Assembly (NCBI GenBank): GCA_037783545.1
Contig: JBBELK010000216.1
Coordinates: 682,001-746,000, forward strand
Source of the DNA: Henricia sp. BOLD:AAB3569
Taxonomy: Eukaryota; Echinodermata; Asteroidea; Spinulosida; Echinasteridae
Reading direction: 5' to 3'
DNA: 64,000 nt
A program made the position numbers and the translations under genes. The notes under the pieces were generated by a model that had not been told where the DNA came from, did no database searches, and saw only the letters and a list, made by a program, of their open reading frames with translations. Position 1 is the stretch's first letter, and each line of letters starts with the position of its first letter. Of the stretch, positions 1 to 64,000 are shown piece after piece.

Positions 1-276
1 TATGTCTGTCAAAAAAGAAAGACCCTGGGTCACATGGTTTTGGAGAGGGAACCACTTTTTAAAATGCATATTTTGGTCTTTTTCAGCTTGTCATTTGACA
101 CTTGATGACGTCACGACGGCGTCACTACAATATGCACATCTTCAGATCAGGTTCTAAGTTGGTACCAAGTTTGAAGTTCGTACCTTGTTTCGTTTTCGAG
201 TTATGCTCTGGACTAAGTTTGGACTAGAAGAAGAAAAAAAGACATGAACAAATAAAATAAAAAAGAGCAATAACAA

Positions 277-306
277 TAGGTGTTCGGGTCGAGACCCGAA
301 CACCTA
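277..306. repeat. Perfect 14-bp-arm palindrome
   Basis: The arms TAGGTGTTCGGGTC and GACCCGAACACCTA are separated by two bases. It lies in presumed intronic or 3' sequence of the NHR-ROC-COR gene. Confidence 0.8.
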
Positions 307-385
307 ATAAATAAAGTTCTGACAGTAAGCCAATCCCAATCAGTGAGGAACAACTGCACTACAAAGATTAGAGACTACTAGTTGA

Positions 386-452
386 CTTCATAGCTCAATT
401 GGTAGGACATCTGCATGTTGAGCAGAAAGTCCGCGGTTTGAATCCCAGAGGA
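386..452 (+). repeat. tRNA-derived SINE head
   Basis: An A-box-like TAGCTCAATTGGTAGGAC is followed by a B-box-like GGTTTGAATCC at tRNA spacing. The stems do not close well and related copies are dispersed in the window, so this is a SINE and not a tRNA gene. Confidence 0.6.
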
Positions 453-739
453 GCCAAGTTGTTTTTCACTGCATCCAGATTTCCCAAAACTCATGAACAT
501 CTGTCCACATTTGTATCGAATAAGCTTTACCTTGCACACGACACTGGGCGATGGGTCAGGCTGAGCTTGTTTTGCTTCGGAAGAGCCACCAAATGAGACA
601 ATGGCTAATCTTTTGATGCACACCTAATAACAATACAAAAAAAAACGAAATGTCTTCAGCTTTTAGGTCAAGAAGTCAAACATGTCACCAATGTTTTTCA
701 TGTTGAATGCTCAATCAGGCATACCCGCAGACAACTTAC

Positions 740-3700
740 TTTGATATAAGCCATTTTCAGAGGAGACATCTCAATTTCTACATCATGGTCGCTGTCGATA
801 GAGAAAGCCGCCTGCCTGTAACCAAGCCTGGGTTCCAGCTCTACTCCTTGCTGATTCTGAGACCACCTTAATGTACGAACCACAATGCGATGGAACACAA
901 ACTCTGCCGACGGAAACACAATTTTGTAGCAATGTTAATTTTTCAAAATACATGTGTGCAATGTTTATCACACCAAAAATAGATTTATGCACTAGTATCA
1001 TTATAAAACAACCAGCCTACAAGGCTGATGAAGCCTGCTCCCCCCCCCCCCCCCCCCCCACCCCCCTTAACAATGAATACAGTGACAAACTTAAATAATA
1101 GCTCCTAACCTGGCACAAAATGGTTGAAAGCAATGTAGAAGACGTGAGATGACGCTAAGACCGGTAGAGTATGTTTGGTGACTTGACACTTTCGAACTGC
1201 ACAAGGCATAAAATGTGTCTCTTCTTCAGCAGTAGGTTGTCCACCACCCTGTATGGCTGAAATGAGATGCCTGTCTCACGATACGATACGTATCTCGATA
1301 CTAGTCCGAGTAACTTGGATGCCTACATCGCTTTTTTCATGGGGACGTGGTATGCGATATATGTAGGTATGCCAAGGCAATCGGCCAAAAAAAGCAAAAG
1401 TTTTCACCCCAAAAATGGCGACAAATACACTTGACACGCCAACTGAAGTGCCAGTAGATATCCTAGTTTACCAAGAAAATACATGTACTCACATTCTGAA
1501 AAAAAGTGGCACGCAGCGTACATATTTCGTTCACATTTTGCATGTTTGTGCCCAGCATGCAGTGCGTCCATGTTATCCGACCCCGCCTTGCATATATTAT
1601 ATGGCTGTGTACGAGCGTACAGTTCTCGTTACTCCGGAGTAATGTGCGCGCAATGCACTCAGGTCACATTACGCAAAAAGCAAGTCTGTAGTCTAAAGTA
1701 CATGCTCGAACGCAAGCAATATATTATATGCAAGGCGGTGTCGGATGACATGGACGCACTGCGTGCTGGGCACAAACACGCAAAATGTCAACGATTGCCT
1801 TAGACCCTAAAATACATATATCGCATACCACGTCCCCATGAAAAAAAGCAATATTGTAGGCGTCCAAGTTACTCGGACTATCTCGATACGTGCCAAACGA
1901 TGCGATACGTATCACGATATATCTTGGTTAAAATACTGCAGGTTTTAAAATTAAATTTTCGTAAATAAATGTATCGTGATGCACCGATATATCGATGTAT
2001 CGTTTTAGCCTTACCACCCGGTTTCTGGTCATTCATGTTCATTTTCTGGAAGACAATGACACATAATATTCAGTTTAAAAAGTCATGACCTCAACAGAGA
2101 GAGTATTTTGTAATGCAACTGCAGCACAAAATATCACAATAGTAACTTTGGGTAAATCATAATACACCAAAATTCAATACACTAACTTTCATTGACACAT
2201 TCCTAAATTATGAGATAATTTAAAATGCGTGCCAAATTCGTGTCACGAAATACGCAGCTCCATGCCATTGCTATGGAGCTGCGTATTTCGTGGCACGAAT
2301 TTGGCGTGCGCGCGCATTGCTGACGAGCCTGTGCCTTTAAGTCTGGTTCTGTACTCCTGTCTCCAATTTAACTTGCACATGCTCTATAGACCGAGCTCTC
2401 CACTCCTACATGTTTTAATTTGTCCCCAAATGTCAGTTATATTTGTTCGCGGATACAAATTCTTAAAACATTGTTGATTGATTGATATGGTTTTATACTT
2501 TTAACAAGTTTTAGATGAACATGGACAATTTGATTGATGAATGAAGAACATTTGTGATAAAAGACATTTATTCTTAGTAGCTATAATAATCTTGTGTACG
2601 CACCTCATTAATTGGGCACCGCTTACACAGCAAGTCCCATATATACAAATTTCTCAACAAACATTGCTTCGCATCAGATACATCAATGTTCTGCTCCTCA
2701 TGATTAACCAACAGGTCCCTCCACAAATAGTCAAGAAAACGGTCTTCAAGGATGCCTTCATCTGTCAATCGGTGCCAGGACTTTGAGAGGCCGGAAACCT
2801 GTCAGGGTAAGATTGAATAAAATATAAAATATGTACTGCAATTTGAGTCATTGTTCTCAGAATTCAAGAAACCTGAATTTTAAAAAAATAGGGAGTGTCT
2901 CCCTATTTGGACAAAGTCCCCCTAATACCCCGATTTTACCCCAAAAATGTCTACCGACTACCCCTATTAGTAACATTTTTATAGCGCATTACACATTATT
3001 GATCCCCCAAAAGACAGACAAAAACTATACAATGATGTCGAACAGACCAGCTGCCAACCATCACATTTAGTGGCTATGGTGACTATACCATACCTGTTCC
3101 TTTGGTTCAAGACAAGTCGTGATCCTTCTGATGGCATCAACCAACCAAACGCGATCAATGACAAAGACATTCTCATCTTTGAGAGGGATAACCATGAACC
3201 GACCCGTCCAGGTGTAATAGTTCAGCATCATCCCGGCCTCATTTTCAATCATACCAGTCATGTACCTTTGAATTGCGTCCTAAATAAATGGCAAAACAAA
3301 CGGTACCAAGTCAAATGTTTAACATAACATCTACACTTTGAGATATTACAAACCTTGTTTCCATCGTTCGCTTGACGACATATATTCTCTGTGAAACTAC
3401 AGCAGGAAATTACATACATGTGTTCAGTGTTACAGGATCATAAGTGATTAGTTTTATTATTATTATTATTATTAACAATTAAAAGGAATTGCCGCATGCG
3501 CAAACCGTATGACTCAAATCCACATTCTTCTGCAGTCTGAGGCAAAGATCGCAACCACTCAACCACTGAACTGACCAATCAGCAGTGGGTACCGCATTAA
3601 ACTTACTTTAGCGATAAACACAACGGGAGGACTATAGAGTCTTGTCAGTTCAAACCCCAACCATGTCAGTGGAATCTCTTCTTTCATGTCTGCCACCAAG

Positions 3701-6700
3701 TGTCCAACACCCTCAATCAAACATCTTAAAGCTTTAACCTTCAGATAAAAAAAAAAACGTTAAAGAGACAAACCGGCTTTGTTGGGCTCGAAATAGACCC
3801 ATACCTGATTCTGAAAGTCTTTCCGAAATAGAATGAAAGAACCTGAAAAAAAAACCCACAATTTTACAATTTTTTAGCATTTTTCAAAAAATCAAGGTCA
3901 CGTGATATATCGGAACCAGATTAAGAGTTCGGATAAATCACGTGTCCTTGGAATTAATTTTATTTCCAGCTGCATGGCCGTGTGATAGTTTATTCCTGGA
4001 GTTTATTACTGCAGTACTGCATCAAATTCAGCTCTGATTTTTTTCAAAATATTTATGAGTATTTGACAAAAGAGACTATTTATTAATAGGTTATGAAACA
4101 AAGTTAAACATAACTCTAAAAAATCGAACATAATATTTTGACACAAAGTCCGAGGAACCGAAGCAAGTTCCACTACCAGAAAATGTGACATTTAGCCCCA
4201 CGGCACACACGTTGGGACCGGTACACGCTACAGTGCCGTGGAACTACAATTGTACGTTCGTGAAGACAAACCATAAAAATTGAATGTGAGCTCCTCTACA
4301 GAAAACGGAAAAACCCATTCGGTGGTCCAGGCTGTGCAGTGAAATTTTCAGCAGAAAATTAGAGATATCCAAAGCAAAAAGCTGCTAAGTGAAGAGCGAA
4401 TAGTTTCCGACAAAGTTGTGAGTCTCGCACAATAGTGAAATTGTACTACATTCATCTGAGCGTACACGTATGTCAAAAATTGAAAGGAATTGGCGTATGC
4501 GCAAACCGTGACACAGCCCCTTGTAAAAAGTATGACTTAAATCCACATTCTTCTGCAGTCTAAGGCAAAGATCGCAACCACTCAACCACTTAACTGACCA
4601 TTCAGCAGTGGGTACTGTATTAAACTTACTTTAGCGATAAACACAACGGGAGGACTATAGAGTCTTGTCAGTTCAAACCCCAACCATGTTAGTGGAATCT
4701 CTTCTTTCATGTCTGGCACCGAGCGTCCAACACCCTCAATCGCACGTCTTAAACCTTTAACCTTCAGATAAAAAAAAAAGAACATTAAAGGGGCTCAACG
4801 ATTCAAAACCCTCAAAAACCAAAATGTGCTAATTATGTAACAACTTTTTGCAGGTACCCATTTACTCCTGGGTTTAATAAGAGAGGCAATTTATGGCAAA
4901 GTACCTTAACCAAGAGCATACACATCATAGATGTGGTCTGGATTTGAACCCCAAAACTACAAAATTTAGAATCTTGAGTTTAATACACATGGGGTCGATT
5001 TCACAAAGACTTGCAAGGCGTCACAAGTACCCAATCCATCGCGAGTTGCGATGGATTTGGGTATTTGCGACTTGTTGTCTTTGTGAAATCGACGGACCTC
5101 CGACCCTTGATACTCTTAGATGGCTACTCAGACTTACAGAATACAAGATGACTGCAATGATTTACCTCTGAATCAGCTGCATCTTCTAGGCTATTCTCAA
5201 CAGCAAAGAATTGCTCCACAATGCGATCCTCGTATGGTGTGTCACTCAATGCTTTCCTCAGCTTGGCAAACTGAGAACTAACCTGCCATGCCTGCAGAAG
5301 TAGGAAAGGTAAGCCAAAATAATGGCAACCTATGAGCAGCTGATAAAAGGACTCAATTCTGAATATAATGGGAAAAACTTGGAATTGGGCAATTCCATGG
5401 TTTTTAGTAATGTTACTTTCCGACCTGTTAATCAAGCCGAACCCGCGTGAGTGTGACCATCTATGACCAATCACAACAGAGCTACGCAGACAGCATTAGC
5501 TCTGTTGATCTGGGCCGGTTTGCACATAAAAAAGGTCATACCGAATATTTGATTCGGTAAAATGCTATTCGAACATTCGATGGAAGATTGGTTATTCGAA
5601 TATTCGATTTGTTTGGCACACCGCTAGCTTACACTGGGGAAGTTTGCAGCTACTAAAAAATATTGCAGTGGGAACGCACAGTAAAATAAGATGGAAGAAT
5701 ATTACTGCAGGTTGCTGTACATTGTAAGTTTTCATGGAGTAGCGGAAGAGAAATTCCAATGAGAAAACAGCTTTAAAAAAATATTGTTCACATTTTATGA
5801 ATAAGTATGTCAGAATTAACATGGTCTCTGTAAACAGACGTTAAGATGAACTGCAGTAAGCACCTTACCCTTTCTTCACCATTCTTGCCAAGGCAGTTTT
5901 TGTGAGTGCCAACGATGATGATGGGAGGCCAATCCTTTGCCGGGTAATATGCATGGACATTATGCATCCATTGATCCATGCACTCCCACGTAGTGAGCTC
6001 ATTAGACGAAACTGTTTCCTGGAAATTAAGAACTTGCATATCTTGATGTCTAAAAATGTAATATATTCCCTTTACTTTAAACATTACATACAGCTTGTTG
6101 AATTCTACACATACCAGGCAAAAAAAAATCGTCTTTGTATTCTGATTTTTTTATTTTATTGCATTTTGGGTTGTGAGTTTTGGCAACTTTCAAAATTTAA
6201 TGGACACAATGGAATCTATTTTGCTGTTGTAATTAACATTTACGAAAGCAATTTATAAGGTAAACATCACTCTCAGTAAAAGTTTGACAAAAATCTTTCC
6301 AGACTTTAGGCGACAATATGAATTATAAATGTTACTAATGTGCTTCCTGTGGATATTTACCTTTCCGCGAGGTCCATCAGTTTGAATCACAGCTGGTTTG
6401 TCCAAATCATGGCCAAGATTAAAAACCAAAATGACGATTGGTCTACACGGCATAAACATCTAGAGAAAGAAAATGGAAGCTTTCCTGAATAGTGAATGAC
6501 ACTTTTATAAGTGTTACCATCTTCAAAGATGTACTGTTACAATAGGTTTAAAGGAGCACACCAGCTTTGTTGGGCTATTTTGGGCTTAAAATAAACCCAT
6601 ACATTAATCTGAAAGTCTTTCCGAAATGAACTAAATAGAAAACCATTAAATTTTGCCGTTTTTGAGCATTTAAAAAAAAAAAAATTCAGGGTCACATGAT

Positions 6701-9700
6701 TTATCCGAACCAGATTTCTAGTTTGGATAAATCACGTTTTCTTGTGAGTTAGTTTTGTCAATCGCGGTTGGTTTCATTTCTTGTTGGAAAATAATGTCCT
6801 ACGAAAACTATGTACAGACTGTATTTTCCAATTTGTAGACAAATCTGCCAACAGGTTTCATAAGAAGGGTTTCTGGGTATTGGTATGAATGAGACATTCT
6901 CTCAGATTTTAACAGTTAATGAATCTAAATAAATAAGTAAAATAAATGGGTATGACTGGAAAAAAAGTATTTACAAATTATTAGTTGAGTTTGAAAGAAC
7001 TACATGTAAGTATGAGCATCAAATGAACCCAGGAAAGTTTTTTTGAACCGGTGATAGAGACAGGTGAACTGGCACCTGACACTCGTAACCACTAACCACT
7101 GAATGAAATAATTACCCTATTAGTTGAATGGAACACTTCATCACCTCCAAAGTCTAGCAAACTGAGGAACATTGTATTGCTATCATCAGCACAACTGCTG
7201 TTGACAGCTGACAAAACTTCACGTTTCTTGAAATCTGTGTTTGAGGGAAAAGTATGACATGAAAATCTTACCATGGCATTCTAATGTAAAGAGACATGAA
7301 AAATTATTGAAGGGTTCAGATACGAGTCTGTCCACGGTATTGGAGACATTTGGAAATTAAGATCATATCTCTAAACAATGGCTTTTATCTTCCCTTAAAA
7401 CAAATGACTTCATCCTCGGATCAAACAGCAACAAATAGTGTGACAACATCCCCTTCTAAAAACCATGTGTACAAATTTCCCATATATGGGAAATTTTTAC
7501 ATACAACATACATAACAAGAACACCAAAAATGTCACGACGTATGTGTCCTTTTTATGTACGTTATATTGGAAATTTGCACAGTGTTTTTTCAAACAAATT
7601 GATGGTATGTCATACTATTGGTTACGAAGCACTAAAAGTGCCACCCAACTTGTTCAGAACCTGACAATTTATCGCAGGATGACAACATATTCAGTGCAAA
7701 TTGTTGTCGTCCAGCGATGTATCTCAAGAAGATGACGTAGTAAACAGCTCACCCAAATCATTTTTGTGGCCAGACCAAGATCCCGTTTCATCAATCTGAC
7801 ATGCCATCGAGGCATCAGTCCCTTGTGTTGAGCTCTCTAAGGGGTCAAATCTGTGCATTTTGAAGGGACAGAAATGCAATTACAATGTATTTAAGGCTGT
7901 ATACAGGTTTTGCACCATTTCCCCAAATATCGATCAACCATTTGACTGGAAACCGTACTCAAATGAAAGAGATGATATTTGGAAAATTGGGGGGAAAATG
8001 TGCAACCGATTAGTTGCTGTCGCTCTGCGCACATCGACAGCAACTGTTCAGGGGCCAATTTCGTAAAACATGTTACGTCAAAAATTTTGGATTAAGCATA
8101 GCATGAATTTTTACTTAAGCAAGGGTCTATTTTATGAAGCTTGTTGTTCTAAGCGCGCGAAGAGAGTGCGAGCGCAACGCTGCCGTCTGTTTTGTTCGAA
8201 CGCGTTCGTCGTCTGCTTAACTCGTGTCAACGTCAAAATGTTCAAGTACAGTCATTGGTAATGTTTCCATTTTTGAATGATTATCACTACCACAGAAAAC
8301 CCTTGCCTGTCGCTGACTGAAATATTCAACAACAGCTGAAATTTGTATCTCTGTTGGAAAATGTCTCGAAATTTGCCGAAAATAGCGAAGAAAAAAGATG
8401 GCGTCGCGTTAGCAAAAAGTCGGTAGATTAGCATGCGGTTTGGTTTGCTAGTGCTTAAACAGTTTTATGAAATGGAGAGAGGGCTGCTTAATCATGTTTA
8501 TTAAAATTGGCCCCAGTTGAGTTGCTTCTAGTTGCAAGGTCGATGTACGCTTGGCATTAGAATCTGAGCTAGGATATGACGTCATACCTTTGACCAATGA
8601 GTGTCTTCATTAGGCTAGTCTTGCCAACCCCTGGTTGACCAATCAGCAGCAGATCGATGTGGCCTAGACGTCTACTTCCCTTCATCATTGCCTTCAAGTA
8701 CTGCTGTTGCCAAGACTCTCCTTCCTTTAGGATGCATTGGGGTACAAGGGCTTGGACTTCTGTAAGAGAAAAAAAAGGGTATGAATTTATAAGTTGACCA
8801 TTACTATCTTTTTATGACGACTTACCATCGATTTTGTCTCACATTGTTTGGTTGTTTCATTTTACACCATACAAAATATTGTGTTTGTTACTTTGCCAAG
8901 TTGCGCTCCCTTGCAACACCGAGAGAAAAATTGGGCTGATACGGAAAACCTAAGGGAGTACACCACTGTGCCTCTTAGATCAGCTGGTAGAGCATCTGCC
9001 TGGTGAGTCAGAGGTCTCGGGTTTGAATCCTGATGAGGACCATATGATTTTTCTCTCATCTCGTGTTTGGTGGAGAAAATTACCACGTACAGACACTCTT
9101 TGAGACCCCATGCACTAAACCCAAGTTTTTACCTAGTAAATTCATGACACTTTTTGTCCTAATTTTGCGTTTTTATCATCAAACTAACATTTATATATGG
9201 TTTACATGTCATAACTATGGAGAATCATGGGTGTCCGTGCATGGTAATGAACTTGAAATGTTATTAACAGCTAGTGCAACAGGAGTAATGTTGAAGTTAC
9301 AGCACTCTGAATTCTACATATGATCCGGAATAATTGCGATTGACCCAACTGGTAGTGGGATAACCCAACTTGGAATGGGGTTAACCCAACTGGGGCATTG
9401 TGTCCTCACTCGTTATAATGACGCAATCATAGCCACCAGACAAGTCGACAGCCACCCATACAGGTTCCTTGAAGTCCACTGCCCCACGAGGGTCAAGCAA
9501 CGTCTCTGGTTGTCCCACTTGCTTCATGTTGACGAGGCCCATGGCACCAAACTGGTACTCCACAAACATGTTTTCATCGGTTGTCTGCTTCAGGGGCTCA
9601 GCCCACATACGGCACAGAGCCTCTGGGGTGTAAATAGCAGGTAGGAGACTAGGATCGACTTCATCTGGGTTCTGATTGGTGAAGCCAATTCGTGGAAGGC

Positions 9701-9878
9701 CCGTCCATCGATTTGTTGTTTGCTTAAAGAGCAATGACACCTTCTCATCTGCTTGGCAGGGGGCCTTGCTGAATACGAGAGCATTGTCAAATGTTTCACA
9801 ATTGCGAACAGCAATTGCACCTCCATCTTTCACAGTGATGTTCCTCCCATGACAGGTGGGATGAAAATGCTCATCCAT
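740..9878 (-). CDS. NHR-ROC-COR protein (Neuralized repeat fused to ROCO GTPase), 3' end outside window
   Basis: Exons in transcription order: 9878-9410, 8759-8588, 7850-7753, 7234-7116, 6459-6361, 6018-5869, 5291-5166, 4761-4630 and its duplicate 3738-3607, 3279-3094, 2798-2604, 1248-1110, 903-740. All junctions have GT/AG and compatible phases, giving 683 codons with one copy of the duplicated exon. The start ATG is followed by DEHFHPTCHGRNI, and an in-frame TGA lies eight codons upstream in the same exon. Residues 1-156 are a Neuralized homology repeat (FHPTCHGRNI, ALVFSKAP, IGFTNQNP, WVAVDLSGG). A ROC GTPase follows: P-loop GQPGVGKTS near 197-205, switch DFGGDEVFHS near 274, G4-like VGTHKN near 356. 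The COR part has EIPLTWLGFEL, CPINE and HRIVVRTLRW. ROCO proteins are GTPases with scaffold or signalling roles; NHR domains bind proteins and occur in Neuralized ubiquitin ligases. No stop is seen at 740, so more exons lie to the left. Function unknown. Confidence 0.85.
1040..1059 (+). repeat. Poly-C tract
   Basis: A run of about 20 C followed by A and another C run, in an intron of the NHR-ROC-COR gene. Confidence 0.9.
1283..1925. repeat. Long foldback (MITE-like) element
   Basis: The left part (GTCCGAGTAACTTGGATGCC, GGGGACGTGGTATGCGATAT) is mirrored on the right as ATATCGCATACCACGTCCCC and GGCGTCCAAGTTACTCGGAC. Inner arms also match (TGTGCCCAGCATGCAGTGCG against CGCACTGCGTGCTGGGCACA). Arms are roughly 250-300 bp with small interruptions around a centre near 1640. 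It encodes no evident protein and lies in an intron. Confidence 0.8.
2226..2335. repeat. Inverted-repeat MITE, family also at 10978-11118
   Basis: A hairpin is formed by CGAAATACGCAGCTCCATGC and its complement around 2232-2305, ending in GGCGTGCGCGCGCATTGCTG. A diverged copy with the same CACGAATTTGGCGCGCGCGC end occurs near 11080. Confidence 0.7.
3455..3473 (+). repeat. (TTA)n microsatellite
   Basis: About six TTA/ATT units immediately before the left copy of the duplicated exon segment. Confidence 0.85.
3480..3765. repeat. Direct repeat, left copy, of the exon-carrying duplication
   Basis: It shares AAAAGGAATT, GCGCAAACCGT, CCACATTCTTCTGCAGTCT and CAACCACTCAACCACT, as well as the whole 132-nt exon, with 4478-4790. 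The offset between the exons is 1023 bp. The duplication therefore includes about 130 bp of downstream intron. Confidence 0.85.
3607..3738 (-). CDS. COR-domain exon, copy 2 (3' copy) of the tandem exon pair
   Basis: This is a 132-nt duplicate of the exon at 4630-4761 with the same CTGAAG acceptor and GTAAGT donor, both phase 0. It begins VKALRCLIEGVGHLVADMKE. I count 8 base differences from copy 1: seven cause six amino-acid changes, all within the first 16 residues, and one is silent. The last 28 residues are identical. The reading frame is intact, so it looks functional. It may be an alternative (mutually exclusive) exon or be included in tandem. Confidence 0.8.
3780..3960. repeat. Dispersed repeat, second copy near 6550-6765
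   Basis: Both stretches contain GGCTTTGTTGGGCT or a close variant, then TCTGAAAGTCTTTCCGAAAT and GGATAAATCACGT. They lie in introns of the NHR-ROC-COR gene. No coding potential is seen. Confidence 0.65.
4478..4790. repeat. Direct repeat, right copy, of the exon-carrying duplication
   Basis: This is the partner of 3480-3765. It carries an extra stretch of about 22 bp (around GACACAGCCCCTTGTAAAAA) in the intronic part that the left copy lacks. Confidence 0.85.
4630..4761 (-). CDS. COR-domain exon, copy 1 (5' copy) of a tandem exon pair
   Basis: This 132-nt exon encodes 44 residues, starting VKGLRRAIEGVGRSVPDMKE and ending SPPVVFIAK. The acceptor ends in CTGAAG and the donor is GTAAGT. It starts and ends in phase 0, so it can be skipped, swapped or doubled without changing frame. 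It belongs to the NHR-ROC-COR gene and encodes the start of the COR region (EIPLTWLGFEL). Flanking intron sequence is duplicated together with the exon. Confidence 0.85.
4990..5098. repeat. Short palindromic MITE
   Basis: GGTCGATTTCACAAAGAC at the left is mirrored by TCTTTGTGAAATCGACGGAC at the right, with an inner mirrored pair CCAATCCATCGC and GCGATGGATTTGG. Confidence 0.75.
6550..6765. repeat. Dispersed repeat, copy of 3780-3960
   Basis: It shares the TCTGAAAGTCTTTCCGAAAT core and the GGATAAATCACGT end with the copy at 3780-3960. It is intronic. Confidence 0.65.
8050..8515. repeat. MITE with GGGGCCAATTT termini
   Basis: The left end GGGGCCAATTTCGTAAAACA and right end ATTAAAATTGGCCCC are inverted repeats. 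Related elements occur at 18239-18393, 19366-19587 and 56130-56385. It lies in the intron between the first NHR-ROC-COR P-loop exon and the next exon. Confidence 0.65.
8968..9040 (+). repeat. tRNA-derived SINE head
   Basis: A-box-like TCAGCTGGTAGAGCATCTG and B-box-like GGGTTTGAATCCTGA. The preceding GGGAGTACACCACTGTGCCT recurs at the SINE heads at 16545-16735 and 44495-44600. Confidence 0.65.
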
Positions 9879-10221
9879 CTTCTCAATCTCATGCAGCCTT
9901 CAAGTTCCTAAAAACAGTACCTGTGATGAAAATGTAAATATTTTAGACAGCATAGTGTTTATTTTTTTTGATTTAGATTTATGCATGCAAGATGTTGCTG
10001 AGACAACATTATTATGAATAAAACATCTTTTCCTTAATAAAAATTTTTTATCTTTGAAACATTTTTTCTTTAGTAAAGATGTTTTAAGACTGAATTTTCT
10101 GAATGGTTTCCATGACAATGCCTAACCTAAACAACAAACAATTATTTAAAACATCACACATAATGATTTACTAAAACAAAATAAGACTTGAAAGATAGCT
10201 CCAGGATGATACTAGCCTTTG

Positions 10222-10617
10222 GTCAAGGCCTCGCAGCCGATAGTGGTGTTGCGCGCCAGAACGAGAATGCCACCATGCGACAAGGACGGGGCGAGCAGTG
10301 CCAGCTGCGAGGCCTTTGCCCTCTCGGAATCATTACTTATTAATGTATTACAGCCCCTGTTGTATTATTCATCCCTGCGCTGTATGCGCTGCGAACACTG
10401 CGAATCAGTGGAGCGCACTCGTGTTTACAAACTGGTGCGCGCAAACCTGATTGCCTTGCATTGTTAGCTATTCAACGCAACACGCAAACTCGGTAGCAGT
10501 AGCAAAATTCAGGACAGCAAAAGCCTCGCAGCTGGTGCTGCTCGCCCCGTCCTCGCCGCAAGGTGGTGGTCTCGTTCTGGTGTGCGACACAACCAGCTGC
10601 GAGGCCTTGAACTCCAG
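10222..10617. repeat. Inverted-repeat element with AAGGCCTCGCAGC termini
   Basis: The left arm starts GGTCAAGGCCTCGCAGCCGA and the right arm ends AACCAGCTGCGAGGCCTTGA. Internal pieces (GACGGGGCGAGCAG and CTGCTCGCCCCGTC) also pair. The arms are about 100 bp around a spacer of about 200 bp. Confidence 0.75.
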
Positions 10618-10977
10618 TAACCGAATTCGCACAAAAAAAATGTGCAGTTTGTGCACCTTTTAAAAATGGCATAGGGCCTATGTTACATGTAGCTTGTGTA
10701 CAATTATTGCAAGATTGTTGCACAGTTTATGCAATAACAAGTTGAGTATTAAGCTCAGGAGCCATCCAGTACGTACGCACGAAATACCGACTTTTTAAAC
10801 ACTCGGGCCCTCCCCCCACACCCCCCGTACGCATATTTCATGACGTCACCCATATGCTTTAGTGTTGGGTGTACACATTGGCTCCAACCCCCCCTCCACC
10901 ATGTGTACGTACGTACGTCCGTACGTACATACTTTATGGATGGCCCCTTAAAGGCAGTAGAGGCCCGTCAGCAATGC

Positions 10978-11118
10978 GAGCGCACTAAATTCGTGCCACG
11001 AATTATGCAGCACGCCAGCACCGCCAGCACCATGCCTTTGCTATGCAGATGCGTAATTCGTGGCACGAATTTGGCGCGCGCGCATTGCTGACGCGCATTG
11101 CGGGCGAACCTGTGCCTT
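10978..11118. repeat. GC-rich MITE, copy of 2226-2335
   Basis: AAATTCGTGCCACGAATTAT is mirrored by GTAATTCGTGGCACGAATTT, followed by GGCGCGCGCGCATTGCTGAC and GCCTGTGCCTTTAAG, as in the copy near 2300. Confidence 0.7.
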
Positions 11119-11799
11119 TAAGCCTTTGCTTAGTTTTCTTAAATCGGCTGCAGGGAAAAAAAAAACCCTGGCCATGGTCGGTCGGTCATGACATGGAGAA
11201 ACATCATGCAATTTTTGCAAATTCAATCATGATTCAGTTAACTGCACAGTCATTATCACATGTGAACATGCCAAGGCGAAGGTATACTTCACTGGCATAG
11301 TTAACACTACAGAGGGTGTTAAAAAAGATAAATGTAGGTGAGGCAATTTATGATGAGTCTTTCTTTCTTCAAAACCGTACGCGTTTGGTATGCGCACGCG
11401 AGCGCCTGGGGACAAGACCTTATGTTTACTTCTTGTTTTGTTTCAAGTAAACTATCCCAAGTCGCTTCTGCATGCAAGCCCGACATTTAAACAAAATCCC
11501 CACCGTTTTCTTTTTTTTTACTAAAACAACACAACAAAAAGCTGTGTAACCCCTTCCAGATAAGTGTAGGTAGTTCTGTGAATTATTCCCAGATCCATAA
11601 TTGAAAATACTTTTGAGAAAATGTATTAAATACTCGAGCGCCCACGATCAAGTTTAACAATTTCGTCTGGTACTTTGACAACACCGCATGCACTATTTGC
11701 AACGTGCGAACAGAATCCGTGCGAACCGTCGTATCCGCGCGTCATTTTCGTGTGATTTTAAGAAATCCTATAATCCAAGGTTTGCTTTTTTTTGAGATA

Positions 11800-14135
11800 A
11801 TGGGTACTTCGTGCATACTTATGCAGTTAAAATGTGGAACAAAGCAAATCAGAACACGTTTCTTTCAAGAGGCCGCCGCTTTGTTTGTAAGAAGTCCTTC
11901 ACCACGTCCACGGGGCCGTTCGCGTTCGTCAGCTAGGAAGGACGCCCTCTGCCGACAACTTACCTCGTACTTTAAACTTTTCTGCTCATCTTTCAAGTTC
12001 TTGGAATGTCAAGCTGTTTACAAAACATCTGCTATTAATTTGCATAAATACTCGGGTCTTGTTTGTGAAAGTAGCGATGACAAAACAGAAGCCATTTTGT
12101 CTCGAGATTTTGAGCTACACGAGAATTTTGTGTCGGAAGAAGAGGAGAAATTCTTACTTGATGATGTGGAAGATTACTTGGAGGATATGGAGTATGAATA
12201 TGATCACTGGGACAATGTGAGTTGGTGGACACAGACAAGACCCGACTTTATTTTGAAAGTTGAATCATATTAGCGCCTGCGGAATTTGGAAAGAATTACG
12301 TTTACTGGTCGCTGTTTATTCTCCTTGTAATGAAATTAATGAACACCAAAATGAGTTAGTATTTTTATTATTATTATTACTTCTTTCTGAGACTGAAAGT
12401 GAAACCAAGGATTCCTCAAAAGTGCGTATTGCACTGTCGCTCGTAAGCGTGAGGAAACTCATGAGGAGAAGACAATGAATTAGAAACGGTCAGAGACACC
12501 GGGAACCCCCTTGCTCTTTACGAAAGAATGCTCTGGCGTTACCTATAACATACTGGACCAACGTACGGCTTTACATCCCTTCTGAAGGATAGAGCAATTG
12601 TGTTTAAGTACCTTGCTCAAGGGTACAGGTACCCTAGCCGGGTATCGAACCCGCAACCCCAAGTTTTCACCCGAGTATTGTGAGTCAGTGACCTATAGTC
12701 AGTGACCATTCGGCCATTGTACCCCACTTTAAAGATTAGGAGTGACTTTTGGAATGAAATCAACAATTTCCTTGAAAATACTTAAACCTTTTCTGTCCTG
12801 CTCCATAGACTTAACACATGGCGCCTCAGTGATGACCAGTGAACGGAATTCATACCCGAGATTTTTCTTTCTAGAATTTTTTAAAAATTACTTTTTGAAT
12901 TCAGCGGCGTACCGGTACCATACAAGTAGTCAGCAATGTTGAGAAATCATATTAATGGTTTTTGTGGTACATGTATTATAATATTTTGCATCTTGAAAAA
13001 TTTGCAGTGGAATAAATTAAAATAGCTTTTGGGTATCCAAAAATAACTCAATCTGCAGATACCCCAACGCGCCCCAAATAAAATTTCCTGGAAATTTACA
13101 AAATTTTATACAAATGAGTCTTAAAAACATGTAATTTGTAATTAACCTGTACTTACTTACTTCCTATGCAGGCAATACATGGCTATAAAGAAACTGAGAA
13201 GTCTAGATGGTCTGACCAAAGCCAGGCAATCTTACAGCGCGTTAGAGCGACCGCATTCCCTGCAGGACAGAACCAACTATCTCTGGTGCATGTCTTAGAT
13301 TTGGCTAAGGATGGGTACATTAAACCGCATGTCGACAGTGTCAAGGTAGCGTCCATGTTGTCTTAATTTCTTGTTTAAAATACAGCCACTTATTGTAAGT
13401 AGTGTACTAACACTTTTGCTGAATTGTTATCCACAGTTCTGTGGCTCCACCATTACCGGCCTGAGTTTACTGTCATCAGCTGTTATGAGACTAGCGAGAG
13501 AAGACGATCCCCAGCAATGGGTTAACATCCTTCTCAGACCCAGGTCGCTCTATGTCATAAAGTAAGTGCCTTTCTCAAAGCATTTTTCATTTTATTAAAG
13601 GAGGTTAATGGGTTTCGTTCTAACCTAACAATCATTCAAAATGCCTCCCCAAAATATACAAACTGTCCATGGGAAGAAAACCTGAAATTTGGAATCTCCA
13701 ATTTAGAGCTGGAAGCAAAAAGGTTGGTTTAATCAGTTCACTGTTATAAATTAGTTCACTAAACATCTGTGAATTTTTGACAATATTCTTGAAAATATAC
13801 GAATTAAGAGCGTGAAATGTCAGAATGGTAATGAGAAAAATATGACACATGATATGGTATCAAAATCTCATCACCCATAAGCACCTTTAACTCAAGTACA
13901 CAAAGGGTGGGATAAAACAATTTGTTTATTGGCCAGTTCATGTATTTTCACTTTTTTTTTACTTTGAGTTTTTTCAAGACTTGAAATAATTCTTTGTAAA
14001 TTTTGCACCAATAGGGGCAAAGTGCGGTATGAGTTCACGCATGAAATCTTGAAGGACGATGAATCTTTATTCAGAGGTCAAAGGGTACCACGAGAACGCC
14101 GAATTTCAGTCATGTGTCGGAACGAGCCGTCTTGA
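11800..14135 (+). CDS. ALKBH7: ALKBH7, mitochondrial AlkB-family dioxygenase
   Basis: Exons 11800-12216, 13172-13345, 13437-13561 and 14015-14135 join in frame to 278 residues and stop at TGA. The C-terminal two thirds match remembered vertebrate ALKBH7 closely: [66 protein letters not shown] and RRISVMCR. The family is Fe(II)/2-oxoglutarate-dependent. The metal ligands are visible as the HVD of PHVDS and the His of FTHEIL, and the distal RRIS arginines fit 2-oxoglutarate binding. In mammals the protein is in the mitochondrial matrix and is linked to programmed necrosis and mitochondrial RNA. The N-terminal part is Arg/Ser/Phe-rich and poor in acidic residues, fitting a targeting peptide, but it is longer than in human. 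ATG 11800 is the first in frame; ATG 11821 is possible. Confidence 0.93.
12490..12735 (-). repeat. tRNA-derived SINE, reverse copy (family of 57779-57960)
   Basis: Read on the minus strand it has GGGTTGCGGGTTCGATACCC and the AAGTACCTTGCTCAAGGGTA complement, then GGCTTTACATCCCTTCTGAA and GAGCAAGGGGG. The plus-oriented relative at 57779 shares all of these. It lies in ALKBH7 intron 1. Confidence 0.7.
13590..13892. repeat. Dispersed MITE (TTAAAGGAGCG family)
   Basis: It shares CAAAATGCCTCCCCAAAATA, GAAACCTGAAATTTGGAATC-like and GGAAGCAAAAAGGTTGG motifs with 36656-36993 (same strand) and 63012-63310 (opposite strand). It lies in ALKBH7 intron 3. Confidence 0.75.
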
Positions 14136-14930
14136 ACCGAGGTGATTTTACCCCCCTTTTATTAAATTAAGATAAACTCTGTCTCTGAAATGTTTGTCCT
14201 AGGGCCTCTAGTCAACAAAACACTGCAAGTTGTTCAACACAACATCACAGACATTTTCAGGAGAAATACTTTATTTTTTCAAAACCTGTTACATTTCCGC
14301 CCTGCACATAGTTACTTTCAGTAATTTTTGAACCAAAGTCGGACGTTTTTTTTAGAACATGTCTTAATGATGTTGGCAAAATTTATTTGAAAAACAATTT
14401 ATTTTCGTTTATGAAAAGAGAGGAACCAATGTAAAATGCGTAAATTTTGTGATAGTTCTGCAAGCCTGGTTTGTGGTATTTAAGGTACATGTATATTTAA
14501 GGTACATGTATTCTTAAGGAATGTTAATATGGATTACAACTCGGGATAGAAATTGGATTCCACATACACTTATATACAGTAAATGATCAATCAATTGGTT
14601 AATGTCGAAGCTTCTAATTTTGCCGCAATTTATTAGGACACTGCCAATTGCATGTGGTTTTCACTTGAAGCACTCTTCCATAGAAATTCAAAACGTTCTT
14701 AGGTAGACTACAAAAGGACACTTAGACCAGGGGCAACAATCTTCTGACCTCCTTAAATTTGAGCCATGTCAAGTTGCCTGGTGTGGGTCATATCCCTGCA
14801 GTCACAGGAATTTGGACAGAGAAAGAATTAAGTCCCTTTCAACGAATGTTTCAGCAATTATCACATATCCTGCATGAAATCTGTAAAAATTTACATTAAA
14901 AATAAGTAACGTTGAATCACATTTGGGGCC

Positions 14931-15436
14931 GTCCAAAGTTGTCAACATTTTCACGGAACTGCAAAGCATAGGAACGGGGAGGGGGATCGAGGGCCGTTTA
15001 CGACTTTACATGCACTGTAAAATGTTGAAAAGTAGTAATTTTGGGGAGGGATGGAGGTCTTGAAAAATATTACGCTCTGTATTAAGTAAAGTCGCTTCAC
15101 GAGCCAAGCTGGCTCATACGGCCGGTACTGATCATCCCTGGTGCCATTGGCATGCGCATGAAGTTACTAGGAGCATCGCTACTTCCACTTGATGGTATGC
15201 CAGTCCATCGCAGGTTTACCCCCAGCATTTAGTTGAGTTTCCCAATTATTAATTGCCAGTACCCATTTATACACCTGGGTGGAGAGAGACAATGTGGACA
15301 CAACGCGATAGTAGTGACCAGGCCTCGAACCATGTACCTATCGCCCCAAAGTCTGACACGCTATCCACTAGACCACGGCGTCTCCACACTACGCTCTGTA
15401 GAACCATGAAAATGTTGGACAACTTTGGACGGCCCC
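14931..15436. mobile_element. MITE with GGGGCCGTCCAAAGTTGTC termini, interrupted by a SINE
   Basis: The left terminus GGGGCCGTCCAAAGTTGTCA and the right terminus GACAACTTTGGACGGCCCC are inverted repeats. The body CATGCACTGTAAAATGTTGA is shared with copies at 27118-27467 and 42947-43162. A SINE at 15082-15389 interrupts it and has duplicated 11 bp of the MITE. Confidence 0.85.
15082..15389 (-). mobile_element. Full-length tRNA-derived SINE with 11-bp target-site duplication
   Basis: On the minus strand the head reads CGTGGTCTAGTGGATAGCGT (A box) followed by ATGGTTCGAGGCC (B box). Perfect copies of TACGCTCTGTA flank it at 15071-15081 and 15390-15400. The length is 308 bp. The clean duplication indicates insertion by LINE-type target-primed reverse transcription. 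Confidence 0.85.
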
Positions 15437-16544
15437 AAAAGTCCCTAATATAGGATTTTTATCACATTATTGACTAAGAGGAACCATGGAGGAAGTTTTC
15501 TTCCTCCATGGAGGAACTAACTATGAAAACATAATTTATAACCACTTTGAAAGGTTCGATTACACATTTTGGGTTTGCATGCTAATGTTAATTTCCATAT
15601 TAATGAGCAAAATTATGATGTCACATTAGGCAAATTCCACTTGTTTATGCACCATAAATATTTCTTCTGTTTTTGAAAGTTTTTTTACCCTTTGTTGTTT
15701 TCTTTGCATTAAAAATTCCTGTTCCTAGTCAAGAAGAAGAAAAAAATTTAATTGTTGACCACAATTCCAGTTGGAATTCTTTTTTTTTCTTACTTTTAAC
15801 TGGTGAGTTCCTAAAGCAAACACAAACAGCGCCATCTCTTGGCAAACATATTGGAAAATTAAAAAGAGCCACTGATTTCTTTTTATTTTCAAACCCAAAC
15901 TAACATGCATTGTCTTGTTAGTATAATGTATCTATATTCCTACATTGCAAAGAATGATCCTGGATTGACTGACATACCGAACATTTTAGGGGCCCTTTAA
16001 ACGTTGCTTATTCTGAGCAAAAGTTGCATCTAAACTTCAGGCTTTATGTTGGGGGCGCAGTAAGGGCTATCCTCAGTAGTCATGATGGTGTAGATCCCGT
16101 ACGCACTGGAAGGTGTCTGGTCAGCATTGTAACCCATCTTAACATTGCTGACCCCGGCGTGACCTTTGTAGGTGCAGCCTTGACCTTGACCCCAGGTCCA
16201 GAAGCAGGGATAGGCCAATGCGGAGCAGTCATTGTTGATGCTGGCTGTGTACAGCTTGTGGGAACGACTGTGGGCGCAGTCGTCTCCCACAAAGTACCAA
16301 CATCCAGGTTGGTGATTGCCAGAGTTTGCGTAGATGTCAACATGGCCCACCTGAAACCACAGAATGGCAGGGGGGAAAAAATCAGAAGTAGCTTTAAATT
16401 GACTTAAATCTTTAGAGAGTTTCTTCTTGTGATTCTCCCCCGTTACTTTCATTTCCCTTTTCTTATCTCAATTCGTTCTCATTTCAAACACTGAGAGAAA
16501 AAGTGGGTTCTTAGGAAAAACCCGAGGGAGCTATGTCACTGTAC

Positions 16545-16735
16545 CTCATAAGTCAGCTGGTAGAACATCTGTCAGTTGTGTCAGAGGTCTTGGGGAAACC
16601 TAAGGCAGTATACCACTGTGCCTCGTAGCTCAGCTGGCAGAGCATCTGCCCGGTTTATCAGAAATCTCGGGAAAAGCCTGAGGGAGTATACCACTGTGCC
16701 CCATTGGTCAGCCGGTAGAGCATCTGCCTGGTGAC
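16545..16735 (+). repeat. Three tandem tRNA-like SINE heads
   Basis: Three consecutive units begin with variants of GAGGGAGTATACCACTGTGCC followed by A-box-like TCAGCTGGTAGAGCATCTG. None of the three has a clear B box. They lie between the last two exons of the truncated lipase copy. Confidence 0.7.
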
Positions 16736-17761
16736 CAAACAACAGGCATCCAGGCACCCAAAATGATGTGCAATTATAATCCAAGCTTACCGGTTGGTAC
16801 AAGCCGAACGTGGATGTGTGTATAACATCAACGAATTTTGCGTCACTCGGATCGAGTCGGCAGTTGAGTTCGTCTCCTTGGAAATCGGGTTTGGCTGGAT
16901 CCATACCTATGGTGGCAGGGTTGAGCCGTGAAAAGAAAAAAGAGGCTACATCAGTCGCGCGTGGTTATTAGCGTCAGGGTTTTAATTTTAGGTATTCCAC
17001 ATTGGCAACTAAAAAGACGTCTTTTAAGACGTCAGGAAAAATGTCTTTTGGCTTTGCATATACGACCCAAATAGGACATTTATAAGACGTCATAAAGACC
17101 AGCACGTCTAGACTCTTGTGTTCAGGTCCGTTGGTCACAAAATGAAGACGAAAGTTAACACATTTAACGCGGCATACACAATATCATTCTTATAAAACCA
17201 TACTAGAAAACACAGGACGTACAATTAAATAAACTAAAACGAAACATCCCGCTGTCCAATTTTCTTTAAACTTGGCACCAACATCTGATGATGCATATAG
17301 CAAACAATGACAGTTACTTAGTTAAAACACCAAAAACCATGCAGTTTAACTCTAGAAGAGAACGAGATACGAACTTGAAACTTAAGACGATGACCTTTGA
17401 CCTGGTTCCTATTGGTCAAACATGTTGGCCTATAATTTGAAAGTGGTAAGAGATACCAGGATGAGCTCAATGGCATTATGCTTGGGTTTGGTCATGCTGT
17501 ACAAAAATTAAGACTGTGACATTTGACCTCATTTCCTAGCCTATTGGTCAAACAAATGTTGGCCTATAATTTAAAAGTGGTAAGAGATATCAGGATTTGG
17601 TGCTGAAGATAAGGCACTTCCCCTTTCACAATAACTTTTATAAAACCATAAACACGGGACTTAACAAGCATAATAAATAGATGCATAAAAAAACCAAACA
17701 GCCCGGTGTTTGTCAAAGTGACAAACACAAGATTTCTAGTTCATGGTCGGTTTTTAGGACA

Positions 17762-17990
17762 GTCAGGTTGGCGTCGTGGATTCTTCCCCGTCTTTCACCT
17801 GTGGCATCCCAAGTTCGATTCCGGGGCGTGTGTGCGGATTGGGTTTGCAGTTCCTACTTGACCGCGTGGGTTTTCTCCCCAAGAGATTTACCTGGGGGTT
17901 TTCCCTCCCACTGCTGAAACCACTTTTCCTTCTTTGTCATCTCAAGTTGATATTAACGTAAAGTTATAGTTGATGGGCCCTCGAAGATGC
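17762..17990 (+). repeat. tRNA-derived SINE (family also at 28060-28225, 42130-42290, 51205-51330)
   Basis: TGGCGTCGTGGATTC, then AAGTTCGATTCCGG, then a body with GGGTTTGCAG, GTGGGTTTTCTCCCC and TCATCTCAAGTTGATA. The same order of motifs, direct or reverse complemented, appears in the other copies. Confidence 0.7.
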
Positions 17991-18238
17991 CACAAAATTA
18001 ACAACTAGTACTACAACTAGCTCTTACCAGAAATGCGCTGGCCGATGTATCCGCCCGTCTGACCGCCTAAGCTATGGCCAATGATGTGCACGTCCTCGTA
18101 GTTAAACCTGGCGTACTGCACGTTAAATCTGAGGAGATCGGTAGTCAGTTTGGCTACAACTCGCGTATTCTGCCTTGCCGTGCAATAGTCGGGGAGGAGA
18201 AACCCTGGATTGGCGCCATTTTTCTAGTCCACGATTGA

Positions 18239-18393
18239 TGGCATTTCATAAAAGAATTAAGCAGTCGTTTTTTGCTTAAAGCCCTTATTTAGCAAGCCAA
18301 ATCGCATGCTAACGCCGTCGCTTGAGCAAATTTTCGTGCTACGCTTAATCAAACATTTTGATTAAGCATAACATGTTTTATGAAATTGGCCCC
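18239..18393. repeat. MITE at the broken 5' edge of the lipase copy
   Basis: GGCATTTCATAAAAGAATTA on the left and TGTTTTATGAAATTGGCCCC on the right are inverted repeats of the same family as 8050-8515. It directly abuts the point where similarity to lipase exon 4 ends. Confidence 0.7.
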
Positions 18394-18399
18394 TGGTAG

Positions 18400-18565
18400 C
18401 AAGACGCGGATACTTTGTACCTGTGGGTGGGGATTTTTGTCGGCTACATTTTGCCCCAGGGCCGGGTGGGGATTTTGTCGCGCAAAGGTGACAATCCCAC
18501 CTCTTAGGCGGGGTATCCCGTGAGGACTCTGATAGGTGCATAATGCCGTGCGTCCTGCATGAGTA
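18400..18565. repeat. G-rich dispersed repeat, copy at 24485-24750
   Basis: Shared motifs are GTGGGGATTTTGTC, GGTGACAATCCCACCTCTTA-like and GGGGTA followed by TGATAGGTGCAT. Confidence 0.65.
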
Positions 18566-18933
18566 TAGTGCTTTGTCGATCTATATATGTCACATCAAAA
18601 CCTTCCCCCAACATGTCCGTCTGTGCAAATGGTCTATTGTTACATGTACAAACGTTTCAAGAAGGGTTTACAAAGCCACAATAAAGACACGCGCAATACA
18701 AACAATCTGAGTACTTTTTGTTTTAATTTTAAGAAACGATGAAATTTTCTCTATTTTTTCGCAAACTTGTCATTACACATTCGGGCCGGGTCCATTCAAC
18801 TTAATAATTGCAAGAACAGAATAATCTCAAGAAATGCTTGTTTTAAAAATTGACGTAGATCGAGTTTTTTTCTATCATTTTTAGAGTAGTTTTGGGGCTA
18901 TGTACTTTCGCAATGAATGCTTTAGCATGGATC

Positions 18934-19130
18934 TTGTTTTCGCGACCACATCCAGAAACAGGTTTTGACGTAGGCGGCAAACTGTTCATTGGTTAATCGG
19001 GAACACGTTTATGACGCAATTATCGATTCAACCAATAAACGGCTTTGGTTGCCGATGACTAAAGACCATTGGCTAAACTATTGATTACGTCATCCACATG
19101 CTTCCGGTTATGATGGTTGCAAACGTAAGT
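18934..19130. repeat. MITE (TTTTCGCG family)
   Basis: TTGTTTTCGCGACCACATCC at the left and GGTTGCAAACG at the right pair, with CATTGGTTAATCG and AACCAATAAACGG inside. Relatives are at 33304-33453 and 34051-34203. Confidence 0.65.
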
Positions 19131-19365
19131 TGGTGAAGCATCAACCATTTTGGTCTTTGACCGGAATCTTTTGTCACATATAAGGTAAAAAATTCTTAAA
19201 TGCGGCCTAATGTAATATTCCTTGTTAAACAAGACTGTGTCTTTCCATGTTTCCTGAATACGGAGTCACACATCTTTATTTCAAGCCATATTGGTCAGAT
19301 CTGAAAACTTTCGGACCCTATATGCCCATATTCCGCGTTACAGAGTTAATATTCAAAACCGACCT

Positions 19366-19587
19366 GTGGACAATTTCATGGAGCTGTTAAGTATATACAG
19401 AAATTTACTTAGCATAAAGTTCATATTTGCTTTGCAAAAGTGGGTTACCAGACAAAATCGTATGTGATGAGTTTTACGATCGACTGGTGTGCTGCTATAG
19501 AACACAAGCTGACATACAATTTTGGTTGGTAACCAATTTGTGCTAAGCAAATTTCTGTGCTTAACAGCTCCATAAAATTGGCCCCCT
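19366..19587. repeat. MITE (AATTGGCCCC family)
   Basis: GACAATTTCATGGAGCTGTT at the left is mirrored by AACAGCTCCATAAAATTGGC at the right. It lies just 3' of the intact lipase gene. Confidence 0.7.
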
Positions 19588-19764
19588 GATAGCCGTGTAT
19601 ACACCAAACATACATCTTCGTGTGCCTGGCAAAAGGGCATATAAGCGGTCTATAGTGCCAACAATCAGTGCCTGCAGGAAGGATGTACTTATTTTTCATT
19701 ATTTTGGCACCAGACTGCTTATACGCCTTTCTGCCACGCACGTGCGCATATGACGACATGTAAT

Positions 19765-22700
19765 TTACTCGGGTACGTTGTCAGGCGCACAGAATGGGCT
19801 CTCCTTATTTGTCATAATGATGTAGCTCCCGTAGTCGCTACGAGGAGTGGCGATTGCTTGGTATCCCATCTTGACCGTAGAGACCCCCGGTTTGGCCCTG
19901 TAAAAACAACCCTGGCCTTGTCCCTTTTCCCAAGTACACGGATAGGCCAGTGAGGCGCAGTCATCTTGGATGGTGTCTATGTAGTAACTGTGAGCCTTTT
20001 TGTGGCCACAGTTTCCCTCTAGCAAAGGTGGCCACGACGGGCAGCCAGGCATGTGCAGGGTGCCGTAGTTGGCATAGATGTCCACGTGACCCGCCTGCAG
20101 AAAAGATGAGCACATTAATTATATATGAGAAAGTCAGGCCTTGTCCGAAATATTCGGTTAGGTCTTGAAACACCGAAATGAAAACTTCATCCTTTGTGTT
20201 GTCAATTAAGGGTACTGGGTCTACCCTATAAAACCAGTTTCCCTGTGCTTTAGCAATGGACGTTTCAGAATACCAGCGAATGTTAAGACCCTGGCAAAGG
20301 ACGTCACACTTTAGTAGTCTATTGCGGTAAGAACCGACAAACTTGCTTTCTTACCGGCTGAAACAGACCGAACATGGATGTGTGGATGACATCAACGAAG
20401 TTGGCGTCACTCGGATCGAGTCGGCAGTCGAGTTCGTCTCCTTGGAAATCGGGTTCGGCTGGATCCATACCTGGGGGAACGGAGCAAAGTGAGGGTAAAG
20501 ATTGACATACACAGTAGTATTAGCAAGGGATTTAACGGGACCCGAATTGGTCCGAACGAATACAAAAAGCCGAACGCCTCATGGATTTGATTACCCCTGT
20601 TCGTACAAATAGTTTCAGCAGTAGTTGCGGAGAACTCGTAAAAACGGTTCGCGTTCGGCGACAACTCGTATCATGATAACACATGCATGCAGAAGTGCAT
20701 ATTATATACCCTTGACAAAACTCCGCAATAATGCAATCATGCACTGAAAAGTTACAGCATCAATTTACCATGCAGCAGTTTTAAAGAAATTAAAGTACAT
20801 GTACAATTTCAGGATTTGTTCTACTCATCAATATGCTCGCCAGGGAACCTGATCATACGATAATATGGCGCTGTTTTCTTGTTTTTCCATCATCATCCGT
20901 AAACACAAACGTATCGAAAGGTTGGGACTATACCAGTATACGATAGTCTCATTTATGTTGCTTTTACCTGAAATGCGTCCAATCTTCCCGCCCAATTCCT
21001 GACCAACGTACCCTCCCGTCTGACCGCCCAGGCTGTGGCCAATGATGTGCACGTCATCGTAGTCAAAGTGAGAATACCGGGCCTCGAATTGTTTAAGAAG
21101 GTTGGCGATTTGTCGAGCAACGACGCGAAGGTTCTGCCTCGCCTTGCAGTAATCGGGGAAGAAAAAGCCCGGGGCGGCTCCTTTTTTCCAGTCCACGACG
21201 ATCACGTTAAAATCGTCCTACATCGGGATTGAAGGGTTAATTGCAATGGTATTTGTGATAATTGCAAACTTTAGTCCAAATTAAAAAGAGGCTCAGTGTG
21301 ACAACATTGGGGTATCTGCACTATAAACCTCCGAACCTCTTGGTTTTAAAAGATCAGCTGCCATCATAATTATGTGACATTTACCCATCCCCGCGTGGTT
21401 GTCACAGTCTAAAGCAAACCAGGCCAGATATACCCTTCAGTCACAGGAATTTGGACAGAAAAAGAAATCCCTTTCAATAAATGTACACATGTGATCGAAG
21501 GGGATATAAGGCCGAATGGCCATTTTTAGGCAAGGGCATGTGCGGAGAACCCCCACCCCTCCCTTTACGATACAAAAGACTGAGATGGATTATCTAAATC
21601 GATTTGAAAGTAGACACTGTCTCTATATTGAACGTCCCGTAGATGGGGAACGGTCATTGTGCCAAATTGCCGTGTCATGACAAGTTACGGAAAGGTATCG
21701 AACCAACTACTTTTACTAGTACTGCATGTAGGCCGATTTGATTATTTTGCTCCGTGAACTTGCTATATCATGTAACTTTCGCTGTCTAACCAACGGAGAA
21801 GCCCAAGTTCAAATTTCGGAAACAAAGTTGCTACGAAAAGACCATTTTAATATTTTCTTCCAACAAACCTTTGTCAACAACTCATCTTTCATCTCTGGCA
21901 CCCAAGCGGACTGTCCGCTACTTCTGAACCCGTGAATAATGAACTTGGTCGGCCTAGCTGGATCAAACTGACTGCCCGAACCACCATCCGTCAGTTGCTC
22001 CGGAGACGAAGGATTGAGACGCGTGAACAGGTTGAATTTAGTGCCGATGTATTTGGGTCTCTTGGGCGGAAAACCCCGGCGATGACACGGCAGGTCGGCG
22101 GTGAATGTACCCAAGCCGGAAAAGGTAACTGGGCTGAACCTCTTGGTACAAACGTACTTGGGAGAAACTGGAAACGAAATCGAAACCAGACGAAAGCCTA
22201 AAATGTTGCTGTTGTGATTTCCACATTTAAGGAGGAGAAGCCGTGCTGAAAGTTATTTCGTAAAAATGACATCTCCATAATTATTTGCCGGCCAGAAAAC
22301 ATGCACATTAATCTTGCATTGCGTGGATAGCTTTCCAATCACAGCAATTTAAATTTTGGGGGAAAACGCCCTTTTCCTTGTTACTGTATTGTTGCAAAAC
22401 TTACGTTTGTCTGGTGAGCACGAACACGCCGAAGACCATCTTCCTTGTTCTGTAAAAATACAACAGAATAGTCAATACACATGATATCGACAAGAAAAGA
22501 ATTTCAAATTTTGTGTCAAGGCGAGCAATGAGCTTAACTTTATTGTACAGTGACAGTCATAGATACTTTGAAGGGAATTTAATAAACTTTGCAATAACAT
22601 GAGTCGATACTGTGTGTGGTCTTCCGAAATTTCTACAATAATAATAATGAGAAGTTTGTAACATTTGTAAAAACTCTGGATGCAGCAATAGGGCGACAAT

Positions 22701-23076
22701 TCGGGAAGCCTCTCCCCGGGGACCACCGAAATTTCGGGAAGAATCACTCAAATTTACACCAAATGTCTCTACCCGAAGCTTCCAAAAATGGTTACAGACC
22801 TAAGAGAGACGGTTCTAGACCTAATAAAAATGGTTCTCGATTAAAAAAAAAAATGGTTTTTGACCTTAAAAAAATGGTTTTTAAACTCAAAAATATTAGG
22901 GCGACACCAAATTGTCGCCCTATTGAGCGTGTCGCCCTAATATAGCTTTTTTACACACAAATTGTCGCCCTATCCTATCAAACAGAGTTTTTGATGAACT
23001 TGCTTTCATTGACCGCCAGTGCCGCTACAACAACGGCGAAAAGAGTGAAAACACGTAGCAGATTGGCGATGCCCAT
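19765..23076 (-). CDS. Secreted lipase, pancreatic lipase / phospholipase A1 type
   Basis: Exons 23076-23004, 22449-22405, 22167-21869, 21217-20968, 20470-20355 and 20094-19765 join in frame to 370 residues. The N-terminus [20 protein letters not shown] is a signal peptide. Family marks in order: [12 protein letters not shown] (oxyanion region), [30 protein letters not shown] (nucleophile Ser), [22 protein letters not shown] (acid), [10 protein letters not shown], and [11 protein letters not shown] (His). The lid between the paired cysteines, [14 protein letters not shown], is short as in phospholipases A1, so the substrate may be phospholipid rather than triglyceride. There is no room for a C-terminal PLAT domain. 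ATG 23076 has a strong Kozak context (ACCATGG); an in-frame ATG at 23097 would add seven residues. Intron 1 uses a GC donor. A broken relative lies just downstream. Confidence 0.9.
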
Positions 23077-24112
23077 GGTGCTAACCGCTAAAGACATGTC
23101 GCTCAGTTAGATCAGGTAGGTAACATGTGCGAACTGAAGAAAAATGCTGGGGATTTTGGAGACTTTATAGGAGAAAATGCTCTATGCTTTTGAATTTTTC
23201 ATTCTCTCTTGTTTGTCCTTTTAAATAATGCACTGATAAGCGTGAACATATTAAAAGTGGGTCGCTTACTTTAGATCGGCCTATATACATTATCTCGTTT
23301 CCTTTAAACCATATTCAGAAGAAGGCTTTGGTCAGTCGCATTGTTCGGCTCCAGTTTTATTCCATTTTGATAACTATGATATGTAAACAGCTTTAAACAA
23401 TTGTGAGTATTGTGCCTTTTGGATAAAAGGAGGAAATAGACTTGTTTTATGTTTTTGCCTCCTTTGAGCTACGAAAAGAAAAGTCGATAGCGACTGATTT
23501 GGGAATTGACCGGCAAAAACAAACATATCTGTTAACTTTGTCGTGCGTTGAAAGAATGCTCTAATAACGCTGATTATTATTTTCTATTTATTTAATTTTT
23601 TAGAAATTGCCCTGCAAAAAAAGTGCAAACTACTCGGCTTGAAATAATAGTCAATGGCTGCGTCTACCGTCATTGTACATAGACTTTTGCTGTATAATTT
23701 CCGGCCGTAGCCGAGACTGTAAAATGTGCTAGCTAAGAAAGTAGTTTTGCTCTGCAATCCGATGAGTTCACTAGCAAATGAATAACTACAAATTACTGAC
23801 AAATCAGTCGCTAAAACAGCTATTTGACCCTTTGAATAACATACTAAAGTAAACAATCAAGGAATATCTGAAGAAACTTTAGACGACATCCATTCGCGGA
23901 TGAATATAGACCATGGGACCTCGTTAAAATGAGTTACTGACCGTATGGTTCCCTGTCTTCTTTAATACGACTGCTGCGCGCGAGCTCGTAAAGCATTAAC
24001 GTTTAGTTAAGACACGCATTAACGTTAGTCATCATTTCTTGTCATTGTACGGTTGCAATAAAAAGCTATTTTGCATTATCTTGAATGTTACTGCCGAGAG
24101 GAAAAAGGAAAG
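23077..24112. other. Divergent spacer between lipase and RAD23
   Basis: It holds the 5' regions of both genes, transcribed away from each other. Apart from the lipase TATA box I recognise no element and no exon. Confidence 0.6.
23164..23169 (-). promoter_or_regulatory. TATA box of the lipase gene
   Basis: The minus strand reads CCTATAAAGTC, 88-93 bp before the start ATG. A start site about 30 bp downstream, near TTCAGTTCG, would give a 5' UTR of about 60 nt. This is a prediction from spacing. Confidence 0.5.
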
Positions 24113-27100
24113 ATGCTGATCACATTTAAAACCCTGCAACAGAGTACTTTCAAGGTGGAAATCGACGAGACTTTAACGGTATATAATGTTGTAATAAAAC
24201 TTCTCGGACAAATGCCCAGTTTCCGGACAATAGAACATAATGCACTAGGCCAGGCTAGTCTAGCCTCACTTTGTTGTACTTTTAAAATTCAAGCGCACGA
24301 AACTGTTTTTGCCGTTTTGAAACCCATGGGAGCATTCTGTTATCTACTTTATATGTTGATCATGTAACCTAACTAAGTCCTTATCATATTATAATAATGA
24401 ATATTTTATTATTTGTAATGCGCCGGTATCTATCAGAAAAAGACAGAAAGATGCTCAGGCTAGGCAGGGCACCTATCAATTGTTTTCCGCCCCCCTCCCA
24501 CTGCCCCTCCGCTGCCCCACCCCCTAGGTGGGGGTTTGGTCACGTTTTTCATGCCCCAGGGTGGGGCATTTGACCCGTGTATTTGTATACAAGACGCGCA
24601 TGTTTTGCACCCGAGGGTGGTGATATTTGTCACCTAAATCAGTAAATGTTGCCCCAGGGATGTGGATTTTGTCACAAAAAAAGTGACAATCCCCACCTCT
24701 TAGGTGGGGTAGCCCGGGGGTGGGGGGAACAATTGATAGGTGCATTACCTCAAACGTTTACAAAAATGTTGGCACCTCTTTAGACCATTCATTCAATGTT
24801 CATGTCATATTTTGGTACAAACACAAAATGTATAACCCTTGACCTCAATTTGTGATATCCCATGATGCTTTGCATCCTGTTTTTGTCTCTTCATGTTCCA
24901 GTTGACTTTCCAGTCAATTTAAATGCAATGGCTATTTCCTGTTTTATGTTACCAAATTATGGGCCAAGTTTATATCGGGATGAGTTGACGTGATCCCTTG
25001 ACTGTTGAATGGCTTCATTTGTCCGTTTCTCAGGTGAAAGATTTAAAGGAAAAGATAGAAAAAGAGAAAGACTACCCAGCAACGGGACAGAAACTAATAT
25101 ATGCAGGTCAGTAGAAGGTAGAAATGTATAAATGCTTAACTTTTTTTCCAGAAAGTGTTCATTTTATACACTTTATTGAATTCATAATGAAGTTAAGTTT
25201 ACCTGTCTCCGAGATGTTAAAAAATTAAGCACATGTCAAACCTTTTGTTCTTGTTATAAAAAAAGGACAAAAGCAACTGATTTGTGCACTTTTTACTGAA
25301 GTAAACGATTAAATTTTGACTGTTGTGTTTTTGTCAAAGGTAAAATTCTCAATGATGATCAGCTCATCAGAGAGTACAAAATTGACGAGAAGAGTTTTGT
25401 GGTCGTCATGGTGACAAAGGTAATTTTTGGTAATAAATAACTTACTTTAAATGTGAAAAAAAACCGATTTGCCTGAATCATGATTTGAACTTCAACCTTT
25501 AGTTTACAACAGCCGGTCATGTACCATGAATGTTCTCCTGACTAGTCAATCGGTTTTCCTGAGCTAAAGCTATAAACTTTGAATTGTCGCAAGCTCAAGA
25601 TTAAACCTTGACCATATTACCATACTAAATACATATTCGTGATCGAGGGTGTTGTTTATTTCTCATTGGCCAATTCAACGTCACATGTCAGTTGCAGTTG
25701 TACCCAGTTGGGTGCAGTTTTATCATTTGTTCGTCACTTGTTTGGTGTCACTTGATTCCAAAGTAAAAATTAATAAAGTCAATGCCCTTGTATAGAACTA
25801 CACTGCTGACGATGAACAGTGTACCATTTATTTTATTTCTCTCGTATTTAGCTTGGATAAGCACTATTACTTGTCAAAAAATTTGGTATTTTTTTCGTAT
25901 ACATTGAACAAAGATTTTGAGGAAATTACCTCCTGGAATCAACACATAATGTAATTTTAAGATATACAAGTTTTCCCACTTGCACTTTTGTCGCAAACGT
26001 TGCTTTTCTGTAGAAAAATCACGTTTTCTTCTTCAAAAATTGCCTTCAGTTAGTGCACAAGATAACCATTCACGCGCGCGCGCAGCGCCCTCTGTTGTCA
26101 GATGCACAGACCGCTCGCCGCGTCATTTTGTGCATTACTTTATGCAGTAATTTTATCATTTATTTATCTCAGAAATGCAACATTTGCGACGGAAGTGTCA
26201 GTGGGAAGTATATCTTAGAATTGAATAAGCTATCGATAACCAATAAATTTACCCAAATCCGTGTTCAATGTATATGAAAAAAATACCAAAAAATGTTCTC
26301 TCTTAGTTCTCCGCACACTGTTTAAGACCATTTTATTTATCAGAAATACAGACTAAAAAGAGAGATTACATGTATCACGTTACTGCAAACCTGCACCATG
26401 TTAGTCTTTAGAGTAATTTATCAAAAAAACCAGTGCAAATGGATTTGATTGTTGCAGCCCAAAGCGTCACCAAAGACAACGGAGCCGGCTCAGCAAGAAA
26501 CACAATCCGTCTCCGATTCAGCGCCAGCGGCCAGCTCGGCCACAGAAAGCAAGACAGAGGAAGATAAAAAAGATGAAAAGAAAGATGATTCCTCTACAAC
26601 CACCTCTAGGTGAGGCTGAGGGTTGCGGAGTTTGGCAAACAGAGAGCTTTGTTGACACAACAAACTCTGCATTTGTGCAGTCCTTGGTACTAAAAGGATA
26701 GATAGATAAAAACTTTATTATCCCACTTTGGGAAATTCAGTAAGCCTGTACAGCAAATATTAAAACAGTACAATATTCACAATACACATAACCATAATAA
26801 AACATATAAATACACAAAGTGCTTATTAAGGGGTTACACGAAAGATATCGTAGACATCACCTGGTTAAATTTTGATTATAAAAACAAATAGCAGCTGGTT
26901 CAATAGAATTATTTAAACGCTCGGTTCTTATTTTTCGTTGTAAGAGGCGGCACCCTCTGTTCATTTCAAGTGCAAAGGGTGTGACGAATCAGACAAAAAT
27001 ATAAAGTGCATCTGGGCTCTGGAGCTGTCTGCCTATTGAAACTAGGGAGCGTATCTAAGAGCATATCCAGATAACATTTCTGAATCTCCCATGTTTCTAT

Positions 27101-30100
27101 CTATAAAGATTGAAGTCTTTGTGGCTGTCCAAAGTCGTCAACATTTTCACAGTTCTACAGAGAGTAGTATTTTTCAAGATCCCCTCCCTCCCCCGAAATA
27201 CTACTTATCAACTTGTTTTCACTACCATTAAATGTTAACATTTTAGAGTGGATGTAAAGTCGTAAGCGGCCCTCCCCCTCCCTCCCCCAACCCCCCCCCC
27301 CCCCCTTCCCTTCCATCCCCCTTCCCCTTCCCCCACCTTTCCCCTCCCTTCCCCCACCTTTCCCCTCCCTTCCCCCACCTTTCCCCTCCCCCTTCCCCCA
27401 CCTCCCGCCCCCCCTTTCTGCACTTTGTAGAACCGTGAACATTTTGACAACTTTGCAAGGCTCCTTATGATGCACTTATTTGACAGTTTATCTACCGCTA
27501 CCACTACGACCACAACCACCACCACCACGAGTATCGGGCAAGAGACCATTGGCTCTTTGAGTGCTGCCGAATCTATGCTGGTTACCGGCTCAGAATACGA
27601 CAAGATGCTTGATGAGTTAGTGGCCATGGGATTCGACAGAGAACGAGCCAAATTAGCTCTACAAGCAAGCTTCAACAATCCTGACAGGGCTGTAGAGTAC
27701 CTCACAACGGTCAGTTAATTGTTGTTAATTTCCCAGGTCCTGCCTAGAATTGCCCGTGTTTGGTCTGTGGTGTGGTGCATGCAGCACACCCTCTGGACTG
27801 GTGGCCTGTCAAATCTTTTTTCTTCTGTCTCTGAAGACTTTCTGAGACAAAGGAAACAGACGAAAAAAGATTGAACAGGCCACTGGTCCGAAGGGCACAT
27901 TGTGCACTGCACGTTGCAGACTGAGCACCTGAGGTCAGACTTGGGCAAGTCTATGCCTTGAATTATTGACAGTAATTTTTCGATAATGTTGGTACATTTT
28001 TTTTCCCGTTGATATCTCATTTCTCGAAAAACTTTTTTTGCCACACCTAAAACGCACGGACTGTATATGTTTAACCTTACGGTATAAGCTTTTACATGTA
28101 ACTGTCTTTATTATCAACTTGAGATAACGAAGAAGGAGAGGCAGTTTTAAAAGTGGGAGGAAAACCCAAGGGAAATCTCCTCGGGAAAACCCAATAGGGA
28201 TTGCAAACCCAATCATCATACACGCCAAACTTTACTGGGATTTTGTGTTCTTTCTGTTAGGAAATACCGAATGTCGTGGAGCAACAGCCCCAACAAGAAA
28301 CGGGCGGTGGACCAACGGCGGAAGGTATTTCTTTTCTTTTTATATGGATACTGATTCTCTTTACATGATATGTCACCTCAAAATCTTTTTGTTCTGTGAA
28401 ATACATTTTTACCAAAATGAATTGGAACTTGAAAAAAAGTTGATCTACATGTTGTCGTACAGTGAATCTGCACTGTTGCTGTAGCGATATTTCTTTTTTT
28501 CTCTTTGTTTAGGAAGCAACTCGCTACAGTTTTTGCAAGAAAACCCCTTGTTCAATCAAATGAGACAAGCCGTGCAGGCCAACCCCGAGATGCTTCAGAG
28601 GTTCATACAGCAACTTGGTCAGAGCAATCCACAACTCTTGCAGGTTGGTGTCATGTGTCGGCTGTTGATTAGAAGTTTTGATACAAATGTAGTCAAATGT
28701 CCTTGTGTTTGGGAAATCTAGATGCAGTGAACAATAACTTGACTCCACCGGGATTCAAACTGCAGACGTCCCACCAATTGAGCTATGAGGCCACCTGGTG
28801 GTGTCAAATCACGGTACATGTATTGCAGTTGATTGGCTTTGAAATGAGCTTAGCAAGCAAAAATTTGTTTGAAGGCAATCTACAAGACCACAGGGCCATT
28901 GCCTCAAACGTTTTACAAGACCGAAGATATCTTTGCTGAGTCATCCAGAAAAATATGCTTTCACTGTTGAAATCGGGGGAAAAATTACAAAAAAGCAGTG
29001 GACTGTCTACATGTATCCAGTGTAGCACAGAATGCAGTAGAGTAATGTTTAATTTATTTCTTCAAATAACTGTTTTCACCTATTCCTGTAACAAGTCTGT
29101 CATGTAGGTAAAATTGTCTAATCATATACAAAATCATTTAAGTAGAATGCATATCCTCAAAATATCTGCGTACATACACAATAATCCTAACTTATTGTGA
29201 GTAGTGTACTCGACTCAGTCTAGTGGTTTAGTGGGTATCTCAAGCTTTGGATTTGGTTTTATTTCAGTTGATAAGCCAAAACCAGGAACAGTTTATTGCC
29301 ATGCTGAATGAGCCCCTTCCAGCAGGGGCGGGGTCTACTGGGGGGCAGAGTGGGGGTACGGGTGCTGAGCAGTCACCCGCAGCCCGTACTGCAGGACAAA
29401 CCAGTGGGCAGACAGGGAGCCAGACGGGTAGTCAGTCGGCAGAGGGACAGCTGCTAGGGCAAGCGGGGGGCGAGATTCCCCCTCCAGGGGTGCATTACAT
29501 CACGTTGACAGCACAGGAGAAGCAGTCCGTTGAAAGAGTAAGATTCCTTCTCAAGTTCCTTCGTAAAGGGCGTCATTTCCAGTCATGATTAAAACCCCAT
29601 GTTGATAAACTGCCTTGTAGAAATTTCAGCCACATAGAGGCAGTAAAAACTATTGCTTGTCTTCCAGAACGGGAAACGCACGTGGCTGCTAGCAGAAATG
29701 CATGTGGCTCTATTATTCTCTCCCGTTCTGGAAGACAAGCAATAGTCACCTGTGACCTTTTGACCGCCATATAGCCACCGAACCAACCTAAGTAGGACAG
29801 CAGCTCTGCTCAATTTCTTGCAAGCATAAACACATTTTTCATTGTTTTCTCTGAACGTGGATAAGGTACTGAGCTGACTTATACACAGGCTGGTTTTTAT
29901 CATACACATCCTCAATCGCACATGAAGATATTGCCATTTTTAGAAGTTTTCCAATCATGTAATTTCCTCAAATTTGAATCATTTTGATAATTGTGATTTC
30001 CTAACACGTGTGTTTTTGTGTTTACAGCTTAAAGAACTTGGTTTCCCCGAGCCGTTAGTAATACAAGCGTACCTGGCCTGTGAGAAGAACGAGAATTTGG

Positions 30101-30144
30101 CAGCTAATTTCCTTTTTCAGATGAAGAGCGAAGAGGATGAATAA
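24113..30144 (+). CDS. RAD23: RAD23, UV excision repair / proteasome shuttle protein
   Basis: Nine exons: 24113-24178, 25034-25106, 25340-25419, 26458-26609, 27487-27709, 28261-28324, 28513-28643, 29268-29537 and 30028-30144. All phases agree and they give 391 residues, close to vertebrate RAD23. Domains: ubiquitin-like 1-73 ([46 protein letters not shown]), a Ser/Thr/Lys linker with a threonine run, UBA1 ([20 protein letters not shown]), XPC-binding STI1-like domain ([20 protein letters not shown]), a Gly/Gln/Ser linker, and C-terminal UBA2 ([20 protein letters not shown]). RAD23 binds XPC in nucleotide excision repair and carries ubiquitylated proteins to the proteasome. A single-copy RAD23A/B-type gene is expected outside vertebrates. 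Kozak context at the ATG is AAAGATG. Confidence 0.96.
24485..24750. repeat. G/C-rich dispersed repeat, copy of 18400-18565
   Basis: It contains CCCCACCCCCTAGGTGGGGG, GCCCCAGGGTGGGGC and AGTGACAATCCCCACCTCTT and lies in RAD23 intron 1. Internal self-complementary pieces (CCTAGGTGGGG, CCCCACCTCTTAGG) could fold. Confidence 0.65.
25895..26285. repeat. Inverted-repeat MITE (GTATACATTGAAC family)
   Basis: TTTTTTCGTATACATTGAAC at the left is mirrored by GTTCAATGTATATGAAAAAA at the right, with GTCGCAAACGTTGC and GCAACATTTGCGAC inside. A second copy is at 38033-38582. It lies in RAD23 intron 3. Confidence 0.75.
27118..27467. mobile_element. MITE with a C-rich core, directly upstream of the UBA1 exon
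   Basis: GGCTGTCCAAAGTCGTCAAC at the left and TTGACAACTTTGCAAGGCTC at the right are the diverged termini of the family at 14931-15436. Between 27269 and 27416 the plus strand is almost pure C/T (CCCCACCTTTCCCCTCCCTT units). The element ends about 20 bp before the acceptor at 27486. Confidence 0.8.
28060..28225 (-). repeat. tRNA-derived SINE, reverse copy
   Basis: It reads as the reverse complement of 17762-17990: TATCAACTTGAGATAACGAA, GTGGGAGGAAAACCC and GGGATTGCAAACCCAATC. It sits in RAD23 intron 5. Confidence 0.65.
28735..28800 (-). repeat. tRNA-like SINE head, reverse copy
   Basis: CGGGATTCAAACTGCAG (reverse B box) and CCACCAATTGAGCTATGAGG (reverse A box) in RAD23 intron 7. Confidence 0.6.
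29649..29746. repeat. Perfect 26-bp inverted repeat in the last RAD23 intron
   Basis: The arm from 29649 contains GCTTGTCTTCCAGAACGGGA; its exact complement TCCCGTTCTGGAAGACAAGC begins at 29721. The preceding TTGTAGAAATTTCAGCCACA recurs near 50730. Confidence 0.85.
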
Positions 30145-30258
30145 CACTTCATGGAGAATAACTCACCTAAAACACTGTGAATATAATATCAAATTGTTTT
30201 TTTCCCCCATTTTTTTGGTTTTTTAAATCAATTGAAAATAGGTTGCACTTAACGTAAA

Positions 30259-30264
30259 AATAAA
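30259..30264 (+). promoter_or_regulatory. Candidate polyadenylation signal of RAD23
   Basis: AATAAA lies 115 bp after the RAD23 stop codon. A second AATAAA is at 30472-30477. Confidence 0.55.
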
Positions 30265-30537
30265 ATGCCATATTACGAAACGAAATGCTGGGTTGCCCTT
30301 GTAGCCGATAGTCGGGTGCCCTTTTGCAATTACTTGATTTGTGATAAAGCTTCAGGGATCCTGATTGCAACCTGTACAGCTAATTGGACATCCATGCAAG
30401 ACCACAGAACTCCGTCGACGCTATTCGCGTGGAAAGACCGTTTAATCGTGTCCCCTGAATCAGTCCTATAGAATAAACATTGGTGATTGAAAAGGTGCTA
30501 GACTATTTGTGTTCCAACACTCATTTTGACAACAAAG

Positions 30538-30643
30538 GCTGGATCCGAATTAGTGGCTATGGCTGTTGCTATACTGTTTCCAAGGACTTTCATTGTCCGC
30601 CCATAGCAACAGCCACAGCCAAAGCCACTAATTCGGATCCAGC
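30538..30643. repeat. Inverted repeat downstream of RAD23
   Basis: GGCTGGATCCGAATTAGTGG and ATGGCTGTTGCTAT at the left pair with ATAGCAACAGCC and CCACTAATTCGGATCCAGCC at the right, giving arms of over 30 bp. Confidence 0.85.
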
Positions 30644-31879
30644 CAAAGTTTAGAACGCATACGAGGCTGGTTCCTTCTTAATCCGCAGTTTGAATTCTAT
30701 AGACCAATTTGTGTACTTTGCGCAATTTGTGTTAAGGTGATTCTTCATGCTCCAAATGACCACATAGTCTGTGCTTTGTACAAGACAATGATGGCGCTCC
30801 ATTGGTTTAGCATAAAATCAAAATACCAAAGCGCAATAGGTCTTAACTTCAAAGAAGATACACCAATAAAATCCCACTTTACTGTGGAAAGTTGCTATAA
30901 TAAATGCTACTACTCACAATAAATTTGGGATATTGGTATGTTGTCAATTTTGGAATTTTTGTTGTTTCAAATGACTGTTTTCACCTATTCCTGTGACAAG
31001 GTATGTCTGTCATGCAGATACAATTGTCTAATCATATACAAAATCATTCAAGCGAAATGCATACCCTCAATAAAATATCTGCGTACACCCCACAATATCC
31101 CTAACTTATTGTGAGTAGTGTATTATCATGGGCAATGTGACGCAGTGAACATCGCTCATGGCTTCGAACTATTAAATTATAATGTAGCGCTTCGTTCTCA
31201 ATAATGAATGACCACTCAAACGAACGTCTTTATGGATACTATTTTGTTTGTTATAGCAACTTTACGTTGCACATAAAAAATGTATACGTGTACTCTGATT
31301 TTTCGTACATTGTGTACCATGATTTTTTCCTTGCTGAAGTTTTTTAAAATTTACCGTTTCATGCAAACTGATTTAAATCCAGTGCTAAGCCAATGGAATG
31401 CCTCCATTGTTCTGTACAAAACATTGATCATGCCATTGCCTGCATGGCTTTTTACGCATAAACGATCATAGCTCTGCTCAGAAACGGTATAACGAGGGAG
31501 CCATTCACGTACGTGTGTTGTGATTGAGCATATGACATCTTGAGCTGAAAATATGAACAAAAATTTGACATTTTCTTTCGAGTTGTAGTTTATCTATAAG
31601 GTTTAAACAAAAATCTGCAGTTATTGGTGTTGATGCTATGCCTATTTACCAATGACATAACTTTGGTAGAATTTTTGTCCAAAGAAAATTAATTTTAGTG
31701 GTAACATTAATGTTGCAGACTTATCAGAATATCGGCTTGATTCGTAAGACTTGCATAATTTCTCCTGTTTTCATTTTTGTATTTTTCCCTCATCTCTGCC
31801 TATCCTGGGGGTGAACTGGACACCTTATTGAAAAAATCTGTATTACGTCCTACTCTTTTTCATTTGCAGATTTCATAAC

Positions 31880-31915
31880 AAAAAACGAGGCTGTCTTTAG
31901 ACAGCCTCGTTTTTT
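31880..31915. repeat. Perfect hairpin with A and T tails (terminator-like)
   Basis: Seventeen-bp arms AAAAAACGAGGCTGTCT and AGACAGCCTCGTTTTTT are separated by TT. The shape is that of a bacterial intrinsic terminator but the surroundings are animal DNA. Confidence 0.85.
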
Positions 31916-32486
31916 ATGACAATTTGAAACTCCTCTTTTGGCTGTTCATTCTTAGTGGTGTCTGGGGGGAGAGGGGGGCACGGGCACGGTACGGTTTACG
32001 GGGAAATTCAAGTTTAGAGTTGAAATGCTTGTTTAGCATTACTTTGGTCCAACCTTTCCCCTGGCCATTCAAGTTCGTGTTGCCATACCAAGTTGCCATC
32101 TTTTTTTTTTTTTAACCAATCAGATTGCATCTAAACCTGGCAGTTTTCCCTCATTGGCCCATTTGAAATAGTTCTGCGTATTCACAAACTGTACACATTT
32201 TATTGTTCTCTGATGCATAGTCTACATTAACCATTTAACACATCATTTCAAACATTGCTGTAATGTAGGCGCTGGTTTATTTTTGGTTGAAGCATGGAGG
32301 AAGGAAAACAACTGAACTCATTACCCATGCGCGGTAAACTATTGTTATGTCGATGCACTGTCATTGTATACCCCAATGTAGCTTTGTTATGAACTGTTTT
32401 GCCCATTTCCCTTGGAAGTGTAGACGTCAAACCATCGATATATATACACAAGATGAAGTATGCAATAGCAGTTGGCTATACGAGAA

Positions 32487-32660
32487 TTGAAGCCAAGCGC
32501 CGGCCGCCATTGTACCCCACAAACAATGTTTGGCCTAGACTGCTCCCTGGTCCATGCGATCGCTTGCGTTCCACTTAACACATGTAGACTGATGTAGACT
32601 AGTGAAGACAGTATGACCAGTCTAGGCAAGGCATTGTATTTGGTGGGGTACAATGGCGGC
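32487..32660. repeat. Inverted-repeat element, relative at 57295-57420
   Basis: CCGCCATTGTACCCCACAAA and TGGTGGGGTACAATGGCGG are the ends. GACTAGTGAAGACAGTATGA and CCAGTCTAGGCAAGGCATTG, and GCTTCATCCAGTGTATATAT downstream, recur near 57310-57420. Confidence 0.7.
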
Positions 32661-33303
32661 AGTGGCTTCAATGTTAGCATGGTGCTTCATCCAGTGTATA
32701 TATAATGATGCGTCAACAACAGTAACAAACAAATTTTCCCTAAACGTGTTTACTAGTCCTCCGCTACCCCGATCCAGAAATCTTGGCGTGCTTTTACTAG
32801 TCCTCCGGCGTCATGTGGTTAAACCAAATCTATTGTCGTATGCTGAGAATGTATGTGGTAACATTCATAAATCCACACTTGGGGTAAGACAGCTCGTAAT
32901 GTTTAAGAAGTTGTTCAAGTAAACAATAAATGCAATTGTTTTAAGTATTTTATTTTTAACGACAGTTTGACCCATTAAAAATGTTCATTCTAATTGCAAG
33001 AAACAACGTTCCCGCGTTCCTTTAATGTAGCCGTGGTTTACTAATTTAGATGAAATCAAATAAGAATGTGACAAATCATTAAATAAGTTCTATGATTTAA
33101 GTTGACGTGACTCGTGGTTTTATACCCAGAACGATATGTGGCAAAGGGACTTCCCCCCCCCTAACGCCCCTATACCTCAACACACTCCCCTTTAACGCAC
33201 CAACCCCCACTAAAAACTTGGAAATTCCTTAGATGTTTGAGACAATGGGGGAACAATAGAAGTGGAGGTACCCTCTGCCACATGCTGCATATGCGTGGTT
33301 ATA

Positions 33304-33453
33304 CAGGGGCGTTTTTTTCGCAACCGTGACCAGGAACTTGTTTCTGACGTATTACAGATTCGACCAATCATCAGCAATAAACGCCAATCATTGGTTGAAC
33401 CAGTGATTAAGATCCAAAACATATTTTTGGTGAAGGTCGCAAAAACAGCCCCC
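33304..33453. repeat. MITE (TTTTCGCG family)
   Basis: GGGGCGTTTTTTTCGCAACC at the left pairs with GGTCGCAAAAACAGCCCC at the right; CGACCAATCATCAGC and CCAATCATTGGTTGAACC lie inside. Confidence 0.75.
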
Positions 33454-34050
33454 AGTATTCTTTTCGTTTAACTGGCATTGTTATAGACAGTCAGAATAAA
33501 AGCTTAAAACAGCTTTAATGTAAATTGCATATTCTATTATGGTGAGGCCACTTCAGGACTATTTCGGGCGCTGTAAGTCCTCTAAAGACTAAAAATAACC
33601 GACTTGTATTTCTAAAAATAATTATTTCGAGTTGCTGACAACTGAAAGAGCCATTGACAGTTGGACTCGCTTACGTCATTCAGAGTATACGTCACATAGC
33701 AACCATTCACAGAACCAACTCGGTAGAAGTACTGACGTGAAAGTGCTCTACAACCTTTAACGAGATTTGTCATTAAAAGTGGCTGATTATTTCAGTTGCA
33801 TTATTGTATTATACAACGAAATCGGATATAGATGCATGTACATGTAGTTCGCAATGACACTCGCAGTCAGAGGCTTAGGCCTACATTACAACTTGACAAA
33901 TTGCCTTTTTCTGGTCGAATGTTTCTGAAAAAAATACTTTGGCTACTCAAAATTCAAAGGTGATTATGTGATATAATTTTGAAGCTACTGTATCATTTTG
34001 TGCTTTGTGACTCGTACATAATGCCCAGAAAACGAGTCTGACTTTGCCAG

Positions 34051-34203
34051 GGCCTGTTTTCGCGAACGTAACTACAGAAATGTTTCTTACGTAATTCCCG
34101 GTCAACCAATGAACGGCGTCGATTGCCAACGACAAAGTATGATTATTGGTTGAATCCACAGTTACGTCAGAAACATGATTCTGGTTGTGACCGCGAAAAC
34201 AGG
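34051..34203. mobile_element. MITE (TTTTCGCG family) abutting the Tctex1-domain stop codon
   Basis: GGCCTGTTTTCGCGAACGTA at the left and TGTGACCGCGAAAACAGG at the right are its termini. Inside are GTTTCTTACGTAA and TTACGTCAGAAAC. It ends 11 bp short of the stop codon of the minus-strand gene and so forms its 3' UTR. Confidence 0.8.
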
Positions 34204-34213
34204 AGGACTCTGG

Positions 34214-34948
34214 TTATTCCTGATAAATGGCATAAACGCTGACCACGGCGAACAGCGATGCATTCTCGTAGGCTACGGACACGAAGCCATCTTTAGACGA
34301 ATCCCAAAGACACCTTCCGACGTCTTGAATGTCCTGGCCCTTCTTCTGTCCGAGGCAGACCACACAGACGAGCTTATATCGGTCAAATCCGATCAGTTTG
34401 ACTCTTTGCTTGACCGTGTCGCTGAGAGTTCGAGCCCTAGCCGACATCAGGGCAGGGTTGTCGTATTTCACATCGTCCATATCTTCCAGGATGTTCTCGA
34501 TGACTTCACGAACTGGTTTCTTCCGGAAGGCTTTATCAGGATTCAGCCTGTAAGTGTTGGGTTTAGGCATGCTGGCGGAAGCACCCCGTATCGGCCCGGC
34601 TTCCCCCGTGCCCCAGCCGCGTTCCTCGACACTCAGTGTGGCTCGCCTTGACATGGAGATTTTACGGGACCTCTCTGGGTCACCCTGGCTCTGCTTGCGA
34701 GACCGCATCTCGGCTCCCTCCATGCTTACGACCGATGTGTTAGTTGGCCTCCCCGAGCTTCCAAAGGATACCTTCCTTGACCGGGTCTCGACCTGATGCC
34801 CAGTAACCCCGCCCTCGCTGTGCTGTTGGTGCTCCACCCCTGGCATATTATCCTTACTACTGCTTCTAAGCAATTCTTGATTCGGTCGCGAGTACACCGA
34901 GACCTTTCTCCTCGGTTTCTGCTCCGCTTGCTCAGTCATGATGATCAT
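34214..34948 (-). CDS. Tctex1-domain dynein light chain-like protein (DYNLT4/DYNLT5 type), intronless
   Basis: A single open frame of 244 codons. The C-terminal 120 residues are a Tctex1 domain: REVIENILEDMDDVKYDN, RVKLIGFDRYKLVCVVCLGQ, KKGQDIQDVGRCLWDSSKDG, YENASLFAVVSVYAIYQE. This family binds dynein intermediate chains or works in ciliary complexes. The N-terminal 130 residues are basic and probably disordered, with repeated Arg-Lys/Arg-x-Ser sites (RRKVS, SRKVSF, SRKQS, SRKIS, RRATLS). A long N-terminal tail fits TCTEX1D4/DYNLT4, but the C-terminal end also suits DYNLT5. The first ATG encodes MIIMTEQ; the second, three codons on, is equally possible. The neighbour across the spacer is the sperm gene SPATA1. 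Confidence 0.88.
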   Translation of the reverse strand: MIIMTEQAEQKPRRKVSVYSRPNQELLRSSSKDNMPGVEHQQHSEGGVTGHQVETRSRKVSFGSSGRPTNTSVVSMEGAEMRSRKQSQGDPERSRKISMSRRATLSVEERGWGTGEAGPIRGASASMPKPNTYRLNPDKAFRKKPVREVIENILEDMDDVKYDNPALMSARARTLSDTVKQRVKLIGFDRYKLVCVVCLGQKKGQDIQDVGRCLWDSSKDGFVSVAYENASLFAVVSVYAIYQE

Positions 34949-36357
34949 AAAATTTATTTATAACCCAATCAAGTCCACTCTTTCTAGCCGGCGGCGGCTA
35001 GGAATGACATCGACCAGCAAACACTTGTTCAAACTTCAAGAGATTTCCAATGACACTCGTGAGGTCAGGTGCTTTGGTAAATCCTGTGTGCATACGAAAA
35101 CAAATATTTGTGAATTATTCACTTTTATTCTTCTTATGCTCAATAAAATTTTAGAGATTGGCGAGATTATTAGCCTGACCATTACTGGACAAAATGCCTG
35201 TCGTCCATACAGTATTGTTTCCGGAGCCATCATGTTTAAAATGAGTTGTAAACAAATAATAATAGGCCTACATCGTTTGTTGAGAAACCTCCATCTTAAA
35301 CATTTTCCAGTTTATTTTGATGATGCATTGATATATTTCGGTATATAGGTGGCGTGTTTAAAATATTTCTACACTTCCTGTCTCAGTCTTTGAAAATAAA
35401 TTACAAAATGTGAAAGTAACATCATGCGTTTTGCTTCTACAACGATTTCGTATCTTTGTTGTCGTTAAATCTAAATAAATATGGAAAGCAATTTTAGGAT
35501 TTTTAAAAATTGGTTTCTAAATATTGTATAGTAGATTCTATCCTACTTTATATCGGGAATGTGCCGTACTTTTTTGTCGTCTTGTACTTTTTGTTATCTT
35601 TGTGAAATCATCTTTGCGTCTCAGGAGAAGAAAGCGATATTATAATTTTAGAGGTCTGAGAAAATGTTAACCGAAAATGCGTTTTTGGGTAGTTCATTAT
35701 TTGCAATAATGTGTGGCTTATCAGACTAATTAAAACTTGAAACATTGTTCGAACTTGCGAAGACTACGGTAACAGACTACGGTAATAGAACAACATTTTC
35801 CTTGGCGTGGAAACTTACCTGAATCAAGCGAAACCAAAAGTGAACGAATAGTTCAAAATCAGAGAACATGGATATTTATGTTCGTCCATCAGCAAGCACG
35901 ACCACGAACAAAATAAACGGGATAATGTCGACTACTGCAAACGCTACCTAACTGCTTACTGTGCGGTGTTTGCACACGTTGGCTTGCATCGCACGCAATG
36001 TTCAGTCACCCCGTAACCAAGGTACTCTATGGGCTTTTGTTGGATGATCGAAAATGAACTTGAACATAAAAGTAGAATAATAAATTGATCGAATGTCAAC
36101 TTCATTTAGCGAAGAGGCTCCATTGATAAGGGCACAATAGCCAGGAAGGTTCGCGTACTATTACAGAACTGTGGGAGTAGTCACTTTGTATTTGGAGTCA
36201 AGCGTCTAATCGGATTTATGAGGAAAAAATTGAATGTTGTGTCTTTTTTTCACTCGTTCACCCAAAGTCAAATGTTACGAGCAAAAACAACCTGCTTTTA
36301 CAAACCAGTGTAAAGCGGGAAAAAGTGCATGCAAACTTGGCAAACAATGACGGTAGC

Positions 36358-36371
36358 GTTGTTAAGGAAAC
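36358..36371 (+). promoter_or_regulatory. Weak candidate RFX X-box
   Basis: GTTGTTAAGGAAAC fits RYYNYY-N2-RRNRAC. Such a loose match is expected by chance in a few kb, so it is only a pointer. Confidence 0.2.
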
Positions 36372-36655
36372 CGTTGTTTAGTTGTCTCCATTTTTGAACC
36401 CCCTCGTCGCTTCATGGGTTTCTGGGCACAGTTTGAGTACTAGTAGGGGTTAATCACGTGTAATAGCCATGCGCGTTTTAAGGATGGGGGATTTTTTGAA
36501 CTTTTGTTACACCCGTTGCTTTTCTTCCGCGATGAAAATTGCGGTTTGTATCTTCTGATAAATGGCCTCCTGATAAATGGTCTTGTCTCGATCAGATTAC
36601 GACAACAATATTTACAAATTATATTGAATGAAAACGCACACGCGAAGCTTGCCAT

Positions 36656-36993
36656 ATTAAAGGAGCGTGTTGGATTTTTCGAAAAAAATTAATTTCGTTT
36701 TAACCTCGCAATCATATAAAATGCCTCCCCAAAATACTATCCATGGAAAGAAAACAGGAAATTTGCAATCTCCAATTTGGATGTGGAAGCAAAAAGGTTG
36801 GTGTAATCACTGCGCTGCTTTATGGAACCAAACATTGGTGGTTTTTGACGATATTCTTATAAATAAGGATTTAGAACGCGAAATTTGGGATGGTAATAAG
36901 AAAAAAATTTCAGATGGTATGGTATTAAAATCTCACCACCCAAGGGGTAAATGCATGGGGTCTTAAAAAAGTAAACTGGTCAAGCGCTCCTTT
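36656..36993. repeat. Dispersed MITE (TTAAAGGAGCG family)
   Basis: It begins TTAAAGGAGCGTGTTGGATT and ends GCGCTCCTTTAAAGG, sharing AATGCCTCCCCAAAATA and GGAAGCAAAAAGGTTGG with 13590-13892. Confidence 0.8.
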
Positions 36994-37748
36994 AAAGGTG
37001 TAGGCCTATGTGCTATACCTTGAACAATCAGTAAACTTTAAAAAAAGGAAAATTTTGCCGGTATGCCGAAGTTATTTAATGCAGTTTGACTTTATATGGC
37101 CATGTCTTGGCATTGGGTTTAAACACGTAATTTGGTGCTCATTTCATATATTTCGGCTTAAACAAATCGGAAGAGTCAATAAACACCCAAAAGAATTATT
37201 ATCACTTGGAAACCTCGTTTTCGATTTCTAAGTTAATTATTAGGGTTTACCTTTCTAAGTTGTTTCATTATATTTCATGATTTTAAAAATTATATTCAGT
37301 ACAAGTCAAACATTAGGATATCCCAGAGTATTTTCATGGCTTGCGGCATCGTTTGACCCTAAATTTAACTGATTAAAATTATAAGAATTAACTGCACTCT
37401 GTTCCATTCCAGAAACCAATTTTCCCGTCCCAAACGTATACATACGTATTTGAGCTATAGCGCCCTCACACGTTCTCCTCTACAAAGCCAGCAGAATTGA
37501 AAGTTGACAAAACAAAATAAAGTTGATTTCTTGCTTGCTTAAAAATACATAAGGGGATAAAAATGCTTCTTCCCGCTTCAGTACACGGAATTCCGTTGCC
37601 GTTTGAAAGTTAACTTTGTCAAAACGTCTCACAGACTTCAACAACTTTTACAAGTGGTGAAATATTTTGTCACGTGACCACCTTTTGCGGGATGGATTTG
37701 GGACCCTGCCCTTAGAAACTATTTTGACTGACAACAAAAGTGAAACAC

Positions 37749-37910
37749 ATGCGGCGTGATTTTGAAAGGTTCCGAAACAAGTTAAAATTGGTTTTTCCCT
37801 CTGGATTCCTTCATCAAAATGAAGAGTGTGACAAATGGGACAATATTAAGCGTCAGGAGGAAAACATGAATTCAGCGACAAGTCCACTAGGAAGGCCTTC
37901 TTCGGAACAG
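37749..37910 (+). CDS. SPATA1: SPATA1 candidate first exon A
   Basis: Open from ATG 37749; an inner ATG at 37866 gives MNSATSPLGRPSSEQ, followed by a GTAAGC donor in phase 0. Joined to 40536 the product reads RPSSEQLVDLHVY, which resembles the human start (RPSSSELVELHVF), so this is the more conserved first exon. Confidence 0.55.
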
Positions 37911-40900
37911 GTAAGCCAGTTTATCAAACGGGTAAGCATGCCATGGTATCTAGGCTAAGTCAGAGTTGAGAAGTAGGCGTTGATGATCAGAATTTTTTTT
38001 CTTTAAAATGATTGATATTTTTTTTGGTATTTTTTCCGTATACATTGAACAAAGATTAAAATCAACAGATCATCAAATTCTAAGATATAGCCTACTTCCC
38101 ACTTGCACTTCTGTCAAAAATGTTGCATTTCTGAGATAAATAATTTCTAAATAAATGATAAAATTACTGCAGAGTCTGAGACTGAGAGTACCTAATGGAC
38201 AAAATTACAGCGTGAGTGGTCCGTGCATAAGCACGACAATAGAGGGCGCTGCGGGTATAAATACCATACACCCTCGCCACTAATTCTTCATAATATGACG
38301 TGATAACACCCCAGAAAGTGTAAATATAGTGAGGAACATGCATTTAGCAGTGAATTTAGAAGTTTTTATGTCATGCTCCGAACTCTTCTTAGTGCATGGA
38401 GTCTCAACTGGCGAGGGTGAATGATTATCCTGTGCACTAACTGAATGCAATTTTTGAAGGAGAAAATGTAATTTTTCTATAGAAAAAGCAACATTTGCGA
38501 CAAAAGTGCATGTGGAAAGTATATTACAATTGGATTATCTGTTGATTCCAGGAGGTAATTTCATAAAAATCTTTGTTCAATCTGAACGAGAAAAAAAAAA
38601 CCAAATTAAGATTTTCTCAGGAAACACTTGACACTTTTCATTCAGCCTGTCTCGTATGTTTTGCACACAAGGTCTGCAGCCATGATCAACTTCTCAGCCC
38701 ACCCCCTCCCCCTAAGTGGCGACCAGTAAAGGAAATACTTAATGGCTTTAACAAAATTTACATTTGCCATAGGGTGGATAACGGTGACATGTTCAAGCAC
38801 ACGTCCATGTGTACGTCCAAGCGTACCTGTCCATTGGTTGTTAAATACTATTTTCAGTAGGTTGCTAAGAGACGTATTGCATTGAAATTTTAATGAAATA
38901 ACCCAAATGCCAAATGGGCACACGGTTGTGGTTAAACCACTGTACAATATCGTTTAGGCAGTTAAAGACTGAATGACTTGTGTTTACAAGCAAAATAGTA
39001 TGTGAAACCATTACTGCATACCTCCGGGCGCAGCAACTGAAGACATTTTGGAAAATTAGTTTAAACTACAGTTCAGCATGTCAAAACAACTGGAAGAAAA
39101 ACACAATCCAGGAAAACAATCTGTAAGTTATTGTTTATAATCTATCTTTTTTGTATTTTGACATGTTTAGATTGGGCAATGAGATGTGATCTATGAAACA
39201 TTGCATATAACGGAAATTTGTAAAAATGTCACATTTTAAAGAAATGTTTGAATTGTTGTTTTTGTCAAATTGTTTTGTAGAACTTGTTCTAAAACAGAAT
39301 CCTCAAACAGCTTGGTTTCATAAATTTACAGTTTAATACTAGAATTCTGAATCAGAACTGTCACCATGTGAACAGTTTTCTCTGGTTTAGATTGCAAACC
39401 TGTATTCCAAATCTTTGTGCTGTTTGAAGAACAGGCACTGTTTAATGGAATGGAGGACTTGTTGGTGGATTATTTTTATCTAAATATTTAATGTTGTCAT
39501 TTTAGTCAGGGATTTGCAGAGATTTTGATACAAACCGTTTTATAAAAAAATTTGAATTGTTTGTGAAAACTCTTCAGATCAAAAAGTCGATGTACTCTGT
39601 ATAATTTGTAATCATAGCTGTGAATTTTTGAAAATCCTGTGAATCAACAGTCTTGTTAAGAACCACACAATAGTCGATGTACTCGAGGGGGTCGTTTCTG
39701 TTTGTCATGTATGACAATTTAGGCTGATAACATTCAGAGTTTGTGAATGAAGGGTTAATTGGTCAGAGACACCCGAGTCCTGTTGAAGATACCCCAGGTT
39801 GAATGAGTCAATGCAACAACATCAAAAATAATCTCTGAAATTTTTGGCATAAATTTTGACCGAGGAATTTAACATTTTCATTCTGTAATGTGATTAGTTT
39901 TTTTTTCAAGGCTATTGGGTTTTTATTCAGTCACTCAGAATCTACTTTAAATATGCCACTTGTGTTAGAAAAAATGTAATTTTTGGGTCTTTTCATAAAT
40001 TAAGGGTCCAAAAGTGTGACATTTACATGTAGTGTCCCCCGTTACACCTGACATGTGTTTTTTTTCATACAAAAATCATTAAAATGGCCTTTAAATAATT
40101 TTGCATGAATTGTACTTTATGTACTCACTCTTTGAGATGGAAAGTATTTAAAGAATGTGTCCCGAATTCTCAAAAACAAGATTTCAGATGTAACAGGGGA
40201 CACAAAAAATTGACCCCTAATTTATAGAAAGACACTTTTCCCATATATGGGAAAAGTGTAGAATATATTAGAATATATTCTAAAAATATATTTTGTGTAA
40301 TATGTTTTTACAGGTGTGCCAACTGTCAATTAGTGCTGATTGGGAGTTAGTATTATTTAACCTAGGTCTGTAGTACATGTGTGAGCATTTGCATGCAGCG
40401 TAGAAAATATCAATCCAAATTATTGGAACATATCATAGAACATATCAAGTCCATAAAATACACTTCTTTTTGAGGAGTGGAGTAAAAATGTTATTCCTTA
40501 TCTATCTATCATTTTTTTTTTTCATTTATTTTCAGCTGGTTGACCTGCATGTGTACTTGGTACCCAAGGAAGTATGGCATGAGAAATTCCGGAAAGCTTA
40601 CAATGATGTCATTCATCAGACCATCTCGGCAGGATTTCTTAGGTACGATTTTATTGCTTCAAACCTTAGAGCCATTGTCAAAAGCTCGTTATAGTTTACA
40701 ATAATAAATGTGCAGTGCTTATAGTCATTTCAAAATTAGCAAGATATGTGCAAAGTAAAGAATTAACAAACAAACATAAATTGTATGGTTTTAGATTTAT
40801 TTTCATAAATTCCATCTCTAAACACTAATTAATTTTGAAGTTTTACACAATGGATTGTTAGACAACAAACAACCCACTTTGAAGTGTCAAATACTGCTAA

Positions 40901-43900
40901 ACAGTGTTTTAATAGGCAAGTTTAAGAGACTTTTCAGGTTCAAACTTTCAAAATGTCACTTTAGAGCAGAGTGGATGTATTGTGCTATCAAAATCAGTCC
41001 ACCAAGATTGTGTATGTTCTGTGATTGAAGTGCTGAGTATAGGATTTGAATCCACAAGGGTACCCCATGCCTATATGTACCGTACTTGTCTGAATACTCA
41101 AGTTGTTTTGGATATTTTCAGAGTTTGGCCGGAACGAACCCTATACTACCTCAGGAATGAAATCTTGGAGCAACTTGGCAACGATGTCTTGCCAAGTGAG
41201 TATGTGTTCCTCAAGAGTGTTGGCACCTGTCTCACCCAGGTAAGATATAAAACTTTACCAGGTAACTGGATCTAAACATTGGCTGGTAATCTTAAACGCC
41301 CATTGCTAAAGCACAGGGAAACAGTTCACCTGTTTTAGTGTAGACCCAGTAACCTTAGGATGACATTTTCACTTTATAAGACTCCATTGACCACTGTACT
41401 GTTTCTGGGGCCTTACTGTGAAGGCCAAGAACTGAGTCCAATTTGACAGAGTTTCTTAGCAGAAATTACTGTTTATCAAATCTTTGTGATCATCCACAAC
41501 TGGTAACATAAGGCCCGTTTACACTTGATTCACCTTTGCTGAATCAAACTGCACAAGTTGAAGCCAGGTAGGCGCTACATGTAAGTGTAAACGCAAAAGG
41601 TGAATTAAAAATAGCGAATCAGACCCGGGTCTGCACAATTTATTATTTGTGCTAAGAAGTTTTTGCAAACCATTGCCATCAAATTTTGCCCCTAGTTTCG
41701 TCAAAATTGAACATTTATTGGAGTCATTTAAAGTCGACGTTTTCCCCCAGGGAAGCTTATCATTGGTTACAATCTTCCACGAGTGTTGATTCTCACACCT
41801 CGTAAGTGAAACAGAAAACAGACTCCCAATAGAATAAGGTTACATTGTCACAAAAGCTGTGTTTTCAGACCTGATCAACTGATGACCTCACAATAACACA
41901 TGTACTTAGCTTATCGTATAAATTACTGCTGAAGTGTTGTTCTGTATCTCTGTGTATTAAGCACCAGATAATCATGCTAAATACACAAATTGAGTCAACA
42001 GTTGTAAAAATGCCACATGTTCAGGTGTATTTGTTCAGGATTAACTGCGTTTGTACAAGCATGACAAGAAGGATTTGTGGAATAATTTATATGTTGTATG
42101 TTCAAATTTATATCTGCCATAATGTGTGAATCTGGTTCGAATAGTGGTACTTATCTTGCCTTCCACTTCTGTGGCCCTGGTTCGAATCCTGTCCGGGTCA
42201 ATCTATGGAATGGGGTTTCACAGTCCCTGCTTGATCTCGAGAGTTTTGCCCACATGCTTTGTGTTGGGTTTTCCTCCCACTTCTACAGGGATGTGATTGT
42301 TCCGGTTTTTCCTGGAACTTTCTTTTGTCTCATTGGTTTGTGACAAAGATTATTCCGGGAAAAACAGGAACAAATCACATCCCTGCTTTTAAAACTGAAC
42401 ATTTCTTTGTTATCTTCTCTCAGAAAGTATTCTGTAATCAGCATTGATGATACTGTTGATTTGGTGAAATAAATCAAATAAATAAGAATTAATTTGACCA
42501 AAATCCCACAAACTGTACATGCATGTGTTATGTATGCATGTGTTATGTGTGCAGTGAAAGCCACAAATCCATTTGACCCAAATCAAGAACACATTCTTTT
42601 CTAAAATATGGCAAACCTAAAAACCAATTTTCCGAACTCAAAATGTCCTGTAGCCTTCGCTTTAATCATGATTTAGATGGTGCATGTGATCTCATGATGT
42701 GCATGCAGCAGGTGTTTTATCAATAGACAATCGTCATTATTGTTGGCAGACACCTGTTGCTAGGGCAGGCGAACCTGTTGCATTGTTTAATGGGTCCTTA
42801 CAGCAGCTGTTGGAATTGGAATTGGAATAGAAGTGGAATTAATGACCAGAAAGCATTGATTTACTAAAACTAAATGGCTTTAGTTGGACTTAAATTGATT
42901 TAAATTTTGACAAAAATTAACTCAGTTTTTATTGCATGTAAAGGAGCCGTCCAAAGTTGTCAAAATTTTCACAGTTCTACAGAGCGTAGTATTTTGCAAG
43001 ACTCCTCGTTCCTCGACCCTGAAATATTGCTTTTCTGGCAGTACCATAAAGCGTCAACATTTTACAGTGCATGTAAAGTCCTATGCAGTTCTCGACCTCC
43101 TCCCCCTCCCCTTCCTACGCTTTGTAGAATCGTGAAGATGTTGACAACTTTGGACGGCCCCTAAATTAAAATGCATATTATAAAATATTTGGAAAATTTA
43201 ATGATTTACATGTAAATGCACCCATACTCAAAGCATAACTATACCAAAAATCATGAAATTTAACAAAAATTGTATGATTAATTTGATAAAAATATCAATT
43301 TATGTCTTATTTCATTTTATTGAAATGGTAAAATCCACTTCCACAAGTTCCATGGTTATCATCGGTCACATAATTTTCTTTCTTTACAGTGCATGTATTT
43401 AAAATATAAGTATTTGAGTATGAATGACCATTGCTGAATGATATGCTACAGTTACCCATGGTTATTTGTAATGGCAATACCCATGCAGTGTAGCCACTGC
43501 AAACATTAAGCACAATGGCACTTTTCATGGGTGGTTGGTCTCTGTATTCTGTCGCTAAGCGACTGTCTCGTCTAATGCAACCAGATCCAGCGTGTACAAT
43601 GTACCCCCTAATTGGTGAATACCACCATTTATTATTAATTTTAAGAGTTTACGGTAGGTCGGGTTTCAGGGAAAATATAATTATAAGTAGATCATATTCC
43701 TTATGCTTATTGTTGTGACACAAACGAGGACTCAAGGATTGAATGTGTGTAAATGATATTTCAAACAAGATAAAAATAAATAAAAAGATATTGTCACATT
43801 CGACCATAACAAGTTACATGATATCTACCAAAGACAATTATTTCAATAAGCATTCGCTCTTTTTTTTTAGGAGTTTAGAAGTAATGGAAAACCCTTTTGT

Positions 43901-46900
43901 AATTAACTCATTATGCATTGCACAGTTTTATACTTCATGTTTACGTTAAAGTCACTGGATTTTCTTGATGATATTACAACTTTCCAACTTTTGAAGCAGA
44001 TACATCTCTATTAAATCCCACTATTTTTCTAAAATTGTTCCTCATTATACAGAAACGTACTACGGTAGATGGTGGTACTGTAATGTCAGCAACTCAGAGC
44101 AAAAAACTTGAAACTTCTTCCTTAAATAAAATGTCATTAACTTTGAACGACCACTCAGGAAAAAAGTCACAGTTTTGTCTAAACTTCATAAAACAGATAA
44201 AAACCTTTTTGTCATACAAACAAAAAGTGAAATTTAAAAAAAATACTTTCTGTCATTTAATTTTCAGGTGAACAGCAAACAAGAATTTGTGCTAAAAGTG
44301 AAGAATTTTATACCCCCTCAGGTAGGTTGGCCCATATTTTTTATCCACGAGAAAGTTGAGAAAAAGAAATCAAAATCCGAATTTATCCCTCAACTTTTTA
44401 TTTCCTCTCTTGTTTTGATTCCTCATGATTTCTGTTAAGAAGTAGACAACATTTTCTTGCTGTTTTTCTGAATGGTACTCCATTCATAGGGAAAACCACC
44501 AGTATACCACCGTGCCTTATAGCTCAGCTAGTGGAGCGTCTCAGGTTCGAATCCTGATAAGGCCCTTACAATTTTTCTCCCATCCCAAGTTTGGGCGTTT
44601 TATTTGAATGGTAAATACAATGTCAAAATTATCTGGCTAAAAACTAGTCCCAGAGCTAAGATATTTTTTTCTCCGAGACCAAACTATTTAATAATTTTTG
44701 AAACTGTCATGGGAAATACATCTGTGTAAAATTTCTCCACCATCAAATTGGTTACAAATATTTATTTTTCTCCCCTGTCCTATAATTGCAGGTGGCACAG
44801 CCCGAGCTTTATGTGCTTGAAGCTAAGCGAGACCCCCTCCAGCTCGCTTCGTTCACCAACCATGAGAGAATGGAACATCTTGGTAAGAATTGATCTTAAA
44901 GTTTCGCTTCATGGAGTCTTAAGTTATTCTTGGAGCAGAGTTGGCTTACAAGCAGTAGGATGCAAATATGCATTATGTACATGTACATCAACATTTAGCT
45001 GTTAGGCATTATGTACTAAAGTGTGATGTCAGTTATCAAGGTAACTGGGTCTAAACAATCACTGGTAATCTGAACCGACCATTGCTAAAGTGCAGGGAAA
45101 CAATTCACTGGTTTTAGTGTATAGACCCAGTAACATTGGCAACACACAAAGGATGTTTTCACTTTAGTACTCTGGTAGTATCAAGTGTCTTTACTGTGCT
45201 TTGCAAATCCATTCACTTAATGCATCTGTGACAAATAATAGGCCTACGCGATGATATGTCTTCAATGTTCTTGAAATTGCTATCATGTGATTGTTTATTT
45301 TTCTATTCATTAATTTTAAACTACATTAACTCTGCGGAAAATATTATTATTATTTTTTTTTGACAATTTAGAGGAGCAAATATCTAGTTCACCAGTGGAG
45401 GAAAAGGAGGATAAAGAATGCACTAAAACACTAGCAGGTGATCCAGAACGGAAAGAAAGTAGGCAGAAACGGTCCAAAATACCACGTAGAGTAAACCAAA
45501 CAGAATCCAAGGTTTCAGGAGCTCAGGGTAGCAAACAGACTAGGAAGGGATTAGCTAACCAAACTGGCAAACAGCAAGGCGATAAGCCGAGGCAATCCAC
45601 AGGGAATCAGGCTAGGCCGTTAGGGCTAGGCAAGAAGGCAATCGCTGGTAGGACAGGCAGGCAGCCGTTAGCCACAGCCGGGAGAGAAAGCCAGGTTGCT
45701 GGATCTAGGAATTTAGCTGGTGATAAGTCATCTCGGCTAAACCCTGGTGCTAAGACCGTACCAAACAGGAGTGGGCAGAATAAAACAGCCAGGGAGAACA
45801 GACTTGTCCCCGGTCAAGGGAATACAGGTCCTGAAAGCAAGACTAAAGAGACTAGAGTTAAAGCTAGGCTAGGTGCAGAAGCTGAACAGCAAGCCAACCA
45901 GGGAGCCATTGGCAAGGGATTAAGGACTAGTGCAGGGATTAGCAAGAGTGTTAGGACAGAACAGGAACCCACAGCACCAGGCAGAAGCTCCCAAGCTCAG
46001 GGTAGGTCAGGTTTATTCTGTGTTTTGTTCGAGTTTGACTAATTTTTGAACTGATTTTAACAGATTTTATTATGAACATTTTGTTTTCTCGGTGGGTCGA
46101 ACCTAGTTAGTAAGAGGTCCTTGGGACTTGACCGATTCCCTTGTTATAACAGGAACCTTGTATTATCAGGAATGAAAACAATGAAGAACAAAGAATAGAC
46201 CTTTATCACAGTGCCTCCATCTTTGTCTTGTTCCCCATAGTACGTGTCGGACATGATGAGTGCGTCTGCGCAACCGTGCGATAGCGCAACCGTGCGATAG
46301 CGTGTGTAATCTTCTGTTGTTGTTTTGCGATAATCACTGTCCACGCTGCGCGTTTTCTTGATCGTGCTGCGATCATGTCATTGTGATGCACACAATGAAC
46401 AATTCCACACGGGGCCAAACTATTTTTTTTCTGCAAGCATCGCTTTGGTTATGTTCATTTTAATAGGGGAAAAGGGAAGATGGCCGCACCGTGATAAAGG
46501 CAGGGCTTGAAATTCGTCAATGAAAGGGCACTGCCATTTTTGTTTTTGGAGTCGTCTTTTGAAGTTTAAAAAGGGCACTTCCATTGGAAAATGAAAAAGT
46601 CTATGGAAGGATTGCAAAAAGGCACCAAGGCCAAGAGCAGGGGCAACAGAGGCAATGGCCTCCGTGGCCTCCGTTCATTTCAAGCCCTGTAAAGGTGAAT
46701 AGAGACATAAGATTCTTTGTTAAAAGCAAAATTTTTGTTACAAGCAAACAGTACAATGTTCTTATTAGTGAGGTTCGACTCTATATTGTTCTTGTGGCTG
46801 TCAAAGATTGTTCAATTTGTTTACCTGGTGTTTTGATTGTTGACGTATTTTATGGCATGCTAGTTCTTCTTTATTTGTATGTTTCTGCACGCAAGGTTCA

Positions 46901-49900
46901 TGTAACAATAATTCTATTCTGGCATGTGTAGAGCAACCCTCTCGATTCACCAGTTGTGTTACTTTATTGTTTTAAGAAGCGTGATGTATTTCTCTGTTTA
47001 CAATAAAAAATATCACTAAAAAAAATTACAATATCAAAGTGGTGCTCATACATTGAAAAGAATTGAATTGCATGAATATATATCCATATTGGAAAGGACC
47101 TTTGTTTCTGCCAATAAATTTCCTTCTGTATTCACTTTTTTAAGAAAAAAAAAATAAATACAATCTGTACCACGCACCGACAAGTTTGTATTATAATGCA
47201 CAATCTTTTCAATCATGACTTTCTTGCTATCATTGTTTTTGTTCACTCCTTGCTATTTTGCACTTTTTTCATATGTATATTGATGCCTAAAACACTTGAC
47301 ATACTAGCTACACACACCAGCTACACTGTTAAATTTAAAGGGCACAACGGATCCGGGAGGAACACGATGATTGTTTCCTCACATCAGCTAAAACTCACTA
47401 AAACTTCACTTTGTAACATCTTTCAGCTTTAATTTTCATTGTTCAACCATTAAACCTCAATTTCACAGTACTGATCCCACTTTTCATTAATACTCTAACC
47501 CACAGGTTCATAATTTCTGTTACCTACTAACCCTAACCCCAACCTTTGACGATTTTCTCCTTCAGTCAGCGCCCATACTAACCACCCAGACTGCCCCGGC
47601 TCAACCCAATGGGCCCTCCAACAAAGCTTTAGGTCTTCCTTTGGCGACAATCACCGTCAGCCAACGACCCCCACTCCTTCACAAACCCCTAATCTTACCC
47701 CAGGTCGCGTTCCCCCGCTGCACCCACGACACCTCGATGACGTCAAGCGAGTGGAAGGATCGACACCTCTTAGGTCAGGACGGCCAGATACTTACACTAA
47801 CAACACCAATGAAGACTCCGGGATTGCGGAATTAGCTCCGGAAAGGAATGAATTGGAGTATCCAAGACAGCAGAGTGATTCACCAGAAAGGTATGTTTTA
47901 AATTTATTCAAGATTTATGTCAATAGCCGATTTTTATCTAACGTATTTTCTGGTTGATTTTTAAACTGTTCAGCAGGTAAATATCTGAATTTTCACTTTA
48001 CAAGTGCAGTGGCTACCAGCTTTTCATGTGTAGGATTGTTAAAAATATACACATAACAAGAGGATAATGGTTTGCAAATATCTGTTTAACAAGCTGATGT
48101 TTACTCACTCGACTCGAATCTGATTCTAGTCAAATTTGAATAATGTAGTTCTACTCGGGTCACAATGGACTACATCAAATAGCTGCCATCTTGTTTTTGT
48201 TCCTTAAGAACCATTTGGTGCAAGATATGAGACGGAGTGACTCCCCCTTCCTTTGTTCCCCCATTGTGTGTCAATCATTCAAGGAATTTCCTTTCCGGTT
48301 TTAGGGGGGAGTTGTGCATTGACAAAAGGGAAGAGTGTGTTGAGGTATAGGGGAAGTAGGGGGAATCACTCGGTCTCATATCTTGCATCATATATATTAT
48401 TGCGAACATGTATGTCAAAAGTTGGCCTACAAGATGGCAGTTATTCAATACGGTCTATAGGTCACTGAATTGAATTAAATTGACTTGAGTTGTAAACTTT
48501 CTTATCTCGTTTATATTACACTGGTAATGATAACCTGCCATGGCTGAAGTATCGGTGATAAATTTTGTTGATTGTTTATCGTCTCAGAACACAAAGAGAT
48601 GAGATGCAACAACCACATAGATCCTCAACGATGGGTTCCAGAGAAAGAACTGAAGGTCTTGATCACAGGTTGGACTCTAGCATGCACCAATCGCAGCTGG
48701 GTCGAGTCCAGAAGCAACGATTTGATGAGGAAACCGATGCTCAACGATTACCCTCAAGTGCCGCCTCACTAGAGGCGGAAAGGCATCGGCAAGAAGAGGA
48801 ACGAGAAAGACAGAGATTAGAAAGGGAACAACGGATCCGGGAGGAACATGGCGAGAAGCAGAGGTTGATTGAATCGCAGCGGCAAGAAGAGACGGAGAGA
48901 CGGGAGATTGATCGGATGGAAGAGGAGGAAAGACAGATATTCCTTAGAGCTAGGCAGCAGGAGATTGAAACACAACGAAGACAGCAGGCTGTGGCTGAAC
49001 AGCAAGCCGCGACACGGCGCACCGAGGCGCTATCCCAAGCAGCTACAGAAGAGAAAGCACGTCAACAGCGTCGTCTCCTCGACGAAGAAGCAGAAGAACG
49101 AGAAATGGAAGAAGAGATACGGAAACGCCAAGCTGACGAACTCCGACAGAGCCGAAGGATATCCTGGCACCGTGAGCAGGATTCAACGACTCCGTCAAGT
49201 CATCGTACAGCTAGCAGTAGGAAGAAAGACCTTTATGAACCATTTGCGAGAAACACTACTAGCAGGGAATATACGGGAGATCTTGCGGGCAGAAGGCTTG
49301 TTGGTAGGGGAAGCACAAGACAGTCTGAGAGGACGCAAAATGGTTCCTTCGTTGAAGAAGAAACGCCAAGAGGTTTAGCAATGAATGGGGTAAGGTTTGG
49401 CTCCTGTAACACCAATACATATAGAACCCTACAACACTTGCAAATATCACAATATACCCCCAATATAAGTGTTACATAATATTGATTACCCCAGTGTCAG
49501 TTCACTGCATTTCGTTACTTGTAAAACTTAGCAGTACGATTTCTTAGGGTGAAGATTTCGTATCTTAGAAGTTTTTAGACATTCGGTTAAACTGACATTA
49601 AGCAAATAAGGCAGGATAAAAGCCAATTCCTCCAACTAATCTGAACCTATTCTCAACTTCAAATATTTGAATCTTAAACTAAGAATAATGAATAAATTCT
49701 GGATTAAACTCTTTCCTGTTTGCAGGTTTCGGAGAGTCCAAGATCAACATCAGCTGGAACACAGCAACGAACAGAATCAGCCAAAGAAAAGTTTGAAACT
49801 GAACGTAAGTTGAAATGACCGATGACCATTTAATGACCATTCAAAGCATTGAGTTGATTTGGCATGTTAAAGTCTAACTGAAAAGGCCAATTATTTGTAC

Positions 49901-52900
49901 TACATCATTTTGTGTCATCCCAAATTTCAGAATTATACACTCCATAAAATAATTCATGATCCGTAGTGTAATATGTTTGATATTTCTACAATTTATAGTT
50001 TTGTCAATTTGGCAGATTTCAGAAATCCCTGACCAAGAAACAGTTAAATGACGCGCCAACTGCCTTTATTGTAATAAAATTCCTATTACATTAACTGGGA
50101 ATACATTGATTATTCTACGATTTCGAAAGATAAATTTGGTCCAAGAAGGGTAAATTTATTCTTATATTCATTTTATCTTTCTTGCTTTGTAGGATACTAA
50201 AAAGTGTACTTTCATTTTGAACAGGTTTGGATAATCGAATTTGTTGTATTCACTTTTCCTGTAAAGTACAAATTATAATAGTCTCACTTTACCTCAAAGC
50301 GAACAAACTGCAAGAAATCAAAACATTCTGAAACATTTGCATAATTAATATACAGTGTCTCAAGTCACACACAGATTGCTTGTCACTCAACTTGCACAAA
50401 AAACTTGCATGTGCATTTGTAAAATGTCGTACTTCTTGCACCAAAAAAGCTTGCTGCATGAACTGTTGCACCAAAATGAATTCTGTGAAATATGTAAATG
50501 GATGTTCAGATTTTATTGTACTTGTGTTGGCAGTGGTTGTGAATTATTGCATTGCACCCTGTAGCTAAAGTTTATCAAAATATTATAATGAATAACAATA
50601 GTTTTATAATAGTTTTATATTCTAGAAGTCATGTTGTCCTTAAAGGTAGTATACTTGTTTGGTAAACTGTTAAAAAAGGCATGATTTCCACTGGTAATTG
50701 AAAGCATAGGTCGAGAAAACTACCTTGTAGAAATTTCAGCCACATAGATGCAGCAATACTTTAAAAAACCTGAAAAATTCAAGTACAGTTTTTGTGCATG
50801 AATGAAATAATTGTCATTTTTCCCCTGAATGGGGGCAATTCAGATTAAATAATTTCACAGGATGATTACTACCATTACCATCTTGATGACAAGTAATAAT
50901 TCAGATTTGTTTTTTGGAGGGTAATTACAAAACCTTTAATATAAGAGTAGGTGCTTATAAAGTACCAGTTTGTTGAAACCAGGTTTTTAGCCCTAACCTT
51001 TCTCAGCCCTACTTTAAGTTGTTTATGAAATTATAGGAATTAGTTTATTCAGTAATTATCATTAGAAAACAATGTTTGATTTCAATGTTTCGGGAAGGTT
51101 GTCAGTCTCTCTCTCTCTTCTCGAGTGATCCCCTAAAGGGATCTGTTGCTGAGATTAGCCAACTTAAGTCGTTGCCCTATAGCCACCTAGGAGGTTCTTC
51201 AGCTTGGCCACGAAGTGCGAGAGAACAGGAAGAAATTCTCAGTTTTAGATGTGGGAGGAAAGCCCCACACACCAACGTGTATGGGGAAAACCCACGGAAT
51301 CAGACAGGGACTGAGAACCCAACCCAATAGATGTAGGATTGAAAAAATATATTTAATAGTTCCTTTGAGTCTTTTTCAAGTACATTGAGGGTAATTATTT
51401 AAACTTTTCGTAATCCATAAAGGGCAAAGATTATTGGCTGAGCTACAAGAGAGACAGGAGATGAGATATGAGTTGGAAAGAACTCGAGAGGAGCTGATGA
51501 AACATGCTAAGAACCTACAATCAAAGACGGCTGATCGAAGGACTAGGGGTGAGTCTAAAGAATAGACTTTTCTCACTGTGTGGCCATCTTTCCTTTTCCC
51601 AATTTAAATTAAAGTAACCAAAGCAAAGCTTGCAGGAAAATAGTTTGGCCCCGTGTTGAAATTGTAGTCCAGTTAAAGATGATATGTATTGACTATTGGC
51701 ACTCATTTCTTTTTCTTATTCATTGCTAATCATTGCTACGTATCTCAGATGACGATCTTGAAATTGGCCTAACGACCCTCGCAGGTGATGCACCTTATAA
51801 ATTTCAACGTGTAGTTGCTGATAGCATTGTATAGAGCCTTTGCACAGGCGGCCATGACAGGCCAGTCACATTGTCACCATGTCACGCACGACTAGGCATT
51901 TTGTGAATCTATTGTCACATCATTTAAATATGAAGACCTGCCCCCTGTCATGGCCGCCAATGCAAAGGCTCTATGGATTCTCAGTTTTTTATCTTGATGC
52001 TCATTTAGTTTCTTTGTCTATTCATTAATGACTCTGTCTGGAATGTTCTTTTTGCCTGTCAATATTTATCTTTATGTGTTAGGTTAATTATTTGTTCTGT
52101 GGTTACGACAAACTTTGAACTTTTTGTGAAAAGAGAAGCTACATGTACATGTATGTTGCTTGCATATTTAGGACATAAACAAAAGTCCTCACATGTTGTC
52201 TCATCATATCGTCAACAGTGTAGACCACATCTAGTTCTCATCATAAAGACCAGAGTTGGGAGTAGAAATACCATAATCCACATTTTTTTATGAATAACCT
52301 ACGTTATGCTATAAATTCAATGCATGCAAGCCTTTCTCTAGTCTAGATTTTCTGGAGCTCCATTTCAAAAGAGCAATTTACTGTTTCATGTCGTCTTTTT
52401 CAAAATCACTCATAAAATAGTTTCGTGGTAGTTCTCTTTCTGAAAAAAAATAATTTTGTGCCAAACACTAGTATAGTTTCATAAAAACAAAATTTTAAAC
52501 AAATGATCGTCTGTCTTACATTTAGTGCGAGACCTGTGGAAGAAGAAATACTTTGACGAGAAAAAGAAAACGAGTCCTTTTGAGGAGCAAGTCAACAAGC
52601 TTAGAGGTCAGCTAGATCAACAACATCGGAAGCTGCTCAACCAGCTTGAAGGTCGAGGTCCGCAACGGAAAGGGTTACCTCATGTTGCTCCGTCAAAGAA
52701 GGTGGGGTTAAGTTGCCAATGACTGTCTTATGACTGCCCTAATTAACCCACTGACACGCTGTTTTAACAGCCCATTTTAAATTACTCTCAAGATTTTCAG
52801 CCAATATTTTTCAAACTTTGATAGTTCCCCATTTAGACAGAACCAAATTTATGGTGAATGCACTTTTAAGCTCCCGTGGAAGCTTGATCCAAGGCAACTC

Positions 52901-54862
52901 CAGAATGTCGGGCAGGTGCCCCACATGTTTGTATGCAAAACAAATGCTGTTCATTCAAGGGGCTTTTACCACAGGAAATCAATCAATCATCCTGTCATTG
53001 TTCAAGACAAAGATTTGTGCTCACCCAACATGACTATTACGCCCAATCCCCATGTACTGTTGAAAATAGTACCTTGGTGCAATGATGCATGGATTTTAGC
53101 TTAGTGCAGCGCAGGGTTAATCTATTAACAGCAAACTATATAATATAATAATAATTTAAACTTATATAGCACACGTATCCACTTGAAAGTGCTCAAGGTG
53201 CTGGTACATAGCAGTTGATTTCATGAAAACGCTTTGGACAAGAGATGCATTTTCAGTACATGTTTGAAATTAGGTATTGATGTGTAATGGCAATTTGTTC
53301 CAAATACGAGGCGCAGCTACAGAAAATGATAGGTCTCCCCAAGAACAAAGTGATTTAGGTTCTGAATTGAATGTATGCTTTAACCACTTCAAATCCTTCA
53401 TGTATCCTTGCCGTATTTATTTGTCTCAGGTCGAATTTTTTTCATGATGTGCAACTGTCTGTTATATTTCTACAGAATGACCACAAGATTCTCATATTTA
53501 AGTTACGACATCAAATTGATGATTTGAAACGGAGAGTGGAAAATGCAAAGATGAGGTTGACTTCAGAAATCAAGGTATGGAAACTGCTTAACAAAAAACA
53601 TGTACACATGTTTTTAGGTGGTGCGGTTCACGCAAACAAATGTATAAAGTCAGTATCACAGTATCGATAATTACATAACTGGGTTGTTTTACAGGTTTCC
53701 CCAAGAACCAATTTTTTCTCGTTCTCTCATTCTATGTTTGGTTATTTTATTGATATGGTGATTCAGCACTCACTATGAACATCTAACAATGGAAATTGGG
53801 CACACACCATTGTTACTAACAATGGGGTTACAATGAACATGTACATGTTCTTGCTCATAGTGACTGTACCAGATATTGCATTCAAATTTAACTCATTATA
53901 GGCGCGTTCACACTATCGCGGAAAAATCACACTTTCGCGCTGCGCTCACCGCATTACATGAGCTCCCAATCGCCGATTATTCCAAAATAGAAAATTCCAC
54001 TCTGGTAACTTGGGGCTTCTCTGATACCTCATTGGCTGCGCGTTGGAAAGGTCAGCGCACTGCGGTCAAAGTTCAACAAATTTGAACTTTGACCCAGCTC
54101 AAAATGTTTTGCGCGTCGCGATAGGCCGCGCACAAGCGAAAAACCAGTTTGTGTACAAACCAATGGAACAGTGTGATTTTTCCGCGATAGTGTGAATCCG
54201 CCTTAATGGGTTTCTGAGAAATATTCTAAATTGTGTATACTTAGAGAATTTGATGGCAAAATACGGAGTTTGTTTTTCCATACTAGCATGGCGCTCGAAG
54301 TGCCTAATCACAACTTGCACGGTCGCATTCAAAACCAGGCTTTCCTGGCATACGTCATATGTTACAATGGACAGAAATCAACGTCGCAGCAACCAACATG
54401 CTAACGACGCGAGGGAGTCATTGTTCATGCAAGAAAAGCCTCGCTGTTTTGCCAATATGGCGGTTTCGTGCAAGTGGTGAATAGACTACTAAAGTATGAC
54501 GTCAGTTGCAAGGGTTACTGGGTCTGAACATTAACTGGTAATCTGGAACATCCATTGCTAAAGCACAGGGAAACAGTTCACTGGTTTTTAGTGTAGACCC
54601 AGTAAACTCGGCAACACACAAAGGTTATGTTTTGACTTCAGTACTCTTTTTCCTCCCACTAACTCAGCTACGCAACCAAGCAGAAACCGAACTAAGAAAT
54701 CTCCGAATGGACGTCTTACAACGCAAGATCACTGTGACGGTTTCTAGCTCCAAACTCAAGGACGTGGACGACAAGCCAGGGGTACGCACAACGCCCCTGA
54801 GGGGAAGCGGCACTGGGGCATCCTTTACGCCGCGTGGTGCTCTTAAAGCGAGCCTCAAGTAG
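37749..54862 (+). CDS. SPATA1: SPATA1, spermatogenesis-associated protein 1
   Basis: Core exons: 40536-40642, 41122-41239, 44268-44321, 44792-44882, 45372-46001, 47566-47890, 48588-49389, 49726-49804, 51423-51548, 52526-52701, 53476-53574 and 54668-54862 (stop TAG). Two candidate phase-0 start exons exist: 37749-37910 and 39078-39122. With the second, the product is 948 residues. The N-terminal domain matches remembered human SPATA1: LVDLHVYLVPKEVW, ISAGFLRVWPERTLYYLR, VLKVKNFIPPQVAQPELYVL. The C-terminal part also matches: LWKKKYFDEKKKTSPFEEQV, RKLLNQLEGRG, KLRHQIDDLKRRVENAKMRL, LRNQAETELRNLRMD. Between them are a Lys/Gly/Gln/Arg-rich disordered stretch of about 210 residues (exon 45372-46001) and an Arg/Glu/Gln-rich coiled coil (exon 48588-49389). 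The protein is about twice as long as the human one. Molecular role is not established; vertebrate expression is testis-biased. Confidence 0.9.
38033..38582. repeat. Inverted-repeat MITE (GTATACATTGAAC family)
   Basis: TTTTCCGTATACATTGAACA and AGAGGGCGCTG-type core match 25895-26285; TCTATAGAAAAAGCAACATT lies in the right arm. It is in SPATA1 intron 1. Confidence 0.65.
39078..39122 (+). CDS. SPATA1: SPATA1 candidate first or cassette exon B
   Basis: ATG opens MSKQLEEKHNPGKQS and a GTAAGT donor follows in phase 0. A possible acceptor (CTACAG) six bases upstream of the ATG would also keep frame, so it may be an internal cassette exon instead of a second start. Confidence 0.4.
41285..41352. repeat. 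Short dispersed repeat, copies at 45040-45130, 54505-54612 and 20205-20300
   Basis: All share CATTGCTAAAGCACAGGGAA or its complement, CACTGGTTTTAGTGTAGACC and CCCAGTAA. Three copies are in SPATA1 introns and one, reversed, in a lipase intron. Confidence 0.75.
42130..42290 (+). repeat. tRNA-derived SINE
   Basis: CCTGGTTCGAATCCTGTCCG (B box) followed by GGGTTTTCCTCCCACTTCTA as in 17762-17990. It lies in SPATA1 intron 3 and directly precedes the inverted repeat at 42287-42385. Confidence 0.65.
42287..42385. repeat. Inverted repeat
   Basis: AGGGATGTGATTGTTCCGGT and its mirror GGAACAAATCACATCCCT enclose a 40-bp loop. Confidence 0.85.
42947..43162. mobile_element. MITE (GTCCAAAGTTGTC family)
   Basis: GCCGTCCAAAGTTGTCAAAA at the left and TTGACAACTTTGGACGGCCC at the right; the C-rich core is short here. 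Intact relative of 14931-15436. Confidence 0.85.
44495..44600 (+). repeat. tRNA-derived SINE head
   Basis: CCAGTATACCACCGTGCCTT, then TAGCTCAGCTAGTGGAGCGT (A box) and CAGGTTCGAATCCTG (B box). The anticodon region is missing, so it is no functional tRNA. Confidence 0.7.
48165..48455. repeat. Palindromic MITE in SPATA1 intron 7
   Basis: GCAAGATATGAGACGGAGTG at the left is mirrored by CACTCGGTCTCATATCTTGC at the right, with outer CTGCCATCTTG and CAAGATGGCAG. Confidence 0.8.
51205..51330 (-). repeat. tRNA-derived SINE, reverse copy
   Basis: GTGGGAGGAAAGCCCCACAC and GGGGAAAACCCACGGAATCA, ending AGAACCCAACCCAATAG, are the reverse complement of the 17762 family. SPATA1 intron 9. Confidence 0.65.
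51831..51974. repeat. Palindromic MITE
   Basis: ATAGAGCCTTTGCACAGGCG and GCCATGACAGG are mirrored by CCTGTCATGGC and CGCCAATGCAAAGGCTCTAT. SPATA1 intron 10. Confidence 0.85.
53130..53350 (+). repeat. Dispersed repeat with AATAATAA head
   Basis: ATATAATAATAATTTAAACT is followed by TATATAGCACACGTATCCAC and AGTGCTCAAGGTGCTGGTAC, which looks like a SINE body. No coding potential seen; it lies in SPATA1 intron 11. Confidence 0.5.
53901..54202. mobile_element. MITE with 32-bp terminal inverted repeats
   Basis: GGCGCGTTCACACTATCGCG and its complement CGCGATAGTGTGAATCCGCC end the element, continuing inward with GAAAAATCACAC. It lies in SPATA1 intron 12. The flanks (TTATA left, TTAAT right) are compatible with, but do not prove, a 3-bp T/A target. 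Confidence 0.85.
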
Positions 54863-55118
54863 GGTTCGTTTGGGTGGTCTCTGCTATTGGACTGGAAAAG
54901 GTCAATCACATTGCATTCTTTGTTCACGCTGAGTGGATTTTGAGGTCAGAAAATTTAACTTGGGTCGGGTGAAAGGCCCTATTCAGAAATGAATCTGTAA
55001 TAGCATATCAGCATTGTTGCCTTAGAAAGTAGATAAAAGTTTCAAATTGTCAGGATTATAAATTATGTTCATTTTATAAAAATTAATTTGAAAATTTGCA
55101 AAGAACATTAGGCACAAA

Positions 55119-55410
55119 CGGGATATAAACTCCAATTTTCTAGTTGAAGGTATCGGCGTTTTACCCGAAATGCCCAACTCTTTTCTGTTTCTCATCATTT
55201 TTATCAGCTTATTATACCATACTCGGTGCTCTCCGAGTCTTGTGTGGGATTCGAACAAGTTTGCAGCTTCAAAACATACTTTGGTTGGAATCGAACCTAT
55301 CACAATTAAGCTGGCTGCTTTAATAAGAGCATATGAGGTGTGCCTTGGTCGGATTTGAACCCATATCAACCGAACTCTCCACTTTGTGTCGCTAGGTGGG
55401 ATTCTAACCC
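55119..55410 (-). repeat. Array of reverse-oriented B-box-like motifs
   Basis: GGGATATAAACTCC, GGGATTCGAACAAG, TGGAATCGAACCT, CGGATTTGAACCC and GGGATTCTAACCC follow one another, the last four 40-65 bp apart. On the minus strand each resembles the tRNA B box GGTTCGAATCC. No matching A boxes were found for all of them. Confidence 0.55.
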
Positions 55411-56129
55411 TCGCAATTGAGCCTGTCGTGATAAGCTCAGAGTTTGGATAATCAGATCAAATCCCGGCCTAAAAAAATTGATCATTTACTGCCAATTGCT
55501 TGCATCACAAAGAACTACTCCTAATGATGAATGTAATTGAGTTGTCGAAACTAAATCTAAATGTATTTGACGTCTCTAACTTTTTGGTAACAGGGTGCCG
55601 GATTTAACTACATTGGTGCCTCATAAGATTTATGTAATTATCCCATATGCATGCATGAAATGTAAAATATTCTTTATTAATGGCAATATGTAGCTCAATA
55701 TAATTCATAGTAAAAATCATACTTTTTATTAAAATGTACAGTTAAGATATTTTATTTATTCCTTCTGTGCTTATAATTTTTAAAAGGAATGTACATATTT
55801 ATGGGATATGGTCGTTTGGGTATTTGGCTGGGATTACCGAGCATGTATCAAACCAGTGAGTGGGGTTTTTCAGTGCTGTTGGTTAAAAACCAAATGGTGT
55901 GTTTTTTATGGATGTGTGTGTATACACAGTATTTCTTTTTCAGAGTGGGATTTTTTTTAATGAAAATCAAATTTGGTTAACTTGTTACTACTCCAAACGC
56001 AGAATAAAAGTAATTTTGTCTGTCAGAATCACTCTATAATTCACCTGAAAATTAAAAGAAAATATAAATTTCTCTAAAAAAAAAGAAGTTTTTTTCTCCG
56101 GACCACCCTGTATACTTCTCCACGTACTG

Positions 56130-56385
56130 AACACTTTGGCTGCGTTTGGGCGTGCAGTTCTCGCTACTCAGCACAAATTTGCTTAGCACAGGATTTGTTT
56201 GCTTTATTTTGCAAAAATGGATTGCCAGCCAAAATCGTAAGTGATGTGTATTGAAAGGTATTCTTCTACTCTTGCGAACAACACAAGTTGGTGTATAATT
56301 TTGGCTTGTAATCCATTTTATAAAGCAAATAAATCCTGTGCTTAGCAAATTTTCGGGCTAAGCAACGCCATGAAATTGGCCCCAG
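56130..56385. repeat. MITE (AATTGGCCCC family)
   Basis: The right end reads GCCATGAAATTGGCCCCAGT, with GCTTAGCACAGGATTTGTTT mirrored by AAATAAATCCTGTGCTTAGC. Confidence 0.7.
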
Positions 56386-57294
56386 TTGACACGTTTAGCA
56401 AATTCACAAAAAATCCAACCTATATCCTGCCATGGAGGAAGGTTCCTCCATGATCCTGCCATCTTCGTACAAATCAAATGGCACTCGTCAGGAGTAAGAG
56501 CACACTCCCCATCCCGAGTGTCGTTCTTGCCATTCGCGCGCGCAGGAGTATGCTCGTGTTAACACGAGTACACGCCCGAACGCAGCCCGAGTTACTCCCA
56601 TGCGGTGTTGTGCCTTTCTAATTTCTGCCATTTCAGTATTAGGAAACCTCCAAGTTTTAACTCAAGTTTGTTTTACTTTTCAAAGCATTGTTTGATGTGA
56701 CATGCATCAGCGAGTCGTGAAAACATGACGCAGAGCCGAAAATGAACAAAAGCAGCCGGTGGATTATTGTTTAACATTACTGGTCTTGTGGGCATACAAT
56801 TAATTGTTACTGTTTATTTTAAAATGGAATAAACTTCAACTATATCCAGGGTAATATGTTGTGTGCAGGTTAATTGTGAGATATTCTTTCTCTGCAATTT
56901 TGTTGTAAAGTTTAAAGTAAATATTTAATTTTGTCTTCCTTTCCCGAAAGATCACTGTTTGGAAGTCTTATATTACTGATAAAATTTTGAAAATTTGAGA
57001 TTTTTGGGATTTTTCTTAGAAATTAGCTTTGAAAACTGCTGAAATAGGTTCCAAATGGGCTAAATTTTCATTAGAAGTCATTTCTGAGACATTTTCAAAA
57101 AGCAAATTTTTGGGCCACAAGGAGCTACATTGTCCAAAATGTTTATAGTTGGAAGAAAAAATACCCCTACACAAGACCAGACTCATTCACCTCGCAACTC
57201 TCTCTAATCATTCCTTCCTCCATTGATGATTTGCGGGCATACAACATATTCATGAGCTCGCGGTGCACGAATCTCTGCTATTTACTTGGGTGCA

Positions 57295-57420
57295 CCTTTT
57301 GACGTCGACTAGTGACTGAAGACAGTATAACCAGTCTAGGCAATGCATTGTATTAGGTGGGGTACAATGGCCGACGGTGGCTTCAATTTTAGACGTCGTT
57401 GCTTCATCCAGTGTATATAT
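57295..57420. repeat. Partial copy of the 32487-32700 element
   Basis: GTATAACCAGTCTAGGCAAT, GTGGGGTACAATGGCC and GCTTCATCCAGTGTATATAT recur from the copy at 32600-32702. Confidence 0.7.
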
Positions 57421-57778
57421 CTATATCGATGAAGAAAACGAGTAGGTTTAGCGAGTTGATTGGTAGTAGTCTGGTGGTAAAACGTAGGACCATGGTAGGA
57501 CTATCAATCAATAGATTGGTTCCCGATCCCAGATTGGTTCGCTTATTGCGAAAATGTAGGGATCGGTAAAGGGCAGCCATGACGGGCAGAATTCTGCCCG
57601 TCACGTGGTTATTATTATTTTTATTTGTTTAGTAAGTGCGCAGATTTTGCATTGACATTTTGCATTTGCATTGAACAAATCCAATTATGTAAATAAAGTA
57701 CATTGCCTAAAGCAAAGGGCTTGGCCAATTTTTTAATATAAAAAACACAATGCGCACGCGCAAAGACGACCAATTAGT

Positions 57779-57960
57779 GGGGTACCGTGGCCGAGCGGTT
57801 TAGGTCATTGACTCGCAATCATAGGTGAAAACTTGGGGTTGCAGGTTCGAACCTCCCCACGGCTACGGTACCTGTGCCCTTGGGCAAGGCACTCAACCAC
57901 ACTTGCTCCATCCTTCGGAAGGGATGTAAAGCCGTTGGTCCAGTGTTTTAGGTAATGGAA
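57779..57960 (+). repeat. tRNA-derived SINE (Leu/Ser-like head)
   Basis: CGTGGCCGAGCGGTTTAGGT (A box) and GGTTGCAGGTTCGAACCTCC (B box) are followed by GGGCAAGGCACTCAACCACA and GGATGTAAAGCCGTTGGTCC. Copies at 12490-12735 and 61425-61560 are on the minus strand, so this is a dispersed SINE and not a tRNA gene. Confidence 0.75.
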
Positions 57961-58509
57961 ACGCACTCGATCTAAAGATCCCAGAGCATTCTTTCGTGAA
58001 GAGCAAGGGGGATCATCCCCTCTGGCCATTTCTAATTCGAATTCTTCATGGGTTTCCTCACGCTTGCGAGTGACAGTGCAATGAGCACTATTGAGGAATC
58101 CTTGGTATGAATACCAGAAAGAAATAATAAATAATAATAATTACAGATCAAGATGAAGCGCCTTTACCTGTCCTTATATTCTCCTGTGTGGAATATGTGA
58201 ACGGGAACCAGTCTATGGGCGTGTTTGTTTCGGACGAATCTGCCACTCCCGAGAGATACTGGTCCCCTGTCCATGTGCACTACGCTGCTTTCGCTATACA
58301 AGGACAGGCACACGCCGAGCAATAACCATGGGTGATTGGCCGTTGTATTACCACGCGTGATTGGTCGTTGTATTAAATATATGCATGATCTATTTTTAGA
58401 TGTAACCGAGTCGGTGTACACAAAAAATTCATGACAACAGAGGGCATTCAAACCAACAGGTATACATTTGATTTATTTAATAAATTTATTTACATTGGCA
58501 CTTCAAGCT

Positions 58510-59092
58510 TAAAGGGCCTGTGACATCCTAAACAACTTTGTGCCTAAGCTTTGCTTCATAATGACGGATTACTTGTTCAGCAAGACATACTATTGTTCGT
58601 TTAGATGTAAAATCAATAAAAGGTGGCATTTTTCAACTTTGAAGATTTCATTGCAATAAATCACAGACAGAGGGCGCTGTTTTGAGTGCATCACATAAGG
58701 AAGACAGAAGGGAAAAGTTAAGAAAAAACATAAGACTTCAAGTTGGACTTGTGGCAAATTGCTGCAGTTTCTACCCCCAGTTTTGTCATGGCTTACAGCA
58801 GGCAACATGTAAAACAAACTCAAACAGCCATGGATTACAAAAGTTTCAGGAAAATTGAGAAAAAAGTGGAATCTTTTGTGCACAGTTCAATGTGATTTTC
58901 CTGTGTTTGCCTCTTGTGACGTCGTGACCTTGGTCATGAATATGCATATTTGCATTAGCATAAGAACTAAAAACCTTTGTTTTAACCCCCAAAGCAAGCT
59001 CCAAATAGGATTTTTATGACTTTAACTGAGTAAAGTGGTTTTAAAGCATAGATTTCATTGATAAAAATCCTAAATAAGGGGCCCTTTAACTT
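58510..59092. repeat. Possible dispersed element with AAAGGGCC / GGCCCTTT ends
   Basis: It starts AAAGGGCCTGTGACATCC and ends AAGGGGCCCTTTAAC. An inner piece with GACGTCGTGACC and GAATATGCATATTTGCATTA resembles the left edge of the window (GATGACGTCACGACG). Confidence 0.45.
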
Positions 59093-59725
59093 TATTATCA
59101 AATTGTTTAGCTCAATGTGCTCAGGCAGGTACTTTCACAAATGCAGAAAGTTAAAAAGGATTGTAAAACGGCACTACCAAACGATACCGTACGTAGCTTA
59201 TAAGTGTTAAATGACAGTCAACTAGCAGAAACTTGGCAGCACTACGGCTCTATAGCACAGCCCGAAAGGCAGTGCCAGTGTCACGGGCAGTCAGGACAGA
59301 AAGAACTCACTATAGACCAGCAAGTAGCACTCCCTTATATCTGGTGTACAGTCATGGTGGATAATGAATAACAAAACAAAATCAGGAGGACATACCAAAA
59401 ATACAAAAGAATTCCACAAGATGGTCACCACCCTCCAGCAATCAGGGTAGTGGCACAAATAACATTGAATGATCGGTATGTGCATTTTTAAAAGATAAAA
59501 CCTAATGACTACACTGGGGCTGAACTGTGACCGACCATGCATGAATGTAGGTCCGGTCACATAGAGTTTGCTCAACAACGAGTGAATTTCGCAATCGTTA
59601 ATTTTGTCGCTGGGTTTTGCATATCCTATTCAATCTTTGCCATCCCGTATAATTATTTAGTAATTTTGGCAGTGGTGTACTCGTCAACGCCCAGGTTTGT
59701 ACTGATACATTACTTTTTACTTGAA

Positions 59726-60289
59726 ATGGCGCTGTTTGCCGTATTTTTAAGCCGCCAAACATCAATATCACGACGGAGGGGAAGTAAATATGTGGACAAG
59801 GGAACCAGTCTAACAAAAAAACCAAATTCTGCACCGTACCACCGCCCACAAAAATATTTAGCCCACCCCCCTCCGGCTCCCACTCTCTCCTCCTCTAGTT
59901 CTGCAGAACGTCCATTCTTCGGTTCAGTAACCACGCATTCCGGACGAAGCAGTGAGGCGTGGAAGGAGCAGGCAGATTTTGCAACAGTCGACGGCCGGTC
60001 AAGATGCTGGCGATACGGGACGTCCTCGACAAAAATCTATGCTGCTGGGATTTTTCAGGTACGTAAACTGACTTTATACCTAGGCCTAATCATCGACGAT
60101 TGTAACTGTTTTTCCCATGTTTTCATGCTCTGTGGGAATGGTAAAATAAAAATAAAGCTTTAATTTCTACATCGACCATTTTGAACAATCATGGTAAGGG
60201 TTTCAGGAACCTTTTATTTATTTCATTAACAGCAATACTTTGTCTTTTCTCCTCAGGTTTTGATCACCAGCCAAGGGTCCAGTTTAAAT
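59726..60289 (+). CDS. Putative first two exons of an unrecognised gene
   Basis: An open frame from ATG 59726 runs 111 codons to a strong donor (CAG before GTACGT at 60059), phase 0. A matching acceptor (TCTCCTCAG) opens an 11-codon piece, 60257-60289, that ends at a GTAAGT donor. The product begins MALFAVFLSRQTSISRRRGS, has a Pro/Ser-rich middle (YLAHPPPAPTLSSSSSAERP) and ends KIYAAGIFQ then VLITSQGSSLN. The frame is also open upstream to ATG 59537. I do not recognise a family. Later exons were not found with confidence, so the gene may continue beyond the window or be a chance frame. Confidence 0.35.
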
Positions 60290-60898
60290 GTAAGTATATA
60301 CTATCAGTCTCTATTGTAACTTTAAAGGTGCATTGTTTGTGCTTGGAGCCAATTTTACCATGAAAACCTGGGCAATTCTCAATTTGATGTTAATGATATA
60401 ACAATACATGTAGTACTGGAGTTTTATACATTCACTTCCAAAGTAGGTACCTATTTGTCTGTGTGGAGAGAGGCAATTTATGGTAAAATGCCTTGCACAA
60501 AGGAATTAACCAAGGTACGTATTGAGTACATGACACTTAACTGTTTTGATATCAACATTTCATACTAAAATTGGCTCTGTGCATGTATATTTTTAAGGAA
60601 AGAACTGACCTCCAAATTTAAATCGTGTGGCAAAAAGTAAAACTAAAACCAAATTGGAATACGTGGCCGGTGAAATTAAATAAACTCAATTGGCTTGAGA
60701 GATGAACTGCATTTTCTGGAAACCATTATGTTTGATAATTTTAAAGCCAATTAAGTTTTAAAAAATAACTAAAATATTGGCCTTTTCGCAATTTCATTGC
60801 TTGAGAAGTCGGTGCCAAAATCAGTGTACACAAATTTACCGCCAAATGTCTGATATATAAATGTCCTTTAATATCGCATTTCATGTCTCTTGACATCT

Positions 60899-61947
60899 AA
60901 AAGGCAGTATACATGATTGGTAATCTCGAAAACCAGAAATGTTCACAGATTTAAGCCTAACTTACACAATATCAACATGATGACCGTAGAAAACTTCCCC
61001 TGAAATGGTTTTGTCTGAAGTGCTATAGTCTTTGAGAAATGAGTAAAACAATTAGTTTTCGTCTCATGAGACAAATTTAATTCGCCCCAAAACTATTTCA
61101 CCTCAAATTACTTCGTCGAAACACTACATCGCCCAAATGCCACTTCGCCCAAAAACCACTTCGTGCACAGGCCGTGGTTCAGGGAGAAATGACTGCAAAC
61201 CTTCTTTTGACTGTTTTCTCACACAGGGGGATAAAACTATTTGTAACAGTTTACCAATCATGTATACTATCTTTAATGCATTTTACAACTACATGTATCA
61301 CTGAGAAACCACCTCGATATTGATGTATAGGTTGGTGGCTAAGCCAGAGACATTGGGAAAATTCCCCTTCGCTTCCAAAAGATGGTTCTAGGATCTTTAA
61401 GGTGCAATTACACAACACAGGACCTAGGGCTTTACATCCCATCCACAGGATGGAGCAATTGGGGTCAAGTGCCTTGCTCAAGGGCACAAGTACATGTAGT
61501 CTTAAAACCACAACCTTCAGGTGTTTCCACCTGAAAGCCAAACTGCTCAGCCAGACAGCCACGATACTTAAAGATAGTATACATGATTGGTAAACTGTTA
61601 CAAATAGTTTTATCCCCCTGTGTGATTGAAGATATGCATGATTAAAACCAACCTGAGCAAAAACCAGCTCCGTACTTCGTCTAACTTTTGAGAAAACAGT
61701 CAAAAAGGGTTTGCAGTCATTTCGCCCTCGGTGAACCACGGCCTGTGCACGAAGTGGATTTTCGTCTCATGAGACGAAAACTAATTGTTTTACTCATTTC
61801 TCAAAGACTATAGCACTTCAGACAAAACCATTTCAGGGGAAGTTTTCTACGGTCATCATGTTTATATTGTGTAACTATGTAAGTTAGGCGTAAATCTGTG
61901 AACATTTCTGATTTTTGAGATTACCAATCATAATACACTGCCTTTAA
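60899..61947. mobile_element. 1-kb nested foldback element with an internal SINE
   Basis: Outer arms: AAAGGCAGTATACATGATTG and CAATCATAATACACTGCCTT, then TGCTATAGTCTTTGAGAAAT and ATTTCTCAAAGACTATAGCA, and TAGTTTTCGTCTCATGAGAC mirrored. Inner arms: CAGGGGGATAAAACTATTTG and CAAATAGTTTTATCCCCCTG. Near 61425-61560 a reverse tRNA-SINE copy (GCCTTGCTCAAGGGCACAAG) occupies the centre. Confidence 0.85.
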
Positions 61948-62348
61948 CTTATTTTGCAATTACCTGCAGAAAAAAATTGCATTGTATTTTTATATCATCA
62001 TGAAGACTAAATCTGTGCATATCAAGTTGAATTTGCGAAAAGGCTACATGAATACGTACATTGTACAGACTTGACCTATACTCATCTGTAAATAATCGAA
62101 AGGTTCAATGTTGAGACTGGCCGCAAATTTCATTCATACATACTGGTAAATGTACAGCACCAAAACCCATCATTTTTGACATGAAAGATTAGAACAACCT
62201 TAAAATTGGAGGTCAGTTGAATTCCCTATTTTTAACTTGTGCTACAGACATTCCATTATGCTCTTCCCTGCCGAGTACGAACTGCATGTTATAATATGAA
62301 TTTATGTTGGCTATTATTCCAGCAAACGCATCAACATTCACTGTCCTT

Positions 62349-62961
62349 ATAGGTAGCTCATTCCGTGTGAAATCACCTCGAGGTTGTCAGGGGTCCGACT
62401 CGGATGAAACTTTTTCTAAAAATACTTCCACCTATGTCATGAATGTGTACACAATTTTAGAGACCAACTCCAATTCGTTGCTTTGTCTTTGATAGAAAGC
62501 AAACCCATGTGTCTAGTGTGTGTGCATATAAAGTCAATCAGACCATCCATGTGGGCACCATGGGGAGCCAAAAATGGTTACGATAATCAAAAATGAGAGT
62601 TTTCGGGGAGCGACATCTCGAAAAGGAAACGTGGTACCGTACATTTGATAACAGAATCATGCAGATTGGATGCCAATCTATGTGTATATCAATTTTCAGG
62701 TAGAAATTCCCAAGCATTTTTGAGCTACAGGCCTCTAAAAATGTAAAAAACTTCAATGGCACGGCTATGATTGGGAAAATGTGGGTAGGGTAGGCATTTT
62801 TTTGAGGTCATATATCAGCAATGAGTTGGAGTTGGCCTCTTAACATGTTCATGACATAGGTTAAAGTATTTTTTTTAAAAGTTTCGTCCAAATCTGAGTC
62901 GGACCCCTGACAAATTTTCTGAAATTTAGGTGATTTCACACGGAATGACCTAGGTACCTAT
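62349..62961. mobile_element. Foldback element with about 130-bp arms
   Basis: AGGTAGCTCATTCCGTGTGA and GTCAGGGGTCCGACTCGGAT are mirrored by TCACACGGAATGACCTAGGT and TGAGTCGGACCCCTGACAAA. AGACCAACTCCAATTCGTTG pairs with ATGAGTTGGAGTTGGCCTCT. Confidence 0.85.
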
Positions 62962-63011
62962 TTGTGGAGAGAAGAAGCAAAGTGCACTGCTCAAGGACAC
63001 ATGTACTAATT

Positions 63012-63310
63012 TAAAGGAGCGTGTCCAGATCACATTTTTGAACTTCCATTTTTCCCATGGGTGTTGAGATTTTGATACCATATAATTTGCCATATTTTTC
63101 TCATTACCGTTCTGAAATTTCACATTTTTAAGGATATATTGTAAAAAAACACTGATGTTTTGTAAACTAATTTGTCCGGTTCCATGTGCAGTAATTACAC
63201 CAACCTTTTTGCTTCCATATCCAAATTGGAGATTTTTGGAAAAGTATTTTATATGATTGTTAGGTTAGAACAAAATCCATTTTCTCGTAAAATCTGAATA
63301 CGCTCCTTTA
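63012..63310. repeat. Dispersed MITE (TTAAAGGAGCG family), reverse copy
   Basis: TTAAAGGAGCGTGTCCAGAT at the left and ACGCTCCTTTAA at the right are the ends. CCAACCTTTTTGCTTCC is the complement of the core in 13590-13892 and 36656-36993. Confidence 0.8.
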
Positions 63311-64000
63311 ACCCATGTTTAGCACTAATCAATGTCTCAAATGCAATCCACATGAGACCTTTTCGTTTTGTAAAAAATTAAATGTGTAACATGCAGTTTG
63401 TGCTCTTGCTTTATAACGAGAAAAAACGTACTGAAATGGCCAGCGAAAGAATTGAGTACAAAACATGAAAATGGCTAAAAACAAAATATAATTTTTATTT
63501 GGTCAAATCTGCACTCACGTTTTATGAGAAAAATCAACTTAACTCTTACCTATAAATTGATAATCATCTTAAAATATAAATAAGTTTGTGTGCATTTTCA
63601 ATCTTACTAATGGGTATTCAACAAGCTTTTGGACCTGACCCTCACAGATTGAAATTTGGTGTGCTGAGTGGACTCCTCGAGAACTAAAATTGTATATCAT
63701 TTGGTCAATTAATTTTTGAGATACGGGTTAACAAACTTTGACTAATTAGCATGATTTGCTATGTTTGGACAATTATATCTCTAAAAGTAATGGACATAGA
63801 GAGATAAACTTTACATCATTTTAAAGCTCTTGAAACATCAAAATTGAATCTCTTACCACAAAAAAGTGATGTAAATTTATAACCTTTGCAAAAATGCGTA
63901 ATATTTTTTTATTTGTTAGCTTAAGATGTAAGGAACATTTCCAAAAAGATTTGGGATTGGCACTCTTTAATACAGTTTTTGAATTATGGTATGTTTAACA

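What the first reader, a model, noticed from the sequence alone, without database searches (positions are those of the whole stretch)
3480..4790. Tandem duplicated, frame-neutral exon in the COR region with clustered replacement changes
Two 132-nt exons (3607-3738 and 4630-4761) with identical splice-site contexts start and end in phase 0. Their flanking introns are duplicated too. I count 8 differences: 7 alter amino acids (6 residues) and 1 is silent, and all replacements fall in the first 16 of 44 residues. The rest is identical. This is the layout of mutually exclusive alternative exons, giving two versions of the segment at the ROC-COR junction. Alternatively both are included, lengthening the linker by 44 residues, or one is a recent redundant copy.
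Basis: partly seen in the sequence, partly recalled or inferred. Interest (0 to 1): 0.75.

Follow-up and report, generated by a model that had tools for sequence, protein, structure and literature searches.

The report
Young duplicated exon in Roco gene
An animal gene for a Roc GTPase carries the same small exon twice in a row on both parental chromosome copies, and the two versions differ consistently only in four amino acids at the hinge of the switch; this could be a newborn pair of alternative exons, or just a spare copy starting to drift, and only RNA data can tell.

Summary
Two 132-nt, phase-0 exons (B 4761-4630, A 3738-3607, minus strand) differ at 8 bases, 7 of them replacements. They lie in one open Roc gene and encode the last Roc helix and the start of the presumed COR. 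The assembly also holds the other haplotype (contig C204, collinear at four points over 600 kb), which carries the same pair. So this is no artefact, and the duplication predates the two haplotypes. Five bases separate A from B on both haplotypes. All five are replacements (R6C, A7L, S14L, P16A) within 31 nt; none is silent, and none of 45 comparable downstream intron sites separates them. That clustering exceeds neutral simulation (P 0.0004-0.006), but three of the five are CpG losses in A, and five replacements of five is unremarkable within the exon (P 0.16-0.26). Splice signals are intact in all four copies; no device enforcing either-or splicing was found among those checked. Double inclusion would repeat the Roc helix inside the presumed COR. 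I favour one copy per mRNA, B ancestral and A derived (0.4), over a drifting spare copy (0.33) or double inclusion (0.2). A new member of a known kind.

The parts
4630..4761 (-). Exon copy B (5' copy, probably ancestral): VKGLRRAIEGVGRSVPDMKEEIPLTWLGFELTRLYSPPVVFIAK
   Evidence: present as B' on C204:1578249-1578380
3607..3738 (-). Exon copy A (3' copy, probably derived): VKALRCLIEGVGHLVADMKEEIPLTWLGFELTRLYSPPVVFIAK
   Evidence: present as A' on C204:1578851-1578982
4306..4790 (-). Duplicated unit around B (about 29 nt before the exon, the exon, about 324 nt of downstream intron)
   Evidence: matches C204 1579299-1578823, the surroundings of A', at 91% over 486 nt
3474..3765 (-). What remains of the duplicated unit around A; its distal part is replaced by an (ATA)n stretch in this haplotype
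3775..3961 (-). Repeat element ending just upstream of the branch-point region of A; another copy at 6573-6756; in C204 a further copy follows the A' unit
   Evidence: 74% match; C204 copies
5166..5291 (-). Exon before the pair (phase 0 at both ends), donor gag|gtaaat
3094..3279 (-). Exon after the pair (phase 0 at both ends)
531..8759 (-). Portion of the Roc gene read here, 14 exons (8759-8588, 7850-7753, 7234-7116, 6459-6361, 6018-5869, 5291-5166, B, A, 3279-3094, 2798-2604, 2045-2016, 1248-1110, 903-740, 623-531), open in frame; the gene's true ends were not determined
   Evidence: Roc PF08477 E 2.7e-13; gene model; the 12 exons other than A and B are open on both haplotypes, 523 codons

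Best explanation
A segment of about 486 nt holding one exon of a Roc (Roco-type) GTPase gene was duplicated in tandem before the two haplotypes of this animal separated. The protein has room for one copy: the exon supplies the last helix of the Roc GTPase fold and the link into the presumed COR region. Most likely the two exons are used as alternatives, one per mRNA. The 5' copy (B) keeps the ancestral version. The 3' copy (A) supplies a variant in which four residues of the helix and link are changed (R6C, A7L, S14L, P16A), while the last 28 residues are the same in all four copies. The two proteins would differ in how the GTPase part talks to the COR part. Shown: the duplication, its presence on both haplotypes, intact frames and splice signals, the all-replacement cluster. 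Inferred: B ancestral, one copy per mRNA, functional difference.
For: Both copies are on both haplotypes. C204 is the other haplotype, not a local paralogue: C216 at about 400, 687, 880 and 1000 kb matches C204 at about 1875, 1578, 1380 and 1218 kb in steady inverted order. Differences shared by both haplotypes between A and B: 5 of 5 are replacements within exon bases 16-46; 0 fixed among 45 downstream intron sites and 0 fixed silent ones (about 31 silent sites). Neutral simulation (B-like ancestor, transition factor 2) of 5 changes all replacing and within 31 nt: P 0.002-0.006 in the exon, 0.0004-0.001 in exon plus 45 intron nt, for CpG factors 1 to 20. 5:0 fixed versus 9:12 replacement:silent haplotype differences in the other exons, Fisher P 0.04. 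The gene is constrained: pN 0.7%, pS 3.6% between haplotypes in 523 codons. A branch-point-like ctttaac/ctttaat (consensus recalled), T-tract, AG and gtaagt are kept in all four copies. With either single copy, hhalign carries a bacterial Roco profile through Roc and COR (267 columns); with both, it stops in Roc (135 columns).
Against: No transcript evidence. Two strong, identical donors with a 470-891 nt intron between the copies would by default be joined in series; no steric, U12 or either-or RNA-pairing device was found. Five replacements of five is not unusual under neutrality within the exon (P 0.16-0.19; 0.26 by site fraction), and 5:0 against the pair's own private changes (3:2) is not significant (P 0.44). 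Three of the five changes are CpG losses; the two in codon 7 may be one event, so perhaps four or fewer independent events; the tests were made after seeing the cluster. R to C and S to L are not conservative, whereas PMC9741552 finds changes in human pairs mostly conservative, disputing an earlier study it cites (passages). The hhalign score is the same (about 94) for one and two copies, so the COR part adds almost nothing to it, and the COR part alone is not significant.
Confidence: 0.4

Rival explanations
1. A is a spare copy under relaxed constraint. B is the constitutive exon; A is mostly skipped or included in minor transcripts and is drifting, largely by decay of methylated CpG.
For: All four CpGs in the first 48 nt of B are TG or CA in A; three of the four also in A', which in addition has lost one CpG in the last 84 nt by a silent change. 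Exons of this gene are CpG-poor (o/e 0.53 versus 0.85 in its introns), as expected if gene bodies are methylated (inference). Whole-exon replacement divergence A-B (7 of about 102 sites) is like that of the neighbouring intron (6 of 98). PMC9741552 says tandem duplication is common but mutually exclusive splicing of the copies is not (introduction). Zero replacements in the last 84 nt on the A branch is only weakly unexpected under neutrality (about 2.6 expected, P about 0.08; my arithmetic).
Against: Under CpG hypermutability the tight replacement-only cluster still has P 0.006 or less. A's frame and splice signals are intact on both haplotypes.
Confidence: 0.33
2. Both copies are normally included, giving a protein longer by 44 residues.
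For: 132 nt is a multiple of three; both exons have equally good splice signals and long introns on either side, so serial inclusion is the default expectation.
Against: It would place a second Roc end-helix inside the presumed COR region; the profile alignment then breaks off in Roc, though without loss of score. The other exons are under constraint, so a disruptive default would hardly be carried on both haplotypes.
Confidence: 0.2
3. The pattern reflects conversion between copies: the 3' part of the exon and the intron are homogenised and only the 5' end escapes.
For: 0 shared differences in the last 84 nt and the next 45 intron nt.
Against: Silent and intronic differences do exist there but are private to single copies, at about the level seen between haplotypes, so no copying tract is needed. 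No other donor was seen: 4 matches, in 2 loci, in the genome.
Confidence: 0.05
4. Assembly artefact (two alleles laid end to end).
For: The assembly does keep both haplotypes and holds redundant pieces.
Against: The same ordered pair, with the same five differences and the same repeat element before A, is on both haplotypes in separate megabase contigs, with different spacing (602 versus 1023 nt).
Confidence: 0.02

Closest known systems
Mutually exclusive tandem-duplicated exons of animals (the human events of PMC9741552; Dscam arrays in PMC3236188)
   Same: Adjacent, homologous, frame-neutral exons with the same phase and complete splice signals, encoding alternative versions of one protein segment.
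   Different: Very young (6% apart), some changes not conservative, splicing pattern unknown, no competing RNA structure that would choose between the copies found.
Tandem exon duplications in general (PMC9013439, first part read)
   Same: Duplicated exon next to its parent with intact splice sites; such events are described there as abundant.
   Different: Here two haplotypes show that the duplication is shared and that the shared A/B differences are replacements only.
ROCO genes of brown algae with shuffled and alternatively spliced LRR exons (PMC11378527, abstract only)
   Same: Exon duplication and alternative splicing in a Roco gene.
   Different: There the repeated exons are LRRs; here it is the Roc end-helix and the link to COR, in a gene with a Neuralized exon upstream on the same strand.

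Membership tests
Mutually exclusive exons | Homologous adjacent exons, same phase, complete splice signals | tested here: met
Mutually exclusive exons | One and only one copy in each mature mRNA | not testable with these tools
   no RNA data held
Mutually exclusive exons | A device preventing joint inclusion (short intron, U2/U12 mismatch, docking-selector pairing, or a frameshift that removes double products) | tested here: inconclusive
   Intron between the copies 891 nt (470 on C204), both exons GT-AG with U2-type signals, 132 nt keeps the frame. Intron helices: 4 of 6 comparisons within the shuffled range; the two outermost introns (before B, after A) reached the maximum of 20 mononucleotide shuffles on both haplotypes, but pairing across both exons would loop out both. 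Regulatory proteins not tested.
Mutually exclusive exons | Copies conserved through species divergence | not testable with these tools
   no related animal genome held; only the second haplotype was available
Roco (Roc-COR) proteins | Roc GTPase domain | tested here: met
   PF08477 50.6 bits over cut-off 27; best PDB hits are Roco proteins 4wnr and 3dpu (the name Roco for these entries is recalled)
Roco (Roc-COR) proteins | COR domain directly after Roc | tested here: inconclusive
   No Pfam match; in register in hhalign with Roc attached, not significant alone (B form E 0.1 in register; A form picks another place)

The most novel reading that the evidence does not exclude
A newborn pair of mutually exclusive exons caught while selection is separating the copies: between duplication and the split of two haplotypes, only amino-acid changes were fixed, all in the GTPase end-helix and its link to COR, giving one gene two differently geared switches.
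Probability: 0.25. Interest if true: 0.6.

Novelty: new member of a known kind. Interest (0 to 1): 0.33.

Why it matters
Most known alternative duplicated exons are ancient (PMC9741552), so their first steps are unseen. A pair young enough that silent sites have not yet separated, present on both haplotypes of a highly polymorphic animal, would let one ask with population data and RNA reads whether either-or splicing or protein divergence comes first. The segment concerned joins the GTPase to COR; in the bacterial relative CtRoco the first part of CORA shifts on GTP binding, and an activating nanobody touches the Roc-CORA connection (PMC11052575, passages).

Tried and rejected
Docking-selector RNA pairing between the three introns: counts of helices of 11 bp or more (at least 3 GC) in six comparisons were 2, 4, 1 (window) and 1, 5, 3 (C204) against means of 20 mononucleotide shuffles of 2.75, 1.0, 3.05 and 1.05, 2.65, 2.8. 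The comparison of the intron before B with the intron after A reached the shuffle maximum on both haplotypes (4 and 5), and two of its helices recur on both; but such pairing spans both exons and would not choose between them. Pfam search of the COR part: nothing. PDB search with the COR part: one weak hit to another protein. Viral contigs: no relative. A paralogue as outgroup: none seen; the genome search with a 148-aa query gave 8 exon matches, all at the two haplotype loci. Polarity from bacterial Roco: position 16 is P in 6 of the 8 bacterial sequences read at that place, A in one, K in one (L005 gave a wrong frame and was left out), so P as ancestral is favoured, not proven. Only 6 of those 8 went into the profile A2. 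I first treated C204 as a possible paralogue; collinearity at four points over 600 kb settled it. The taxon was not identified and the copy number of the repeat was not obtained.
Full report
WHAT IS THERE. The minus strand of window 8759-531 reads as a continuous set of exons for a Roc GTPase gene. Pfam Roc matches at E 2.7e-13 and the best solved relatives by sequence are 4wnr and 3dpu, Roco proteins by recall. In it, two 132-nt exons lie in series: B at 4761-4630 and A at 3738-3607. Both begin and end in phase 0, both have a T-rich acceptor and the donor AAA|gtaagt, and they differ at 8 bases, 7 of them replacing. The neighbouring exons 5291-5166 and 3279-3094 are also phase 0 at both ends, so B alone, A alone, both or neither all keep the frame.

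WHAT THE EXON ENCODES. A profile of six bacterial Roco proteins (A2, from L001, L002, L003, L006, L007, L008) aligns with the one-copy protein from the start of Roc to beyond the exon (hhalign E 5.8e-13, 267 columns). In that register the exon spans the last Roc helix and the link into COR. That these elements are helix and link is recalled knowledge of Ras-like folds, not a structure examined here. The COR assignment is weak: no Pfam match in that part, and the COR part alone reaches only E 0.1 in the right register with B and no right register with A. With both copies in series the alignment stops within Roc (135 columns), although the score (about 94) hardly changes between the three forms.

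THE SECOND HAPLOTYPE. The window's genome is held (740.7 Mb, 2104 contigs; window is C216:682001-746000). The exon has 4 matches in it: the two in the window and two on C204. C204 is collinear with the window over the gene and its flanks, most blocks at 84-98% identity. More distant points of C216, near 400, 880 and 1000 kb, match C204 near 1875, 1380 and 1218 kb in inverted order. I conclude that C204 is the other haplotype. A 148-residue query found 8 exon matches, all in these two loci. So the gene is single copy at that sensitivity and the pair is present on both haplotypes.

SHARED AND PRIVATE DIFFERENCES. Ten exon sites vary among A, A', B and B'. Five separate A-type from B-type on both haplotypes: bases 16 (R6C), 19 and 20 (A7L), 41 (S14L) and 46 (P16A). 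Five are private to one copy: codon 3 (B), codon 10 (B'), codon 13 (A), silent codon 24 (B), silent codon 38 (A'). Of 45 downstream intron sites comparable in all four copies, 7 vary and none separates A-type from B-type. Between haplotypes the other 12 exons (523 codons) differ by 9 replacements and 12 silent changes, pN 0.7% and pS 3.6%. A and B therefore differ no more at silent sites than two alleles do, yet share five replacement differences.

IS THE CLUSTER MORE THAN CHANCE? In neutral simulations of five changes (B-like ancestor, transition factor 2), all replacing and within 31 nt occurs with P 0.002-0.006 in the exon and 0.0004-0.001 when the 45 intron sites are included, for CpG factors from 1 to 20. 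All replacing, alone, has P 0.16-0.19 in the exon and 0.03-0.04 with the intron sites. Against the haplotype differences of the other exons, 5:0 versus 9:12 gives Fisher P 0.04; against the pair's own private changes, 5:0 versus 3:2, P 0.44. An earlier simulation of all eight window differences, before the second haplotype was known, gave P 0.001-0.02 for seven or more in the first 48 nt. These tests were made after seeing the cluster, and neighbouring changes may not be independent.

THE MUTATIONAL INGREDIENT. All four CpGs in the first 48 nt of B read TG or CA in A; the two CpGs in the last 84 nt are kept in A and B. A' has lost three of the four and one of the two. Three of the five shared changes (bases 16, 20, 41) and the private codon-13 change are CpG losses if B is ancestral. 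In the aligned intron flanks two CpGs of A are TG or CA in B, so decay is not confined to A overall. CpG o/e is 0.53 in the gene's exons, 0.85 in its introns and 0.72 in the window. CpG decay thus explains much of the kind of change, less well its confinement to 31 nt.

HOW THE DUPLICATION LOOKS. The duplicated unit is about 486 nt (window 4306-4790 versus C204 1578823-1579299): about 29 nt before the exon, the exon and about 324 nt after it. It includes a branch-point-like ctttaac or ctttaat (consensus recalled) 20-odd nt before each acceptor. A repeat element (window 3775-3961, relative at 6573-6756) ends just before the unit on the A side on both haplotypes, and another copy follows the A' unit on C204. 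A role of these elements in the duplication is possible and untested. Later changes shortened the unit after A in the window and after B' in C204.

HOW IT MOST LIKELY WORKS. One slot, two versions: the gene is under constraint and both haplotypes carry the pair, so splicing must usually yield a workable protein. Double inclusion would place a second end-helix inside the presumed COR region. I therefore favour one copy per mRNA, B ancestral and A a variant of the helix and link. I put this at 0.4, because the drifting spare copy explains nearly as much (0.33) and serial inclusion (0.2) is the default expectation from the splice sites. No enforcing device was found among those checked; intron pairing was highest between the outermost introns on both haplotypes, which would not choose between the copies. 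In CtRoco a nanobody loop contacts the Roc-CORA connection, and the first part of CORA shifts on GTP binding (PMC11052575, passages only); that makes a functional difference plausible, not shown.

KNOWN OR NEW. Tandem exon duplications are common, and either-or splicing of the copies is rarer and mostly ancient (PMC9013439 first part; PMC9741552 first part and passages). In Dscam no positive selection between paralogous exons was found, with low power (PMC3236188, abstract). Brown-algal ROCO genes shuffle and alternatively splice LRR exons (PMC11378527, abstract). In my searches (listings only) I saw no report of a duplicated Roc-COR junction exon; those searches are narrow. This is a new, young member of a known kind.

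Noticed in passing
9381-9899, minus strand: Neuralized domain (PF07177, E 4.1e-21) upstream of the Roc exons on the same strand; it may be the 5' part of the same gene or a separate neighbour.
   Followed up: partly
4994-5093: Imperfect palindrome of about 100 nt (79%) in the intron before B, perhaps a small inverted-repeat element.
   Followed up: no
8915-9021 and 16487-16594: Repeat pair at 79% identity that by eye looks tRNA-like; ARAGORN found no tRNA gene in the window. Possibly a SINE.
   Followed up: no
L031 (C216:400001-404000): A 4-kb stretch matches C105:43561-47565 at 100% besides its 88-94% blocks on C204, so the assembly also holds redundant pieces.
   Followed up: no
1527-1794: Self-complementary element of about 270 nt (76%) in the intron after the exon 2045-2016.
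   Followed up: no
5158, 5009 against 3558, 3397 (minus strand): Two short complementary stretches between the intron before B and the intron after A recur on both haplotypes; the count for this intron pair equals the shuffle maximum on both. Possibly chance, possibly a loop spanning both exons.
   Followed up: partly
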